Assembly (NCBI RefSeq): GCF_009362845.1
Contig: NZ_WHNW01000014.1
Coordinates: 1 to 52,882 of the forward strand
Length of the DNA stretch: 52,882 nt
Direction of reading: 5' to 3'
Source: Ostreibacterium oceani
Lineage (GTDB): Bacteria; Pseudomonadota; Gammaproteobacteria; Cardiobacteriales; Ostreibacteriaceae
Shown here piece after piece: positions 1 through 52,882 of this stretch. Made by a program: the position numbers and the translations under genes. Each line of letters opens with the position of its first letter. Positions within the stretch are counted from its first letter, which is position 1. The notes beneath the pieces were generated by a model, which was not told the origin of the DNA, searched no databases, and saw only the letters and a list, made by a program, of their open reading frames with translations.

Positions 1-85
1 AATCGGTTACTCGCCATTGTCTGGTTTGATAAAGACGCCAAATCTCTTGGCGATCAAGCGGTGTTAAGCGTATTCGTTTGTGCAT
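1..85 (-). CDS. Transposase N-terminus, cut by the window edge
   Basis: Reading leftward from an ATG at 85, the first 28 codons are open to the edge and begin MHKRIRLTPLDRQEIW. This basic N-terminus with an 'LTP.DR..I..LY' helix-turn-helix start resembles IS481-like or related DDE transposases, where it binds the element's end. Only the DNA-binding start is visible, so the family and the integrity of the element cannot be judged. A perfect 10-bp hairpin lies directly upstream, in what would be the transposase leader. Confidence 0.5.
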   Translation of the reverse strand, partial: MHKRIRLTPLDRQEIWRLYQTRQWRVTD

Positions 86-90
86 GTTCA

Positions 91-122
91 TTACAGTATT
101 CTCTCAAAAAATACTGTAAACA
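91..122. mobile_element. Likely right end of an insertion sequence with a leader hairpin
   Basis: TTACAGTATT (91-100) and AATACTGTAA (110-119) form a perfect 10-bp inverted repeat with a 9-nt loop, 5 bp upstream of the transposase start. Read from outside inward, the sequence begins TGTTTACAG, and TGT is a common first triplet of IS ends, so the element may end near 122. The left end is outside the window, so neither the terminal repeat nor a target duplication can be confirmed. Confidence 0.35.
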
Positions 123-228
123 ACCCGAAGAAATCTTACAAATAAGTTAAGTATATTGAAAAAGTATATTAAAAGCTAAAATGTAAAAGCAGTTGAATAA
201 AAACGACAAATAAGAGTAGTCAAGTAAT

Positions 229-253
229 AGCGAATTAATAACAGCGAATTAAT
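229..253. repeat. 11-bp direct repeat just upstream of the first gene
   Basis: AGCGAATTAAT occurs at 229-239 and again at 243-253. It belongs to the short echo-type duplications found throughout this window. Confidence 0.7.
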
Positions 254-271
254 CGTTTGCAGGTGAACAAA

Positions 272-1180
272 ATGGAAAAAATAATGAAAAAAATCGGTTT
301 GTGTTTATTTATATTGGCAGTCGGCACGAGTCAAGCGCAAGAGGTGTTGATTTTGGCTACGGCTGAAACGCGGAATCACACAGTCAATCAGCGCGATACG
401 ATGATTGCAGAGTTTCAAGCCAGTGGTGCGAATGTCACCGTCAATCTAACCGAATTCTCTAATGCAGCAACAATGGATTCAGCGGTGATTACGGGCTATG
501 ATATGGTCATTGTTCATGGACATAATGTCGCCATTGAGCTGGCTGATTTGGCGGTAATTGAGCAGGGTATTATTGACCAATTATCAACAGCATTTGTGTT
601 TTTAATCGATGGGTGTAGTGTGGCATGTGGCCCCAATGTCAATGCCGTATTGCCCATTATTAATAATGTCAAAACGGTCGGTGGCGCGTTGACCTACGAG
701 GCTGGCCGAAATCGATTTACAGCCAATTTGAATACCGTGTCTGAATTTGCAGGTGATTTTACCGCGATGCCGACGATGGATAGCTTTAATTATCGTCCCA
801 TTGCTGGCGCAACGATCAATAATATTCTTTATTCTGAAGCGATTATTGATACATCAACGACGGATGCCAATGCGCTGGGGGTTTTTTATCCAATTAATGA
901 AAGTCGGGGGTCGTGTGTTTACTACATGGCGGATATGACGATGTTTTGGCAGGCTGCTAGCCAATATTATGATATGGATGTCAAAGATAACTTTGCCCCG
1001 GCCTTTATTAACGCGGCGACTAATCGACAATCGGGTGCGTGTTTTGTCGGGCTAAACATAACACCAAGCCCAGTACCTAGTATCAATTGGGTCAGCCTAT
1101 TCGCTCTTATGGGTGTGATGGGGCTGTTAGCAATTCGATTATTATCAGGGCGATTATTATCAGGGCGTTGTTTTTCATAG
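272..1180 (+). CDS. Secreted protein of unknown function with hydrophobic, basic C-terminal tail
   Basis: I do not recognise the core domain. The ATG at 272 is chosen because AGGTG lies 6 bp upstream; a second ATG at 284 also fits. The first ~22 residues are a signal peptide (basic start, hydrophobic core, cleavage likely after SQAQ or just before it). The body is acidic to neutral, with a cysteine-containing loop DGCSVACGPN near its middle. The C-terminus has a Pro-rich linker, a ~20-residue hydrophobic helix and Arg-rich end, starting SPVPSINW. That architecture resembles IPTL/PEP-CTERM-type sorting tails, although the signature is not exact. The last residues contain a perfect 15-bp duplication encoding RLLSG twice. 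The protein is probably exported and held at the membrane until processed. It converges on amiC, and no functional partner is adjacent. Confidence 0.6.
   Translation: MEKIMKKIGLCLFILAVGTSQAQEVLILATAETRNHTVNQRDTMIAEFQASGANVTVNLTEFSNAATMDSAVITGYDMVIVHGHNVAIELADLAVIEQGIIDQLSTAFVFLIDGCSVACGPNVNAVLPIINNVKTVGGALTYEAGRNRFTANLNTVSEFAGDFTAMPTMDSFNYRPIAGATINNILYSEAIIDTSTTDANALGVFYPINESRGSCVYYMADMTMFWQAASQYYDMDVKDNFAPAFINAATNRQSGACFVGLNITPSPVPSINWVSLFALMGVMGLLAIRLLSGRLLSGRCFS
1136..1165. repeat. In-frame 15-bp tandem duplication in the tail of the secreted protein
   Basis: CGATTATTATCAGGG is present twice without a mismatch (1136-1150, 1151-1165). Fifteen bases keep the frame, so the change simply lengthens the basic tail by five residues. 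Confidence 0.85.
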
Positions 1181-1242
1181 GCTTTGGGGCAACTGTGTAA
1201 AAAATGGGTTTTACGGTTTCATTATGTCTCATTATGCTCTCA

Positions 1243-2751
1243 TTACGGCGCATTAATCAGCAGTAAGTGCTGAGGTAAATGCTCTTGGAAATAGGCCTCG
1301 ACCCCTTCAGCGATGGCGGTGGCAATTTTCTCTTGGTAACGCGTCGTTTTGAGTTTTTTCTCCTCTTCTGCGTTTGAAATAAACGCCGTTTCAACCAAAA
1401 TAGACGGAATGTCGGGTGACTTCAATACCGCAAAGCCCGCGCGTTCAACTTGTTTTTTGTGGTTGCGCCCGACTGCTTTCATATGGCGTAGGGTTTTTTT
1501 GGCTAATACATAGCTTGATTCTATGGTCGCGTCTTGTTGAATTTGCATCAGAACTTTGCTGATATCTTTGTCGTAGTCATTAATATCCACGCCGTATTTG
1601 AGTTCATCGGCGGTGTGTTTTTGTGCGAGCCATCTGGCGGCTTCGGATGAGGCACCACGGGTTGATAGAATATAAACAGAAGAGCCGCTGGCGCTGCACT
1701 GTGCGCAAGCGTCTGCATGAATACTCACGAATAAATCTGCATTGTGCTTGCGTGCTAGTGCTAGGCGTTGGCGCAGGGTTAGGTATTTGTCGGTTGAACG
1801 TGTCATGACCGCGCGTTTGTTTGGCATGGCATCAATTTTTTTCTGTAAGCGTTTACCCACCTGTAGCACGATATCTTTTTCATAGGTGCCGCCAGGGCCA
1901 ATCGCACCTGGGTCCTTGCCGCCATGACCTGGATCTATCATGATAACGATTTGGTTTTTATTGGGTACGACAGCCGTTGTGTCAATCGTTGGTGCATTGA
2001 TGCTGGCAATCGTGTTGCTATTGTTAGAGTTGTTGTCTTGTCGTGGCGGTGCGCTTTTAGGTGCTGTTGTTGCTAGCGCGATCGAAGCATTCGTGGCTGC
2101 TGGGCTTGGTTGTGATGCGGGTTGCGGTGTTGGTGTTTGTTTTATGTCGGGGTCACCTGGTGTCAGTGACTCCAGTTGAATCGCCAAAAGGCCTTGATTG
2201 GCGGTGTTTGGGTTAGGTGTTGGTTGCCGTGTTGGTTGCTTATTTTGCTGGCCACCCTGATCAAATACGTCAATAACCACACGGTGGCCGCGGCTACCTT
2301 CTGGGCGCATGGCATAGACCTGCCAGCGATAATCGACATTCAAATCTAGGACAATACGTGTCTCATTATCCGACCGTTGTCCCGTGCGAACGCGGGATAC
2401 GCCACGGTTTTTGAAGGCAAGTGTGTTTTTGTACCCTGTTGCCGGTGTGGCGGTAACGTCGACAACGATTCGTGTGGGGTTGGACAAAGCAAACGCATTA
2501 AATGTCGGTGCTGTTTTGGTGTCGAGGACGATTTGTAGTTTGTCTTCTCTGGCGTTGGCTCGAAGTTGATCGATTTGATTATTTGCCTGTGCTAAGGTCG
2601 AAAAACAGGCAAGCAGAATGAGGGTCAGCGCAGTCAACCATGGGGCAAGCCGAAGCGCAAAACGCGACGAACAACGCGACGAACAACGCAGCGGAAGACG
2701 TGGTACTGAGAATGGCGCAAACAATGGGTAAAGCGTTTTTTTATCTATCAT
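1243..2751 (-). CDS. amiC: N-acetylmuramoyl-L-alanine amidase, AmiC-like, with AMIN domain
   Basis: Periplasmic zinc amidase that cuts the stem peptide from peptidoglycan, mainly at the division septum. The N-terminus is basic and then hydrophobic, ending FSTLAQA, a clear signal peptide. An AMIN domain (about residues 55-165) follows; this targets the septum. A Pro/Gln/Ala-rich linker (about 170-265) leads to an Amidase_3 domain. Zinc and catalytic residues are visible in DPGHGGKDPG, the Glu of YEKDIVL, SIHADA and the final LVETAFISN. At 502 residues it is longer than E. coli AmiC because of the linker and an Arg-rich pre-signal stretch holding a CSSR duplication. A later start would shorten that stretch, and I cannot decide between them. 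The gene is divergent from gcvT, and its activator EnvC/NlpD is not nearby. Confidence 0.88.
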   Translation of the reverse strand: MIDKKTLYPLFAPFSVPRLPLRCSSRCSSRFALRLAPWLTALTLILLACFSTLAQANNQIDQLRANAREDKLQIVLDTKTAPTFNAFALSNPTRIVVDVTATPATGYKNTLAFKNRGVSRVRTGQRSDNETRIVLDLNVDYRWQVYAMRPEGSRGHRVVIDVFDQGGQQNKQPTRQPTPNPNTANQGLLAIQLESLTPGDPDIKQTPTPQPASQPSPAATNASIALATTAPKSAPPRQDNNSNNSNTIASINAPTIDTTAVVPNKNQIVIMIDPGHGGKDPGAIGPGGTYEKDIVLQVGKRLQKKIDAMPNKRAVMTRSTDKYLTLRQRLALARKHNADLFVSIHADACAQCSASGSSVYILSTRGASSEAARWLAQKHTADELKYGVDINDYDKDISKVLMQIQQDATIESSYVLAKKTLRHMKAVGRNHKKQVERAGFAVLKSPDIPSILVETAFISNAEEEKKLKTTRYQEKIATAIAEGVEAYFQEHLPQHLLLINAP

Positions 2752-2858
2752 TATTTTATAATGTTAATTAGTTATTTTTTATCAAGAGATTAGTTGTCAA
2801 TTGATTGTCGTTATGTGCTGCTTTTTGTGCGGTTTTTTGCAGATGCTATGGCATTCCA

Positions 2859-2954
2859 CTGCGGCATTCACTGCGGCATTTACTGCGGCATTTACTGCGG
2901 CATTTACTGCGGCATTTACTGCGGCATTTACTGCGGCATTTACTGCGTCATCTT
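2859..2954. repeat. 12-bp tandem array, about eight units, between amiC and gcvT
   Basis: CTGCGGCATTTA repeats exactly six times at 2871-2942, flanked by a one-mismatch unit at 2859-2870 and a degenerate unit at 2943-2954. It occupies the 364-bp divergent intergenic region. Because 12 is a multiple of three, it stays open in several frames and produces Ala-Val-Asn-Ala or Ala-Ala-Phe-Thr pseudo-peptides. I regard those as non-coding: they lack a ribosome site and a recognisable fold. The rest of 2752-3115 is AT-rich and presumably holds the two divergent promoters. Confidence 0.9.
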
Positions 2955-3115
2955 GCTGTGATACTGCCAACAGCGGCGCAAAAAAGCAGTGCAAAAAAGT
3001 CTAGCGAAAACTTTACTTGATAAACGCCCAAAAGGCACTTATGATAACCGCTAGATTTAATTCACTTGGGTTAAACACTAACATTTTGCATTATAACAGA
3101 ATTTAGCGAGGTCGC

Positions 3116-4228
3116 ATGCCTGAATTATTAACAACTCCATTAAATTCGTTGCATCAGCAGCTCGGTGCCAAACTGGTCGCATTTGCAGGCTATGAGATGC
3201 CCGTGCAATACCCAGCTGGTATTTTACAAGAGCATCGGCAAACCCGAACCAGCGCAAGCCTTTTTGATGTATCGCATATGGGGCAAATACTGCTATCGGG
3301 CGAAGGCGTGGATGATGCATTAGAGGCTATCCTACCGATTTCAGTCAAGGGCTTAAAAGTCAATCGCCAACGCTATGGTTTTTTCACATTAGACAATGGC
3401 GGTATTTTGGATGATTTGATGCTGGCTAAGGTCGATGACAACACGTTTTACCTAGTGATTAATGCCTCTCGCCAAGCCGAAGATACCGCGCATTTGCGCC
3501 AACATTTAGCACAATTTACGATGACGCCGCTAGCGGATTATGCGCTGCTGGCATTGCAAGGGCCCAACGCTGTTGACGCACTGGGCAAACACATTCCAGG
3601 CGTTGAAGCGATGCGGTTTATGGATTCACAGTCATTTGATTGGCAAGGGACGGCGCTACGAATTTCACGCTCGGGCTACACGGGTGAAGACGGGTTTGAG
3701 ATTTCACTGCCCGCAACGCATGCCGAGCAATTTGCGCGGTTGTTGCTCGCCGACGAAGCGGTTGAAATGGCAGGGCTTGGTGCGCGTGATTCGTTGCGGT
3801 TAGAGGCAGGGCTTTGCTTGTACGGAAATGATATTGACGAATCAACCACACCGATTGCGGCGGGTCTTCAGTGGGCGATTCAACCCGTACGCCGTGCAGG
3901 CGGTGAGCGCGCTGGTGGCTTTATTGGCGATACAGTGATTTTGTCAGAAATGCAACACGGTACCGCTCAACAATTAGTTGGCTTGACGGTATCGGGCAAA
4001 GCCCCCGTTCGCACAGGGGGCTTGTTGGTCAATGCGCAAGGCGATACCATCGGGCGCATTACTTCGGGGTGTTTTGCCGCCACAGTTGATGCGCCGATTG
4101 CTATGGGCTACGTTGATACGGCTTTTTTAGCCAGTCAGCAGCCAATATTTGCAGCACTTAGGCAAAAACAAATTCCAGTGACACTGACCGATTTGCCGTT
4201 TGTGCCGCATCGCTATTATCGTGGATGA
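3116..4228 (+). CDS. gcvT: Aminomethyltransferase, glycine cleavage T protein
   Basis: Transfers the methylene group from the aminomethyl-lipoyl arm of GcvH to tetrahydrofolate and releases ammonia. At 370 residues it matches the family's usual length. The GCV_T fold is visible from the opening LVAFAGYEMPVQYPAG and SLFDVSHMGQ. SRSGYTGEDGFEI and LGARDSLRLEAGL line the folate pocket, and a C-terminal barrel ends VPHRYYRG. The start at 3116 follows a GCGAGGTC ribosome site. It is the first gene of the gcvTHP block. I looked upstream for a glycine riboswitch and saw none. Confidence 0.96.
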   Translation: MPELLTTPLNSLHQQLGAKLVAFAGYEMPVQYPAGILQEHRQTRTSASLFDVSHMGQILLSGEGVDDALEAILPISVKGLKVNRQRYGFFTLDNGGILDDLMLAKVDDNTFYLVINASRQAEDTAHLRQHLAQFTMTPLADYALLALQGPNAVDALGKHIPGVEAMRFMDSQSFDWQGTALRISRSGYTGEDGFEISLPATHAEQFARLLLADEAVEMAGLGARDSLRLEAGLCLYGNDIDESTTPIAAGLQWAIQPVRRAGGERAGGFIGDTVILSEMQHGTAQQLVGLTVSGKAPVRTGGLLVNAQGDTIGRITSGCFAATVDAPIAMGYVDTAFLASQQPIFAALRQKQIPVTLTDLPFVPHRYYRG

Positions 4229-4304
4229 GTGTATAGCTAATGCGTTATATCTAAATGCTTATACACTCGTTTTAATTTAATGTCAGTTAAAGAGGTAACA
4301 TAAA

Positions 4305-4670
4305 ATGAAAAAATATTTCACCCAAGATCATGAATGGATTGCTATTGACGGAGACACGGCAACGGTCGGAATCACCGACTATGCACAAGACCAACTTGGC
4401 GATGTGGTTTTTGTCGAATTACCAGAGATCGATGACGAGGTTGCGCAAGGCGATGAAGCTTGCGTCATTGAATCAGTCAAAGCCGCAGGGGAAGTGCATT
4501 CGCCTGTTAGTGGCAAAGTAGTCGAAGTCAATAGCCAATTAGAAGATGAACCAGGCTTGATTAATCGTGCGGCCGAAAGCGATGGCTGGGTTTACAAGAT
4601 GACCGTCACAGACCCATCGGAGTTAGATGAATTGATGGATACAGCGGCTTACCAAGACTTTTTAGCCTAG
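4305..4670 (+). CDS. gcvH: Glycine cleavage H protein (lipoyl carrier)
   Basis: Small lipoylated shuttle that carries the aminomethyl group between GcvP, GcvT and the L protein. It is 121 residues, slightly shorter than the 129 of E. coli. The lipoyl-accepting lysine is K59 in CVIESVKAAGE, in the expected hairpin of the barrel. The start is preceded by AAAGAGGTAAC. It lies 76 bp after gcvT and 113 bp before gcvP, so the three are probably co-transcribed. Its modification requires lipoyl synthase, encoded by lipA a few kilobases downstream. Confidence 0.96.
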   Translation: MKKYFTQDHEWIAIDGDTATVGITDYAQDQLGDVVFVELPEIDDEVAQGDEACVIESVKAAGEVHSPVSGKVVEVNSQLEDEPGLINRAAESDGWVYKMTVTDPSELDELMDTAAYQDFLA

Positions 4671-4678
4671 GTTTTTCT

Positions 4679-4731
4679 GTGCAATTTGCTGTGTAATTTA
4701 TTGTGTAATTTGCTGTGTAATATTACTGTGC
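4679..4731. repeat. Degenerate ~12-bp tandem repeats after gcvH
   Basis: Four to five diverged copies of a CTGTGTAATTTG-like unit begin 9 bp after the gcvH stop and fill half of the gcvH-gcvP gap. The repeats carry several TAA triplets and look like echoes of one another; no hairpin is evident. Confidence 0.65.
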
Positions 4732-4783
4732 GATTTTTACGCATAGACCGCTTGCGTACTACGTTTTACGAGGATATATAACC

Positions 4784-7699
4784 ATGTCTACTCCAATTAC
4801 TGATCATCAGTCGATACAGTCGTTTGTTCGCCGTCACTTAGGGCCTAGAGTCAAAGACCAACAGACGATGCTAGATTATTTAGGCTTTGATAGTCTGACT
4901 GAATTAGCACATCGAATTGTGCCTGATGATATTGAGCGCACGACACCCCTTGATATTGCGCCCGCTATTAGCGAGGTAGATGCGTTGAGTCGGCTAAAAA
5001 CACTCGCCGACAAAAATCAGGTATACCGCTCATTAATTGGTATGGGGTACTATGATACCCATACACCAGCGGTTATTGCGCGTAATATTTTTGAAAATCC
5101 CGGGTGGTACACGTCGTACACGCCGTATCAACCTGAAATTTCTCAGGGGCGGCTTGAGGCGCTGATGAATTTTCAGACGATGGTGTCTGACTTGACAGGG
5201 TTTGATATTGCCAATGCATCCATGCTCGATGAAGCAACGGCTGCGGCAGAGGCCATGACATTTTGTCAGCGCGCCAGTAAATCCAAAGCGACTCAATTTT
5301 TTGTTGACAAGGGCGTGCATCCACAGACGCTCGATGTGGTTAAAACACGCGCCGTGCCGTTGGGGATTGACGTGGTTGTCGGCAACGCCATGACAGACTT
5401 ACAGCCTGAAGCCGTATTCGGTGTCCTGTTGCAATATCCAGATACAACGGGTGAAATCCGAGATTATCGCGAATTAATTGCGAGCGTACAACAACACAAA
5501 GGGAAGGTCGCTATGGCGGCTGATTTGTTGGCCTTGACGTTATTGACGCCACCAGGTGAATTGGGTGCCGATATTGCCGTTGGAAATACGCAGCGTTTTG
5601 GCGTGCCGTTAGGTTTTGGTGGGCCGCACGCGGCTTATATGGCGACGTCCGAAAAAGAAAAGCGCAACCTCCCAGGGCGTATTGTCGGTGTTTCAATCGA
5701 TAGCCGTGGGCAACCTGCCTATCGCTTAGCGTTGCAAACACGCGAACAGCATATTCGCCGTGAAAAAGCAACATCGAATATCTGTACGGCGCAGGCATTA
5801 CTCGCGATTATGGCGGGTGCTTATGCCGTTTATCACGGCCCTGCAAAGCTCAAAGAACTCGCGACACAGATTGCACATTATACGGCACAATTAAAAGCAA
5901 CGCTGATAAAAGCAGGCTTGACGGTGGTCAATTCATCGGCATTTGATACCCTTACGTTAGATTTTAGCGAACAAACCGCGCAGGTCGATGCGATTAAAGC
6001 ACGCGCAGAAAAACAGCAAATTAATTTTGCCTACCGTGCGAATCACCAAATTTCATTGTCTTTGGATGAAGTGACAACGGCCCAAGAGTTAGCGACAATT
6101 GTCGCCATTATTGCGCCTGAGGCGGATTTGGTCAGCGTTGAGGGCAGTGCCGTTGACGACAGTGCGGCGGGCGATGAGCCAGCGACGTTGCCTGACAGTT
6201 TGCCAAAAAAATTATGGCGTACCTCGACGTATTTAACCCACCCTGTGTTTAACCGTTATCATTCCGAAACGTCCATGATGCGGTATTTGCGACAGCTTTG
6301 TGACAAAGATTTAGCACTGGATCGGACGATGATTCCATTGGGTTCTTGTACGATGAAACTCAATGCGGCTTCCGAATTAATACCAGTCTCATGGCCGCAA
6401 TTCAATCGTATTCATCCCTTTTCACCGTCTTCACAATACCAAGGCTATATCGAATTGTTTAAAGATTTAGAGGCCATGCTATGCGAATGTACTGGTTATG
6501 AGGCGATATCATTGCAGCCAAATTCTGGCGCTCAGGGTGAATATGCGGGTTTATTGGCGATAAATGCTTACCACCAAAGCCGTGACGAATCCCACCGTAA
6601 GGTTTGTTTAATCCCAGAGTCTGCGCATGGGACGAATGCAGCTTCTGCCGCTATGGTCGATATGAAGGTCGTGGTCGTTAAAACCGATGAACAAGGCAAT
6701 GTCGATGTCAATGATTTACGTGAAAAGGCCGAAAAATATGCAACCGAACTCGCGGCAACCATGGTCACTTATCCATCGACACATGGGGTGTATGAAAAAG
6801 CGATTCGCGAAATCTGTGACATTACACACCAGTATGGCGGTCAGGTTTATTTAGACGGTGCAAATTTGCAGGCGCAAGTCGGGCTTGCAGCACCTGGGCA
6901 TTATGGGGCGGATGTGTCGCATTTAAATCTACATAAAACCTTCGCCATTCCGCATGGTGGCGGTGGTCCAGGGGTAGGGCCTATTGGCGTGCGTAAGCAT
7001 TTGGCCCCGTTTTTGCCAAACCACGTGTTGACAGATTTGTCACACCAAGGCGCAGCGGTGAGTGCCGCACCGTGGGGTAGCGCTTCAATCCTGCCTATAT
7101 CGTGGATGTATATCACGATGTTAGGGGGGCAAGGGTTAACCTTAGCCTCGATTGTTTCGATGCTAAATGCGAACTACATTGCGCAACGATTACGCGAGGT
7201 TGGTTATCAGGTCTTATACGCCGATGAAAACAATTTGGTGGCGCACGAGTGTATTATTGATGTCAGACCATTCAAAGAATCGGCTTCGGTTTCAGTAGAC
7301 GATATTGCTAAGCGGTTGATGGATTTTGGCTTTCATGCGCCGACTATGTCATTTCCTGTGCCTGGTACGTTGATGATTGAGCCAACCGAGTCTGAGAGTA
7401 AAGCCGAACTGGATCGGTTTTGTGACGCCATGGCACAAATTTACCAAGAAATTCAGGCAGTCGAATCGGGCAAGTACCCTGCTGACAATAATCCACTAGT
7501 CAATGCGCCGCATACGATTAGTGATTTGGTGGGGGATTGGAATCGTCCTTACTCAAGGGCGGTTGCCATTTACCCAGTCGAGACTTTGCGCTACAATAAA
7601 TACTTTACCCCAGTGAATCGAGTAGATAACGTCTATGGCGATAGACACTTGGTCTGCACTTGCCCACCGATGAGTGCTTGGCAAGACGACGATATTTAG
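4784..7699 (+). CDS. gcvP: Glycine dehydrogenase (decarboxylating), P protein
   Basis: PLP enzyme that decarboxylates glycine and loads the remaining aminomethyl group onto lipoyl-GcvH. This is the single-chain form (971 residues; E. coli 957) with the N-terminal pseudo-half and the catalytic C-terminal half fused. The PLP lysine is K718 in [20 protein letters not shown], followed by the glycine-rich loop. [13 protein letters not shown] and the N-terminal FVRRHLGP are also typical. Start chosen at an ATG preceded by CGAGGATATATAACC. It is 12 bp from gcvR, so the two are very likely one transcript. Confidence 0.97.
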
Positions 7700-7711
7700 C
7701 GGAGAACACCC

Positions 7712-8242
7712 ATGCAACAACAGATTGTATTTACCCTAAGCGCCCAAGATACCCCTGGCATTGTGACGACTATTTCAACGGTGGTAAGCGAGCATGGCGG
7801 GAATTGGCTAGATAGTCGGATGTCACAGTTGGCAGGCGAGTTTGTGGGGATAGTCCATGTTGGCGTCGATTTGGATAAAAAATCCAGCTTAGAAACGGCT
7901 TTATTGGCATTATCCGACAAAGGCATTACGGTAGAAATTCGTCAATCAGCTGCACAAACGAACACCAAGCATGCAGGGCTCAGATTGCACCAAATTCAAC
8001 TGATTGGTCAAGATCGCCCAGGTATTGTGACGGAACTATCTCGACTATTCTCAAGCCGTCAGATTAATATTTTTGAACTAGATACGCAAATTAGTGATGC
8101 ATCGATGGCAGGTGGTGTGTTGTTTAATGCTGATGCGGTTGTTGGGGTAGATAAATCAATCGATTTAGACGAGTTATTAGATTATTTGCATGAATTGGCG
8201 GATGCGTTGTCGCTTGATATCGAATGGACGGCGCATATTTAG
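7712..8242 (+). CDS. gcvR: GcvR-like tandem ACT-domain regulator
   Basis: 176 residues made of two ACT domains (about 3-80 and 90-165), each opening with a 'DRPGIV' type ligand motif: AQDTPGIVTTIS and GQDRPGIVTELS. In E. coli GcvR binds GcvA and, depending on glycine, blocks activation of gcvTHP; it has no DNA-binding domain of its own. Here it sits 12 bp behind gcvP with ribosome site GCGGAGAAC, placing the sensor in the operon it would control. No gcvA is in the window, so the partner must be elsewhere or the mechanism differs. Confidence 0.85.
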   Translation: MQQQIVFTLSAQDTPGIVTTISTVVSEHGGNWLDSRMSQLAGEFVGIVHVGVDLDKKSSLETALLALSDKGITVEIRQSAAQTNTKHAGLRLHQIQLIGQDRPGIVTELSRLFSSRQINIFELDTQISDASMAGGVLFNADAVVGVDKSIDLDELLDYLHELADALSLDIEWTAHI

Positions 8243-8256
8243 GCGTTGACCTGATA

Positions 8257-8378
8257 ATACGTTTAGAATACGTTTAGCTACTTAAAATTACCTTTTCAAA
8301 CCGTCTGTAGTTAATCGTCTGAGTTAATCGGCTGTAGTTAAAGTGACGAATGTGAAGGGTGATGAATGTGAAGGGTTA
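8257..8378. repeat. Two tandem duplications between gcvR and lipA
   Basis: AATACGTTTAG occurs twice in a row at 8257-8278. A 16-bp unit CGAATGTGAAGGGTGA repeats with one or two changes at 8347-8378. A long-range AAAGTGAC/GTCACTTT pair (about 8340 and 8395) brackets the second duplication and could fold. No convincing terminator is seen in the 197-bp gap. Confidence 0.6.
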
Positions 8379-8439
8379 TTTAACCTGACTGGTTGTCACT
8401 TTGGCTTTGGCAAAATGTTGGCTTTTAGTAGATTTATAG

Positions 8440-9534
8440 ATGGTAAACAAAACGATGACAGATAAAACATCACAACAGGAAACCCCATCCGCTGAGATGA
8501 GCCACGTTAATAAAAAGCTGGCGAATATTCCAGTTGCAACGGCAACGCTGAATAAGCCAGCACTAACCCGTGATGGTAAAGTGCGTCCGCAACCACTGCA
8601 GGCGGGTATTAAGCTATTGGGCAAAGACAAAATCGCCAGAGCGCCTGCCAATATCACACCAACAACCAATGAAACACGCATCCAAAAACCCAATTGGATC
8701 CGTGCTAAATTCCCAGGGGGAAAAGCCGTTCGCGAACTCAAAGAAACCCTGCGTAAAAATAATTTGCATTCGGTCTGCGAAGAGGCTAATTGCCCCAATT
8801 TAGGGGAGTGTTTTGGCAAAGGCGTGGCGAGTTTTATGATTATGGGGGCTATTTGTACCCGACGGTGTACGTTTTGTGCGGTTGCGCATGGACGTCCGAA
8901 TTTACTAGACCCAAATGAACCCGAAAATTTGGCACGTACCATCGCTGAAATGAAGCTGCGTCATGTTGTTATCACATCGGTCGATCGTGATGATTTATTG
9001 GATGGCGGTGCACAGCATTTTGTCGATTGTATTCGCAAAGTCCGTGAATACGCACCGAATACAACAGTTGAAACGTTAACCCCCGATTTTCGCGGACGTG
9101 AACAAAAAGCGTTAGACATTTTATTAACAGAACCGCCAGATATTTTCAATCACAACCTAGAGACGACAGAACGGCTTTATCGTGATGCAAGACCGGGTTC
9201 GGATTATCAAGTCTCTTTGGATTTATTGAAAAATTTCAAAAAAGCCTGTCCATCCGTGCCAACAAAATCAGGATTGATGGTTGGATTGGGTGAGACCGAT
9301 GACGAAGTGTATGCTGTGATGCGTGATATGCGTGCGCATGACGTTGATATGCTGACGATTGGACAATATTTACAACCCAGCAATTATCATTTGCCGGTCA
9401 AACGCTATGTGACACCAGCACAATTTGAACGCTATGAAGCGACCGCTATTGAATTAGGATTCACCCACGTTGCTGCTGGTCCCTTGGTCCGTTCATCGTA
9501 TTTTGCTGATGAGCATGCGCAGGAGATTTTATAA
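8440..9534 (+). CDS. lipA: Lipoyl synthase
   Basis: Radical-SAM enzyme that inserts two sulfurs into the octanoyl chain on lipoyl domains, including GcvH. The SAM-cluster cysteines are C139, C143 and C146 (ICTRRCTFC). The auxiliary, sacrificial cluster uses C113, C118 and C124 ([14 protein letters not shown]), and the C-terminal RSSYFAD carries the conserved serine ligand. At 364 residues it is ~40 longer than E. coli LipA, all in an N-terminal polar stretch before [11 protein letters not shown]. The start is uncertain: ATG 8440 and ATG 8455 both lack a strong ribosome site. lipB is not adjacent. Confidence 0.95.
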
Positions 9535-9636
9535 GCACTCATGTGCGTCCTTAAAATAACTGGACTGACCGTAAATTGGGTGGCGAATTTATCCATGCTT
9601 ACCTTAAATTACGCTTAGGTAGATAAAGCCTAAGCC

Positions 9637-10320
9637 ATGTACCAAGCTAAATCTAAACCGCAACTGGTTCCGCAATCACAGCTCCCCATTGTGTATGAAT
9701 CACCGTTACATCAACGCACGAGACATTTGATTTTAGCGCTGCAAAGTAATCTAGCACTGACTAATCATAAAATCAATGAGTTGGAGAGCCAGATTGCGGC
9801 GTTTGATGCCGCCTATCGTGCTCGGTTTTATGATTATATCGATGCCATTAGTGCCTTAAAAGCCACATTAGGATTGATCGAGTCAGACACCACGGCGCAT
9901 ACGGCAATGGTGTTGACCGCGCCAGAACAAGCACGGCTTAAAGCCATGTACCGACAAGCAGCCAAGTATTGCCATCCTGATTATTTGCCGTCACATTTAA
10001 TCCGTCGTGGTGAGGCGATTTTTCACCAGTTAACTGCGGCCTACCGTGCGCGTGATGTGCTTGCCGTTGAAACTTGGTTGTTCGAGCTAGAAAGTGGGCA
10101 AGCCTTTGCCGAGAGCTATCACTGGCAAACCAATCCGCGCCTACTGGCACAAAAAAAAGACTTGCTGCAACAGCGTTTGACACAGCAATGTGAGGTGCTC
10201 GATCATTTACAAAAAAATACGTCGCCACAGATTTTCGACACAAGCCAGTGGAATGCATTGTTGTATGATTATCAAGTGATGCTAGAGGAAGAACTGGCGA
10301 ATTTGAAGTCTGGATATTAA
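9637..10320 (+). CDS. J-domain-like protein of unknown function
   Basis: 227 residues, no signal or membrane segment. Residues ~35-75 look helical and coiled-coil-like. A C-terminal half-J-domain follows: MYRQAAKYCHPDYLP contains the HPD tripeptide after a basic helix II, and HQLTAAYRARD mimics helix III. J domains stimulate the ATPase of DnaK-type chaperones, so a co-chaperone or specialised recruitment role is possible, but I cannot assign a client. The tail (about 160-227) is again helical and Gln/Leu-rich. It lies ~100 bp after lipA and may be co-transcribed with it. A plain structural J-like fold without DnaK binding is the main alternative. Confidence 0.6.
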   Translation: MYQAKSKPQLVPQSQLPIVYESPLHQRTRHLILALQSNLALTNHKINELESQIAAFDAAYRARFYDYIDAISALKATLGLIESDTTAHTAMVLTAPEQARLKAMYRQAAKYCHPDYLPSHLIRRGEAIFHQLTAAYRARDVLAVETWLFELESGQAFAESYHWQTNPRLLAQKKDLLQQRLTQQCEVLDHLQKNTSPQIFDTSQWNALLYDYQVMLEEELANLKSGY

Positions 10321-10496
10321 AAGTGCCCATTAAAAGCTGCCCATTAAAGGGTCTATTGGTTGTGCAGTAATACACACTTTGCCGCCACAATAAAAACTTA
10401 GCACAGGCCTCAACAAGCCTCAACAAGCCATCAGTATCCTTTTTATCACTAATTCCAGCAGCCAGCAGCCAATCCCACTCCATTCCCACTCCATTT
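10320..10496. repeat. Cluster of short tandem duplications after the J-domain-like gene
   Basis: Three back-to-back echoes are visible: a 14-bp GTGCCCATTAAAAG unit twice near 10323-10348, CAACAAGCCT twice at about 10410-10430, and CCCACTCCATT twice near 10474-10495. They carry no ORF or hairpin that I can support. Confidence 0.6.
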
Positions 10497-10516
10497 CATC
10501 TCATCATTCAACACTA

Positions 10517-10553
10517 ATAGATTTTAACTATCGAATTGATAAGATTAATTTAC
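10517..10553 (+). promoter_or_regulatory. OxyR-like operator upstream of katG
   Basis: The sequence reads ATAG-N7-CTAT-N7-ATAA-N7-TTAC with ATAG at 10517 and CTAT at 10528. The first half matches the OxyR half-site consensus ATAGntnnnanCTAT at every defined base; the second half is degenerate but has the right 7-bp phasing. OxyR activates katG under peroxide in many gammaproteobacteria. No oxyR gene is in the window. Confidence 0.6.
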
Positions 10554-10581
10554 TTTGTTGATTAATATTTCATGGTATATT
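10554..10581 (+). promoter_or_regulatory. Candidate katG promoter
   Basis: TTTGTT at 10554-10559 and TATATT at 10576-10581 are 16 bp apart, and the -35 abuts the OxyR-like site as expected for an activated promoter. The leader to the katG start would be close to 200 nt. The 10640-10695 part of that leader has four or five spaced copies of ATTGGCAA or a near variant, function unknown. Confidence 0.45.
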
Positions 10582-10768
10582 AATTAGGTATTTTACCTAT
10601 CAACGAAATGGGCTGTATGCGTTTAATCTAACCGATTTGGCTATTGGCAAAACATTATTGGCAAAGCGCTATTGGCAATGCATTATTGACAATATACTAG
10701 TCGATAATACCAATCGCCCGCGCATTGAATTAGGACTAGGTTGATGGGTAGGCTTTATTTATGACTAG

Positions 10769-12990
<2,222 letters not shown>

Positions 12991-13068
12991 ATTTATTGAG
13001 GGTTTTAGTCAACGCAAACGATAGAAAGATAGTTCAACTAGCATTTCATGAATCGATAATATAACGCT

Positions 13069-13117
13069 AAATGCAATAGCTGATTGGCATAAAAAGCCAT
13101 CGGCTATTGCATTTTTG
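13069..13117 (+). terminator. Rho-independent terminator after katG
   Basis: AAATGCAATAGC...GGC pairs with GCCATCGGCTATTGCATTT across a short A-rich loop, giving a stem of nearly 19 bp, followed by TTTTT. It lies ~110 bp after the katG stop. Confidence 0.85.
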
Positions 13118-13227
13118 TGTCAGTTGCCTATTGCAGTGTTATGGTATGATTACTGTGTGATTTTGTGTGATTGGGGTATAAGCTGGTTAAGAATATCTAT
13201 CACTATGATTGCCATAGATTAACCTGT

Positions 13228-13266
13228 AATCAAAGACCGCGCTTTAATTATATGCGGTCTTTGATT
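13228..13266 (-). terminator. Hairpin downstream of the 13276 gene
   Basis: AATCAAAGACCGC and GCGGTCTTTGATT form a 13-bp perfect stem with a 13-nt loop, starting ~10 bp beyond the minus-strand stop. The U-run is short, so termination is likely but not certain. Confidence 0.6.
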
Positions 13267-13275
13267 GATATTCAG

Positions 13276-14043
13276 CTAGTATCCTTGTAAACAATTCACA
13301 TTAATGGGATTAGCGAGTTTTTCTAGCTGATAGGTTTGCGTGCCATCGGCACCCGTTAAGGTTGCCGATCCGGTGGTACAGGTATCAAATTGTAGCTGTA
13401 AACTCCCCCATTCGGCAATACCTGGGGCGTTTGCTGGCGGGGTGGTGAAGTTTGTCGTTGCATCCGGCGCGCCCTCGTACATAACAAATGTCTTAGGTTC
13501 ATCCGTTACCCACGTTTCGTTAATCACACTAGACGATAACCACAAAGGTTGTCCTTCAGCATCATAACCGTTATACCAAATCTGGGTCCCGTTACCGTAT
13601 TGCATAATAAAGAAACCCGTGCCACTGAGCGATGGTTCGTACCATGTGCCACTGGGGTCTGTGATGCTTTGTGCATTTTGCACCGTTCTTGTAATATGCA
13701 AAGTTTCTGAGCCAAGAACAATAGGGCTGCCATTTGGAAAAGATGTTTCTTCGGAAAAATTATTATAGGCTCGAACAACTAACGTAGGCTCATCTGAAAA
13801 CGATATCCCATATTCATCAGGAAGTAACTGAGTTGATAATTCAAATCCGGGAGGAACTCCGAAATCAACCTCTGGGTCTTGTAGAATAAAATCAAAGAAT
13901 AGTTTTCCTGAATCATAGGTGATAACTTTTCCCAAATAGTGGATACTGCCGTAGGACGAAAGAGTTATATTCGCAACCTCTGCTTTATCGGAATCTAATT
14001 GTGTTTTATCAATGGTAAAAGTAGAATTCGCGACATATGCCAT
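13276..14043 (-). CDS. Secreted beta-rich protein; signal peptide is one base out of frame
   Basis: As it stands, the open frame starts at the ATG at 14043, but this ATG has no ribosome site and the protein begins MAYVANSTF, the normal residues around a signal-peptidase cut. The missing signal peptide is present upstream in another frame (see 14044-14087). The N-terminal half is unrecognised. The C-terminal ~125 residues carry a repeat-type domain found in secreted gammaproteobacterial proteins: SGTWYEPSLSGTGFFIMQY, then IWYNGYDAEGQPLWL, and a closing segment with two cysteines. Surface or periplasmic location is likely if the frame is restored. It is probably inactive, phase-off, or affected by a sequencing error. 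Confidence 0.6.
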   Translation of the reverse strand: MAYVANSTFTIDKTQLDSDKAEVANITLSSYGSIHYLGKVITYDSGKLFFDFILQDPEVDFGVPPGFELSTQLLPDEYGISFSDEPTLVVRAYNNFSEETSFPNGSPIVLGSETLHITRTVQNAQSITDPSGTWYEPSLSGTGFFIMQYGNGTQIWYNGYDAEGQPLWLSSSVINETWVTDEPKTFVMYEGAPDATTNFTTPPANAPGIAEWGSLQLQFDTCTTGSATLTGADGTQTYQLEKLANPINVNCLQGY

Positions 14044-14087
14044 TGCGTTACCTGCAAATAGCAGAGAAAATAGTAATATTTTTTCAT
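14044..14087 (-). other. Out-of-frame signal peptide with an A6 tract
   Basis: A start at 14087 has a strong AGGAG 7 bp upstream, then ATG followed by six A residues (14079-14084). In the present frame it quickly runs into another frame. Adding one A (A7) gives MKKILLFSLLFAGNAMAYVA, a textbook signal peptide that runs directly into the ORF. The mismatch is therefore exactly one base in a homopolymer. Confidence 0.8.
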
Positions 14088-14240
14088 GTTATTGCTCCTA
14101 TTTCTTCATTATATGGGATAGACATAGCCCAACCAATCACTACCGCTGTTTTGGCGATAACCTTGGTGATACATGATTATAGAGTTCATGGTAGCATAGG
14201 TTAACTTTACTTAATGTTTCGGGCGGGTGAAGAATTATCG

Positions 14241-15164
14241 CTAAATAATCATCGCCAACCAAAATGTCAGTGTGGCGATGGCAGTGATGGTTTGCAGGCT
14301 AATAATGACGACCATCATATCGGCATCGCCTTTGAGTTGTTTGGCGAGAATATAGGCCGCCGTTGCCGTGGGGATTGCTGTCAATAAAATAAGTAACTGC
14401 CCAGTAAATGGATCTATACCGAGTGCCCAAACGAGAAGATAGGCGACGCTAGGGGCAATGACGAGTTTGCCTAACGTAGTTAGCCAAATGCTGGTTAAAC
14501 TAAAGCCCTCGAAGGGTTGCCATAGGCGTTTGATTTTCAGCGCCGCGCCGACAGACAATAGTGCCAGCGGAAGTGCAGCGTTACCTAAAATCTCCAAAGA
14601 TTGCATACCAATTCGCGGCATGAGTATGGGGTACTGGTTGATGATAAATCCTAAAATCACACCGATAATGAGCGGATTAATCGCCAGCGATTGAAGGAGT
14701 AGCCGCCATGAAAACGCCCCCTTGCCGACAAAAAATGACGACACGCAACAGACGTTGACAATCGGGATAACTAATCCAGCCAATATGGCAGCATAGCCTA
14801 GACTGTCTGTTCCCCATAGGGCTTCAACTAGGGCGAAATAAATATAGCTATTGAATCGAATGATGCCTTGATACACTGAGCTGAGCTGAGCTGGTCGGCA
14901 GCGGCAAAAGCGATAAATGCCATAAGCCATTAAACTCATGATAATAAAATAACCCGATAAAAAACCAAAAACTGGGGTGAAAGGAGTTCGAGCAATGTCA
15001 ATATCGGCCATTTTACTAATCAGCAGGCCAGGAAATAATACGTAATAAGTCAGTTTGTCGCTAGCGCGCCAAAATTCTGCGGTGACAAAATTTAGGCGGC
15101 GTAAGATATTGCCTAGCCCAAGGAGTAGAATAATCGGAAAAATGGCGTGCAGAATAATTGACAT
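14241..15164 (-). CDS. AEC-family (auxin efflux carrier-type) permease
   Basis: 307 residues with about ten membrane helices in two five-helix halves. Opening residues IILHAIFPIILLLGLGNILR and the internal ALPLALLSVGAALK are typical of the AEC/bile-acid-sodium-symporter-like fold. Bacterial members export or import small carboxylates such as malate or malonate; the substrate cannot be read from sequence. It stands alone between the frameshifted secreted gene and icd, with its own upstream region and no clear partner. Confidence 0.88.
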   Translation of the reverse strand: MSIILHAIFPIILLLGLGNILRRLNFVTAEFWRASDKLTYYVLFPGLLISKMADIDIARTPFTPVFGFLSGYFIIMSLMAYGIYRFCRCRPAQLSSVYQGIIRFNSYIYFALVEALWGTDSLGYAAILAGLVIPIVNVCCVSSFFVGKGAFSWRLLLQSLAINPLIIGVILGFIINQYPILMPRIGMQSLEILGNAALPLALLSVGAALKIKRLWQPFEGFSLTSIWLTTLGKLVIAPSVAYLLVWALGIDPFTGQLLILLTAIPTATAAYILAKQLKGDADMMVVIISLQTITAIATLTFWLAMII

Positions 15165-15396
15165 AATGCAGGTGTCTGGTTAGTAATTAGGGGCAAATCG
15201 GTTATTTGCGTGACGTATAAAGTATCTCACAAAGGCGACATAATCATAGTCATTTTTTATTACCCTCCAATATAGCGACGGTTAAAGCCGTTGTATCATG
15301 TGGTTATGACGAACTGGCGACTGCGGCGACTGTGGCGTTTGAGGCGATGCCGACGCGACGATTGATGCTAGATTGATGCCAGATTGACACCCATTG

Positions 15397-15432
15397 AATC
15401 AACCGCCGATAGCGAACTGTCGGCGGTTGATT
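15397..15432 (-). terminator. Very stable hairpin downstream of icd
   Basis: AATCAACCGCCGATAG pairs with CTGTCGGCGGTTGATT around a four-base loop (CGAA on +, TTCG on -), a 16-bp stem with one wobble. It lies ~105 bp after the icd stop on the minus strand. The U-run is missing, so it may protect the 3' end rather than terminate. Confidence 0.5.
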
Positions 15433-15504
15433 GGGTTTAGTCGGGGTTTAGTCGGGGTTTAGTCGGCTATCCCTCGATTATGGGCAGGCTCGATTATGGG
15501 CAGG
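15433..15504. repeat. Two adjacent tandem repeats downstream of icd
   Basis: An 11-bp unit GGGTTTAGTCG is repeated three times (about 15433-15466), followed by CTCGATTATGGGCAGG twice without mismatch (15473-15488, 15489-15504). Confidence 0.85.
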
Positions 15505-15536
15505 TGCCGACAGTCCAGTTGTTGTATCAAATTGAT

Positions 15537-16757
15537 TTAGTTTGTCTGGTATTTTTTCTGCAGATTCTCGTCTAAGGCGGCAAGGAATTCCTCGGTGCTT
15601 AAATAAGCTTGGTCTTTACCAATGAGCAATGCTAAATCTTTGGTCATTTTGCCTGACTCTACTGTCTCAATGCAGACATTCTCTAACGTCTCTGCAAAAT
15701 GAACCACTTCAGGCGTGTCATCGAATTTACCACGGTATTTTAGCCCCTGAGTCCATGCAAAAATTGACGCAATGGGATTGGTTGAGGTTTTTTCGCCACG
15801 CTGGTGTGCGCGGAAATGGCGTGTCACTGTACCGTGGGCGGCTTCTGCTTCGATGGTATTGCCATCAGGTGTCATTAGCACAGATGTCATGAGTCCCAGC
15901 GAACCAAATCCTTGTGCAACGGTGTCTGATTGGACATCGCCGTCGTAGTTTTTGCATGCCCAGACAAATCCCCCGTTCCATTTCATGGCACTTGCAACCA
16001 TGTCATCGATTAAGCGATGCTCATAGGTAATGCCTGCTTGCTCGAACGCTGTTTTAAATTCTTGGTCGAAAATTTCTTGGAATAAGTCTTTGAAACGGCC
16101 ATCGTATTTTTTCAAGATGGTGTTTTTGGTTGATAGGTAAACAGGCCAGCCGAGGTTGAGTCCATAGTTAAAGCACGAGCGTGCAAAGCCACGAATAGAC
16201 TCATCAACGTTATACATACCCATGGCAACACCTGGTTGATCGAATGCGAAAATTTCATGCTCAATCGGCGCGCCGCCATCGGTGGGTGTAAAGGTCATGG
16301 TGAGTTTACCAGCACTTGGGATTAAAAAGTCGGTCGCACGATATTGGTCACCAAAAGCGTGACGGCCAATGACGATTGGTTTTGTCCAGCCGGGGACGTA
16401 GCGTGGAATGTTCTGACAGATAATAGGCTGACGAAAGACGGTGCCGCCAATGATGTTACGAATGGTGCCATTGGGTGAGCGCCACATTTGCTTTAGGTTA
16501 AATTCTTCGACGCGTGCTTCGTCGGGGGTAATCGTTGCGCACTTGACCCCGACGCGATATTGTTTGATGGCTTCGGCGGCATCAACGGTAATTTGATCAT
16601 TGGTCGCGTCACGGCTCTCAACACCTAAGTCATAATATTTTAAATCGACATCTAAATAAGGGAGAATCAGTTTTTCTTTGATAAATGACCAAATAATGCG
16701 TGTCATTTCATCGCCATCAAGTTCAACAATTGGGTTTTTCACTTTAATTTTTTCCAT
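15537..16757 (-). CDS. icd: NADP-dependent isocitrate dehydrogenase, eukaryote-like type
   Basis: Converts isocitrate to 2-oxoglutarate and makes NADPH. The 406-residue chain is the homodimeric type seen in eukaryotic cytosolic and mitochondrial IDH and some bacteria, not the E. coli type. Diagnostic segments are [40 protein letters not shown] and [11 protein letters not shown]. The start has a GGACCTCTTG-like context on the plus strand, meaning AGGTCC upstream of ATG. Cytosolic, single gene, with its own promoter region shared divergently with rne. Confidence 0.96.
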
Positions 16758-16883
16758 GACGGACCTCTTGTAAGATTAATGAATAGAGAGTGCAGAGAGA
16801 TAGTGTACTGCTTTTTGCGCAAATACCCAAAAATCTCGTTAGGTTAATTTGCGTTGCTGAGCGTAATTGCTGGTGGTAATTGC

Positions 16884-16912
16884 TTGTCAAGTCGTGCAAT
16901 CACTGGTATAGT
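16884..16912 (+). promoter_or_regulatory. Strong sigma-70 promoter for rne-tal
   Basis: TTGTCA (16884-16889) and TATAGT (16907-16912) are exactly 17 bp apart. Transcription would begin near 16919, giving a leader of about 308 nt before the rne start. Long leaders are how RNase E autoregulates its own message in E. coli. Confidence 0.7.
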
Positions 16913-17150
16913 TTGCGTACGACAAAAGTCGTGTAAAAAACCAAATTATTTTAATAGGTTATTGATTGTTAATAGATTAGTAGCCTTGCTAAAAGCAGAT
17001 TCTGTGTGATTGTCAAGTCGCGCAGGGGCTGTTATTTGTCTAGCGAAGATTTGTGCAAGGCGTTCGGATTTTGCCTAGTACCTTGAAACGTTGTTTAAAT
17101 TGTGCACAAAGCACCATTTCTAAATATCACACACACCCGAGGAAGATATA

Positions 17151-17303
17151 ATGCTTAGTATCGAGGACAAACGAACAGGGACGATTTTAGTTCACTTCGG
17201 GCGGTGCAGCTTGGAGAATAAAACAAATGAAACGTATGTTAATCAATGCCACACAAAAAGAAGAATTACGTGTGGCACTTGTCGATGGGCAGAGGCTTTA
17301 TGA
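17151..17303 (+). CDS. Upstream ORF overlapping the rne start (50 codons)
   Basis: ATG at 17151 is preceded by GAGGAAGATATA, a better ribosome site than that of rne itself (GGAG, 10 nt spacing). The frame runs 50 codons to TGA at 17301, so it overlaps rne by 77 nt in the +1 frame relative to rne. The product begins MLSIEDKRTGTILVHF and resembles nothing I know. It may be a leader peptide that competes with or couples to rne translation. It could equally be chance, because the reading frame is short. Confidence 0.35.
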   Translation: MLSIEDKRTGTILVHFGRCSLENKTNETYVNQCHTKRRITCGTCRWAEAL

Positions 17304-20300
17304 TCTAGATATCGAAACCATCAGTAATAAGCAAAAAAAAGCCAATATTTACAAAGGGCGAATCACCCGAATAGAGCCCAGTTTAGAAGCGGCATTTGTG
17401 GATTACGGCGCAGAGCGACACGGGTTTTTGCCACTAAAAGAAATTGCGAAGACGTATTTTTCTGGTGCGACCAATGTGGGCAATAATGGTAAACCAGACT
17501 ATAAAAAATTAATCAAAGAAGGTCAGCCTGTTATGGTGCAGGTTGATAAAGAAGAGCGTGGAAACAAAGGCGCAGCACTGACCACTTATATCAGTTTGGC
17601 AGGGCGTTATTTAGTGGTGATGCCTAATAATCCACGTGGCGGTGGTGTCTCGCGGCGCATACAAGGCGACGAACGCAAAGAGCTACGCCAAACCATGGAC
17701 AAAGTCAATATTCCAGAGGGCGTTGGTGTGATTATTCGTACCGCTGGCGTTGATCGCAGCGAAGACGAACTAAACTGGGATCTAAACTACCAGATGCAAG
17801 TCTGGAACGCCATTTCTAACGAATATGAAAATGCCGCGGTTGGAACACTGCTTTATAAAGAAAGCAACATTATTGTCCGTGCATTGCGAGACTATTTTCG
17901 TGATGATATCGTGCAAATCATTATCGATAACGAAAATGTGTACCAGCAGGCCAAAGGCTTTATGTCTTTGGTTATGCCAGATAAACTCAAGCGGTTGAGT
18001 TTTTATCAAGATGAATTGCCGCTATTTACCCGTTATCAAATCGAGGCGCAGATTGATTCGGCTTATGGTCGTAATGTCAGGCTACCCTCTGGCGGTGAAC
18101 TCGTTATCGATTATACCGAAGCGATGGTATCCATTGATATTAACTCAGCGCGTGCAACTAAAGGGACTGATGTCGAAGAGACTGCATTCAATACCAACCT
18201 AGAAGCCGCAGAAGAGATAGCGCGCCAACTTCGCTTGCGCGACATTGGTGGTTTGATCGTCATTGACTTTATTGATATGTACGAGGCAAGACACCGCCGC
18301 CAAGTCGAAGATAAAATCAGAGATGCCATTCACATCGACCGTGCACGCGTCCAGCTTGCGCGAATATCCAAGTTTGGTTTGTTAGAAATGTCGCGTCAGC
18401 GCTTACGCCCCTCGATTGACGAGGCGAGCCATATCGTTTGTCCGCGTTGTAAAGGGCAGGGTAGTATTCGTTCGACGCAATCCGTTGCGCTGTCGGTTTT
18501 GCGCTTGATAGAAGAAGACGCAATGAAAGAAAACACACAAAAAATCGTGGTGCAATTGCCCGTTAAAGTGGCAATTTTCTTGTCAAATGAAAAGCGTGCG
18601 GCAATTTCTGCGATAGAAAAAAGCAACAACGTCAGTATTGTGCTGATTGCTAACGAAAGTTTAGATACGCCGAATTTTGATATTCAGCGTTTGCGCCATG
18701 ATGACGAGGCCAGTATTGATGCGGTCAGCTATAAACTCAGCAAAGATTTCCGTATTGATGAAGATGCGTTAGCCCCACAGCAAACCGCACCAGCGGTTGA
18801 AGAGCCAGCCGTGAGCAATATCCAACCAGCTGACCCGCTTCCAAAATCCAAAACAGGATTCTTTAAGCTGATTAAACAAGTATTGGGTATAGGTTCTGCA
18901 ACGGCTCAAGCGACTAAGCGCGATGAACAGGGCGGGCATGGCAATTCTCGGCAAACAACGAAAAAAAACCAGCCAGCTAGCCAACAAACAAGCCAACAAA
19001 CAAGCCGAGGTAAATCGGCCAATGCAGCAACGGCCAGAAAACCAAGGCAATCACAGGATAAGCCTCAGGAAAAAACACAGGGAAACGCGCAAGATAGCGC
19101 AGCAAAAAACGATAATAATACGCGAGGACAAAATACATCGCAGCGCGCTTCGCAGTCAGGTAATTCGCAGCCAGGCAACAATGCGCGGCGCCAAAAAACG
19201 GGACAGTCATCAGATCGACAGCCGTCAGAGGCAAAATCCACAGCGTCATCTCGTCCATTAGACGAACAAACAGAAAGACAAGCGGGGAAGCAAGCCGAAA
19301 ATAAAGCCGAAAATCAAGCCCCTAAACAAAAGCAGGGGCAACCAGAAAGACAGGCAAACCGACCAAGCGCTACCGTTAATCCACATATGAAAGACAAGAG
19401 TCTATTGCATGCGGGCCGACCAGTGAGCGAGGATGCGGTACGTGGCAGCGGCAAGGCAAATTTTGCTGGCGCGACAAACCAAGCGGCAATTTCAACCACT
19501 GAAAAAGCGGCTAGTAAAGACGATGACAAAGGCGATAACAAAGGCAATGACAAAGACGCTAAAACAACAGTTGCCAGCAATACATCAGCCAATGCACCAG
19601 CCAATGCAGCAACCAATGCGGCTTTGGCCAGTGAGCGCGTCTATGTGCCGCGTGCAATTAACGATGCAGTGCCTGCTATGGCAATATCTGACGATATGCC
19701 TGAAGAAGTTGCCGAAGGGGTTGCCGAAGGGGTAACAACATCAGCCACAGCAGCACCAACTGCCGTGCCTAACACGGGCAATCGTATTGCTGATTTATCG
19801 GCGTTTGGACAAAGTATCTGGTTAGATAACATTAACCGCGATATGCTTGAGACAGGCGAATTAACCCAGCTGATTGCAGAGGACGATTTGCGGGGTATCA
19901 CGTCAAACCCAGCTATTTTTGAAAAAGCACTAGCGAGCAATCATCCAGGTTATCTTGAACAGTTAAAGTCGTTAGTTGGCAAGGTTAGCGATCCAAACGA
20001 GGCATTTTTTGCCTTGGCCGTCAAGGATATTCAAACCGCTTGCCATGCATTTAAGGCGACCTATGAGCGTACTGGGGGCAACGACGGGATGGTGAGTTTA
20101 GAAGTCTCGCCGAATTTCGCTTATGATGCAGATAAAACCATCGAGCAAGCGTTGATTTTGCAGCATCAATTAAATGCCCCTAACGCCATGATCAAAGTGC
20201 CTGGTACGCAGCCAGGGTTGGTTGCTATTGAGCAATTAACTTACTTAGGGTTAAACATTAATGTGACGCTGCTGTTTTCTGTCTCGCGTTATGTTGAGGT

Positions 20301-20871
20301 GTTCGAAGCCTATATGCGCGGTTTGCAAAAACGCGCAGAAATGGGGTTGCCAGTGGATAACATCCGTAGCGTTGCGAGCTTTTTTGTTTCTCGTATTGAT
20401 GCGGCGGCAGATACGGTGTTGGAAAAAACCAACCCAGAAATCATGGGTAAAGTGGCGATAGCCAATGCTAAAGTAGCGTATAACGAATATGAGCGCCTTA
20501 TCCAATCAAAAGCCTGGCAACGATTGGCGTTAGTGGGAGCAAAACCCCAGCGTCTATTGTGGGCGAGTACGAGTACAAAAAATCCAGCCTACCCCGAAGT
20601 GTTGTATGTTGATCAATTGATTGGTCCCGATACGGTCAACACGCTGCCACCTAATACCTATGCCGCTTTTAAGGCCAAAGGGAGCATTGCCAACACATTG
20701 ACACAGGGCGTATCTGAGGCGCGTGCATTGATTGAATTATTGCCGCAGTATGGCGTTGATTTAGATTTAATTACGCAAAAACTCGAACGGGATGGCGTGC
20801 AGGCATTTGAGCAATCGTTTGCCGGTTTATTGGCAATCGTGGCCGAAAAAATGGGTAGCGAGAATACCTGA
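17227..20871 (+). CDS. rne: RNase E fused to transaldolase
   Basis: One uninterrupted frame of 1,214 codons. Residues 1-~510 are the RNase E catalytic half: S1 domain after MKRMLINA, catalytic aspartates D304 (VSIDINSA) and about D347 (GGLIVIDFIDM), and zinc-link CPRCKG with C405 and C408. These lie one residue from the E. coli positions. K542-G556 (KTGFFKLIKQVLGIG) looks like the amphipathic membrane anchor. Residues ~560-850 are Gln/Asn/Lys/Ala-rich and disordered. Residues 852-1214 are a complete transaldolase opening NRIADLSAFGQSIWLDN, with SNPAIFEKA, Schiff-base lysine K990 (AMIKVPGT) and STSTKNPAYPEVLYV. The first part processes and decays RNA; the second transfers dihydroxyacetone between pentose-phosphate sugars. 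No internal start with a ribosome site precedes the transaldolase. A joining error in the sequence is the main alternative. Confidence 0.9.
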   Translation: MKRMLINATQKEELRVALVDGQRLYDLDIETISNKQKKANIYKGRITRIEPSLEAAFVDYGAERHGFLPLKEIAKTYFSGATNVGNNGKPDYKKLIKEGQPVMVQVDKEERGNKGAALTTYISLAGRYLVVMPNNPRGGGVSRRIQGDERKELRQTMDKVNIPEGVGVIIRTAGVDRSEDELNWDLNYQMQVWNAISNEYENAAVGTLLYKESNIIVRALRDYFRDDIVQIIIDNENVYQQAKGFMSLVMPDKLKRLSFYQDELPLFTRYQIEAQIDSAYGRNVRLPSGGELVIDYTEAMVSIDINSARATKGTDVEETAFNTNLEAAEEIARQLRLRDIGGLIVIDFIDMYEARHRRQVEDKIRDAIHIDRARVQLARISKFGLLEMSRQRLRPSIDEASHIVCPRCKGQGSIRSTQSVALSVLRLIEEDAMKENTQKIVVQLPVKVAIFLSNEKRAAISAIEKSNNVSIVLIANESLDTPNFDIQRLRHDDEASIDAVSYKLSKDFRIDEDALAPQQTAPAVEEPAVSNIQPADPLPKSKTGFFKLIKQVLGIGSATAQATKRDEQGGHGNSRQTTKKNQPASQQTSQQTSRGKSANAATARKPRQSQDKPQEKTQGNAQDSAAKNDNNTRGQNTSQRASQSGNSQPGNNARRQKTGQSSDRQPSEAKSTASSRPLDEQTERQAGKQAENKAENQAPKQKQGQPERQANRPSATVNPHMKDKSLLHAGRPVSEDAVRGSGKANFAGATNQAAISTTEKAASKDDDKGDNKGNDKDAKTTVASNTSANAPANAATNAALASERVYVPRAINDAVPAMAISDDMPEEVAEGVAEGVTTSATAAPTAVPNTGNRIADLSAFGQSIWLDNINRDMLETGELTQLIAEDDLRGITSNPAIFEKALASNHPGYLEQLKSLVGKVSDPNEAFFALAVKDIQTACHAFKATYERTGGNDGMVSLEVSPNFAYDADKTIEQALILQHQLNAPNAMIKVPGTQPGLVAIEQLTYLGLNINVTLLFSVSRYVEVFEAYMRGLQKRAEMGLPVDNIRSVASFFVSRIDAAADTVLEKTNPEIMGKVAIANAKVAYNEYERLIQSKAWQRLALVGAKPQRLLWASTSTKNPAYPEVLYVDQLIGPDTVNTLPPNTYAAFKAKGSIANTLTQGVSEARALIELLPQYGVDLDLITQKLERDGVQAFEQSFAGLLAIVAEKMGSENT

Positions 20872-20937
20872 TTGGCGTATTTGAACTAATAAGATTGGCT
20901 GCTCACGTTAATTTGTTCAAATGCTTTTAATAGCGTA

Positions 20938-22326
20938 ATGATGAAACCAATGAGAATGGCAGTGAAAAAATTAGCGATTTCGGGGCTGATTACGATATTA
21001 CTGGCAGGCTGTGCGACCAAACCTGAGCCGCATCGTTTGGGCTTTGTCGCACCATTGCCTGAGGGCTATGCCGAGGTGCTAGCGGCATCGGGTGGCATTG
21101 AGATTGCGCAGTCATTAAGCGAAATATTCAAAGACGACAAGTTGCGCGATTTGTTAGCACGCGCCACGGCTGAAAATTTTTCGATTTTATTGGCAAAAGC
21201 ACAGTTAAAGGCAGCCGGCTTTGATGTCAATGTGGCAAGCGCTAGTCAGTTACCTGATTTGACGTTGGGTGGTCAGGCCAGCCGCCAACGCAATAACGCA
21301 GTCTCCGCCGCGTCCAATCAATTTGCCGTGTCTTTAGACAGCCAATGGGAGGTCGATATATGGGGTTCAGTAAGCGCCAGCGTATTGCTTGCCGAAAAAG
21401 GTGTCGAACAAGCTGAATGGGCCTTAGCAGCAGCGAAACAATCCGTTGCTGCCCAAATGACACAAGCGTATTTGCGTGTTATTCAGGCAAAACGCTTGGC
21501 TGAGATTGCAGACAATGAGTGGCAAAGCTATGTCTCGATTGAGGCGGCCATTTCAAACCAATTTTCGCTAGGGCTTGCTGGCGCACAAGATTTAGATAAC
21601 GCCCGCAGCGCACGCTATGCTGCGAAAAATCGACTAACAGCAGATCAGCTCGAAATAACGCGCGCCAAAAAATCATTAAATCAACTGCTTGCAATCTATC
21701 CAGGTGAGCCAGTTGCGGTGGGTGATGCGTACCCGCAAGTCGTCGCTCAGATTGACGCGGGTGTACCGTCTGAATTACTCATGCGCCGCCCCGATATACA
21801 GCAGGCGTATCTCGCAGTCAAGCAGGCAGATACGCGAGCAAAAATTGCTTATAAAGCCTTGTTTCCCAGTTTTCGTTTGACGGGGAGCTTAGGCCGTTCT
21901 AGCGATACGCTGTCAGGATTGACAAGCGGCAACCTAAATGTATGGCAGTTGGCAGCAGGAATTGTCCAGCCATTATTTGATAATGGTCGCCGCAAAGCCG
22001 TATTAGGTCAAAATTCAGCATTGGCTGAAGCTGCTTATTATCGCTATCAAGAAACGATTTTGGCGGCATTGACCGAGGTGGAAATTTTACTGAGCACCCA
22101 CAACGCATTAATTGCGCAGCAACAAGCGATGAAACAAAGTCTTCACTATGCTGAGATAGCGGAAACAAACGCCCGTAGTGATTATGCCAATGGACTGGTC
22201 AGTATTTTTGAATTATTAAATGCGCAGCAATCCAAGTACAATGCACAAAGGAGTGTCGAAAATTTACGCTACGCCAGCTATCAAAATCGGGTATCATTGG
22301 CGCTGGCGTTAGGCAAGGCAATTTAA
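20938..22326 (+). CDS. RND-type efflux outer-membrane lipoprotein (NodT/OprM family)
   Basis: Outer-membrane channel of a tripartite exporter. A lipoprotein signal with lipobox LLAGC puts the acylated cysteine at C25. Two TolC-like repeats follow, with the usual LMRRPDIQQA motif between them and coiled-coil helices in each half. The last ~50 residues contain NGLVSIFELLNAQQ, typical of the family. 462 residues is normal. No inner-membrane pump or membrane-fusion protein is nearby, so its partner is encoded elsewhere. It starts 66 bp after the rne-tal stop and ends 37 bp before the RDD gene, so read-through into the next operon is possible. Confidence 0.9.
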   Translation: MMKPMRMAVKKLAISGLITILLAGCATKPEPHRLGFVAPLPEGYAEVLAASGGIEIAQSLSEIFKDDKLRDLLARATAENFSILLAKAQLKAAGFDVNVASASQLPDLTLGGQASRQRNNAVSAASNQFAVSLDSQWEVDIWGSVSASVLLAEKGVEQAEWALAAAKQSVAAQMTQAYLRVIQAKRLAEIADNEWQSYVSIEAAISNQFSLGLAGAQDLDNARSARYAAKNRLTADQLEITRAKKSLNQLLAIYPGEPVAVGDAYPQVVAQIDAGVPSELLMRRPDIQQAYLAVKQADTRAKIAYKALFPSFRLTGSLGRSSDTLSGLTSGNLNVWQLAAGIVQPLFDNGRRKAVLGQNSALAEAAYYRYQETILAALTEVEILLSTHNALIAQQQAMKQSLHYAEIAETNARSDYANGLVSIFELLNAQQSKYNAQRSVENLRYASYQNRVSLALALGKAI

Positions 22327-22361
22327 CGGGTAAGGCAATTTAGTCGGCAAGGCGATTTAAC
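22312..22361. repeat. Three copies of the gene end after the efflux lipoprotein
   Basis: The coding end AAGGCAATTTAA is followed by two similar units, AAGGCAATTTAG and AAGGCGATTTAA, at 17-bp spacing. The stop codon is inside the first copy, as with katG and mfd. Confidence 0.8.
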
Positions 22362-22363
22362 TT

Positions 22364-23071
22364 ATGATAATGAAACAACGAATGGACTCAGACAGCCATA
22401 TTGAAACAGCCGAAGGCATCGAGCTGGCGTTGCCTATTGCAAATCCAGTGCAACGTGCGTTTGCCTTTACCATCGATTTTGTCATCCGACTGCTCATCAT
22501 TTGGCTTGCTAGTCTCGCGTTGCTTTTTACAGGCGCAGGTAAGACACAGACGGGTATTTTGTTGGTATTGCTTTTTTTGATTTGGTGGGGTTACTACATT
22601 ATTTGCGAGCTGCTGATGAACGGACAAAGCCCAGGTAAACGTGCAATGTCGTTACAAGTCGTTTACGAAGACTTTACCCCCATTAGTTTTACGGGGTCAC
22701 TAATTAGAAATTTGCTGAGAACCGCCGATATACTGCCAGGGTTTTATGGCTTTGGTGCGGTGAGTGTGTTGTTTTCTAATAAAAATCAGCGGCTAGGTGA
22801 TTTGGCAGCAAAAACCATCGTCATTAATACCCAGAAAAAATATTTTCGTGATTTGCAGATTCAAGCCAAAGCCTTGCCACCTGAAATGGCTTTTACAGAG
22901 CAAGAGCAACGCGCGATTATCGAGTTTGCTCGCTATTACGAAGCGGGCGCAACCGAACGTGCGCATGAGATTGCTTGGCATTTGCGCACGACATTAAACG
23001 AAGACAACATCGACCAACTAGTGCATAAATTACGGCGCTATGCCAAATGGTTTTTGGGAGATAGACACTGA
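22364..23071 (+). CDS. RDD-family membrane protein
   Basis: 235 residues. An RDD domain with three membrane helices covers about residues 25-150: VQRAFAFTIDFVIRLL, then a helix pair, and NGQSPGKRAMSLQVV before the last. The remaining ~85 residues are soluble and helical. RDD proteins have no settled function. It opens a run of six genes that overlap or nearly touch: its TGA shares bases with the next ATG at 23071. Start is ambiguous between ATGs at 22364, 22370 and 22382. Confidence 0.85.
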   Translation: MIMKQRMDSDSHIETAEGIELALPIANPVQRAFAFTIDFVIRLLIIWLASLALLFTGAGKTQTGILLVLLFLIWWGYYIICELLMNGQSPGKRAMSLQVVYEDFTPISFTGSLIRNLLRTADILPGFYGFGAVSVLFSNKNQRLGDLAAKTIVINTQKKYFRDLQIQAKALPPEMAFTEQEQRAIIEFARYYEAGATERAHEIAWHLRTTLNEDNIDQLVHKLRRYAKWFLGDRH

Positions 23072-24066
23072 TGCGTGAGCAGCATTTTATTATCCAGTAT
23101 GAATCTGAATGGCAGCACATGGCAGACTATTTGGATTATCAACGCTTACCTAGCCGGCAGCAAAAGAAAACCCCCAAGCCAGTTATTGATAGTATTGATT
23201 TTCCAGCGAAATATAGACGACTATGCAATCAGCTTGCTTTGGCAAAAACGCGTAATTTTTCCCAGCACATTATCGAACGCCTGAATCATTTAGTGGCGGA
23301 TGGACATCATGTGTTGCATAAAAAACGGCGTGTTGATTGGGCGCAAGTGTATCGTTTTGTTTTAACTGATTTTCCGTGCGCAGTACGACGCGAAAAACGC
23401 GTGATGCTAGCGGCCTTAGCGGCGTTTGCTGGGCCTGCGATTGTCTTGTTTATGTTGATTAAATTTTTCCCTGAGCTGGCGCTTGATGTGTTAGGGGAAT
23501 ATACCTTGTTAAGTATGGAGGACATGTATAATCCAGACAATCGCGATGATCGCCTAGGGGAGAGTCGCGGTGCAGACAGTGATGTTATGATGTTTGGTGT
23601 TTATGTTTATAACAACATCGGGATTGCGCTGCGTAGTTTTGCCAGCGGAATCGTTTTTGGGGTGTTGCCGATTTTTGTTGCGGTGTTTAATGGTATCTAT
23701 TTGGGTGCCATTTTTGCCCATTTATCGAACCAAGGTTATGCTTATCAAACGCTATACCCTTTTGTGATTACTCATGGGGCATTTGAATTAACCGCCATTG
23801 TCATTGCATGCGGTGCAGGGATTAGGCTGGGGCTGTCTTGGCTGCTACCCGGACGTTTTCGGCGGGCTGAATCATTGGTGATGACGGCACGCTCACTGGT
23901 GCCTATTATTATTGGGTTTAGCGTGATGCTGCTTTTGGCCGCGTTAATCGAGGCATTTTGGTCTGCAATCGTGATGCCGATTGGTATTAAGTATTTTGTC
24001 GGTGGACTGTGTTGGTTATTGGTGCTGTATTACTTTTTTTGGCAAGGTCGGTCACGTGAATTTTAA
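23071..24066 (+). CDS. SpoIIM-like (stage II sporulation protein M / DUF95) membrane protein
   Basis: 331 residues with an N-terminal soluble helical part (residues 1-~105) and about five to six membrane helices. Family features are the NNIGIALRSFASGIVFGV and THGAFELTAIVIACGAGI blocks. In Bacillus SpoIIM belongs to an engulfment complex; in non-spore-formers homologues occur in this MoxR/DUF58 operon with unknown role. Translationally coupled to both neighbours, since it overlaps RDD by one base and the following GTG start by 11 bases. Confidence 0.88.
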   Translation: MREQHFIIQYESEWQHMADYLDYQRLPSRQQKKTPKPVIDSIDFPAKYRRLCNQLALAKTRNFSQHIIERLNHLVADGHHVLHKKRRVDWAQVYRFVLTDFPCAVRREKRVMLAALAAFAGPAIVLFMLIKFFPELALDVLGEYTLLSMEDMYNPDNRDDRLGESRGADSDVMMFGVYVYNNIGIALRSFASGIVFGVLPIFVAVFNGIYLGAIFAHLSNQGYAYQTLYPFVITHGAFELTAIVIACGAGIRLGLSWLLPGRFRRAESLVMTARSLVPIIIGFSVMLLLAALIEAFWSAIVMPIGIKYFVGGLCWLLVLYYFFWQGRSREF

Positions 24067-25639
24067 TCAAATAACCATTGATTTATCTGCGCGTACTGAC
24101 GCTCAGGCAGCTAATTTAGGCTTTGTTGTCGCCCGTCGCTACAAGGGTATCTTGCTGTTGGCTTATGGTCTAGCAATGCTACCTTTTTTGTTATTGAGTT
24201 TATTATTGTTATTAACATTTGAACAAAACTGGGTTGCCTTTATTGCCTTGCTTATACCGTGGTGGTTTAAACCCTACTATGAACGGGTGGTTTTGTTTAA
24301 TGTGAGTCGCTTGATTTTTGGTCAATCGATTGGCGCCATCGAGTTACTCACGAGCTTTACGCAAGCGGCAAAAAATGGATTGTGGCTAAATCTTAGCCTG
24401 TATCGATTGTCGCCTTCGCGCTCGGCGACCATGCCAGTTAAATTGCTAGAAGGGCTTGCTGGACGTGAATATGCCGAACGGGTTAAATTTTTGCGTATTG
24501 GCAGTCCATCTACGGGATTGACTATCGGTTTAGTCCATATCGAGGTCCTGATTTATATCAACTGCTATATTTTGCTGACTTGGTTGTTACCTGATTATTG
24601 GTTATCGAACTTTTTCTCTAATTTTTATTTGGCTGATACGAGTGTCATTGCCAATGTGATCAATTTGTTTTTTTATGCAGTTGCGATGATGACGATTGGT
24701 GTTTTTTATACTTGTGCGGGGTTTATGCTGTATTTAAATCGCCGAATTATGAACGAAGGCTGGTCTATTGAAATGGCATTTAAGCAAATGGCAAAACGAT
24801 TTCAGTCTATTGGTCAGATGACTTTTATGTGGGGAGTGCTGGTTGTCAGTAGTATTCTCGGCGGTGTTTCTGCGGGCGGTTATGCGCTGGCTTCGGATGG
24901 CAGCCGCAATGATAATTTTGGTCAATCATCAGGAGAAGCTTCACAAACGGACGATTTTTTTGCCGAAGACAAAGCCTTGTTGTCTGATATTATCTTGGAT
25001 GAATCCGTCAACCCATTCGAAGTTAAAGGCAAATGGGTCGCTAATGAAAAAGTCACCGATGCATCTTTAAATCGTGATAAGGACGGTTTTGCGTTTGAAC
25101 ACCTAGAGGGATTTGCCGCGCTACTACGATTTTTATTAATTGTCGCAAGCATTGGTGGGATTATTTGGTTGATTTTGCGTTATAAATTACAACTAATGAA
25201 TTTATTGGGTAAAAAACCTGTGTTGGATAATTATGAGGCACCAACGACGCTGTTTGGGCTGAATGTGAGTAAAGCAACGTTGCCTGATGATATTACCAGT
25301 GAGGCCAATCAACTGCTTTGCGATGGGGATATAGTCGGCGCTTTATCGTTATTGTATCGGGGTAGTCTCGTCAGTTTGATGTTTGATTATGGGATGGTAA
25401 TCAAAGAAAGCCATACCGAAGGTGATTGCTTGGCAATGGCAAAAAAACACTTGTCAACGCAGGTGTTTGGCTATTTTTCTCAGCTGACACAGACGTGGCA
25501 AAATCTCGTTTATGCGCATCAACTGCCGCAAAACGAATTGATCAACCAGCTCATTACGCAGTGGCATGTTAATTTTACCAACCACCGAGATCAAGCAATG
25601 CCGCCATCTGATGAGCTGCTGCACGGCAGGGGAAGCTGA
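24056..25639 (+). CDS. Membrane protein with C-terminal DUF4129 domain
   Basis: I choose the GTG at 24056 (ribosome site AAGGTCG), which overlaps the previous stop; it gives a 527-residue protein. The upstream in-frame extension only translates the end of the SpoIIM gene. There are about five membrane helices in the first 300 residues and one near 365, then a soluble DUF4129 domain (about 440-520, containing GDIVGALSLLYRGSLV). DUF4129 is often found with transglutaminase-like and MoxR/DUF58 genes; its function is not known. The stop overlaps the next ATG as TGATG. Confidence 0.85.
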   Translation: MNFNQITIDLSARTDAQAANLGFVVARRYKGILLLAYGLAMLPFLLLSLLLLLTFEQNWVAFIALLIPWWFKPYYERVVLFNVSRLIFGQSIGAIELLTSFTQAAKNGLWLNLSLYRLSPSRSATMPVKLLEGLAGREYAERVKFLRIGSPSTGLTIGLVHIEVLIYINCYILLTWLLPDYWLSNFFSNFYLADTSVIANVINLFFYAVAMMTIGVFYTCAGFMLYLNRRIMNEGWSIEMAFKQMAKRFQSIGQMTFMWGVLVVSSILGGVSAGGYALASDGSRNDNFGQSSGEASQTDDFFAEDKALLSDIILDESVNPFEVKGKWVANEKVTDASLNRDKDGFAFEHLEGFAALLRFLLIVASIGGIIWLILRYKLQLMNLLGKKPVLDNYEAPTTLFGLNVSKATLPDDITSEANQLLCDGDIVGALSLLYRGSLVSLMFDYGMVIKESHTEGDCLAMAKKHLSTQVFGYFSQLTQTWQNLVYAHQLPQNELINQLITQWHVNFTNHRDQAMPPSDELLHGRGS

Positions 25640-27153
25640 TGCTCACACGCAAAGAATGGGTCTTAACAGGTATTACACTGGGTATTATTGGGTTGTTTGC
25701 TGTGTTCTATTTAGCAACACACACCTATATCCAAGTTAACGAATGGACGGGGCTGAAAGGCGACGCCAAAGACGATGAGTTTTACATCGCTGAGCAGTAT
25801 TTGAACCGCAAAGGGTTAGCCGTGATACGGCAAAAAACAGTAGAGTCGCTAACACCTGAAAAGCTCAGTACCATTGATACGGTACTGATTACACATAGCC
25901 ATAAGGCACTCGATAATCATGACCAGTCCGTACTCGTTGATTGGCTTAATGCAGGCGGCCAATTGGTAGTGATGGGTGCAGCAAACTACCGAATCAACGC
26001 ATCAGCAGAACAAAGCAGCGAAGAGGATAATGACGATGTGAACAACGGTGATAATGCCTTTTCGTTGGCAGCTAATCCTGAGGACTTTACGGCGCTCAGC
26101 GAGAATCAGTATCGCAATCGTCAGTCGTTATTTACCCGCTTGGGGCTTGCTGTTTATTACCAGCATGAATACCGTACAGACGTGCCGAAAGATACCCCAA
26201 TATTAGATGCCCCCGCATCGGATACGACCGCATCGGATATGGCTGCATCGCTTTGCCAATCAATTTCGAGTCGTGATTATGATGCTAATCCGTTTTCTGG
26301 CTGGGGCGGTATGGCGAATACAGCCGACACGACGGATACGTATTTGCAATCTGACGAAACGCAGTTAGACGGATTATTATTTAAAAAGCGCTATGCTGGA
26401 GATTGGTATCCCTGTACTGACGTGACAATTGCGGGTAAGCGGTTCGCGGTAGCAGAGGACGAAGGCTGGAAAGCCGAGATACTGGCAGGGTCTTCTCTGC
26501 GAAAAATAGCCGCATTTCCTGCCAAAAACACAGGTTATTTGCTTTCACACTTTACCTATGGGCAGGGGCATGTTGTTGTCTACCACTTAGACAGCGACGC
26601 TTTTTCCAACGATACCGCTTATTACTCGCAGAGTATTTTTGAATTACACCATGCGCCGTTTTTGCATACGCTAGTTAATTATCCCCAATCGGTGGATGCC
26701 GTTTTATGGTTAACAGAAACCCCAATACCTGGCCCCAATCCGTTATTAGTTAAATCAGTTGATATTGGATTTTGGGTAATCATTGCCGCCTTCTGGTTGT
26801 TGTTGGCGTGGTTGTGGAAAAACAGTGTGCGCTTGGGTTCGCTAAAAACTGAGAGTAAACCGAGCAGAATGTCTTTAGAAGCCCATCTACGTAGTAGCGG
26901 TGATTTTTATTATCGTAATGAGGGTAAGAGTGCTTTATTATCATACTGTTATACACGATTGCATCAACGTATCGCACAAGTAATACCGAATGCAAAGGCC
27001 CTTGACCATGCGCAGCTGACAATGATTTTGCACGAAAAGACCACACTCCCTCGCGATAAAATCGCGCACGTATTAAAACGACAATATGCACAAACGGATG
27101 CTGAGTTTGTGGAATTAATTCATTTTATTGATTTACTTAGGAAACGACTATGA
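25639..27153 (+). CDS. DUF4350-domain membrane-anchored protein
   Basis: 504 residues: a single N-terminal membrane helix (about 10-30), a periplasmic or extracytoplasmic DUF4350 region with a Rossmann-like core (TVLITHSHKALDN, LNAGGQLVVMG), a second membrane helix around 375-395, and a soluble tail. An Asp/Ser/Thr/Ala repeat (ASDTTASDMAAS) interrupts the middle. Function unknown, fixed operon partner of MoxR and DUF58. It overlaps the next gene by four bases (ATGAG). Confidence 0.82.
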   Translation: MLTRKEWVLTGITLGIIGLFAVFYLATHTYIQVNEWTGLKGDAKDDEFYIAEQYLNRKGLAVIRQKTVESLTPEKLSTIDTVLITHSHKALDNHDQSVLVDWLNAGGQLVVMGAANYRINASAEQSSEEDNDDVNNGDNAFSLAANPEDFTALSENQYRNRQSLFTRLGLAVYYQHEYRTDVPKDTPILDAPASDTTASDMAASLCQSISSRDYDANPFSGWGGMANTADTTDTYLQSDETQLDGLLFKKRYAGDWYPCTDVTIAGKRFAVAEDEGWKAEILAGSSLRKIAAFPAKNTGYLLSHFTYGQGHVVVYHLDSDAFSNDTAYYSQSIFELHHAPFLHTLVNYPQSVDAVLWLTETPIPGPNPLLVKSVDIGFWVIIAAFWLLLAWLWKNSVRLGSLKTESKPSRMSLEAHLRSSGDFYYRNEGKSALLSYCYTRLHQRIAQVIPNAKALDHAQLTMILHEKTTLPRDKIAHVLKRQYAQTDAEFVELIHFIDLLRKRL

Positions 27154-28226
27154 GACCAGAAACGCCTGAAAATACCCCTGAAAATATCGCCGAAAACACG
27201 CCTGAGAATACTACCGAAAACGCCATCTCTCACGCGGATTCATCGACGGCGCCAACTGCACAAACCAACGTGTTTGGTGCGATAGAGCAAAAACTCCAAG
27301 CAATGCATCGCGAAATTAATAAGGCCGTTATCGGACAGCGTGAGCCTGTCGAGTTGATTTTAATCAGTTTGATTGCTGGCGGGCATGTGTTGTTAGAGGG
27401 CGTACCAGGGCTTGGCAAAACACTGATTGTCAAAGCCATTGCTAAAACGTTTGGGGGGGATTTTTCGCGCATTCAATTTACGCCTGACTTAATGCCCGCC
27501 GATGTCACAGGGCATATGTTATTTAATCCGAAAGAAGGCGAATTTAGTTTGCGCAGAGGCCCTGTGTTTACTAATCTCTTACTGGCCGATGAAATTAACC
27601 GCGCCCCAGCCAAAACCCAAGCGGCACTACTTGAGGTCATGCAAGAAAAGCAAGTCACGATCGAAGGTGAATCGCTACCCGTGACACGCCCATTTATGGT
27701 GTTAGCAACGCAAAACCCGTTGGAGCAAGAAGGCACCTACCCATTACCAGAAGCGCAATTGGATCGATTTTTGATGAAAATCAATTTAACACACTTATCC
27801 GCCGCCGAAGAACAACAGTTAATGGGGTATATGTTGTCACTTAAACAAGTCATGGATATTTACACCGATGAATTGACACAAGTAATTAACGCCGAACAGC
27901 TCATCAAAATACAGCAAGCGACCCATAAAATCACCGTTGATGAGCGAGTGATTCAATATGCGTTAGATATCGTTAGAAAAACCCGCGACTTTCATGGGGT
28001 TGCTGTTGGTGCTGGGCCGCGTGGTGGTATTGCCTTATTAGCCTGCGCGCGTGCCAAGGCATTGATAAATGGTCGCAGTCATGTGATTCCAGATGATGTG
28101 AAATCGTTGGCATTACCAGTATTGCGCCATCGTATTGCATTGACTGCTGACGTCGAAATCGAAGGGTTAACCCCAGACGATATATTAAAACAGTTAATGA
28201 GTGGTGTTGATGCGCCACGCCAATAA
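27150..28226 (+). CDS. MoxR-family AAA+ ATPase
   Basis: 358 residues. Walker A is GVPGLGKT (residues 84-91), Walker B LLLADEINRAP, sensor ATQNPLEQEGTYPLPEAQ with an Arg finger following, and a C-terminal lid domain. MoxR ATPases act as chaperones that insert metals or assemble complexes; partners normally carry DUF58 or VWA domains, as the next gene does. The first ~25 residues are five imperfect ENTPEN-like units encoded by a 12-bp DNA repeat; this segment is disordered and not part of the family. Confidence 0.95.
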   Translation: MRPETPENTPENIAENTPENTTENAISHADSSTAPTAQTNVFGAIEQKLQAMHREINKAVIGQREPVELILISLIAGGHVLLEGVPGLGKTLIVKAIAKTFGGDFSRIQFTPDLMPADVTGHMLFNPKEGEFSLRRGPVFTNLLLADEINRAPAKTQAALLEVMQEKQVTIEGESLPVTRPFMVLATQNPLEQEGTYPLPEAQLDRFLMKINLTHLSAAEEQQLMGYMLSLKQVMDIYTDELTQVINAEQLIKIQQATHKITVDERVIQYALDIVRKTRDFHGVAVGAGPRGGIALLACARAKALINGRSHVIPDDVKSLALPVLRHRIALTADVEIEGLTPDDILKQLMSGVDAPRQ

Positions 28227-28248
28227 ATAACTGCAACGAATAGGCATA

Positions 28249-29589
28249 ATGATGCGGCTAATCCCGAGCAAAAAGCAACTCATCCTACTTGGTGCGGTTA
28301 TCGCGGCAACGACGATGTTATCGATATTGCGCTTATATTACCCCGTATTTGGCTGGGGGATTTTGCTATTACTGGTCATGACGGGTGTGTTATTGGTTTA
28401 TGACGCCAGCGCATTGTACAGACGAATCCAACCGATTCAGATACTTGCCAGCAGGAAAATGCCGCGCCATGTTGCGGTTGGTATTCCTACGCCCGTGCAC
28501 TTGATACTAAAAAATTTGACTGATGCGCCAATTGATTTGTTGGTGTTTGACCATTTGCCCGAAACATTTGGTATCGCTTGCGAAAGTAAGGTCATGCCAT
28601 TTGCTGTTCAAATCGCCGCCAACAGCTATGCAGACTACCGCTACGAAGTCATTGCTAATCAACGCGGACCAGCCCTTTTTAGCCAAACACAATGTCGGAT
28701 GCACTCACCTTGGGCGCTTTGGTCTGTTGACTTTTCAGTCGACAATGAAACCGCCGTCAAGACCTACCCAGATTTTAGAAAAATTGATCAAAATGACATT
28801 TTGTCAGAAAATGAAAACAGCACAGGGCAATTAACCAAACAACGCAAACGGGGAACAGGGACTGAGTTTTCTCAATTACGCGAATACCGCATGGACGACT
28901 CGCTAAAACAAATTGACTACAAAGCGACCGCACGACTGAATAAGCTAATATCCAAAGAATATGAAATAGAGCGAGACCAACAAGTACTCATTTTGTTGGA
29001 TTGCTCTAGGCGATTGCGCGCCGGGCAAGGTCGATTATCGCATTTTGACCATGCACTGAATGCGACTATCTTTTTAGCGCGTACTATATTAAAGCAGGGC
29101 GATGCCGTTGGTTTAATGAGTTTTAGCGGTGATGTTGAGCGTTATGTCAAGCCACGTAAAGGCCGCAATAGCGTCAATCAATTACTCAATCAAGTCTACG
29201 ATTTAGACAGTTCGCGCTATGCCCCTGACTACGTCAAGGCGGCCGAAAATGTGCTGTTACGGCAAAAACGTCGGAGCTTGGTCATTGTCGTGACCAGTCT
29301 CAATGATGAAGATATCGATGCCGTTAAAATGATGATAAAAACATTGCAAAAACGCCATATTGTGTTGATTGCCAATATCAAAGAGCCGTTACTGGATGCC
29401 GATTTGCGCGTTAATAATTTAGACGAGGCAGTTTTTTTTGCTGCACGCGAGACCTACCAGCATTACCGTCAGCAGATGTTTGCTAAAATAAAAAACAACC
29501 GATTAATTTTACTAGACACTTACCCAGATGCTTTGAACGCAAAATTAATTAATCTCTATTTAAATATTAAGCAATCGGGTATTTTTTAA
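28249..29589 (+). CDS. DUF58-domain protein (VWA-like MoxR partner)
   Basis: 446 residues with two N-terminal membrane helices (about 12-50), then an extracytoplasmic beta region, then the DUF58 core RGTGTEFSQLREYRMDD. It is followed by a VWA-like fold with a degenerate MIDAS-type stretch (VLILLDCSRRL). Usually partners with MoxR ATPases. It starts 22 bp after moxR; ATG 28252 is an equally good start. Confidence 0.88.
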   Translation: MMRLIPSKKQLILLGAVIAATTMLSILRLYYPVFGWGILLLLVMTGVLLVYDASALYRRIQPIQILASRKMPRHVAVGIPTPVHLILKNLTDAPIDLLVFDHLPETFGIACESKVMPFAVQIAANSYADYRYEVIANQRGPALFSQTQCRMHSPWALWSVDFSVDNETAVKTYPDFRKIDQNDILSENENSTGQLTKQRKRGTGTEFSQLREYRMDDSLKQIDYKATARLNKLISKEYEIERDQQVLILLDCSRRLRAGQGRLSHFDHALNATIFLARTILKQGDAVGLMSFSGDVERYVKPRKGRNSVNQLLNQVYDLDSSRYAPDYVKAAENVLLRQKRRSLVIVVTSLNDEDIDAVKMMIKTLQKRHIVLIANIKEPLLDADLRVNNLDEAVFFAARETYQHYRQQMFAKIKNNRLILLDTYPDALNAKLINLYLNIKQSGIF

Positions 29590-29594
29590 CTAGT

Positions 29595-29682
29595 CTGATT
29601 TGACCACAGCATCGACCGCAACATCAGTATAATAATTAGGGCAATAATTAGGGCACTAATCAGGATGATGTGGCCAAATCAG
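29595..29682. terminator. Long inverted repeat between two converging genes
   Basis: CTGATTTGACCACA (29595-29608) pairs with TGTGGCCAAATCAG (29669-29682) with one mismatch, and flanking CTAGTC/GACTAG extends the stem. The loop of ~60 nt holds a tandem AATAATTAGGGC duplication. It probably serves as a two-way transcription barrier between the DUF58 operon and the DmdA-like gene. Confidence 0.5.
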
Positions 29683-29692
29683 CATAAAATGA

Positions 29693-30838
29693 CTAGGTTG
29701 TCGATTCAGTGGGATTGGTGGAGCGCCAGCGTTTGCCAAAGGGTAGTTCGTGGACTACCGCTTTATAGAATTCGGCATCGTCATCAACGGTAAGTTCAGT
29801 GCCGATATCGGTGTAGTTGCTGTCAATGAGGGCAATAGCGATGTTCATTTCTAATCGCGGTGAGTATGCCACCGCAGAGATTTTACCAATGCGCTTTTCG
29901 CCTGCATAAACCCCCCACGGGTGCGCGTTAGGCTGGATTGGCTCACCATCTAAAACCAACCCAGTTAAACTACGCCGAACGCCTGTGTTAAATCGTTTTT
30001 GTAGGGCAGCTTTACCGACAAAATCGTCTTCGCGCTCCAAATTGACGAGCTTACCTAGCCCGACTTCAAACGGATCACAGTCAGGGAAATTATCCGCCCC
30101 AAACGAGAGCAACCCACTTTCAATACGCTCTATATAGTTGGGTGCGCCTGGCCCGATATTGTATTTTTGCCCAGCAGCGACGACTTTATCCCAAAGGACA
30201 TCGCCATACTGGGAGTCCTGTAAAAATAATTCGAATCCCCCTTGTTTGCTCCACCCAGAGCGCATTAAAACGAGTGGAATGCCGTCTAGTTCGGTCTCTC
30301 TAAACCAAAAATAATTAATATCGCGAACGTGTTCACCAAATAAATCGACGATTAAATCCTCAGCTTTGGGACCTTGGACGGCGAGTGGAGAGACATCGGG
30401 CTCGTCAACGTCGACATCGAATCCTTTTTCGGCGGCAATCGCACGTGCCACATAGAGTAAATCTTGATCAGCGATGGACAGCCAGTATTTATTTTCATCC
30501 AGTTTCATGGCAATAGGATCATTGATTAGATTGCCCAAATGATCGCAAATCGGCACATATTTTCCCTGTCCAATCGAAAATTTATTTAGGCTTCGCGGGG
30601 TGAGGTATTGAATGAATTTTTTGGCATCGGGACCAATAATCTGTACTTGGCGTTCGGCGGCGACATCCCAAATCGCTACATCATAAATAAGTCGATTATA
30701 TTCTGCTAACATATCACCATAAGACACAGGCATATACATATGATTATAAACGGTAAAATGGGTGACGCCTGCTTTGACGGTTGATTTGAAATAGGGTGAT
30801 TTTCTCTCTCGTGCCCCCATGGCAATATAAAAACTCAT
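29693..30838 (-). CDS. DmdA-like aminomethyltransferase-family protein
   Basis: 381 residues, GcvT fold, folate-dependent. The N-terminus YNHMYMPVSYG and the central AERQVQIIGPDAKKFIQYLT, SPLAVQGPKAEDL and RSGWSKQGGFELFL match dimethylsulfoniopropionate demethylase (DmdA) and close relatives, which pass a methyl group to tetrahydrofolate. These are a different branch from the gcvT at 3116. DmdA itself is a marine trait, but similar proteins exist that use other methylated substrates, so I keep the substrate open. No other DMSP gene is nearby. Start at 30838 is preceded by AAAGAGGTTATT. Confidence 0.7.
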   Translation of the reverse strand: MSFYIAMGARERKSPYFKSTVKAGVTHFTVYNHMYMPVSYGDMLAEYNRLIYDVAIWDVAAERQVQIIGPDAKKFIQYLTPRSLNKFSIGQGKYVPICDHLGNLINDPIAMKLDENKYWLSIADQDLLYVARAIAAEKGFDVDVDEPDVSPLAVQGPKAEDLIVDLFGEHVRDINYFWFRETELDGIPLVLMRSGWSKQGGFELFLQDSQYGDVLWDKVVAAGQKYNIGPGAPNYIERIESGLLSFGADNFPDCDPFEVGLGKLVNLEREDDFVGKAALQKRFNTGVRRSLTGLVLDGEPIQPNAHPWGVYAGEKRIGKISAVAYSPRLEMNIAIALIDSNYTDIGTELTVDDDAEFYKAVVHELPFGKRWRSTNPTESTT

Positions 30839-31104
30839 AATAACCTCTTTTGTTGTAATGAAACGGTTAGCCTATGAATAGGTTAATAAAATGGTAGATA
30901 CTGCACGTTTAGATTTTTCTTATTCTAATGCGAATAGGAGATATAACCAATCGTTTTTTTGTAAAAAAGCGCAATCAACCGCAAAATCGTTTGATGGTCA
31001 AAAACAAAGCCATTAGCGACAGGGATTAAAATAGGGAAGTATCAATAACGAGAGTAGCAATAACGAGAGTAGGATAGCGGGAATAAAAAATCAAAAAATT
31101 CAAG
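30839..31104. other. Intergenic stretch between the divergent DmdA-like and GDPD genes
   Basis: Holds CAATAACGAGAGTAG twice in tandem (31043-31072) and an A/T-rich 3' part before the Pho box. No additional gene or RNA is supported. Confidence 0.6.
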
Positions 31105-31122
31105 CTGTCATATTACTGTCAT
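31105..31122 (+). promoter_or_regulatory. Pho box upstream of the glycerophosphodiesterase
   Basis: CTGTCAT-ATTA-CTGTCAT: two perfect copies of the PhoB heptamer with the standard 4-bp spacer. A TATAGT -10 box begins 10 bp further on, so PhoB would replace a -35 element. Confidence 0.88.
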
Positions 31123-31132
31123 CAGTGTCGAT

Positions 31133-31138
31133 TATAGT
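31133..31138 (+). promoter_or_regulatory. -10 box of the PhoB-dependent GDPD promoter
   Basis: TATAGT, ten bases after the second Pho heptamer, exactly the spacing seen at the phnD promoter. Confidence 0.65.
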
Positions 31139-31181
31139 AAAACGCCATACCTATTTATGCCATCATCCAACGGAGGATATA

Positions 31182-32477
31182 ATGTTTGTTAAAAATAAGT
31201 TCGTTAAAAAAAGTCGCGCGGTTGCTATTTTTACCCTGAATCTATTTGCCTTGGGTCTCTTTTTTTCCCCGATTGCAGTGCAGCCTGTGCTTGCAAGTGA
31301 GGCAGAACATTCGCTTCACTCAAGCATCCAATTAGGTCCACGCCCCGCGTTTTTGGTCAATGATATGACAGACTCGGCGTTAAAAACCAAACTACAAGGC
31401 TGCTTGTCACAACCTGCTAAGCGAAGTGATTTTTCTATCGGTCATCGTGGTGCGCCGATGCAGTTCCCCGAGCACACCCAAGAATCTTACGAAGCTGCCA
31501 TACAAATGGGAGCAGGCATTTTAGAGTGTGATGTGACGTTTACGCAGGACAAAGCCTTAGTTTGTCGGCATTCCCAATGCGATTTACATACGACGACTAA
31601 TATTTTGGCGACCGATCTAGCGAATAAATGCTCACAAAATTTTCAGCCAGCAACGTTTAACGCAGATGGCAGCCTAAAAACCGAAGCAACGGCCAAATGC
31701 TGCACCTCAGATATTACTGTGGCTGAATTTAAAACACTGCAAGGCAAAATGGATGCAGCCAATACAGCCGCAACGACAGTTGATGATTACCTCAATGGTA
31801 CGGCCAATTGGCGTACTGATTTGTACGCCAGCCGTGGTACGCTGATGACACACGCAGAAAGCATTGCCTTGTTCAAAAAACACGGCGTTAAAATGACACC
31901 AGAGCTTAAATCAGCTTCGGTGGATATGCCTTATGGTGGTGACTATTCACAAGCCGATTATGCGCAGCAGCTGATTGATGAGTACATTGCTGCACGTGTG
32001 CCAGCAAGCGATGTTTTTGCACAGTCGTTTAATATCGAGGATGTGAAATATTGGATTAAAAACGCCCCTGAATTCGGCAAACAGGCCGTTTATTTAGATG
32101 ATGTTGTCTACGAAGTAGAAAACGGCATACAAAAACAAATCGATAGTATGCCTGCGTTTGTCGAAAGTGGTATCCAGTATATCGCGCCACCCATTCGTAC
32201 GTTAGTCAGCCTAGACGACAACAATCAGATTGTACCTTCGGCCTACGCCAAAGCCGCCAAAGCCAACGGATTAAAATTAATCAGTTGGACACTAGAGCGT
32301 TCAGGTACGTTAACCGATGGCGGTGGTTGGTATTACGAGCCAGTAAATTCGGTGATTAGTAAAAGTGGGGATACGTATGAATTAGTCGATATATTGGCGC
32401 GTGATGTTGGCATTGTGGGGCTGTTTTCTGACTGGCCTGCCACAACGACTTTTTATGCAAACTGCATGGGATTGTAA
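31182..32477 (+). CDS. Secreted glycerophosphodiester phosphodiesterase
   Basis: Hydrolyses glycerophosphodiesters, providing glycerol-3-phosphate and hence phosphate. I start at ATG 31182, which follows CGGAGGATATA; an in-frame ATG at 31125 lies inside the promoter region. The first ~43 residues are a signal peptide ending VQPVLA. The GDPD barrel opens with [20 protein letters not shown] and includes [14 protein letters not shown]. The second catalytic His is in CRHSQCDL, where the family's usual His-Asp is His-Ser. That variant with extra cysteines (QCDL, KCCTSD) is typical of a secreted subgroup. The Pho box makes it a phosphate-scavenging enzyme. Confidence 0.88.
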
Positions 32478-32580
32478 ACTATCGTAATTAAATTTAATCA
32501 ATTACACGCAATCAACTAAATCAATAAGCCATAAATCAATAAGCTATATAAAACAAATAATTAATTTTTCCTCTCGACTT

Positions 32581-32618
32581 TGGCGATTGTCTAGTGTTGG
32601 CAATTGCCATTTTTTTTG
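32581..32618 (+). terminator. Rho-independent terminator after the GDPD gene
   Basis: TGGCGATTG pairs with CAATTGCCA (one wobble) over an 11-nt loop, followed by eight T. It sits just before the phnD Pho box, isolating the two Pho promoters. Confidence 0.75.
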
Positions 32619-32621
32619 CCG

Positions 32622-32639
32622 ATGTCATAAAACGGTCAT
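32622..32639 (+). promoter_or_regulatory. Pho box upstream of phnD
   Basis: ATGTCAT-AAAA-CGGTCAT: each heptamer differs from CTGTCAT by one base and the spacer is 4 bp. TATGAT at 32650-32655 begins 10 bp downstream, the same geometry as at the GDPD gene. Confidence 0.82.
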
Positions 32640-32692
32640 ATTTTGCTTTTATGATATGGCTTCCTTTATAAATAACTCACTGGAGTAAAATT

Positions 32693-33643
32693 ATGCAAGT
32701 ATGGTTAAAAACAATTTTGGCAAGTTCTGTCGTGCTTAGTTCAGTCGCGACCGCAGAATTTACGCTAGACTCACGCTACCAAGACGCAGACGGTGATTTG
32801 ATTGCTGATATTCCAACGGACGCCACAAAACTGATCGACCCTGATACACTGGTTTTTGCTTATACTCCCGTTGAAGACCCATCAGTATATGCTGACGTGT
32901 GGTCGGAGTTTATCGAACATTTGGCTACTGAGACGGGTAAAAAAGTCCAATTTTTCCCTGTGCAATCCAATGCCGCACAAATCGAAGCCATGCGTTCTGG
33001 CCGACTACATATTTCAGGGTTTAATACAGGCTCTAATCCGTTGGCGGTAGCGTGTGCGGGTTTTCGTCCCTTTACTATGATGGCACGTGCTGATGATAGC
33101 TTCGGCTATGAAATGGAAATTATCACCTACCCAGGCTCTGGTATCGAAAAAGTCGAAGATATCAAAGGCAACAAGTTAGCGTTTACCTCTGAGACATCTA
33201 ATTCAGGATTTAAAGCACCGTCTGCTATCCTAAAAGCCGATTACAATATGGAAGCTGGCAAAGAATTTGAACCCGTTTTTTCAGGCAAGCATGATAATTC
33301 GATACTGGGTGTTGTGAACAAAGATTACCCAGCAGCAGCCATTGCCAACTCAGTCCGCAACCGTATGGTCGCGCGTGAGGTGATTGCTGAAGATCAATAC
33401 AACATCATCTATACCTCACAAACCTTTCCAACAACGGGTTATGGAACGGCACATAACTTGACGCCAGAGTTACAAGAGAAAATCCAGCAAGCATTTTTTA
33501 GCTTTAACTGGGAAGGCACCAAGCTCAAAGCCGAATTTGAAAAAAGTGGCGAAGACAAGTTTATTCCAATTACGTTTAAGGAACATTGGGATGTCATCCG
33601 TAAAATTGATGCCGCAAATAACGTGTCTTACAACTGTCAGTAA
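32693..33643 (+). CDS. phnD: Phosphonate/phosphite/phosphate ABC transporter binding protein (PhnD-like)
   Basis: 316 residues. A signal peptide ends VATAEFT. The mature protein opens with the Asp-rich stretch DADGDLIADIP and then LVFAYTPVEDPSVYADVWSE, the start of the PhnD/PtxB-type bi-lobed receptor. The binding segment SGFNTGSNPLA and the hinge YPGSGIEKVEDIKG follow. The ribosome site is TGGAGTAAAATT. Its ligand could be phosphonate, phosphite or plain phosphate. There are no C-P lyase or phosphonatase genes in the window, so phosphate or unprocessed phosphonate uptake is as likely as phosphonate use. Confidence 0.88.
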   Translation: MQVWLKTILASSVVLSSVATAEFTLDSRYQDADGDLIADIPTDATKLIDPDTLVFAYTPVEDPSVYADVWSEFIEHLATETGKKVQFFPVQSNAAQIEAMRSGRLHISGFNTGSNPLAVACAGFRPFTMMARADDSFGYEMEIITYPGSGIEKVEDIKGNKLAFTSETSNSGFKAPSAILKADYNMEAGKEFEPVFSGKHDNSILGVVNKDYPAAAIANSVRNRMVAREVIAEDQYNIIYTSQTFPTTGYGTAHNLTPELQEKIQQAFFSFNWEGTKLKAEFEKSGEDKFIPITFKEHWDVIRKIDAANNVSYNCQ

Positions 33644-33693
33644 TAAAGCCAGTTAATTGTTGAGTCACTTTGTCAAACCACTTTGTCAAACCA

Positions 33694-33730
33694 GAGACGG
33701 TCAAGCACGTACGGGCTTGGCCGTCTCTTT
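33694..33730 (+). terminator. Attenuating hairpin between phnD and phnC
   Basis: GAGACGGTCAAGC pairs with GGCTTGGCCGTCTC around a 7-nt loop, followed by TTT. Such a partial terminator keeps receptor expression above that of the pump. A 13-bp duplication (CACTTTGTCAAAC, 33666-33691) sits just before it. Confidence 0.6.
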
Positions 33731-33744
33731 AGAGATTCGTACTC

Positions 33745-34602
33745 ATGCTTAAAATAGAAAATTTAACCAAAACTTATGCCACAGGCGATAAAGCCTTATC
33801 CGACGTGTCACTAAATATCGAGCGTGGACAGGTCGTTGGATTGATTGGCCCTTCTGGTGCTGGTAAGTCCACGTTGATTCGCTGTATTAATCGTCTGGTT
33901 GCACCCACTGATGGCAAAGTACTGCTTAATGATGTGGATTTGGTGGCGCTGTCTGCCAAAAACCTACGCCGTGAACGTCGTCGTATTGGGATGATTTTCC
34001 AAGAATATGCTTTAGTTGAGCGCTTAACCGTGATGGAAAATGTCCTCTCTGGGCGCTTGGGTTATGTGTCGTTTTGGCGCTCTTTTCTACGGAAATTTCC
34101 AGCACAGGATATCCAGCGTGCTTATGCGCTACTTGATCGCGTAGGGTTGTTGGCGCATGCTGATAAACGTGCGGATGCATTATCGGGTGGGCAACGCCAG
34201 CGCGTCGGTATTGCGCGTGCTTTATCTCAAGAGCCCGATGTGCTGTTAATCGATGAACCCACGGCGAGTCTCGACCCCAAAACCAGTCGCCAAATTATGC
34301 GATTACTCACCGAAATTTGCCAAGAGCGCAATTTACCCGCGATTATCAATATTCACGATGTGCCGCTCGCCAAACAGTTTATGCAGCGCATTATTGGCCT
34401 ACGCCAAGGCGAGGTTGTATTTGACGGATTGCCAAGCGAGCTCGACGAAAACGTTTTAACGCAAATTTACGGCGAAGAAGATTGGCATGCAGTTAATCAA
34501 GCCGAGCATGATGACGATGAAACAACGGCCCATGAAACAACGACCCATGAATCTGATGCGCAGGTATTAAAAAAAATGACTGAAAAGGGAATTGCAGCAT
34601 GA
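33745..34602 (+). CDS. phnC: Phosphonate-type ABC transporter ATPase
   Basis: 285 residues. Walker [11 protein letters not shown]-loop [17 protein letters not shown], signature [15 protein letters not shown], Walker [13 protein letters not shown] and the switch His ([11 protein letters not shown]) are complete. The last ~35 residues are acidic and His/Thr-rich ([13 protein letters not shown]), not part of the domain, and come from a short DNA repeat. It overlaps phnE1 by four bases (ATGA). Confidence 0.95.
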
Positions 34603-35444
34603 TGAGGCCATCGACGACGACACCGCCTGCGACGTCGCCAGCAAATACCCATTATCCGACGGCGTGGAAAAAACCACCGCAGATTTTAACTCACCCGCTA
34701 TGGCGTAAAATTATCCTCAGCGCCTTTGTGATTTATTTGGCGTTTGCCCTTGGTACGCTAGAAATAAATTGGGTGAGAGTCGCCGAAGGCCTTTCGCGTG
34801 GCGGTGATTTTGTTATGGGTTTTTTAACGCCCGATTTCACCAGTCGCTGGAAAGATATTTCTGTTGGATTGGTCGAAAGTTTGACTATGACGCTGACCTC
34901 TACCGTTATCGGTATTTTGATTAGTGTCCCGATAGGAATCGGTGCTGCTAGAAATATAGCCCCGCGTTATGTATATATGATTTGTCGCAGTATTGTGGCG
35001 GTCTCACGCTCGTTACAAGAAATCATCATTGCCATATTCTTTGTCGCCATGTTTGGCTTTGGACCGTTTGCTGGCTTTTTAACGTTAGCATTTGCTACCA
35101 TTGGTTTTTTATCAAAACTCTTAGCCGAAGATATCGAAGACTTAGACGAAAGCCAAGTTGAAGCGATAAAGGCCACTGGCGCATCATGGTGGCAATTAAT
35201 CAATTACGCCGTGCAACCGCAGGTCATGCCACGTTTAGTGGGGCTGTCGCTGTATCGTTTGGATATCAACTTTCGCGAAAGTTCGGTTATAGGCATTGTT
35301 GGCGCAGGTGGTATTGGTGCCACCTTAAACACCGCCATTGATCGCTATGAATACGACAGTGCGGGTGCGATTTTGTTAATTATTATTGTGATTGTATTGT
35401 TGGTGGAATACAGCTCAAGTTACTTACGTAAGAAAATGCAATGA
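34599..35444 (+). CDS. phnE: Phosphonate-type ABC transporter permease, first copy
   Basis: 281 residues, six predicted membrane helices, after a Pro/Thr-rich cytoplasmic start. The EAA loop [20 protein letters not shown] contacts the ATPase. [15 protein letters not shown] near the end is family-typical. Overlaps phnC and the second permease by four bases on either side, so the genes are translationally coupled. Confidence 0.95.
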
Positions 35445-36250
35445 AAAAATTAGCCTATTCAGATAATTGGGAGTTTCGCTCGCGGAATCATCGCTTGGCA
35501 GCATGGTTTGCTTGGTTGGCTTTGGTGGCGCTATTTGTTTGGTGTTGGCAGGTGATGAATGCCAATACGATTTGGCTGTTTGTGTGGGATGCTCCGACGC
35601 AAGCCGCCGACATTGGCTCGCGCATGTTTCCACCACGTTGGTCATACTTTTCTGAATTGCTGGTGCCATTATGGGACACGCTTAATATTGCAACCCTAGG
35701 GACACTTGGTGGCATTGTTTTAGCGGTACCCATTGCCTTTTTAGCCGCACAAAACACCACGCCATCGCGTTTATTTATTCGACCTTTGGCGCTGTGGATT
35801 ATTGTGGCTTCGCGATCTATTAATTCCTTAATTTGGGCGTTATTGCTGGTGGCCATTATTGGCCCTGGATTGTTGGCAGGTATTATTGCCATTGCACTGC
35901 GCTCGATTGGTTTTATCGGCAAATTGTTGTACGAGGCGATTGAAGAGATTGACGAACACCAAGTCGAGGCTGTCATGGCAACAGGCGCAAGTCGCATGCA
36001 AGTGCTAAACTATGCTATTGTACCGCAGATTATGCCTGCCTTTTTTGGTATTAGTGTGTTTCGTTGGGATATTAATATCCGCGAAAGCACCATACTCGGG
36101 CTCGTTGGTGCAGGCGGTATTGGTCTTAAACTACAAGCCTCGATGAATGTGCTTGCTTGGCCACAAGTCACGCTAATTTTATTAGTAATTCTCGCGACAG
36201 TGGTCGTCAGCGAATGGGTTTCTGCCAAAGTACGGTCAGCGGTGATTTAA
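35441..36250 (+). CDS. phnE: Phosphonate-type ABC transporter permease, second copy
   Basis: 269 residues with the EAA loop EAVMATGASRMQVLNYAIVP and the closing LVGAGGIGLKLQAS. It is clearly paralogous to the preceding permease, so the channel is presumably a heterodimer. Last gene of the phnDCEE operon. It ends ~90 bp before a probably separate gene. Confidence 0.95.
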   Translation: MKKLAYSDNWEFRSRNHRLAAWFAWLALVALFVWCWQVMNANTIWLFVWDAPTQAADIGSRMFPPRWSYFSELLVPLWDTLNIATLGTLGGIVLAVPIAFLAAQNTTPSRLFIRPLALWIIVASRSINSLIWALLLVAIIGPGLLAGIIAIALRSIGFIGKLLYEAIEEIDEHQVEAVMATGASRMQVLNYAIVPQIMPAFFGISVFRWDINIRESTILGLVGAGGIGLKLQASMNVLAWPQVTLILLVILATVVVSEWVSAKVRSAVI

Positions 36251-36342
36251 CCGATGTGCAAGTTGCGCTTGATATTGCCTGATTCAGATTGTAGACTGCT
36301 TTTATTAATGAGGTAGTAGCCACAATCTACAGGAGAATATTC

Positions 36343-36741
36343 ATGACGCTAGGCCCTTTATTACAAAGTCCATTGTCAATTCAGATTCACGCCTTTGCAG
36401 CCATGCTCGCATTAGTCGTTGGGATTTTTCAATTTTTATTGACCAAAGGCACAAAGTACCATAAAACAATGGGCTGGATTTGGGTGTGTTTAATCACCAC
36501 CGTTTCGGCGAGTTCATTTTTTATACATGAAATTCAATTATGGGGTGTGTGGAGTCCAATCCATATCCTTTCAATCGTAACGCTAGTGAGCTTGGCATAC
36601 GCGATTTGGGCAATCAAAAACGCGCGTGTACGTGAGCACAAAGCGGCGATGTTGTCTACGTATTGCTTTGGCTTAATTGTTGCTGGTGGATTTACCTTTT
36701 TACCAGGGCGTATCATGAACGCCGTGTTGATAGGCGGTTAG
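36343..36741 (+). CDS. DUF2306-family membrane protein
   Basis: 132 residues, four membrane helices. The opening IQIHAFAAMLALVVGIFQF, the KGTKYHKTMGWIWV loop and VREHKAAMLSTYCFGLIVAG match the DUF2306 family, which has conserved His/Lys residues and no known function. The ribosome site CAGGAGAATATTC is good. Probably monocistronic. Confidence 0.82.
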   Translation: MTLGPLLQSPLSIQIHAFAAMLALVVGIFQFLLTKGTKYHKTMGWIWVCLITTVSASSFFIHEIQLWGVWSPIHILSIVTLVSLAYAIWAIKNARVREHKAAMLSTYCFGLIVAGGFTFLPGRIMNAVLIGG

Positions 36742-36784
36742 TCGGTGTGCGTTCCCAGTACGATCAGTTACGCTGATAATTTCA

Positions 36785-37083
36785 CTACGTGATTTCATCA
36801 ATCGCTTTCATTACCCTATCTGTTTCGGTAAGTGCCACAATGATTTTTTGATAGTGCAAAATATCATCAAATTCTAGCGTGCGGTCTTTGCGGTCTTTGA
36901 GCCATTTTTGGGCGGGGTGGTAGTTTGCTCGATGGTTTGTTGTCCGTTAGTTTCGTTGGTTGCGCGGATAGTAGGGACTAACGTCTCTAACAAAAGCTGC
37001 AAATCACCTCGAAAGGTGTGCTCAGTTGCGTTACCGAGTTGGTAACGCTGGTTGAGATTGTTGATATATTGCTCGAGTGTCAT
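36785..37083 (-). pseudogene. Scar of a Type ISP/IIG-like restriction-modification gene
   Basis: Two ends of one gene remain and everything between is gone. From 37083 the first ~45 codons read MTLEQYINNLNQRYQLGNAT, then HTFRGDLQLLLETLVP, the standard N-terminus of large single-chain DNA methylase-helicase restriction enzymes. From 36922 down to a TAG at 36785, in another frame, 45 codons read YHPAQKWLKDRKDRTLEFDD and HYQKIIVALTETDRVM, their standard C-terminus. A 9-bp duplication, AAAGACCGC twice, lies at the join. Intact relatives are over a thousand residues, so the deletion removed nearly all of it. A 69-codon open frame persists, but only as a fusion of the N-terminus to out-of-frame sequence. 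Confidence 0.75.
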
Positions 37084-37104
37084 GCCAGCCCCAATCCTTT
37101 TTAG

Positions 37105-38559
37105 TTATGTCGTCGCTTGATTCAAATAATCTACTGCGGTGTTAATTGCATGTAGTGATTTGGTTTTCCCTAGTAGTATCAAAATGTCGTCGATATTGGG
37201 GCTTGGGCTGCCACCTGTTAAGGCTAATCGTAGTGGCATGCCAACCTTACCAAAGCCGACATCGAAATGGCTAGCCGTCGTTTCAAGCGCTTGGTGTAAT
37301 GCTTCGGATTGCCAATGTATCGGGTCAATGGCGGCTAATTGTTCGTGGATAAAGCCCAAGTAACGACCAGCGTCTGAGTGAAATGCTTTTTTGGCGGCTT
37401 TTTCAGGGTATTCGCTGACAGGCTCAAATAACCACCGTGTCTGTTGCGCCATTTCTTTGAGCGTCTTGGCACGCTCGCTGTAGTAGGGGATTATCGTGGT
37501 CAAATCCGTATCACCTGTGTCGATGCCTAGTGTTTGATATTGATAGGTAAGCCCAGGCAATAACTGCTCGGGCGGTAGTGTTTTCATATAATGCTGGTTG
37601 AGCCAGTTGAGTTTTTCGGTGTTAAATGCTGAGGCTGCTGTGTTGACCGTATTAATGTCGAATTTTTCGAGTAGTTCGGTGACAGAGAAAATCTCTTGAT
37701 CGCCATGCGACCACCCTAATCGCACCAAGTAATTAATAATCGCAGCGGGTAGATAACCCGCATCACGAAAGGCCAAAACTGACGATGCACCGTGGCGTTT
37801 GGAGAGTTTTTTGCCATCATCACCCAAAATCATACCGACATGACCAAACTGGGGTAGCGTCGCGTCGAATGCCTTGAAAATATTGATTTGTCTCGGTGTA
37901 TTGTTGATGTGGTCGTCACCGCGAATGATATGCGTCATTTGCATATCAATATCATCGACCACCACACAAAAATTATACGTGGGTGAGCCATCGGCGCGTT
38001 GAATAATTAAATCATCAAGCTCAGTATTGGCAAAACGAATTTCCCCGTGGACCATATCTTGCCAAACGACATCGCCTTCGGTGGGGTTTTTAAAGCGTAC
38101 GACTGGTTGTGCGTTATCCGTTTTGGGGCTGTGATTAGCATGGCTTGCACTATCGCCATTTACGTTATCACGGCTTGCGTTATCACGGCAATGGCCATCG
38201 TATTTTGGTTTTTCTTTGTTAGCCATTTGCTCTTCGCGTAGCTTATCTAGGCGCTCACGACTGCAATAGCAATAATAGGCCTTGCCTTCGTCAAGTAACT
38301 GTTGAACCGCTTGGCGATAGCGGTCATAGCGGTCGCTTTGAAAGATGGGGCCCGCGTCATAGTCTAGACCTAACCATTGCATCCCTTCGATAATACCAGC
38401 AACGGCGTTTGTTTTTTCGCGCTGGCTATCGGTGTCTTCGATGCGCAGAATAAATTGACCGTTGGCTTGTCTGGCGACTAACCAATTATATAGGGCGGTG
38501 CGAACGCCACCAATATGCAAATCACCAGTGGGCGATGGTGGAAATCGAGTAATAATCAT
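37105..38559 (-). CDS. gltX: Glutamyl-tRNA synthetase
   Basis: Class I synthetase loading glutamate on tRNA-Glu. The HIGH-type motif is DLHIGG (residues 13-18) and the KMSKS-type motif is KLSKR (251-255). The length is 484 residues against ~470 usual. The extra comes from residues ~126-149 (DNASRDNVNGDSASHANHS and following), a low-complexity Asn/Ser/Asp insert in the zinc-binding or acceptor-domain region. The insert's DNA contains a 15-bp tandem repeat. It looks tolerated rather than functional. Start at 38559 has GAGGTTTGC upstream. Confidence 0.96.
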   Translation of the reverse strand: MIITRFPPSPTGDLHIGGVRTALYNWLVARQANGQFILRIEDTDSQREKTNAVAGIIEGMQWLGLDYDAGPIFQSDRYDRYRQAVQQLLDEGKAYYCYCSRERLDKLREEQMANKEKPKYDGHCRDNASRDNVNGDSASHANHSPKTDNAQPVVRFKNPTEGDVVWQDMVHGEIRFANTELDDLIIQRADGSPTYNFCVVVDDIDMQMTHIIRGDDHINNTPRQINIFKAFDATLPQFGHVGMILGDDGKKLSKRHGASSVLAFRDAGYLPAAIINYLVRLGWSHGDQEIFSVTELLEKFDINTVNTAASAFNTEKLNWLNQHYMKTLPPEQLLPGLTYQYQTLGIDTGDTDLTTIIPYYSERAKTLKEMAQQTRWLFEPVSEYPEKAAKKAFHSDAGRYLGFIHEQLAAIDPIHWQSEALHQALETTASHFDVGFGKVGMPLRLALTGGSPSPNIDDILILLGKTKSLHAINTAVDYLNQATT

Positions 38560-38641
38560 GCAAACCTCTTGCCGTTTTGATGCAAAATACGTATTTTATA
38601 GCATATAATCTCAAAACCCTAATAGTGGCGGAAAAATCCTA

Positions 38642-39874
38642 ATGAAGACACGACGCATTGAAAAAATCAACTTGTTATCGGCAACCCCCGGTGTTGAAAC
38701 GTATTTAACCGTGGTACGCTACGGGGGGCACAACGAGGGTCGCAGCGGCGCTCAAACTAATACGCAAGAGAATACGCAAGATAACAGACAAAGACCGCCC
38801 AAAGTTTACCTACAGGCGGGGTTGCACGCCGATGAATGGCCAGGTATTTTAGCGCTAAACCACTTGCAAATACTGTTAGATGCCGCGGATGCTAAGGGCA
38901 ATATTGTCGGGGAAATTGTGTTGTTGCCTTATGCTAATCCAATGGGGATGGCGCAGTTTTTAAAAGGCTACCATATCGGGCGATTCGATTTTGACATGAC
39001 GGGGAATTTTAACCGAGATTATGTCGATTTGGCGAATTGGGCAGTCGATGAAGTTAGTCTCCAATTGACTGAAAATAAATTGGATAATCAACAACGTATT
39101 CGCAAGGTCTTTGCCGATAAATTAAACGCTTATCAGCCCAGCCTTGCAATTGATTACTTAAAAAAACAATTGTTATTGTTATCATTTGATAGCGATTATG
39201 TGTTGGATTTACATTGCGACACCAAATCTATTTTACACCTGTATTGCAATCAACGGCAGCAAACACAAGGTGAGTTGTTGGCCGCTTGTTTGGATTGTGA
39301 CTTGGTATTGCTGGAGGACGATCCTGGTTGTATCGGATTTGATATTGCTGGGGCGGGTGCTTGGTGGAAATTATCAGATTTGCTCAAGCAACGCGGTATA
39401 GAAAGCCCTGTAGGTATGCCGTGCTTTAGCAGCACAGTGGAGCTGCGTGGGCAAGGCGATGTCGATGATGTCATTAACGCGCAGGATGCCGCGAATTTGT
39501 ATCGCTATTTGGTGCAGATTGGCGTGGTTCAAGACGAGGATGTCGGCTTAATCGCAGCGCAGACAGCATCAGTGCCAGCCCAATCAATCAGTAAATTACT
39601 GACTGCCGTTGATACGATTATCGCGCCGAGTGCGGGCTTGGTGGTTTATAAAAAAGCCCTAGGTGAGGCAGTCAAAGCAGGCGATGTTGTCGCAGAGCTT
39701 ATCGATATTACGCAGCCCCCAAGCGCAAGCCCTCGCATACCGTTAGTGGCAAATGCCGACGGGATTGTATTTACGCAGATAACGAATAATCTGGTGCGTC
39801 CAGGGCATACTGTCGTTAAAATAGTCGGGGATACGCCGCTGACGTATCGGCAGGGAAACTTATTGGCGTTTTGA
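38642..39874 (+). CDS. Succinylglutamate desuccinylase/aspartoacylase-family protein
   Basis: 410 residues, zinc-carboxypeptidase (M14-like) fold. GLHADEWPG carries the first His and Glu ligands and DLHCDTKSILHLYC the second His; TVELRG is a substrate-end motif. The C-terminal part has a beta-rich, biotinyl-like fold with VVYKKALGEAVKAGDVVAEL. Family members deacylate N-acyl amino acids, but the substrate cannot be assigned. A Gln/Asn/Thr repeat near residue 40 (NTQENTQDN) is a local expansion. It faces gltX divergently. Confidence 0.82.
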   Translation: MKTRRIEKINLLSATPGVETYLTVVRYGGHNEGRSGAQTNTQENTQDNRQRPPKVYLQAGLHADEWPGILALNHLQILLDAADAKGNIVGEIVLLPYANPMGMAQFLKGYHIGRFDFDMTGNFNRDYVDLANWAVDEVSLQLTENKLDNQQRIRKVFADKLNAYQPSLAIDYLKKQLLLLSFDSDYVLDLHCDTKSILHLYCNQRQQTQGELLAACLDCDLVLLEDDPGCIGFDIAGAGAWWKLSDLLKQRGIESPVGMPCFSSTVELRGQGDVDDVINAQDAANLYRYLVQIGVVQDEDVGLIAAQTASVPAQSISKLLTAVDTIIAPSAGLVVYKKALGEAVKAGDVVAELIDITQPPSASPRIPLVANADGIVFTQITNNLVRPGHTVVKIVGDTPLTYRQGNLLAF

Positions 39875-39875
39875 T

Positions 39876-39906
39876 TGGGCGGCTTTAGCTGGGCGGCTTA
39901 GCTGGG
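39876..39906. repeat. Echo repeat after the aspartoacylase-family gene
   Basis: GGGCGGCTTTAGCT is followed by GGGCGGCTTAGCT, starting two bases after the stop codon. The two genes converge here, with hslR at 39911. Confidence 0.7.
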
Positions 39907-39910
39907 TATT

Positions 39911-40360
39911 TCATGACGATGCAGCGTCATCGTCTGTGTCCGTCAACTGTGTCAGTTTTCGTCGGTTTTTTTTGGTTGGACGTCCTTTGCCGTCATATTT
40001 GGCAGGAGTTACGGCATGATTGGCGAGTTTTCGCAATTCGCTTTCCTTTGCACGTTGGGCAATGGATTCGGCAGTTTCTTCGTAGCGCGTCTGTGCGATG
40101 GTATAGTTTTGACGGCGGTCTGACAAAGCGATGACTTCGATTGTCATCCGCTCAGGGGCTTTGTTGATAGTAATACACTGACCAACCGCGACCAGCTTGC
40201 TTGGTTTGACGCGTTGACCGTTGACGTGGACTTTTCCGCCTTTGATGGCGTCCGTTGCGAGGCTACGCGTTTTATAAAAACGCGCAGCCCACAACCATTT
40301 ATCTAAGCGAATTTCGGGCTCGTCTGTGTCTTTTTGTTGTTTGTTGCGGGTTGGGTTCAC
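39911..40360 (-). CDS. hslR: Hsp15-like S4 RNA-binding protein
   Basis: Hsp15 rescues 50S subunits that carry a stalled peptidyl-tRNA after heat shock. The 149-residue protein has an S4 domain (about 18-75) with IRLDKWLWAARFYKTRSLA, GKVHVNGQRVKPSKLV and then ETAESIAQRAKES and a basic Lys/Arg tail, all as in E. coli HslR. It starts 14 bp after minE and is probably co-transcribed with minD and minE. Confidence 0.93.
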   Translation of the reverse strand: MNPTRNKQQKDTDEPEIRLDKWLWAARFYKTRSLATDAIKGGKVHVNGQRVKPSKLVAVGQCITINKAPERMTIEVIALSDRRQNYTIAQTRYEETAESIAQRAKESELRKLANHAVTPAKYDGKGRPTKKNRRKLTQLTDTDDDAASS

Positions 40361-40374
40361 GCGATTATGCTTTA

Positions 40375-40665
40375 TTATGCGGTATCGCTGGTCTCTGTCG
40401 TTTCTGTTTTTGTCGCCTCTTCAGGCAAAATAACATTTAACTCTAGCACTTCAGAATCCCCTTGGTGCGCGATATTGGTACTAATATCGTCAATGTCAAT
40501 ATCCACGTATTTTTTAACCACCGCGAGAATCTCTAGCCGCATTTTATTGAGAAATTCAGGGCGATTGGCATCGGCGCGCGAGTGCTCAACAATGATTTTT
40601 AAACGCTCTTTGGCGAGGTTGGCGGATTTGGTTTCTTTCTTTTTGAATAAATCAAACAATCCCAT
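40375..40665 (-). CDS. minE: Cell-division topological specificity factor
   Basis: 96 residues. MGLFDLFKKKETKSA is the membrane-binding start; AKERLKIIVEHSRAD is the MinD-binding helix, and a beta-rich dimerisation domain follows. MinE releases MinD from the membrane and drives its oscillation. The ribosome site AGGAGG lies within the last minD codons, with a one-base gap between the genes. A short Thr/Glu tail (TKTETTETSDTA) is an extra. Confidence 0.96.
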   Translation of the reverse strand: MGLFDLFKKKETKSANLAKERLKIIVEHSRADANRPEFLNKMRLEILAVVKKYVDIDIDDISTNIAHQGDSEVLELNVILPEEATKTETTETSDTA

Positions 40666-40666
40666 C

Positions 40667-41476
40667 TTACCCTCCTAAAATCCGAGAGAGGATGCCTTTT
40701 TTCTTGGCAGTTAAAAAACGGTGTGGCACGCTTTCGCCCATAAACCGAGATACCAAATCCAAATAAGCTTGTCCTGCTGTCGTGGTGCTGTCTAAAATAA
40801 CGGGCGCACCTTTGTTTGACGAGGATAAGACAGACTCTGATTCAGGAATAACGCCCAGTAATTTGATGTTTAGAATTTCAATAATGTCTTCGACAGAAAT
40901 CATTTCGCCAGCACCCACGCGATCTGGCGCATAACGCGTGACAACTAAGTGTTGTTTGAGTTCTCGGCCTTCTTCGGCGGCTTTGGATTTGCTATCTAAA
41001 ATGCCCAAAATACGATCGGAGTCGCGGACAGAAGACACTTCAGGGTTGGTGACAATCAATGCTTCATCTGCAAAGTAGAGCGCCAAGTAAGCGCCACGCT
41101 CAATACCCGCTGGGCTGTCGCAAACGATATATTCAAAGCCATCGGCAATTAAGTCTTCGATGGCTTTGCCCACCGCATCCTTTTCTAAGGCGTCTTTATC
41201 GCGGGTTTGTGAGGCAGGTAGGATATAGAGGTTTTCAACGCGTTTATCACGAATGAGTGCTTGTTTAATGCTGGCTTCGCCCTGAGTGACATTGACAAAA
41301 TCATAAACAACACGCCGTTCACACCCCATAATCAAATCGAGGTTACGTAACCCTACATCAAAATCAATTACTGCGGTTTTGTGTCCGCGCAGTGCTAGCC
41401 CAGTGGCAAAACTTGCACTGGTTGTGGTCTTTCCGACACCGCCTTTACCGGAAGTGACAACAATAACTTTGGCCAT
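40667..41476 (-). CDS. minD: Septum-site ATPase
   Basis: 269-residue ParA-type ATPase. The deviant Walker A is GKGGVGKTT, the D of VIDFDVGLRNLD and the Walker B-like YIVCDSPAGIE are present, and the C-terminal amphipathic membrane helix is AKKKGILSRILGG. It normally brings MinC to the poles. No minC is present upstream in the window, so either it lies elsewhere or MinDE works alone here. Confidence 0.97.
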   Translation of the reverse strand: MAKVIVVTSGKGGVGKTTTSASFATGLALRGHKTAVIDFDVGLRNLDLIMGCERRVVYDFVNVTQGEASIKQALIRDKRVENLYILPASQTRDKDALEKDAVGKAIEDLIADGFEYIVCDSPAGIERGAYLALYFADEALIVTNPEVSSVRDSDRILGILDSKSKAAEEGRELKQHLVVTRYAPDRVGAGEMISVEDIIEILNIKLLGVIPESESVLSSSNKGAPVILDSTTTAGQAYLDLVSRFMGESVPHRFLTAKKKGILSRILGG

Positions 41477-41785
41477 TAGAACTCCTTAAGTCGTGATAAA
41501 TTTTTGGGTTGTTTGTTTTATTGCCTATCGCTTATCGCGTATCGCTAGCGTGTACTACAGTAGTACTACAGTGGTACCATGTCGATAGCCATCGCATAAA
41601 ACCGCACTAAAATTGCTCTGTATTATAAAGCAAAAAAAGCGGATAAGAAATAAGTAATACTGAATCTAATGCATTGTCAATGCCAAGCATTCCAAACACC
41701 CACAGCAAACTAAACCGCAGCAAACTATCCCAGCGAAGCAAGCATGGTCGTCGCCTATGTTGCTTTATGCACTGTCGCGGCAATG
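41477..41785. other. Region upstream of minD, no minC remnant
   Basis: Contains a GTACTACAGT duplication (about 41560-41582) and a minus-strand TATAAT-like box near 41614. I looked for minC fragments and saw none. No other gene is supported. Confidence 0.55.
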
Positions 41786-42430
41786 CTACAGATTGTATTT
41801 GTTGGCTAATTTGGTTAATTCGACATCATTTTTTGTGCCTAATTTGTTGTGTAGGCGAGAACGATGCGTAAAGACAGTTTTGACGCTAATGTCGAGTAAG
41901 TCGGCGATGTCGTTTGGGCGAATGCCATCAATCAAGTACTTAACAATTTGAAATTCACGTTTAGTGAGTTTTTCAAACGGATTGTCGCGAACGGTATCGA
42001 TTTGTTTGGTGCCGTCTACATGACCAAAGATGAGGTTGGCGGCAACATCAGGTGACATGTATTTTTCGCCTGCCATGACCTTGTATATGGCTTCGGTAAT
42101 GCTGTCGGGGCTTGCTCCTTTATTGATATACCCACTGGCACCTGCAGCTAAGACTTTTTCAGGATAAGGGCTGTTGTCAAATCGGGACAGCACAATGACG
42201 TGTACTTTTTTGTGGCTTTTTTTGATTTTTCTAGTGACTTCAATGCCATCAATGCCTGGCATTGAAATATCCGTAATGACGATATGGGGTTTGAGTGTTT
42301 TGATTAACTCAAGTCCTTCTTCACCAGTTGCTGCATCACCAATAACACTAATATCGGCTTGTTGCTCTAATAAGCTAGCCGTGGCGATCCGTATTAACTC
42401 GTGATCATCAATAATAACCACATTTATCAT
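41786..42430 (-). CDS. LuxR/NarL-type response regulator, UvrY/GacA-like
   Basis: 214 residues. The receiver opens VVIIDDHELIRIATASLL, with phosphoacceptor D54 (VITDISMPG) and switch Lys near INKGAS. The C-terminal helix-turn-helix contains LTKREFQIVKYLIDG and ISVKTVFTHRSRLHNKL. Length and the closing DVELTKLA match GacA/UvrY, whose classic targets are CsrB-type small RNAs. The usual partner uvrC is not next to it. The first helix of the HTH is degenerate compared with GacA, but still clearly of that type. Confidence 0.82.
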   Translation of the reverse strand: MINVVIIDDHELIRIATASLLEQQADISVIGDAATGEEGLELIKTLKPHIVITDISMPGIDGIEVTRKIKKSHKKVHVIVLSRFDNSPYPEKVLAAGASGYINKGASPDSITEAIYKVMAGEKYMSPDVAANLIFGHVDGTKQIDTVRDNPFEKLTKREFQIVKYLIDGIRPNDIADLLDISVKTVFTHRSRLHNKLGTKNDVELTKLANKYNL

Positions 42431-42906
42431 AAACGCTCCTTTTAATTGTTTTTATAGGCGGTAAACAAGGTGGTTGATGTCAAAAATTGACCTTGTCTAT
42501 TCCTAGTAAGGCTATTTATTTTAGTTAAAAATAAATAAAAAAGAAAGTGTTGCATCGCATAACAGTGCAATAACTGCCGTCCTTATGCCTTGCAAAACTA
42601 TCATTTACGCTTAATTACCGCTATAATGCGAGCGATTTTAGCAGTAATTAGATAAAACTGCTAGTGAAATCTTTGGTGTTAAGTATCAGTATGGGTATTT
42701 CAACGATGAGGGAAGTTTCAAGTTAAACTATGACAAGTTAACCTGTTATTTGGCAGCGCGAAACTTAGTTACCCGAAACATAAGCGCTTTACTATACAGG
42801 TCGTTAATATAACACCCCGCCATTATCCATCGAGCACCCTTTATCTACTATCTATCCACTATCTAATCCACTATCCATCTACTGTTAAGCGAGTTGTTAA
42901 TTTAAT
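42431..42906. other. Divergent region between the response regulator and mfd
   Basis: A TATAAT box on the plus strand lies around 42622. Further on, imperfect CTATC-type repeats (about 42846-42886) precede the mfd start. No convincing small RNA could be drawn; none of the GGA clusters expected in CsrB-like RNA was seen. Confidence 0.5.
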
Positions 42907-45900
42907 ATGGTAAATAATCGTTCTTCATTTAATTGGCCATTATCTGCGCAATTTAACAACATACACGAGGCGCTGCTCGCCGTTGCAGACAACCCCACTC
43001 AAACGCAAGTAAGGGTATTTATCACACAGCACGCCGCTGATGCGGAAAAACTCTACGATATGCTGATTGCATTGCGATTAGACTTGCCGATCTATCACTT
43101 TCCGCATTGGGAAACGTTGCCATACGATCAGTATTCGCCAAGCCCTAATATTGTGTCGATAAGGCTCCATACATTATATCGATTGCGTGATTTGCAGCAA
43201 GGCATCGTAGTGACCTCCGTTGATGCGCTGATTTCTCGATTATGCCCCCCCGATTATTTGTACCAGCAAGGATTTTTACTCGCCATTGGCGATACATTAC
43301 CCATGGATAGGTTAAGCAAAAGATTAACTCAAGCAGGGTTTCAGATGGTTAGCCAAGTCATTGAAAAAGGTCAATTCAGTCGGCGAGGTGCCTTGATTGA
43401 TGTATTCCCACCTGGTGCCAAATTCCCTATACGAATTGACTTTTTTGACGATGAGGTTGAAAGCCTGCGTGTGTTTGATGTAAAGACACAGCTAACGGCC
43501 GCCAAAATCGAGCGGGTAGAAATCATCCCAAGCCGAGAGATTGATTTGTCGGACGCGGGTCGTATTTGTTTTCGTCAACATATGCGCAGTTGGCTGGGCG
43601 TAGAGGCTGAAAGCCACAGCGTCTATCAAGCCGTATCCAATGGGCGATTGACGGGCGGCATGGAGTATTATCTGCCGTTATTTTTTGATCAAACCGTGAC
43701 GTTGTTTGACTATTTGCCTCAGCAGGCATTGCTGTCGGTACAGACGGGTTATGCCGATTATTGGCGAGATTTAATGGCGGGTATTAGCCGACGTCATGAG
43801 CAAATTCAATTGCTCAGAGGGCAATCTTTACCCGCGCCTGAGCAGTTGTATATCGATGAAAGTACCTTTTTGGCGGTGATAAAATCGCGACTAATACCAG
43901 TTGATTCGCGCGCCAGCGAGTATGATTTACAACCATTTGCGTGGGCAGAGACGACTGAGAAACGCTGGGCGCAATTAGAAGCAATGGTCGAAAGCCAAGC
44001 GCCAGTTTATGTTTTTTGTCAAGGCGAAGGACAGTATAACGCGATCCAAGACAAATTATCGGTACGTCTAGATGGCGTTGATTTTATGGCATGGGATAGG
44101 CAAAGTCCCGCTATCGGAATCGGCGTTGCAAACGCTACAAATAGTAGCAATAGCGCCGATAGTGCCAATATTACCGATAGTGCCAATAGTGTAAGTGGTA
44201 CAGGCGGCGCGTTTGTTCAATCTTTTGTTTTGCAATACCATCAAGAGGGTGGACAAGAGGGCGGGCAAAATGGCGGGCGAGAGAAAAGGCAAGGCAGCGT
44301 AGACAAAAATGCGTCAACTTATCCGCTAGGCACCGCCACGTTATTGGCCGCTCAAGACTTATTGCGGCGACCGACAGAGCCTACGGCAGAAGAAGCCCCC
44401 GATTTAGCCGCCATCATTAATGATTTAAGCCAGATTGAAATCGGTGATCCTGTTGTCGATATTGAGCATGGCGTAGGGCGCTATCTCGGCTTAGAACGCG
44501 TGACGATTGATGATGAAACCAACGAATACATCACACTAAACTATGCAAATGATGAAAAACTCTTTATTCCAATTACCGAGTTGGCACGTGTTAGTCGTTA
44601 TACTGGTGTGTCGGCAGATAATGCGCCGTTACACCGTTTGGATGGCAAGCAGTGGAAAAAAGCCAAAGCCAAAGCCAAAGCGAGGATTTACGACACCGCT
44701 GCCGAGCTGCTAGGCATCTACGCAGAACGCGCCCAAGCAAAAGGGCAGTCAATTTCGGTGATTGATAGCGAGTTGGCTGAATTTGCCTCAGGGTTTGATT
44801 TTGCCCCTACTGCCGATCAAAAAGCGGCATTTAATGCGGTTTATCAAGACTTGCAATCGGAAAAACCGATGGATCGTATTGTTTGTGGCGATGTGGGGTT
44901 TGGTAAAACCGAAGTTGCCTTGCGTGCGGCATTTGCTGTGGCTAATGCGGGTTATCAAGTGGCCGTCATTGTGCCGACAACGTTACTCGCAGAGCAACAT
45001 TACCAACATTTTGTGGATAGATTTTCAGCATTTCCAATAAACATTGCGGGGCTGTCTCGGTTTAGAAGTGCAAAAGCGCAAGCAGAAATTTTAGCGCAAG
45101 TCCAATCAGGGCAAGTGGATATTGTGATCGGTACGCACCGCTTAATTCAAAAAGACGTGGCCTTTGCTGAATTGCGTTTAGTCATTATCGACGAAGAACA
45201 CAAATTTGGCGTGAAACAAAAAGAAAAGCTCAAAGCACTAAGAACCGATGTCAATATTTTAACCATGACAGCAACACCGATACCCAGAACCTTGTCTATG
45301 ACACTCGCGGATTTGCGTGATTTGTCGATTATAGCCAGCCCACCGCCTAAGCGTACGCCAGTCCACACCATATTTTCGCCCTACGATGAATCCATCATCC
45401 ACGAAGGCGTTATGCGTGAAACCAGTCGTGGCGGACAAATTTATTTTTTACATAATGATATCAATACCATGATGCGTGTCGAAGCAAATTTGGCTGCGCT
45501 ATTTCCAGCATTAAGCATTCGCCATGCACACGGCAAAATGCCAGAGCGTGAACTGGCACAAATTATGCAAGATTTTCACAATCACCGATTTGATATCTTG
45601 TTGACCACTACTATCATTGAGTCAGGCATCGATAACCCCAACGCCAATACGATTTTTATTAATCGAGCGGACCGATTTGGTCTGGCGCAATTACACCAGC
45701 TTCGCGGGCGCGTGGGGCGTTCTCATCACCAAGCTTATGCCTACCTGATTGTGCCTGATACGGCACTTATGTCGCGTGATGCACAAAAAAGGATAGCGGC
45801 ATTTTCTACACTAAACGGACTGGGTGTTGGGTTTATGTTGGCATCTCAGGATATGGAAATTCGCGGCGCGGGTGAGTTGCTAGGGGATAACCAAAGCGGA

Positions 45901-46434
45901 CACGTCACAGAGATAGGGTTTAGTTTGTACCATGAGATGCTCGCGCAAACGATTGAAGCCATGAAAAACAACACGGTGCTTGATTTGGATGCAGTTCAAT
46001 CAACGATAGACGTTGATTTAGGGTTGCCTGCGTTGATTCCCGATGACTATATCTATGATGTGCATACGCGTTTACTGTTTTATAAACGCATCGCTAGCTG
46101 TCAAGAGGTAGAATCCTTTGATACGATTCGTGTTGAATTGATTGATCGATTTGGTCTGCTACCCGATGCCACCAAAACACTATTTGCCGTTAGTGAAGCC
46201 AAACTGCTACTACGCGATTCAGGCGTTAGCAAATTAAATGCAAGCGACAGCCAATGGGTAGTGGTACTCGCCGATAACCATCAATTAGATAACCAAAAAC
46301 TGATTGCGTTATTGCAGAGTGACCCAGCGAAATACCAGCTCAAAGCCAACAATAAGCTACAAATCAGCCAGGAAATGCCAACCATAGACGAACGCCTTGC
46401 TGCGTTAAAATCTTGGTTGGCCGCGGTTAGTTAG
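42907..46434 (+). CDS. mfd: Transcription-repair coupling factor
   Basis: 1,175 residues (E. coli 1,148). Removes RNA polymerase stalled at lesions and recruits UvrA. The UvrB-like N-terminal part opens FNWPLSAQFNN. The RNA-polymerase-interacting domain is around 510-570 (IEIGDPVVDIEHGVGRYLGL), Walker A is GDVGFGKTE with K near 668, and the translocase includes DEEHKFGVKQKEK and the C-terminal TRCF domain. Residues ~405-475 carry an Asn/Ser/Asp-rich, Gly-rich insert in the linker, accounting for the extra length. The gene end TTGGCCGCGGTTAGTTAG is repeated once directly behind it. Confidence 0.97.
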   Translation: MVNNRSSFNWPLSAQFNNIHEALLAVADNPTQTQVRVFITQHAADAEKLYDMLIALRLDLPIYHFPHWETLPYDQYSPSPNIVSIRLHTLYRLRDLQQGIVVTSVDALISRLCPPDYLYQQGFLLAIGDTLPMDRLSKRLTQAGFQMVSQVIEKGQFSRRGALIDVFPPGAKFPIRIDFFDDEVESLRVFDVKTQLTAAKIERVEIIPSREIDLSDAGRICFRQHMRSWLGVEAESHSVYQAVSNGRLTGGMEYYLPLFFDQTVTLFDYLPQQALLSVQTGYADYWRDLMAGISRRHEQIQLLRGQSLPAPEQLYIDESTFLAVIKSRLIPVDSRASEYDLQPFAWAETTEKRWAQLEAMVESQAPVYVFCQGEGQYNAIQDKLSVRLDGVDFMAWDRQSPAIGIGVANATNSSNSADSANITDSANSVSGTGGAFVQSFVLQYHQEGGQEGGQNGGREKRQGSVDKNASTYPLGTATLLAAQDLLRRPTEPTAEEAPDLAAIINDLSQIEIGDPVVDIEHGVGRYLGLERVTIDDETNEYITLNYANDEKLFIPITELARVSRYTGVSADNAPLHRLDGKQWKKAKAKAKARIYDTAAELLGIYAERAQAKGQSISVIDSELAEFASGFDFAPTADQKAAFNAVYQDLQSEKPMDRIVCGDVGFGKTEVALRAAFAVANAGYQVAVIVPTTLLAEQHYQHFVDRFSAFPINIAGLSRFRSAKAQAEILAQVQSGQVDIVIGTHRLIQKDVAFAELRLVIIDEEHKFGVKQKEKLKALRTDVNILTMTATPIPRTLSMTLADLRDLSIIASPPPKRTPVHTIFSPYDESIIHEGVMRETSRGGQIYFLHNDINTMMRVEANLAALFPALSIRHAHGKMPERELAQIMQDFHNHRFDILLTTTIIESGIDNPNANTIFINRADRFGLAQLHQLRGRVGRSHHQAYAYLIVPDTALMSRDAQKRIAAFSTLNGLGVGFMLASQDMEIRGAGELLGDNQSGHVTEIGFSLYHEMLAQTIEAMKNNTVLDLDAVQSTIDVDLGLPALIPDDYIYDVHTRLLFYKRIASCQEVESFDTIRVELIDRFGLLPDATKTLFAVSEAKLLLRDSGVSKLNASDSQWVVVLADNHQLDNQKLIALLQSDPAKYQLKANNKLQISQEMPTIDERLAALKSWLAAVS

Positions 46435-46452
46435 TTGGCTGCGGTTAGTTAG
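46417..46452. repeat. In-frame 18-bp duplication of the mfd end including its stop
   Basis: TTGGCCGCGGTTAGTTAG (46417-46434, containing the stop) is followed by TTGGCTGCGGTTAGTTAG (46435-46452). The single mismatch is silent, so both copies encode Leu-Ala-Ala-Val-Ser-stop in the same frame. Confidence 0.9.
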
Positions 46453-46458
46453 ATTTAG

Positions 46459-47694
46459 TTAGTCTGCCGTCATGACGGTGTGGTAAGCCCATTCAATCCA
46501 AGGCAGTAGCGCGCTGATATCATCGTTGGCGACGGTTGCGCCCCCCCAAATACGTAATCCCGGTGGCGCAGATTTATACGCATTGATATCGTAAGCCGCG
46601 TTTTCTGATTCAAGTAGTGCGCACAACGATTTGATTTTATTACGTTGCTCGCCTTCTTCCATTGCATTAAATTGGGTATCGGTAATAACCAAACAAATAG
46701 ACGTATTGGAATAGGTATCGGGGGCTTTGGCTAAAAAATCAACCCAGTCAGTACGCGCGACCCACGCCTTGATTATCGCGAGATTTTTATCGCTAATCGC
46801 CTGACACGCGGATTGGCCGCCAATCGTATTGACCCATTGCATGCTATCAATGGCGTCTTCGACACAGAGCATAGACGGCGTGTTAATTGTTGCCCCTTCA
46901 AAAATATCGGCAATGAGTTTACCCGATTTGCTGAGTGTAAAAATTTTAGGTAATGGCCAAGGCGGTGTGTACGTTTCTAAGCGTTCTACGGCGCGCGGAG
47001 ACAGTGCAATCATGCCATGTGCGGCTTCGCCGCCCAGCACTTTTTGCCAAGACCAAGTGACAACATCCAGTTTATTAAAGTCTAAGGTTTGCGAAAAAAC
47101 CGCTGAAGTGGCATCACAAATGGTAAGTCCCGTACGGTTATCTGCAATCCAATCTAGATGCGGCAAACGAACACCTGATGTCGTGCCGTTAAAAACAAAA
47201 ACGCTATCGTTATCTGAATGATAGTTAGCCAAATCGGGCAGTTCGCCATAGGGCGCAGTGTACTGGTTGTTGGTTAATTTTAATTGGTTGACAATGTCAC
47301 CTAACCACGTTTTTGAAAAGGCTTCCCACGCATAAATATCAACGGTTTTTGGGCCCAGCAATGACCACAGTGCCATTTCAACTGCCCCCGTATCTGATGC
47401 GGGAACAATACCCACGTGATAGTCGTCGGGAATCGCCAAAATGGTTTTGGATAAATTAATGACTTCAGCGAGCTTGGCTTTGCCTGCTTTGCCGCGATGC
47501 GAGCGACCCAGTACGGCGCCATTGAGCTGGTCTAGTGACCAGCCAGGTCGTTTGGCGCAAGGGCCAGAGGAAAAATTGGGGTTATTGGGTTTGGTTGTTG
47601 GCTTCATTGTGGGCTTCATTGTGGGTTTTGTGGTGTTATTCATAAGGTTCGCTGGGTTGAGTGTGATGGGGTTGCTGTCATAACTGACTGGCAT
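46459..47694 (-). CDS. serC: Phosphoserine aminotransferase, alphaproteobacterial/archaeal-type SerC
   Basis: PLP enzyme in serine synthesis (3-phosphohydroxypyruvate to phosphoserine). The core from [16 protein letters not shown] is the SerC branch seen in alphaproteobacteria and Methanosarcina, different from the E. coli form. The PLP lysine is in [18 protein letters not shown]. The N-terminal ~35 residues hold a duplicated TMKP unit. Two possible earlier or later starts (MPVSYDS at 47694, MNNTTKP at 47643) both lack a strong ribosome site. It converges with mfd with a gap of 24 bases. Confidence 0.92.
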
Positions 47695-48000
47695 CTAATA
47701 AAAAACCTTCGCTATCAATCAACCAATATAACAGGTGTGACGGCAGACTATCTTTTTTCAAAAGGTCTGTGCTAATTATGCCAAATTTTCTTGTCATTGA
47801 CTATAGGTGTCTTAGTCTGAATACGTCAGTTTTATTCCTGAATGGCGAACAAAGTGCTATCATGTGCGTCTTTGTGGCGTAAATACGCCAACAATGCGTC
47901 TGGACACCAGATGTTGGTGTGATATTTTTTGACAAGCGAGCGCTTAAGCGCGCGTTTGTTTTTTGTTGTGAATGTTTGTTGTAAATGTGGCCTGAGTAAA
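47695..48000. other. Divergent region between serC and rep
   Basis: A 16-bp self-complementary TGGCGTAAATACGCCA hairpin lies near 47874-47889 and a perfect 12-bp palindrome GCGCTTAAGCGC at 47940-47951. A plausible -10 is not certain. No gene is supported; the in-frame extension of rep into this region (from 47929) lacks a ribosome site. Confidence 0.5.
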
Positions 48001-49995
48001 ATGAAACCGACAAAATCGTTAAACCCGCAACAATTGGCTGCTGTGCATTACATTAGCGGCCCTGTTTTAGTGTTGGCTGGTGCGGGCAGCGGTAAAACAG
48101 GGGTTATCACAGAAAAAATTAATTATCTGATAAAAACTTGTGGTTATAAGGCCAATCAAGTCGTGGCTATCACGTTTACGAACAAAGCCGCGCAAGAGAT
48201 GAAAAAACGCGCCAGTGAAAAGCTAGACAAAGCACAGCGCAAAGGCCTGTGGGTATCGACTTTTCACACGCTGGGGTTGCGAATCTTAAAAGAAGATGGG
48301 CATCATGTGGGGCTATCCAAATCATTTAGTATTTTTGACCAACGTGACTGCTTGTCCATCCTAAAAGACATTACCCAATTAGACGATAAAACACTCAAAA
48401 CGGTTCAATCACAACTATCACAATGCAAAAACGATATTTTGAACAAAGGCGAATTTACCGATGAAATTCGCCGCATTGCACAACATTATAATCAACATCT
48501 ATTGGCATTGAATGCCGTCGATTTTGATGATTTAATCGGTCATTGTTTGACGCTATTTGCCGAGCAGCCTGCTGTGTTGGCTAAATGGCGGCAGCGTATT
48601 CGTTATTTATTGGTCGATGAGTACCAAGACACCAATGCCGCGCAGTATCAATTAATTAAAGACTTGGCAGGTTTGTCAGGGCAGTTCACTGCCGTTGGGG
48701 ATGACGACCAATCGATTTATTCGTGGCGTGGTGCCGAGGCAGAGAATTTGTTATTGTTAGCCAATGATTTCCCCACGCTAGAGGTCATTAAGTTAGAACA
48801 AAACTATCGCTGTGATCGCCGTATTTTATCGGCAAGCAATGCCGTTATCGCCAATAATAGCCACTTGTTTGAAAAAACGCTATGGTCAGAGATTAATCGG
48901 GGTGATAAGATTCGCGTTATTGCTTGCCAAGACGAAACGGAAGAAGCACAAACCGTTGTCACGCAATTGTTAGCACACCACAGTCGCCATGCAACTAAGC
49001 TGACAGACTATGCGATTTTGTATCGGGGCAACTATCAATCGCGCGCGATTGAAAAGCAGCTACGGCTTCAACGTGTTCCTTATGTCATTAACGGCTCGAC
49101 GTCGTTTTTTGAGCATGCTGAAATTCGTGATTTAATCGCGTATTTGCGGGTGATTGCTAATCCTGATGATCAACGCGCCTTTGCGCGCATTATTAATACG
49201 CCTAAGCGTGAAATCGGCACGGTTACGCTGCAAAAGCTCAGTGAATACGCCAGACAGCGCGGTGTGGCGATGTTGCCTGCTTGCTTGGAAATGGGCTTGA
49301 CGGAAGTGGTGTCTAAAAAATCACAAGAAACGCTTTATACGTTTGCGAAGTGGCTGATGTCGCTGCATGAAAAAAGTGAACGCGGTGAATCCCCGCGCCA
49401 GCTGTTGGACTGGGTGATTGGCGATACCGAGTATATTGATTATGTGAAGGCATTACATGGGCGTGGTGGCGAAAAACGCGTTGAGTTAATCGCCGAATTG
49501 CAAGATTGGATTAGCCGCTTACAAGACCATGAAGAGATTAATGACTTATCGGATGTTGTGCAACGGATGTTGTTGCTGGATATGTTAGAGCAACAAGCCG
49601 AGAATAACGAGTTGCAACCAGCAGTGTCGTTGATGACGCTACATTCCGCCAAAGGATTGGAGTTCCCGTGTGTTTTTGTTGTCGGCTTAGAAGAAGGATT
49701 GTTGCCACACCACAATTGTGTTGAGGAGGACGCATTAGTCGAAGAAGAGCGGCGCTTGTTGTATGTCGGGATGACGCGCGCGCAATACCAGTTGTGGTTA
49801 ACGCTGGCCAAGCATCGTCAAATCGGGGGCAACCGTATCGAGACAACGGCGAGTCGTTTTTTGTCAGAGTTGCCTTATGAAGAAATTGTGTGGGAAGGCA
49901 TTAATGAGCCCGACTTGTCACCAGAGGAAAAGCAAGAAAAATTGGATAGTATGTTTGATGAGTTACTGGCGATGGTGGGTGATGCGGATGAATAG
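48001..49995 (+). CDS. rep: ATP-dependent DNA helicase Rep
   Basis: Superfamily 1A helicase that clears proteins ahead of the replisome. I choose ATG 48001 because KSLNPQQLAAVHYISGPV is the normal Rep start; an upstream in-frame ATG at 47929 would add an implausible Cys-rich extension. It is then 664 residues (E. coli 673). Walker A is GAGSGKT, then TFTNKAAQEMKKR, DEYQDTN, DDDQSIYSWRGA, NYRC and the C-terminal TLHSAKGLEFP. The Rep-specific WVSTFHTLGLRILK distinguishes it from UvrD. Confidence 0.95.
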   Translation: MKPTKSLNPQQLAAVHYISGPVLVLAGAGSGKTGVITEKINYLIKTCGYKANQVVAITFTNKAAQEMKKRASEKLDKAQRKGLWVSTFHTLGLRILKEDGHHVGLSKSFSIFDQRDCLSILKDITQLDDKTLKTVQSQLSQCKNDILNKGEFTDEIRRIAQHYNQHLLALNAVDFDDLIGHCLTLFAEQPAVLAKWRQRIRYLLVDEYQDTNAAQYQLIKDLAGLSGQFTAVGDDDQSIYSWRGAEAENLLLLANDFPTLEVIKLEQNYRCDRRILSASNAVIANNSHLFEKTLWSEINRGDKIRVIACQDETEEAQTVVTQLLAHHSRHATKLTDYAILYRGNYQSRAIEKQLRLQRVPYVINGSTSFFEHAEIRDLIAYLRVIANPDDQRAFARIINTPKREIGTVTLQKLSEYARQRGVAMLPACLEMGLTEVVSKKSQETLYTFAKWLMSLHEKSERGESPRQLLDWVIGDTEYIDYVKALHGRGGEKRVELIAELQDWISRLQDHEEINDLSDVVQRMLLLDMLEQQAENNELQPAVSLMTLHSAKGLEFPCVFVVGLEEGLLPHHNCVEEDALVEEERRLLYVGMTRAQYQLWLTLAKHRQIGGNRIETTASRFLSELPYEEIVWEGINEPDLSPEEKQEKLDSMFDELLAMVGDADE

Positions 49996-50101
49996 TCATG
50001 TCAATAATATCAATAGTAATGTCTGGTTAGCAATGCCCGCTCAGCAATGCCTGCTCAACAATAACCCGTAATACGATAAAAAGAATGAGGATATAAACAC
50101 C

Positions 50102-50458
50102 ATGTCAAAATTAGCAAAGCCAACGATACAGCGCTGTCGAGATTTGGATGAAGTGCGTCAAGCGGTTGATGCCTTAGATGCGCAAATTATCCCGTTGTTG
50201 TGTGAGCGCATCCAGTATATTGTGCAAGCAGCAGCCTTTAAAGAAACGGCGTCCGATGTGCGTATTTATGGACGTATCGAAGCGATAATAACGCGCGCCA
50301 AGGCCTATGCGAATGCGATGGGTGTTAGTGAAGATTATATCGAATCGGTTTATCGCCACTTGATTGATGAATCGATTCGCCAGGAAAAAGCCGTTTGGCT
50401 AGCGACTCAAGCCACCCAAGCAGCACAGACGCAACCCACCGATAATCATTCGGGTTAA
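50102..50458 (+). CDS. Small AroQ-type chorismate mutase family protein
   Basis: 118 residues, all-helical. The motif set DEVRQAVDALDAQIIPLLCE, IQYIVQAAAFK and YRHLIDESIRQE is that of monofunctional chorismate mutases and of the isochorismate-pyruvate lyase PchB. No salicylate or aromatic pathway gene is next to it, so the choice remains open. The ribosome site GAGGATATAAACACC is good. It stops 3 bp before the converging EamA gene. Confidence 0.8.
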   Translation: MSKLAKPTIQRCRDLDEVRQAVDALDAQIIPLLCERIQYIVQAAAFKETASDVRIYGRIEAIITRAKAYANAMGVSEDYIESVYRHLIDESIRQEKAVWLATQATQAAQTQPTDNHSG

Positions 50459-50461
50459 TAC

Positions 50462-51331
50462 TTATTTTGCGCGGCGCATAAATTGCGTTAGACTGGTGCC
50501 TGCAATAATAATCACGGTGCCGATTAGCATTTTTAGTGTAACTTGCTCGTTTAGCAGCACCATCCCCCAGAAAATGCCAAATACGGGCACGAGTAACGTA
50601 ACACTGCTGGTACGCGTTGGGCCGACAATTTTGATGACGCTGTAATAGGCAAGCATAGCGAGTGCTGTCGATAAGACCGCAATGCCGAAAACAGCCCCCC
50701 AAGCGCTCAACGAAATCGTTTGTGCGGGGAAATGATAAAAAGTCAGTGGCAGCATCGCAATACCCGAAACCAATAACCCGCTTGCTGCCGTTGTCATGGG
50801 GCCAATATGCGCCAAGTAACGCTTGGTTAGATTGCCACTAATTGCATAAAGCAAGCATGCAATCAAGATAAGAAAAGCCGCGTTCAAATGGCTAGGATGT
50901 TGTTTGGCGCTATCTAGCATCAGTAGCGCCACGCCAACAACACCAATAAAAAGCCCTAAAAATTGCCATCTTGTCAGGTAGTCCTTAAAAATTAAATGCG
51001 CAATGATGCCTGTGAGCATCGGCGTGGTCGCGTTTAGCACCGATGCTGTGCTTGCATTGATGCTGTGTGCAGCAATGGCAAACAAGGTAAATGGAATGGC
51101 CAGATTCAGTAGTGCAATAGCCGATAGTCTTAGCCAGTTGGCTTTGAATTCTTGGCGTCGTCGTGCAACGAGAAATAGCATGGGGGATAAGATTAATCCT
51201 GCCATTAGCAAGCGCAGCCCTGCAAAGCTAAACGCACCAAATTCAGGGACGCCAATGCGCATAAACATAAAAGACGCGCCCCAAGCGGCGGCCATGTATA
51301 AAAAATAACCAACAATTTGATAAACAGGCAT
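50462..51331 (-). CDS. EamA/DMT-family transporter
   Basis: 289 residues, ten membrane helices as two EamA repeats. The first repeat carries AWGASFMFMRIGVPEFGAFS, and the second AYYSVIKIVGPTRTSSVTLL and VFGIFWGMVLLNEQVTL. Drug/metabolite family exporters handle amino acids, nucleotides or sugars; the substrate is unknown. Probably monocistronic. Confidence 0.9.
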   Translation of the reverse strand: MPVYQIVGYFLYMAAAWGASFMFMRIGVPEFGAFSFAGLRLLMAGLILSPMLFLVARRRQEFKANWLRLSAIALLNLAIPFTLFAIAAHSINASTASVLNATTPMLTGIIAHLIFKDYLTRWQFLGLFIGVVGVALLMLDSAKQHPSHLNAAFLILIACLLYAISGNLTKRYLAHIGPMTTAASGLLVSGIAMLPLTFYHFPAQTISLSAWGAVFGIAVLSTALAMLAYYSVIKIVGPTRTSSVTLLVPVFGIFWGMVLLNEQVTLKMLIGTVIIIAGTSLTQFMRRAK

Positions 51332-51603
51332 TAGAAATGTTAAGCGGTTAAGTGGTAAGGGCTAAGTAAGCAGTCTCAGTAAATAATCTCAGTTGAGAGA
51401 ATCTAGAATCTAACAGGCGGTATAGGTTAATTAGATTAATTAGGTTAATTGGTTAGATTTTGTCGTGTTATCTCAGTTACGTTATCTCAAGTATGTTGTT
51501 TCGGGTAAATTGACGCCTGTCATCTATACGCGATTATAAGGGAGTCAGTCTACTATAGCTAGTAAAAACACGCGGGTATTGCCGTTTTAGAATAAAAATT
51601 AGA
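51332..51603. other. Gene-free stretch upstream of the EamA gene
   Basis: AT-rich with GGTTAATTAG-type repeats (about 51427-51460) and two TTATCTCA-type copies. It holds no ORF, tRNA or hairpin I trust. Confidence 0.5.
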
Positions 51604-51640
51604 ATAAAAAAAGCAGCGCCATCAAGATGACACTGCTTTA
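51604..51640 (-). terminator. Rho-independent terminator of the superoxide dismutase gene
   Basis: On the minus strand AAAGCAGTGTCATC pairs with GATGGCGCTGCTTT, a fully paired 14-bp RNA stem if G-U is allowed, followed by seven T. It lies ~140 nt after the gene; the interval contains a GTCGTTAGGGT echo repeat (51647-51680). Confidence 0.82.
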
Positions 51641-51777
51641 GTTTGGTCGTTAGGGTGTCGTTAGGTCGTCGTTAGGGTGTTAACGAACCAGCAAAAAACC
51701 TACAGGCAAATAGCGTTTAGTAAACTATTGGTAAGCTAAAATAATAAGCTCACATTTGCCATGTACTTATCTAGGGT

Positions 51778-52383
51778 TTATTTAGCCTTAGCGAACTCAC
51801 TGGCAACAAAATCCCAGTTAACGACATTCCACCAATTATTAATATAGTCTGGACGCTTGTTTTGATACTTTAAGTAGTACGCATGTTCCCAGACATCCAG
51901 TGCGAGGATAGGCTGTCCTTTGACATCAGCAACATCCATCAGTGGGTTGTCTTGGTTAGGTGTTGAGGTGATTTCAAGCTGTCCGTCTTTGACGATTAAC
52001 CAAGCAAAGCCAGAGCCAAACCGCGTGATGCCTGCTTGGGTCATTTTTTCTTTGAGGGTGTCAAATGCACCAAATGCGCTATCAATTGCCAAAGCGAGTT
52101 CGCCTGTCGGCTGACCGCTGCTGCTGTTGCTCATGCATTGCCAGAATAGGTTATGGTTATAAAAACCACCTGCATTATTACGAATAGCAACAGAATGCGA
52201 TGAAATGTTACTTAGAATATCGTTGAGTGATTGATCGGCTAGCGGGGTATCCTGAATCGCATTGACGAAGTTATTATAGTAGGTCCGATGATGGCGGTCG
52301 TAATGGATTTCCATTGTCTGCGCATCAATATAGGGCTCAAGTGCGTTGTAATCGTAGGGTAGGTCAGCAAATTGAAAGCTCAT
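51778..52383 (-). CDS. sodA: Superoxide dismutase, Fe/Mn family with Mn-type residues
   Basis: Detoxifies superoxide. The right start is ATG 52383, where TGGAGGAAATTC precedes it; longer in-frame extensions read into the promoter. It is 201 residues. Metal ligands are H27, H77, D163 and H167. Metal preference can be guessed: G at the FeSOD Gln69 position (AGGFYNH) and Gln at the position used by MnSOD (TPNQDNP). This fits a manganese or cambialistic enzyme more than the usual gammaproteobacterial FeSOD. No signal peptide is seen; cytosolic. I am sure of the family, less so of the metal. Confidence 0.93.
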   Translation of the reverse strand: MSFQFADLPYDYNALEPYIDAQTMEIHYDRHHRTYYNNFVNAIQDTPLADQSLNDILSNISSHSVAIRNNAGGFYNHNLFWQCMSNSSSGQPTGELALAIDSAFGAFDTLKEKMTQAGITRFGSGFAWLIVKDGQLEITSTPNQDNPLMDVADVKGQPILALDVWEHAYYLKYQNKRPDYINNWWNVVNWDFVASEFAKAK

Positions 52384-52770
52384 GAATTTCCTCCAGAAGA
52401 TTGATAAGTCGTATTTAAGTATTGCATCACCATAGTAACAAAATGCACTGAGATAAGAAATAGCCTTGAGTAAATAAATAAGAGTCGAACAGCTAAAGGG
52501 CAATACAACAAAGCCAAACCATATTCGCGCCAGGCAGCAGGTGAGCAATCGCTCGATTGTCTATACAAAAGTCTGCGAAAAAAGCCACGCAAAAAACCGA
52601 CACAAAAAACCGACACAAAAACCATAAAAAAACACGCAGAAAAGCACCGAAAAAGCGCAGCAAATAGATTAATCGTGGATTGCCATTATAAAGTGCAAAA
52701 TAAATAGCCTTTAAAAACAGAAAGTCAGCCATTAATCGTTCGTTTTCTGCAAAAACTTATCAAAAAGTAT
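52384..52770. other. Region between superoxide dismutase and the rRNA promoter
   Basis: A/T-rich minus-strand leader of the dismutase, then AAAAAACCGACAC twice in tandem (52591-52616), then an A-rich block at 52750-52770 that could be an UP element. No gene is supported; open frames here are Phe/Leu-rich by composition. Confidence 0.55.
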
Positions 52771-52798
52771 TTGACGGGTGTTTGCTGGGGTGTATAAT
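52771..52798 (+). promoter_or_regulatory. rRNA operon promoter
   Basis: TTGACG at 52771-52776 and a perfect TATAAT at 52793-52798 with a 16-bp spacer, the spacing preferred by rrn promoters, preceded by an A-rich UP-like block. Confidence 0.8.
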
Positions 52799-52821
52799 AC
52801 GCATCCTCGCCTTTTGGGGCA

Positions 52822-52833
52822 GATCTTTAACAG
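52822..52833 (+). promoter_or_regulatory. boxA-like antitermination element of the rRNA leader
   Basis: GATCTTTAACAG closely matches the rrn boxA (TGCTCTTTAACA). Further on, GACAA...TTTGTGCGAG (52849-52859) resembles the boxC that follows boxA in E. coli leaders. The 16S rRNA gene should begin beyond the right edge. Confidence 0.7.
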
Positions 52834-52882
52834 ATGGTAGACAAAATAATTTGTGCGAGTATTTTACTTGTCAATTCAAAAA

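Follow-up and report, generated by a model that had tools for sequence, protein, structure and literature searches.

Organization of the Locus

The window, the 52,882-nucleotide stretch of Ostreibacterium oceani DNA (contig NZ_WHNW01000014.1) analyzed here, carries on its forward strand a single open reading frame of 1214 codons without internal stop, in which RNase E and transaldolase (TAL) are parts of one protein (Table 1). In this protein, Pfam identifies the S1, RNase_E_G (E = 9e-99), and RNase_E_G_Thio domains, followed by TAL_FSA (residues 864–1203, E = 3e-74), and NCBIfam recognizes a Rne/Rng family ribonuclease and a mycobacterial-type transaldolase at the two ends of the frame. The initial annotation had claimed a catalytic half of RNase E with both aspartates and the zinc-link, a membrane-anchor segment with a disordered linker, and a complete transaldolase with its Schiff-base lysine; residue checks, domain and motif matches, and structure prediction bear out all of these, the anchor as a candidate helix.

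Table 1. Features of the rne-tal fusion gene in the window (residue numbers refer to the fused protein).
Feature	Position	Strand	Evidence
rne-tal fusion gene, 1214 aa	17227..20871	+	ORF, Pfam, NCBIfam
S1 RNA-binding domain of RNase E, aa 35–119	17329..17583	+	Pfam PF00575
RNase E/G catalytic domain, aa 123–392	17593..18402	+	Pfam PF10150; alignment with 2vmk
RNase E Asp pair, D304 and D347	18136–18138; 18265–18267	+	residue check
RNase E zinc-link CPRC (C405, C408) and thioredoxin-like domain, aa 404–488	18436..18690	+	Pfam PF20833
Disordered linker, aa 500–850	18724..19776	+	AlphaFold pLDDT mostly <50
Candidate membrane-targeting amphipathic helix, aa 543–557, TGFFKLIKQVLGIGS	18853..18897	+	top hydrophobic moment in linker
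Conserved linker island LLHAGRPVSEDAVRGSGKANF, aa 726–746	19402..19464	+	column conservation, 11 fusions
Transaldolase domain, complete, aa 851–1214	19777..20868	+	Pfam, NCBIfam, motifs, predicted fold
TAL Schiff-base K990	20194–20196	+	residue check

An isocitrate dehydrogenase gene lies upstream in divergent orientation, and a gene for an outer-membrane efflux protein lies downstream. Farther along the window (22364–29589), genes for RDD, SpoIIM-like, DUF4350-like, MoxR-type AAA, and DUF58/VWA proteins follow each other consecutively and form a MoxR-type cluster. Neither the 5′ region nor the fusion gene has a match in Rfam, thus no known rne leader family is recognized at the 5′ region, and a scan of the fusion gene for internal promoters scored no better than shuffled sequences.

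RNase E Half and Linker

The catalytic half of RNase E aligns end to end with the E. coli enzyme (2vmk, phmmer E = 4e-204), and the protein scores above the cut-off of TIGR00757. It falls below the cut-off of PRK10811, the equivalog of full-length E. coli-type ribonuclease E (841 bits vs. 908), where residues 1–766 match positions 1–754 of the 1068 in the model and the missing part is the E. coli-type scaffold. The second RNase E/G gene of the genome (two in total) encodes a 517-residue RNase G-like frame. The site of the candidate amphipathic helix ranks first at the equivalent place in nine of the ten other complete fusions and second in the remaining one (G013), and the hydrophobic moment predicts a helix at the equivalent place in unfused RNase E as well.

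The linker comprises ~350 residues in the window protein and 303–440 residues in other species. In an AlphaFold2 model of residues 501–1214, calculated with a 37-row alignment, its pLDDT is mostly below 50. Several islands are nevertheless conserved, namely a PAV...P..P(L)P stretch ahead of the amphipathic helix, the helix itself, the segment GRPxxxxAVRGxGKA, and, in the family designated f3 (see below), APG(M/L)V. In the island at residues 726–746, the 15 best columns have a mean conservation of 0.88 (11 fusions compared). The GRPR half of this island is also found in unfused relatives, whereas AVRG.GKA is limited to the fused proteins (those of the window and f3, compared with the unfused tails examined). 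Since the PAV...P..P(L)P stretch and the helix are likewise present in unfused relatives, TAL seems to have been appended to an RNase E scaffold that was already almost complete. The motif APGL(V/I), present twice in the linkers of two f3 proteins (L035 and L036), once in the other f3 proteins, and absent in the window protein, is possibly a binding motif. The likeness of GRP..AVRG.GKA to the Pseudomonas NDPR motif that binds PNPase (PMC11964227) was considered and found too weak, and the Pfam PNPase-binding domain has no match in the linker of the window protein.

Transaldolase Half

The TAL domain belongs to the mycobacterial/Neisseria type of ~360 residues (TIGR00876/PRK03343), not to the E. 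coli TalB type, and in the window protein it exceeds the cut-off of the TIGR00876 equivalog (294.6 bits vs. 233.75). The motifs with the catalytic Asp, Asn, Glu, Lys, Ser, and Arg are intact in all 11 complete fused proteins. The best match among solved structures is the transaldolase of Neisseria gonorrhoeae (3clm and its variants, E about 1e-86, 42% identity); the predicted domain, with pLDDT mostly above 90, has the transaldolase barrel fold and superimposes on the gonococcal enzyme with a TM-score of 0.97 and an rmsd of 1.2 Å (Foldseek). The catalytic motifs are the same in both (3clm, 7bbx), but the gonococcal enzyme is free, and its NOS switch, formed by Lys8 and Cys38 (numbers taken from the titles of the PDB variants K8A and C38S), has no counterpart in any of the 11 fused TALs, which carry S/P/A/M/E/T and R at these positions. 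A NOS redox switch acting as a sensor is thus ruled out.

Mycobacterial-type TAL is also joined to a second enzyme in the TAL/phosphoglucose isomerase (PGI) fusions described by PRK09533 and in TAL-transketolase fusions, although there TAL is N-terminal and its partner is an enzyme of carbon metabolism, whereas here TAL is C-terminal and its partner is RNase E. With PRK09533 the window protein reaches 441 of the 712 bits required, through its TAL part alone, and the C-terminal phosphoglucose isomerase domain is absent. Several f3 fusions (L034–L036, L038, L039, L046) extend beyond TAL by up to about 127 residues, which form an acidic tail rich in Glu and Ala; the window protein has no such tail.

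Distribution among Cardiobacteriales

Among 32 Cardiobacteriales genomes searched, that of the window is the sole member of its own family. In family f3, which includes a Cardiobacteriaceae MAG (L075) and Rappaport israeli (L076), TAL lies in the frame of RNase E or is consistent with it in all 12 genomes; ten of these fusions are complete, while those of G021 and G025 are truncated, the former by the end of its contig and the latter by a gap of Ns. Counted from the usual start, the complete f3 proteins span 1231–1343 residues, with the exception of R. israeli, whose frame is interrupted around codon 37, in a run of A (L076, about 2200–2300). The transketolase of R. israeli is also split in two frames (G017:C8), and these breaks are probably errors of draft sequencing.

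In family f2 (18 genomes, including an Ignatzschineria, L139), a separate tal is present in 15 genomes, with rne located away from it in the genomes checked, and the single f4 genome also has a separate tal. The remaining three f2 genomes (G018, G029, G030) contain no transaldolase match whatsoever, so that transaldolase seems dispensable in Cardiobacteriales.

The search for RNase E homologs with C-terminal TAL domains, proposed in the initial annotation, therefore finds them throughout f3; no further fusion was detected in a non-exhaustive sampling of 369 genomes of Gammaproteobacteria and 398 of Pseudomonadota, and no relative was found in viral contigs. A subset of the long TAL frames in these samples was inspected, and all proved to be fusions of TAL with PGI or transketolase, or else open frames that were simply long; a gammaproteobacterium (L067), for example, encodes transaldolase-transketolase as a single protein in a 1017-residue frame. 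The genes flanking the fusion differ between the window and f3, where kdsB-like and uvrC-like genes (recognized by eye, without family search) lie 3′ of it; the fusion is thus intact despite reshuffled surroundings.

Origin of the Fusion and Loss of the tal Start

The 12 fused rows of the TAL tree group together in a single clade (99/95), although the row of the window is a long branch and calls for caution, and in the tree of the RNase E core 11 fused rows lie on the same side of a branch (88/99). From the two trees, and from the AVRG.GKA motif common to the window and f3, the fusion is judged to have arisen once; it is old.

In the unfused tal genes of the order, the initiator Met is found exactly 10 residues ahead of GQS[IV]W in 16 of 16 cases, with a Shine-Dalgarno-like match in 14. 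This ancestral Met has been lost in all 11 complete fused genes, in which position −10 is occupied by G, T, I, Q, N, T, T, N, E, V, and K, with one extra residue there in G009 (A at −11). Separate translation of TAL from the old start is consequently ruled out by the sequence, and the loss makes the fusion hard to undo; no reversion to separate genes is found in the 13 fused genomes. Nor do ten of the 11 complete genes have an ATG close by that follows a good Shine-Dalgarno sequence. Four of them (G002, G005, G007, G011) have no ATG within 70 codons upstream of TAL, and those of the window (residues 818 and 824) are not preceded by a Shine-Dalgarno sequence. The exception is R. israeli, in which an ATG 14 codons ahead of GQS, just before position 5031 of L076, follows AAGGAG with a spacing of 6; it may be a newly evolved internal tal start specific to this species. 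New internal starts appear unlikely in the other fused genes.

Selection and Second Transaldolase Genes

The dN/dS ratios of TAL, calculated by the Nei-Gojobori method, are 0.101 (G013/G015), 0.043 (G009/G021), 0.027 (G019/G023), and 0.038 (G002/G007, a nearly saturated pair), further pairs being saturated at synonymous sites. The corresponding values are 0.033 and 0.019 for the RNase E core and 0.19–0.31 for the linker (in species other than that of the window). For the segment between the GKA island and the join, ratios of 0.35 (bootstrap 0.18–0.57) and 0.23 (0.09–0.49) were obtained; since both intervals are below 1 across the join, this segment evolves as a coding sequence.

Whereas the fused TAL is the only one found in eight of the 13 fused genomes, a separate tal is also present in the other five (G007, G011, G013, G015, G025), of the talAB type in the three that were tested (G015, G007, G011). 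The active site of the fused TAL is intact in the four of these genomes in which it is readable. As judged from these ratios and motifs, the fused TAL is under purifying selection, also beside a second tal, and the higher ratio of the G013/G015 pair hints at some relaxation with the active site still intact.

The initial annotation had also called for a check for a second tal gene in the window genome (2.18 Mb, estimated to be 100% complete), and none is found, the fusion being the single TAL_FSA match. Transketolase is present in this genome and glucose-6-phosphate dehydrogenase gave no match, so that pentose and erythrose phosphates are probably made there through the non-oxidative branch.

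Discussion

The RNase E–TAL protein is real, conserved, and apparently undescribed. Searches of the open literature for RNase E or the degradosome together with transaldolase, and for Dichelobacter and Cardiobacter, returned no description of such a fusion, in agreement with the initial annotation; subscription papers and protein-database annotations were outside their scope. The evolution of RNase E in Gammaproteobacteria has been surveyed chiefly in PMC4435900, the main text of which mentions neither Cardiobacteriales nor transaldolase; the same is true of PMC11964227 and PMC3071783.

The structure of the gene and its parts is most probably explained by a single bifunctional polypeptide of about 130 kDa, in which TAL is tethered to the membrane-bound RNase E and its degradosome. 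The N-terminal half would be an ordinary RNase E that forms tetramers on the inner membrane, cleaving RNA and attaching to the membrane like its counterparts in other Gammaproteobacteria. At the C-terminal end, beyond the disordered scaffold region, a folded and catalytically complete TAL would be held on a flexible tether of ~350 residues, so that each tetramer would carry four transaldolases. The full-length protein would accumulate with both halves active, and TAL, held near the membrane-bound degradosome, would supply the cell's transaldolase activity for the non-oxidative pentose phosphate pathway. Several points count against such a tethered enzyme. A disordered linker of this length might undergo proteolysis in vivo, and a separate TAL might be made in R. 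israeli from the internal ATG. In addition, RNase E is generally a protein of low abundance, an odd carrier for a housekeeping metabolic enzyme.

In effect, TAL would be a covalent member of the degradosome, whereas the enolase or aconitase of other bacteria is held there through non-covalent contacts. The E. coli degradosome (RhlB, enolase, PNPase) likewise has a membrane-targeting helix, predicted in the fusion, and a disordered C-terminal scaffold, and it also attaches an enzyme of central carbon metabolism through the C-terminal region of RNase E; in the fusion, however, transaldolase takes this place and forms a covalent part of RNase E, the enolase gene being separate in all 12 genomes checked. 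In Caulobacter, aconitase is bound to the RNA-decay endonuclease, and in the degradosome-like network of B. subtilis enolase and phosphofructokinase are recruited, in both cases non-covalently.

A tethered bifunctional protein is also compatible with a fusion that is neutral and locked in, in which each enzyme acts on its own and joining them serves no regulation; the difference concerns the importance of the tether. The alternative offered in the initial annotation, that a stop codon was lost and the resulting fusion is neutral, is disfavored in its simple, recent form by the age, single origin, and purifying selection of the fused gene and by the lack of reversion in 13 genomes, whereas its non-adaptive form, a lock-in, has a chance that we place slightly below even. 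With the tal start lost in all 11 complete genes, the essential rne and a needed tal are not easily separated; catalysis alone would retain TAL in the eight genomes where it is the sole one; the linker is poorly conserved; and the absence of the gonococcal redox-switch residues leaves no obvious sensor. Such a lock-in accounts less well for the retained linker islands, for the absence of any reversion, and for the genomes with a tal of their own, in which the active site of the fused TAL has been kept wherever readable and dN/dS is 0.10 in the G013/G015 pair.

That active site, poorly explained by the need for transaldolase, leaves room for a role in the degradosome, although a second enzyme with other specificity or expression would explain it as well. 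It is one of the arguments, along with long-term conservation and the recurrence of metabolic enzymes on degradosomes (PMC4435900), for functional coupling, in which TAL senses sugar phosphates, or is localized, and thereby modulates RNA decay or flux. Such coupling seems rather unlikely in view of the length and disorder of the linker and of the absence of predicted contacts between RNase E and TAL; a fusion to an essential gene would be retained even without coupling. It is likewise doubtful, and a more speculative proposal, that the state of TAL or the level of its substrates (sedoheptulose-7-P, fructose-6-P) directly tunes RNase E, coupling the supply of pentose and erythrose-4-phosphate to RNA turnover. 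Carbon-flux sensing and substrate channeling, put forward in the initial annotation, are hypothetical roles of the fused protein.

We consider it improbable that the one frame yields two products, with TAL released as a free enzyme by processing of the linker or made from an internal start. The long disordered linker and the plausible start in R. israeli would permit this, but the ancestral start is lost in all 11 genes, four of the 11 lack any ATG within 70 codons of TAL, and the upstream ATGs elsewhere, including both in the window, have no good Shine-Dalgarno sequence. Finally, an assembly or annotation artefact, conceivable when the fusion had been met in one window only, is ruled out together with chance by ten other separately assembled genomes, single-contig ones among them, which have the same architecture with no stop and start between the two parts.

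It has long been asked why metabolic enzymes associate with the machinery of RNA decay, and contacts that are weak and easily separated have made the matter difficult to test. In the RNase E–TAL protein of these Cardiobacteriales the link is covalent and has been kept across a family that includes cultured bacteria, so that the importance of a physical link is directly testable.
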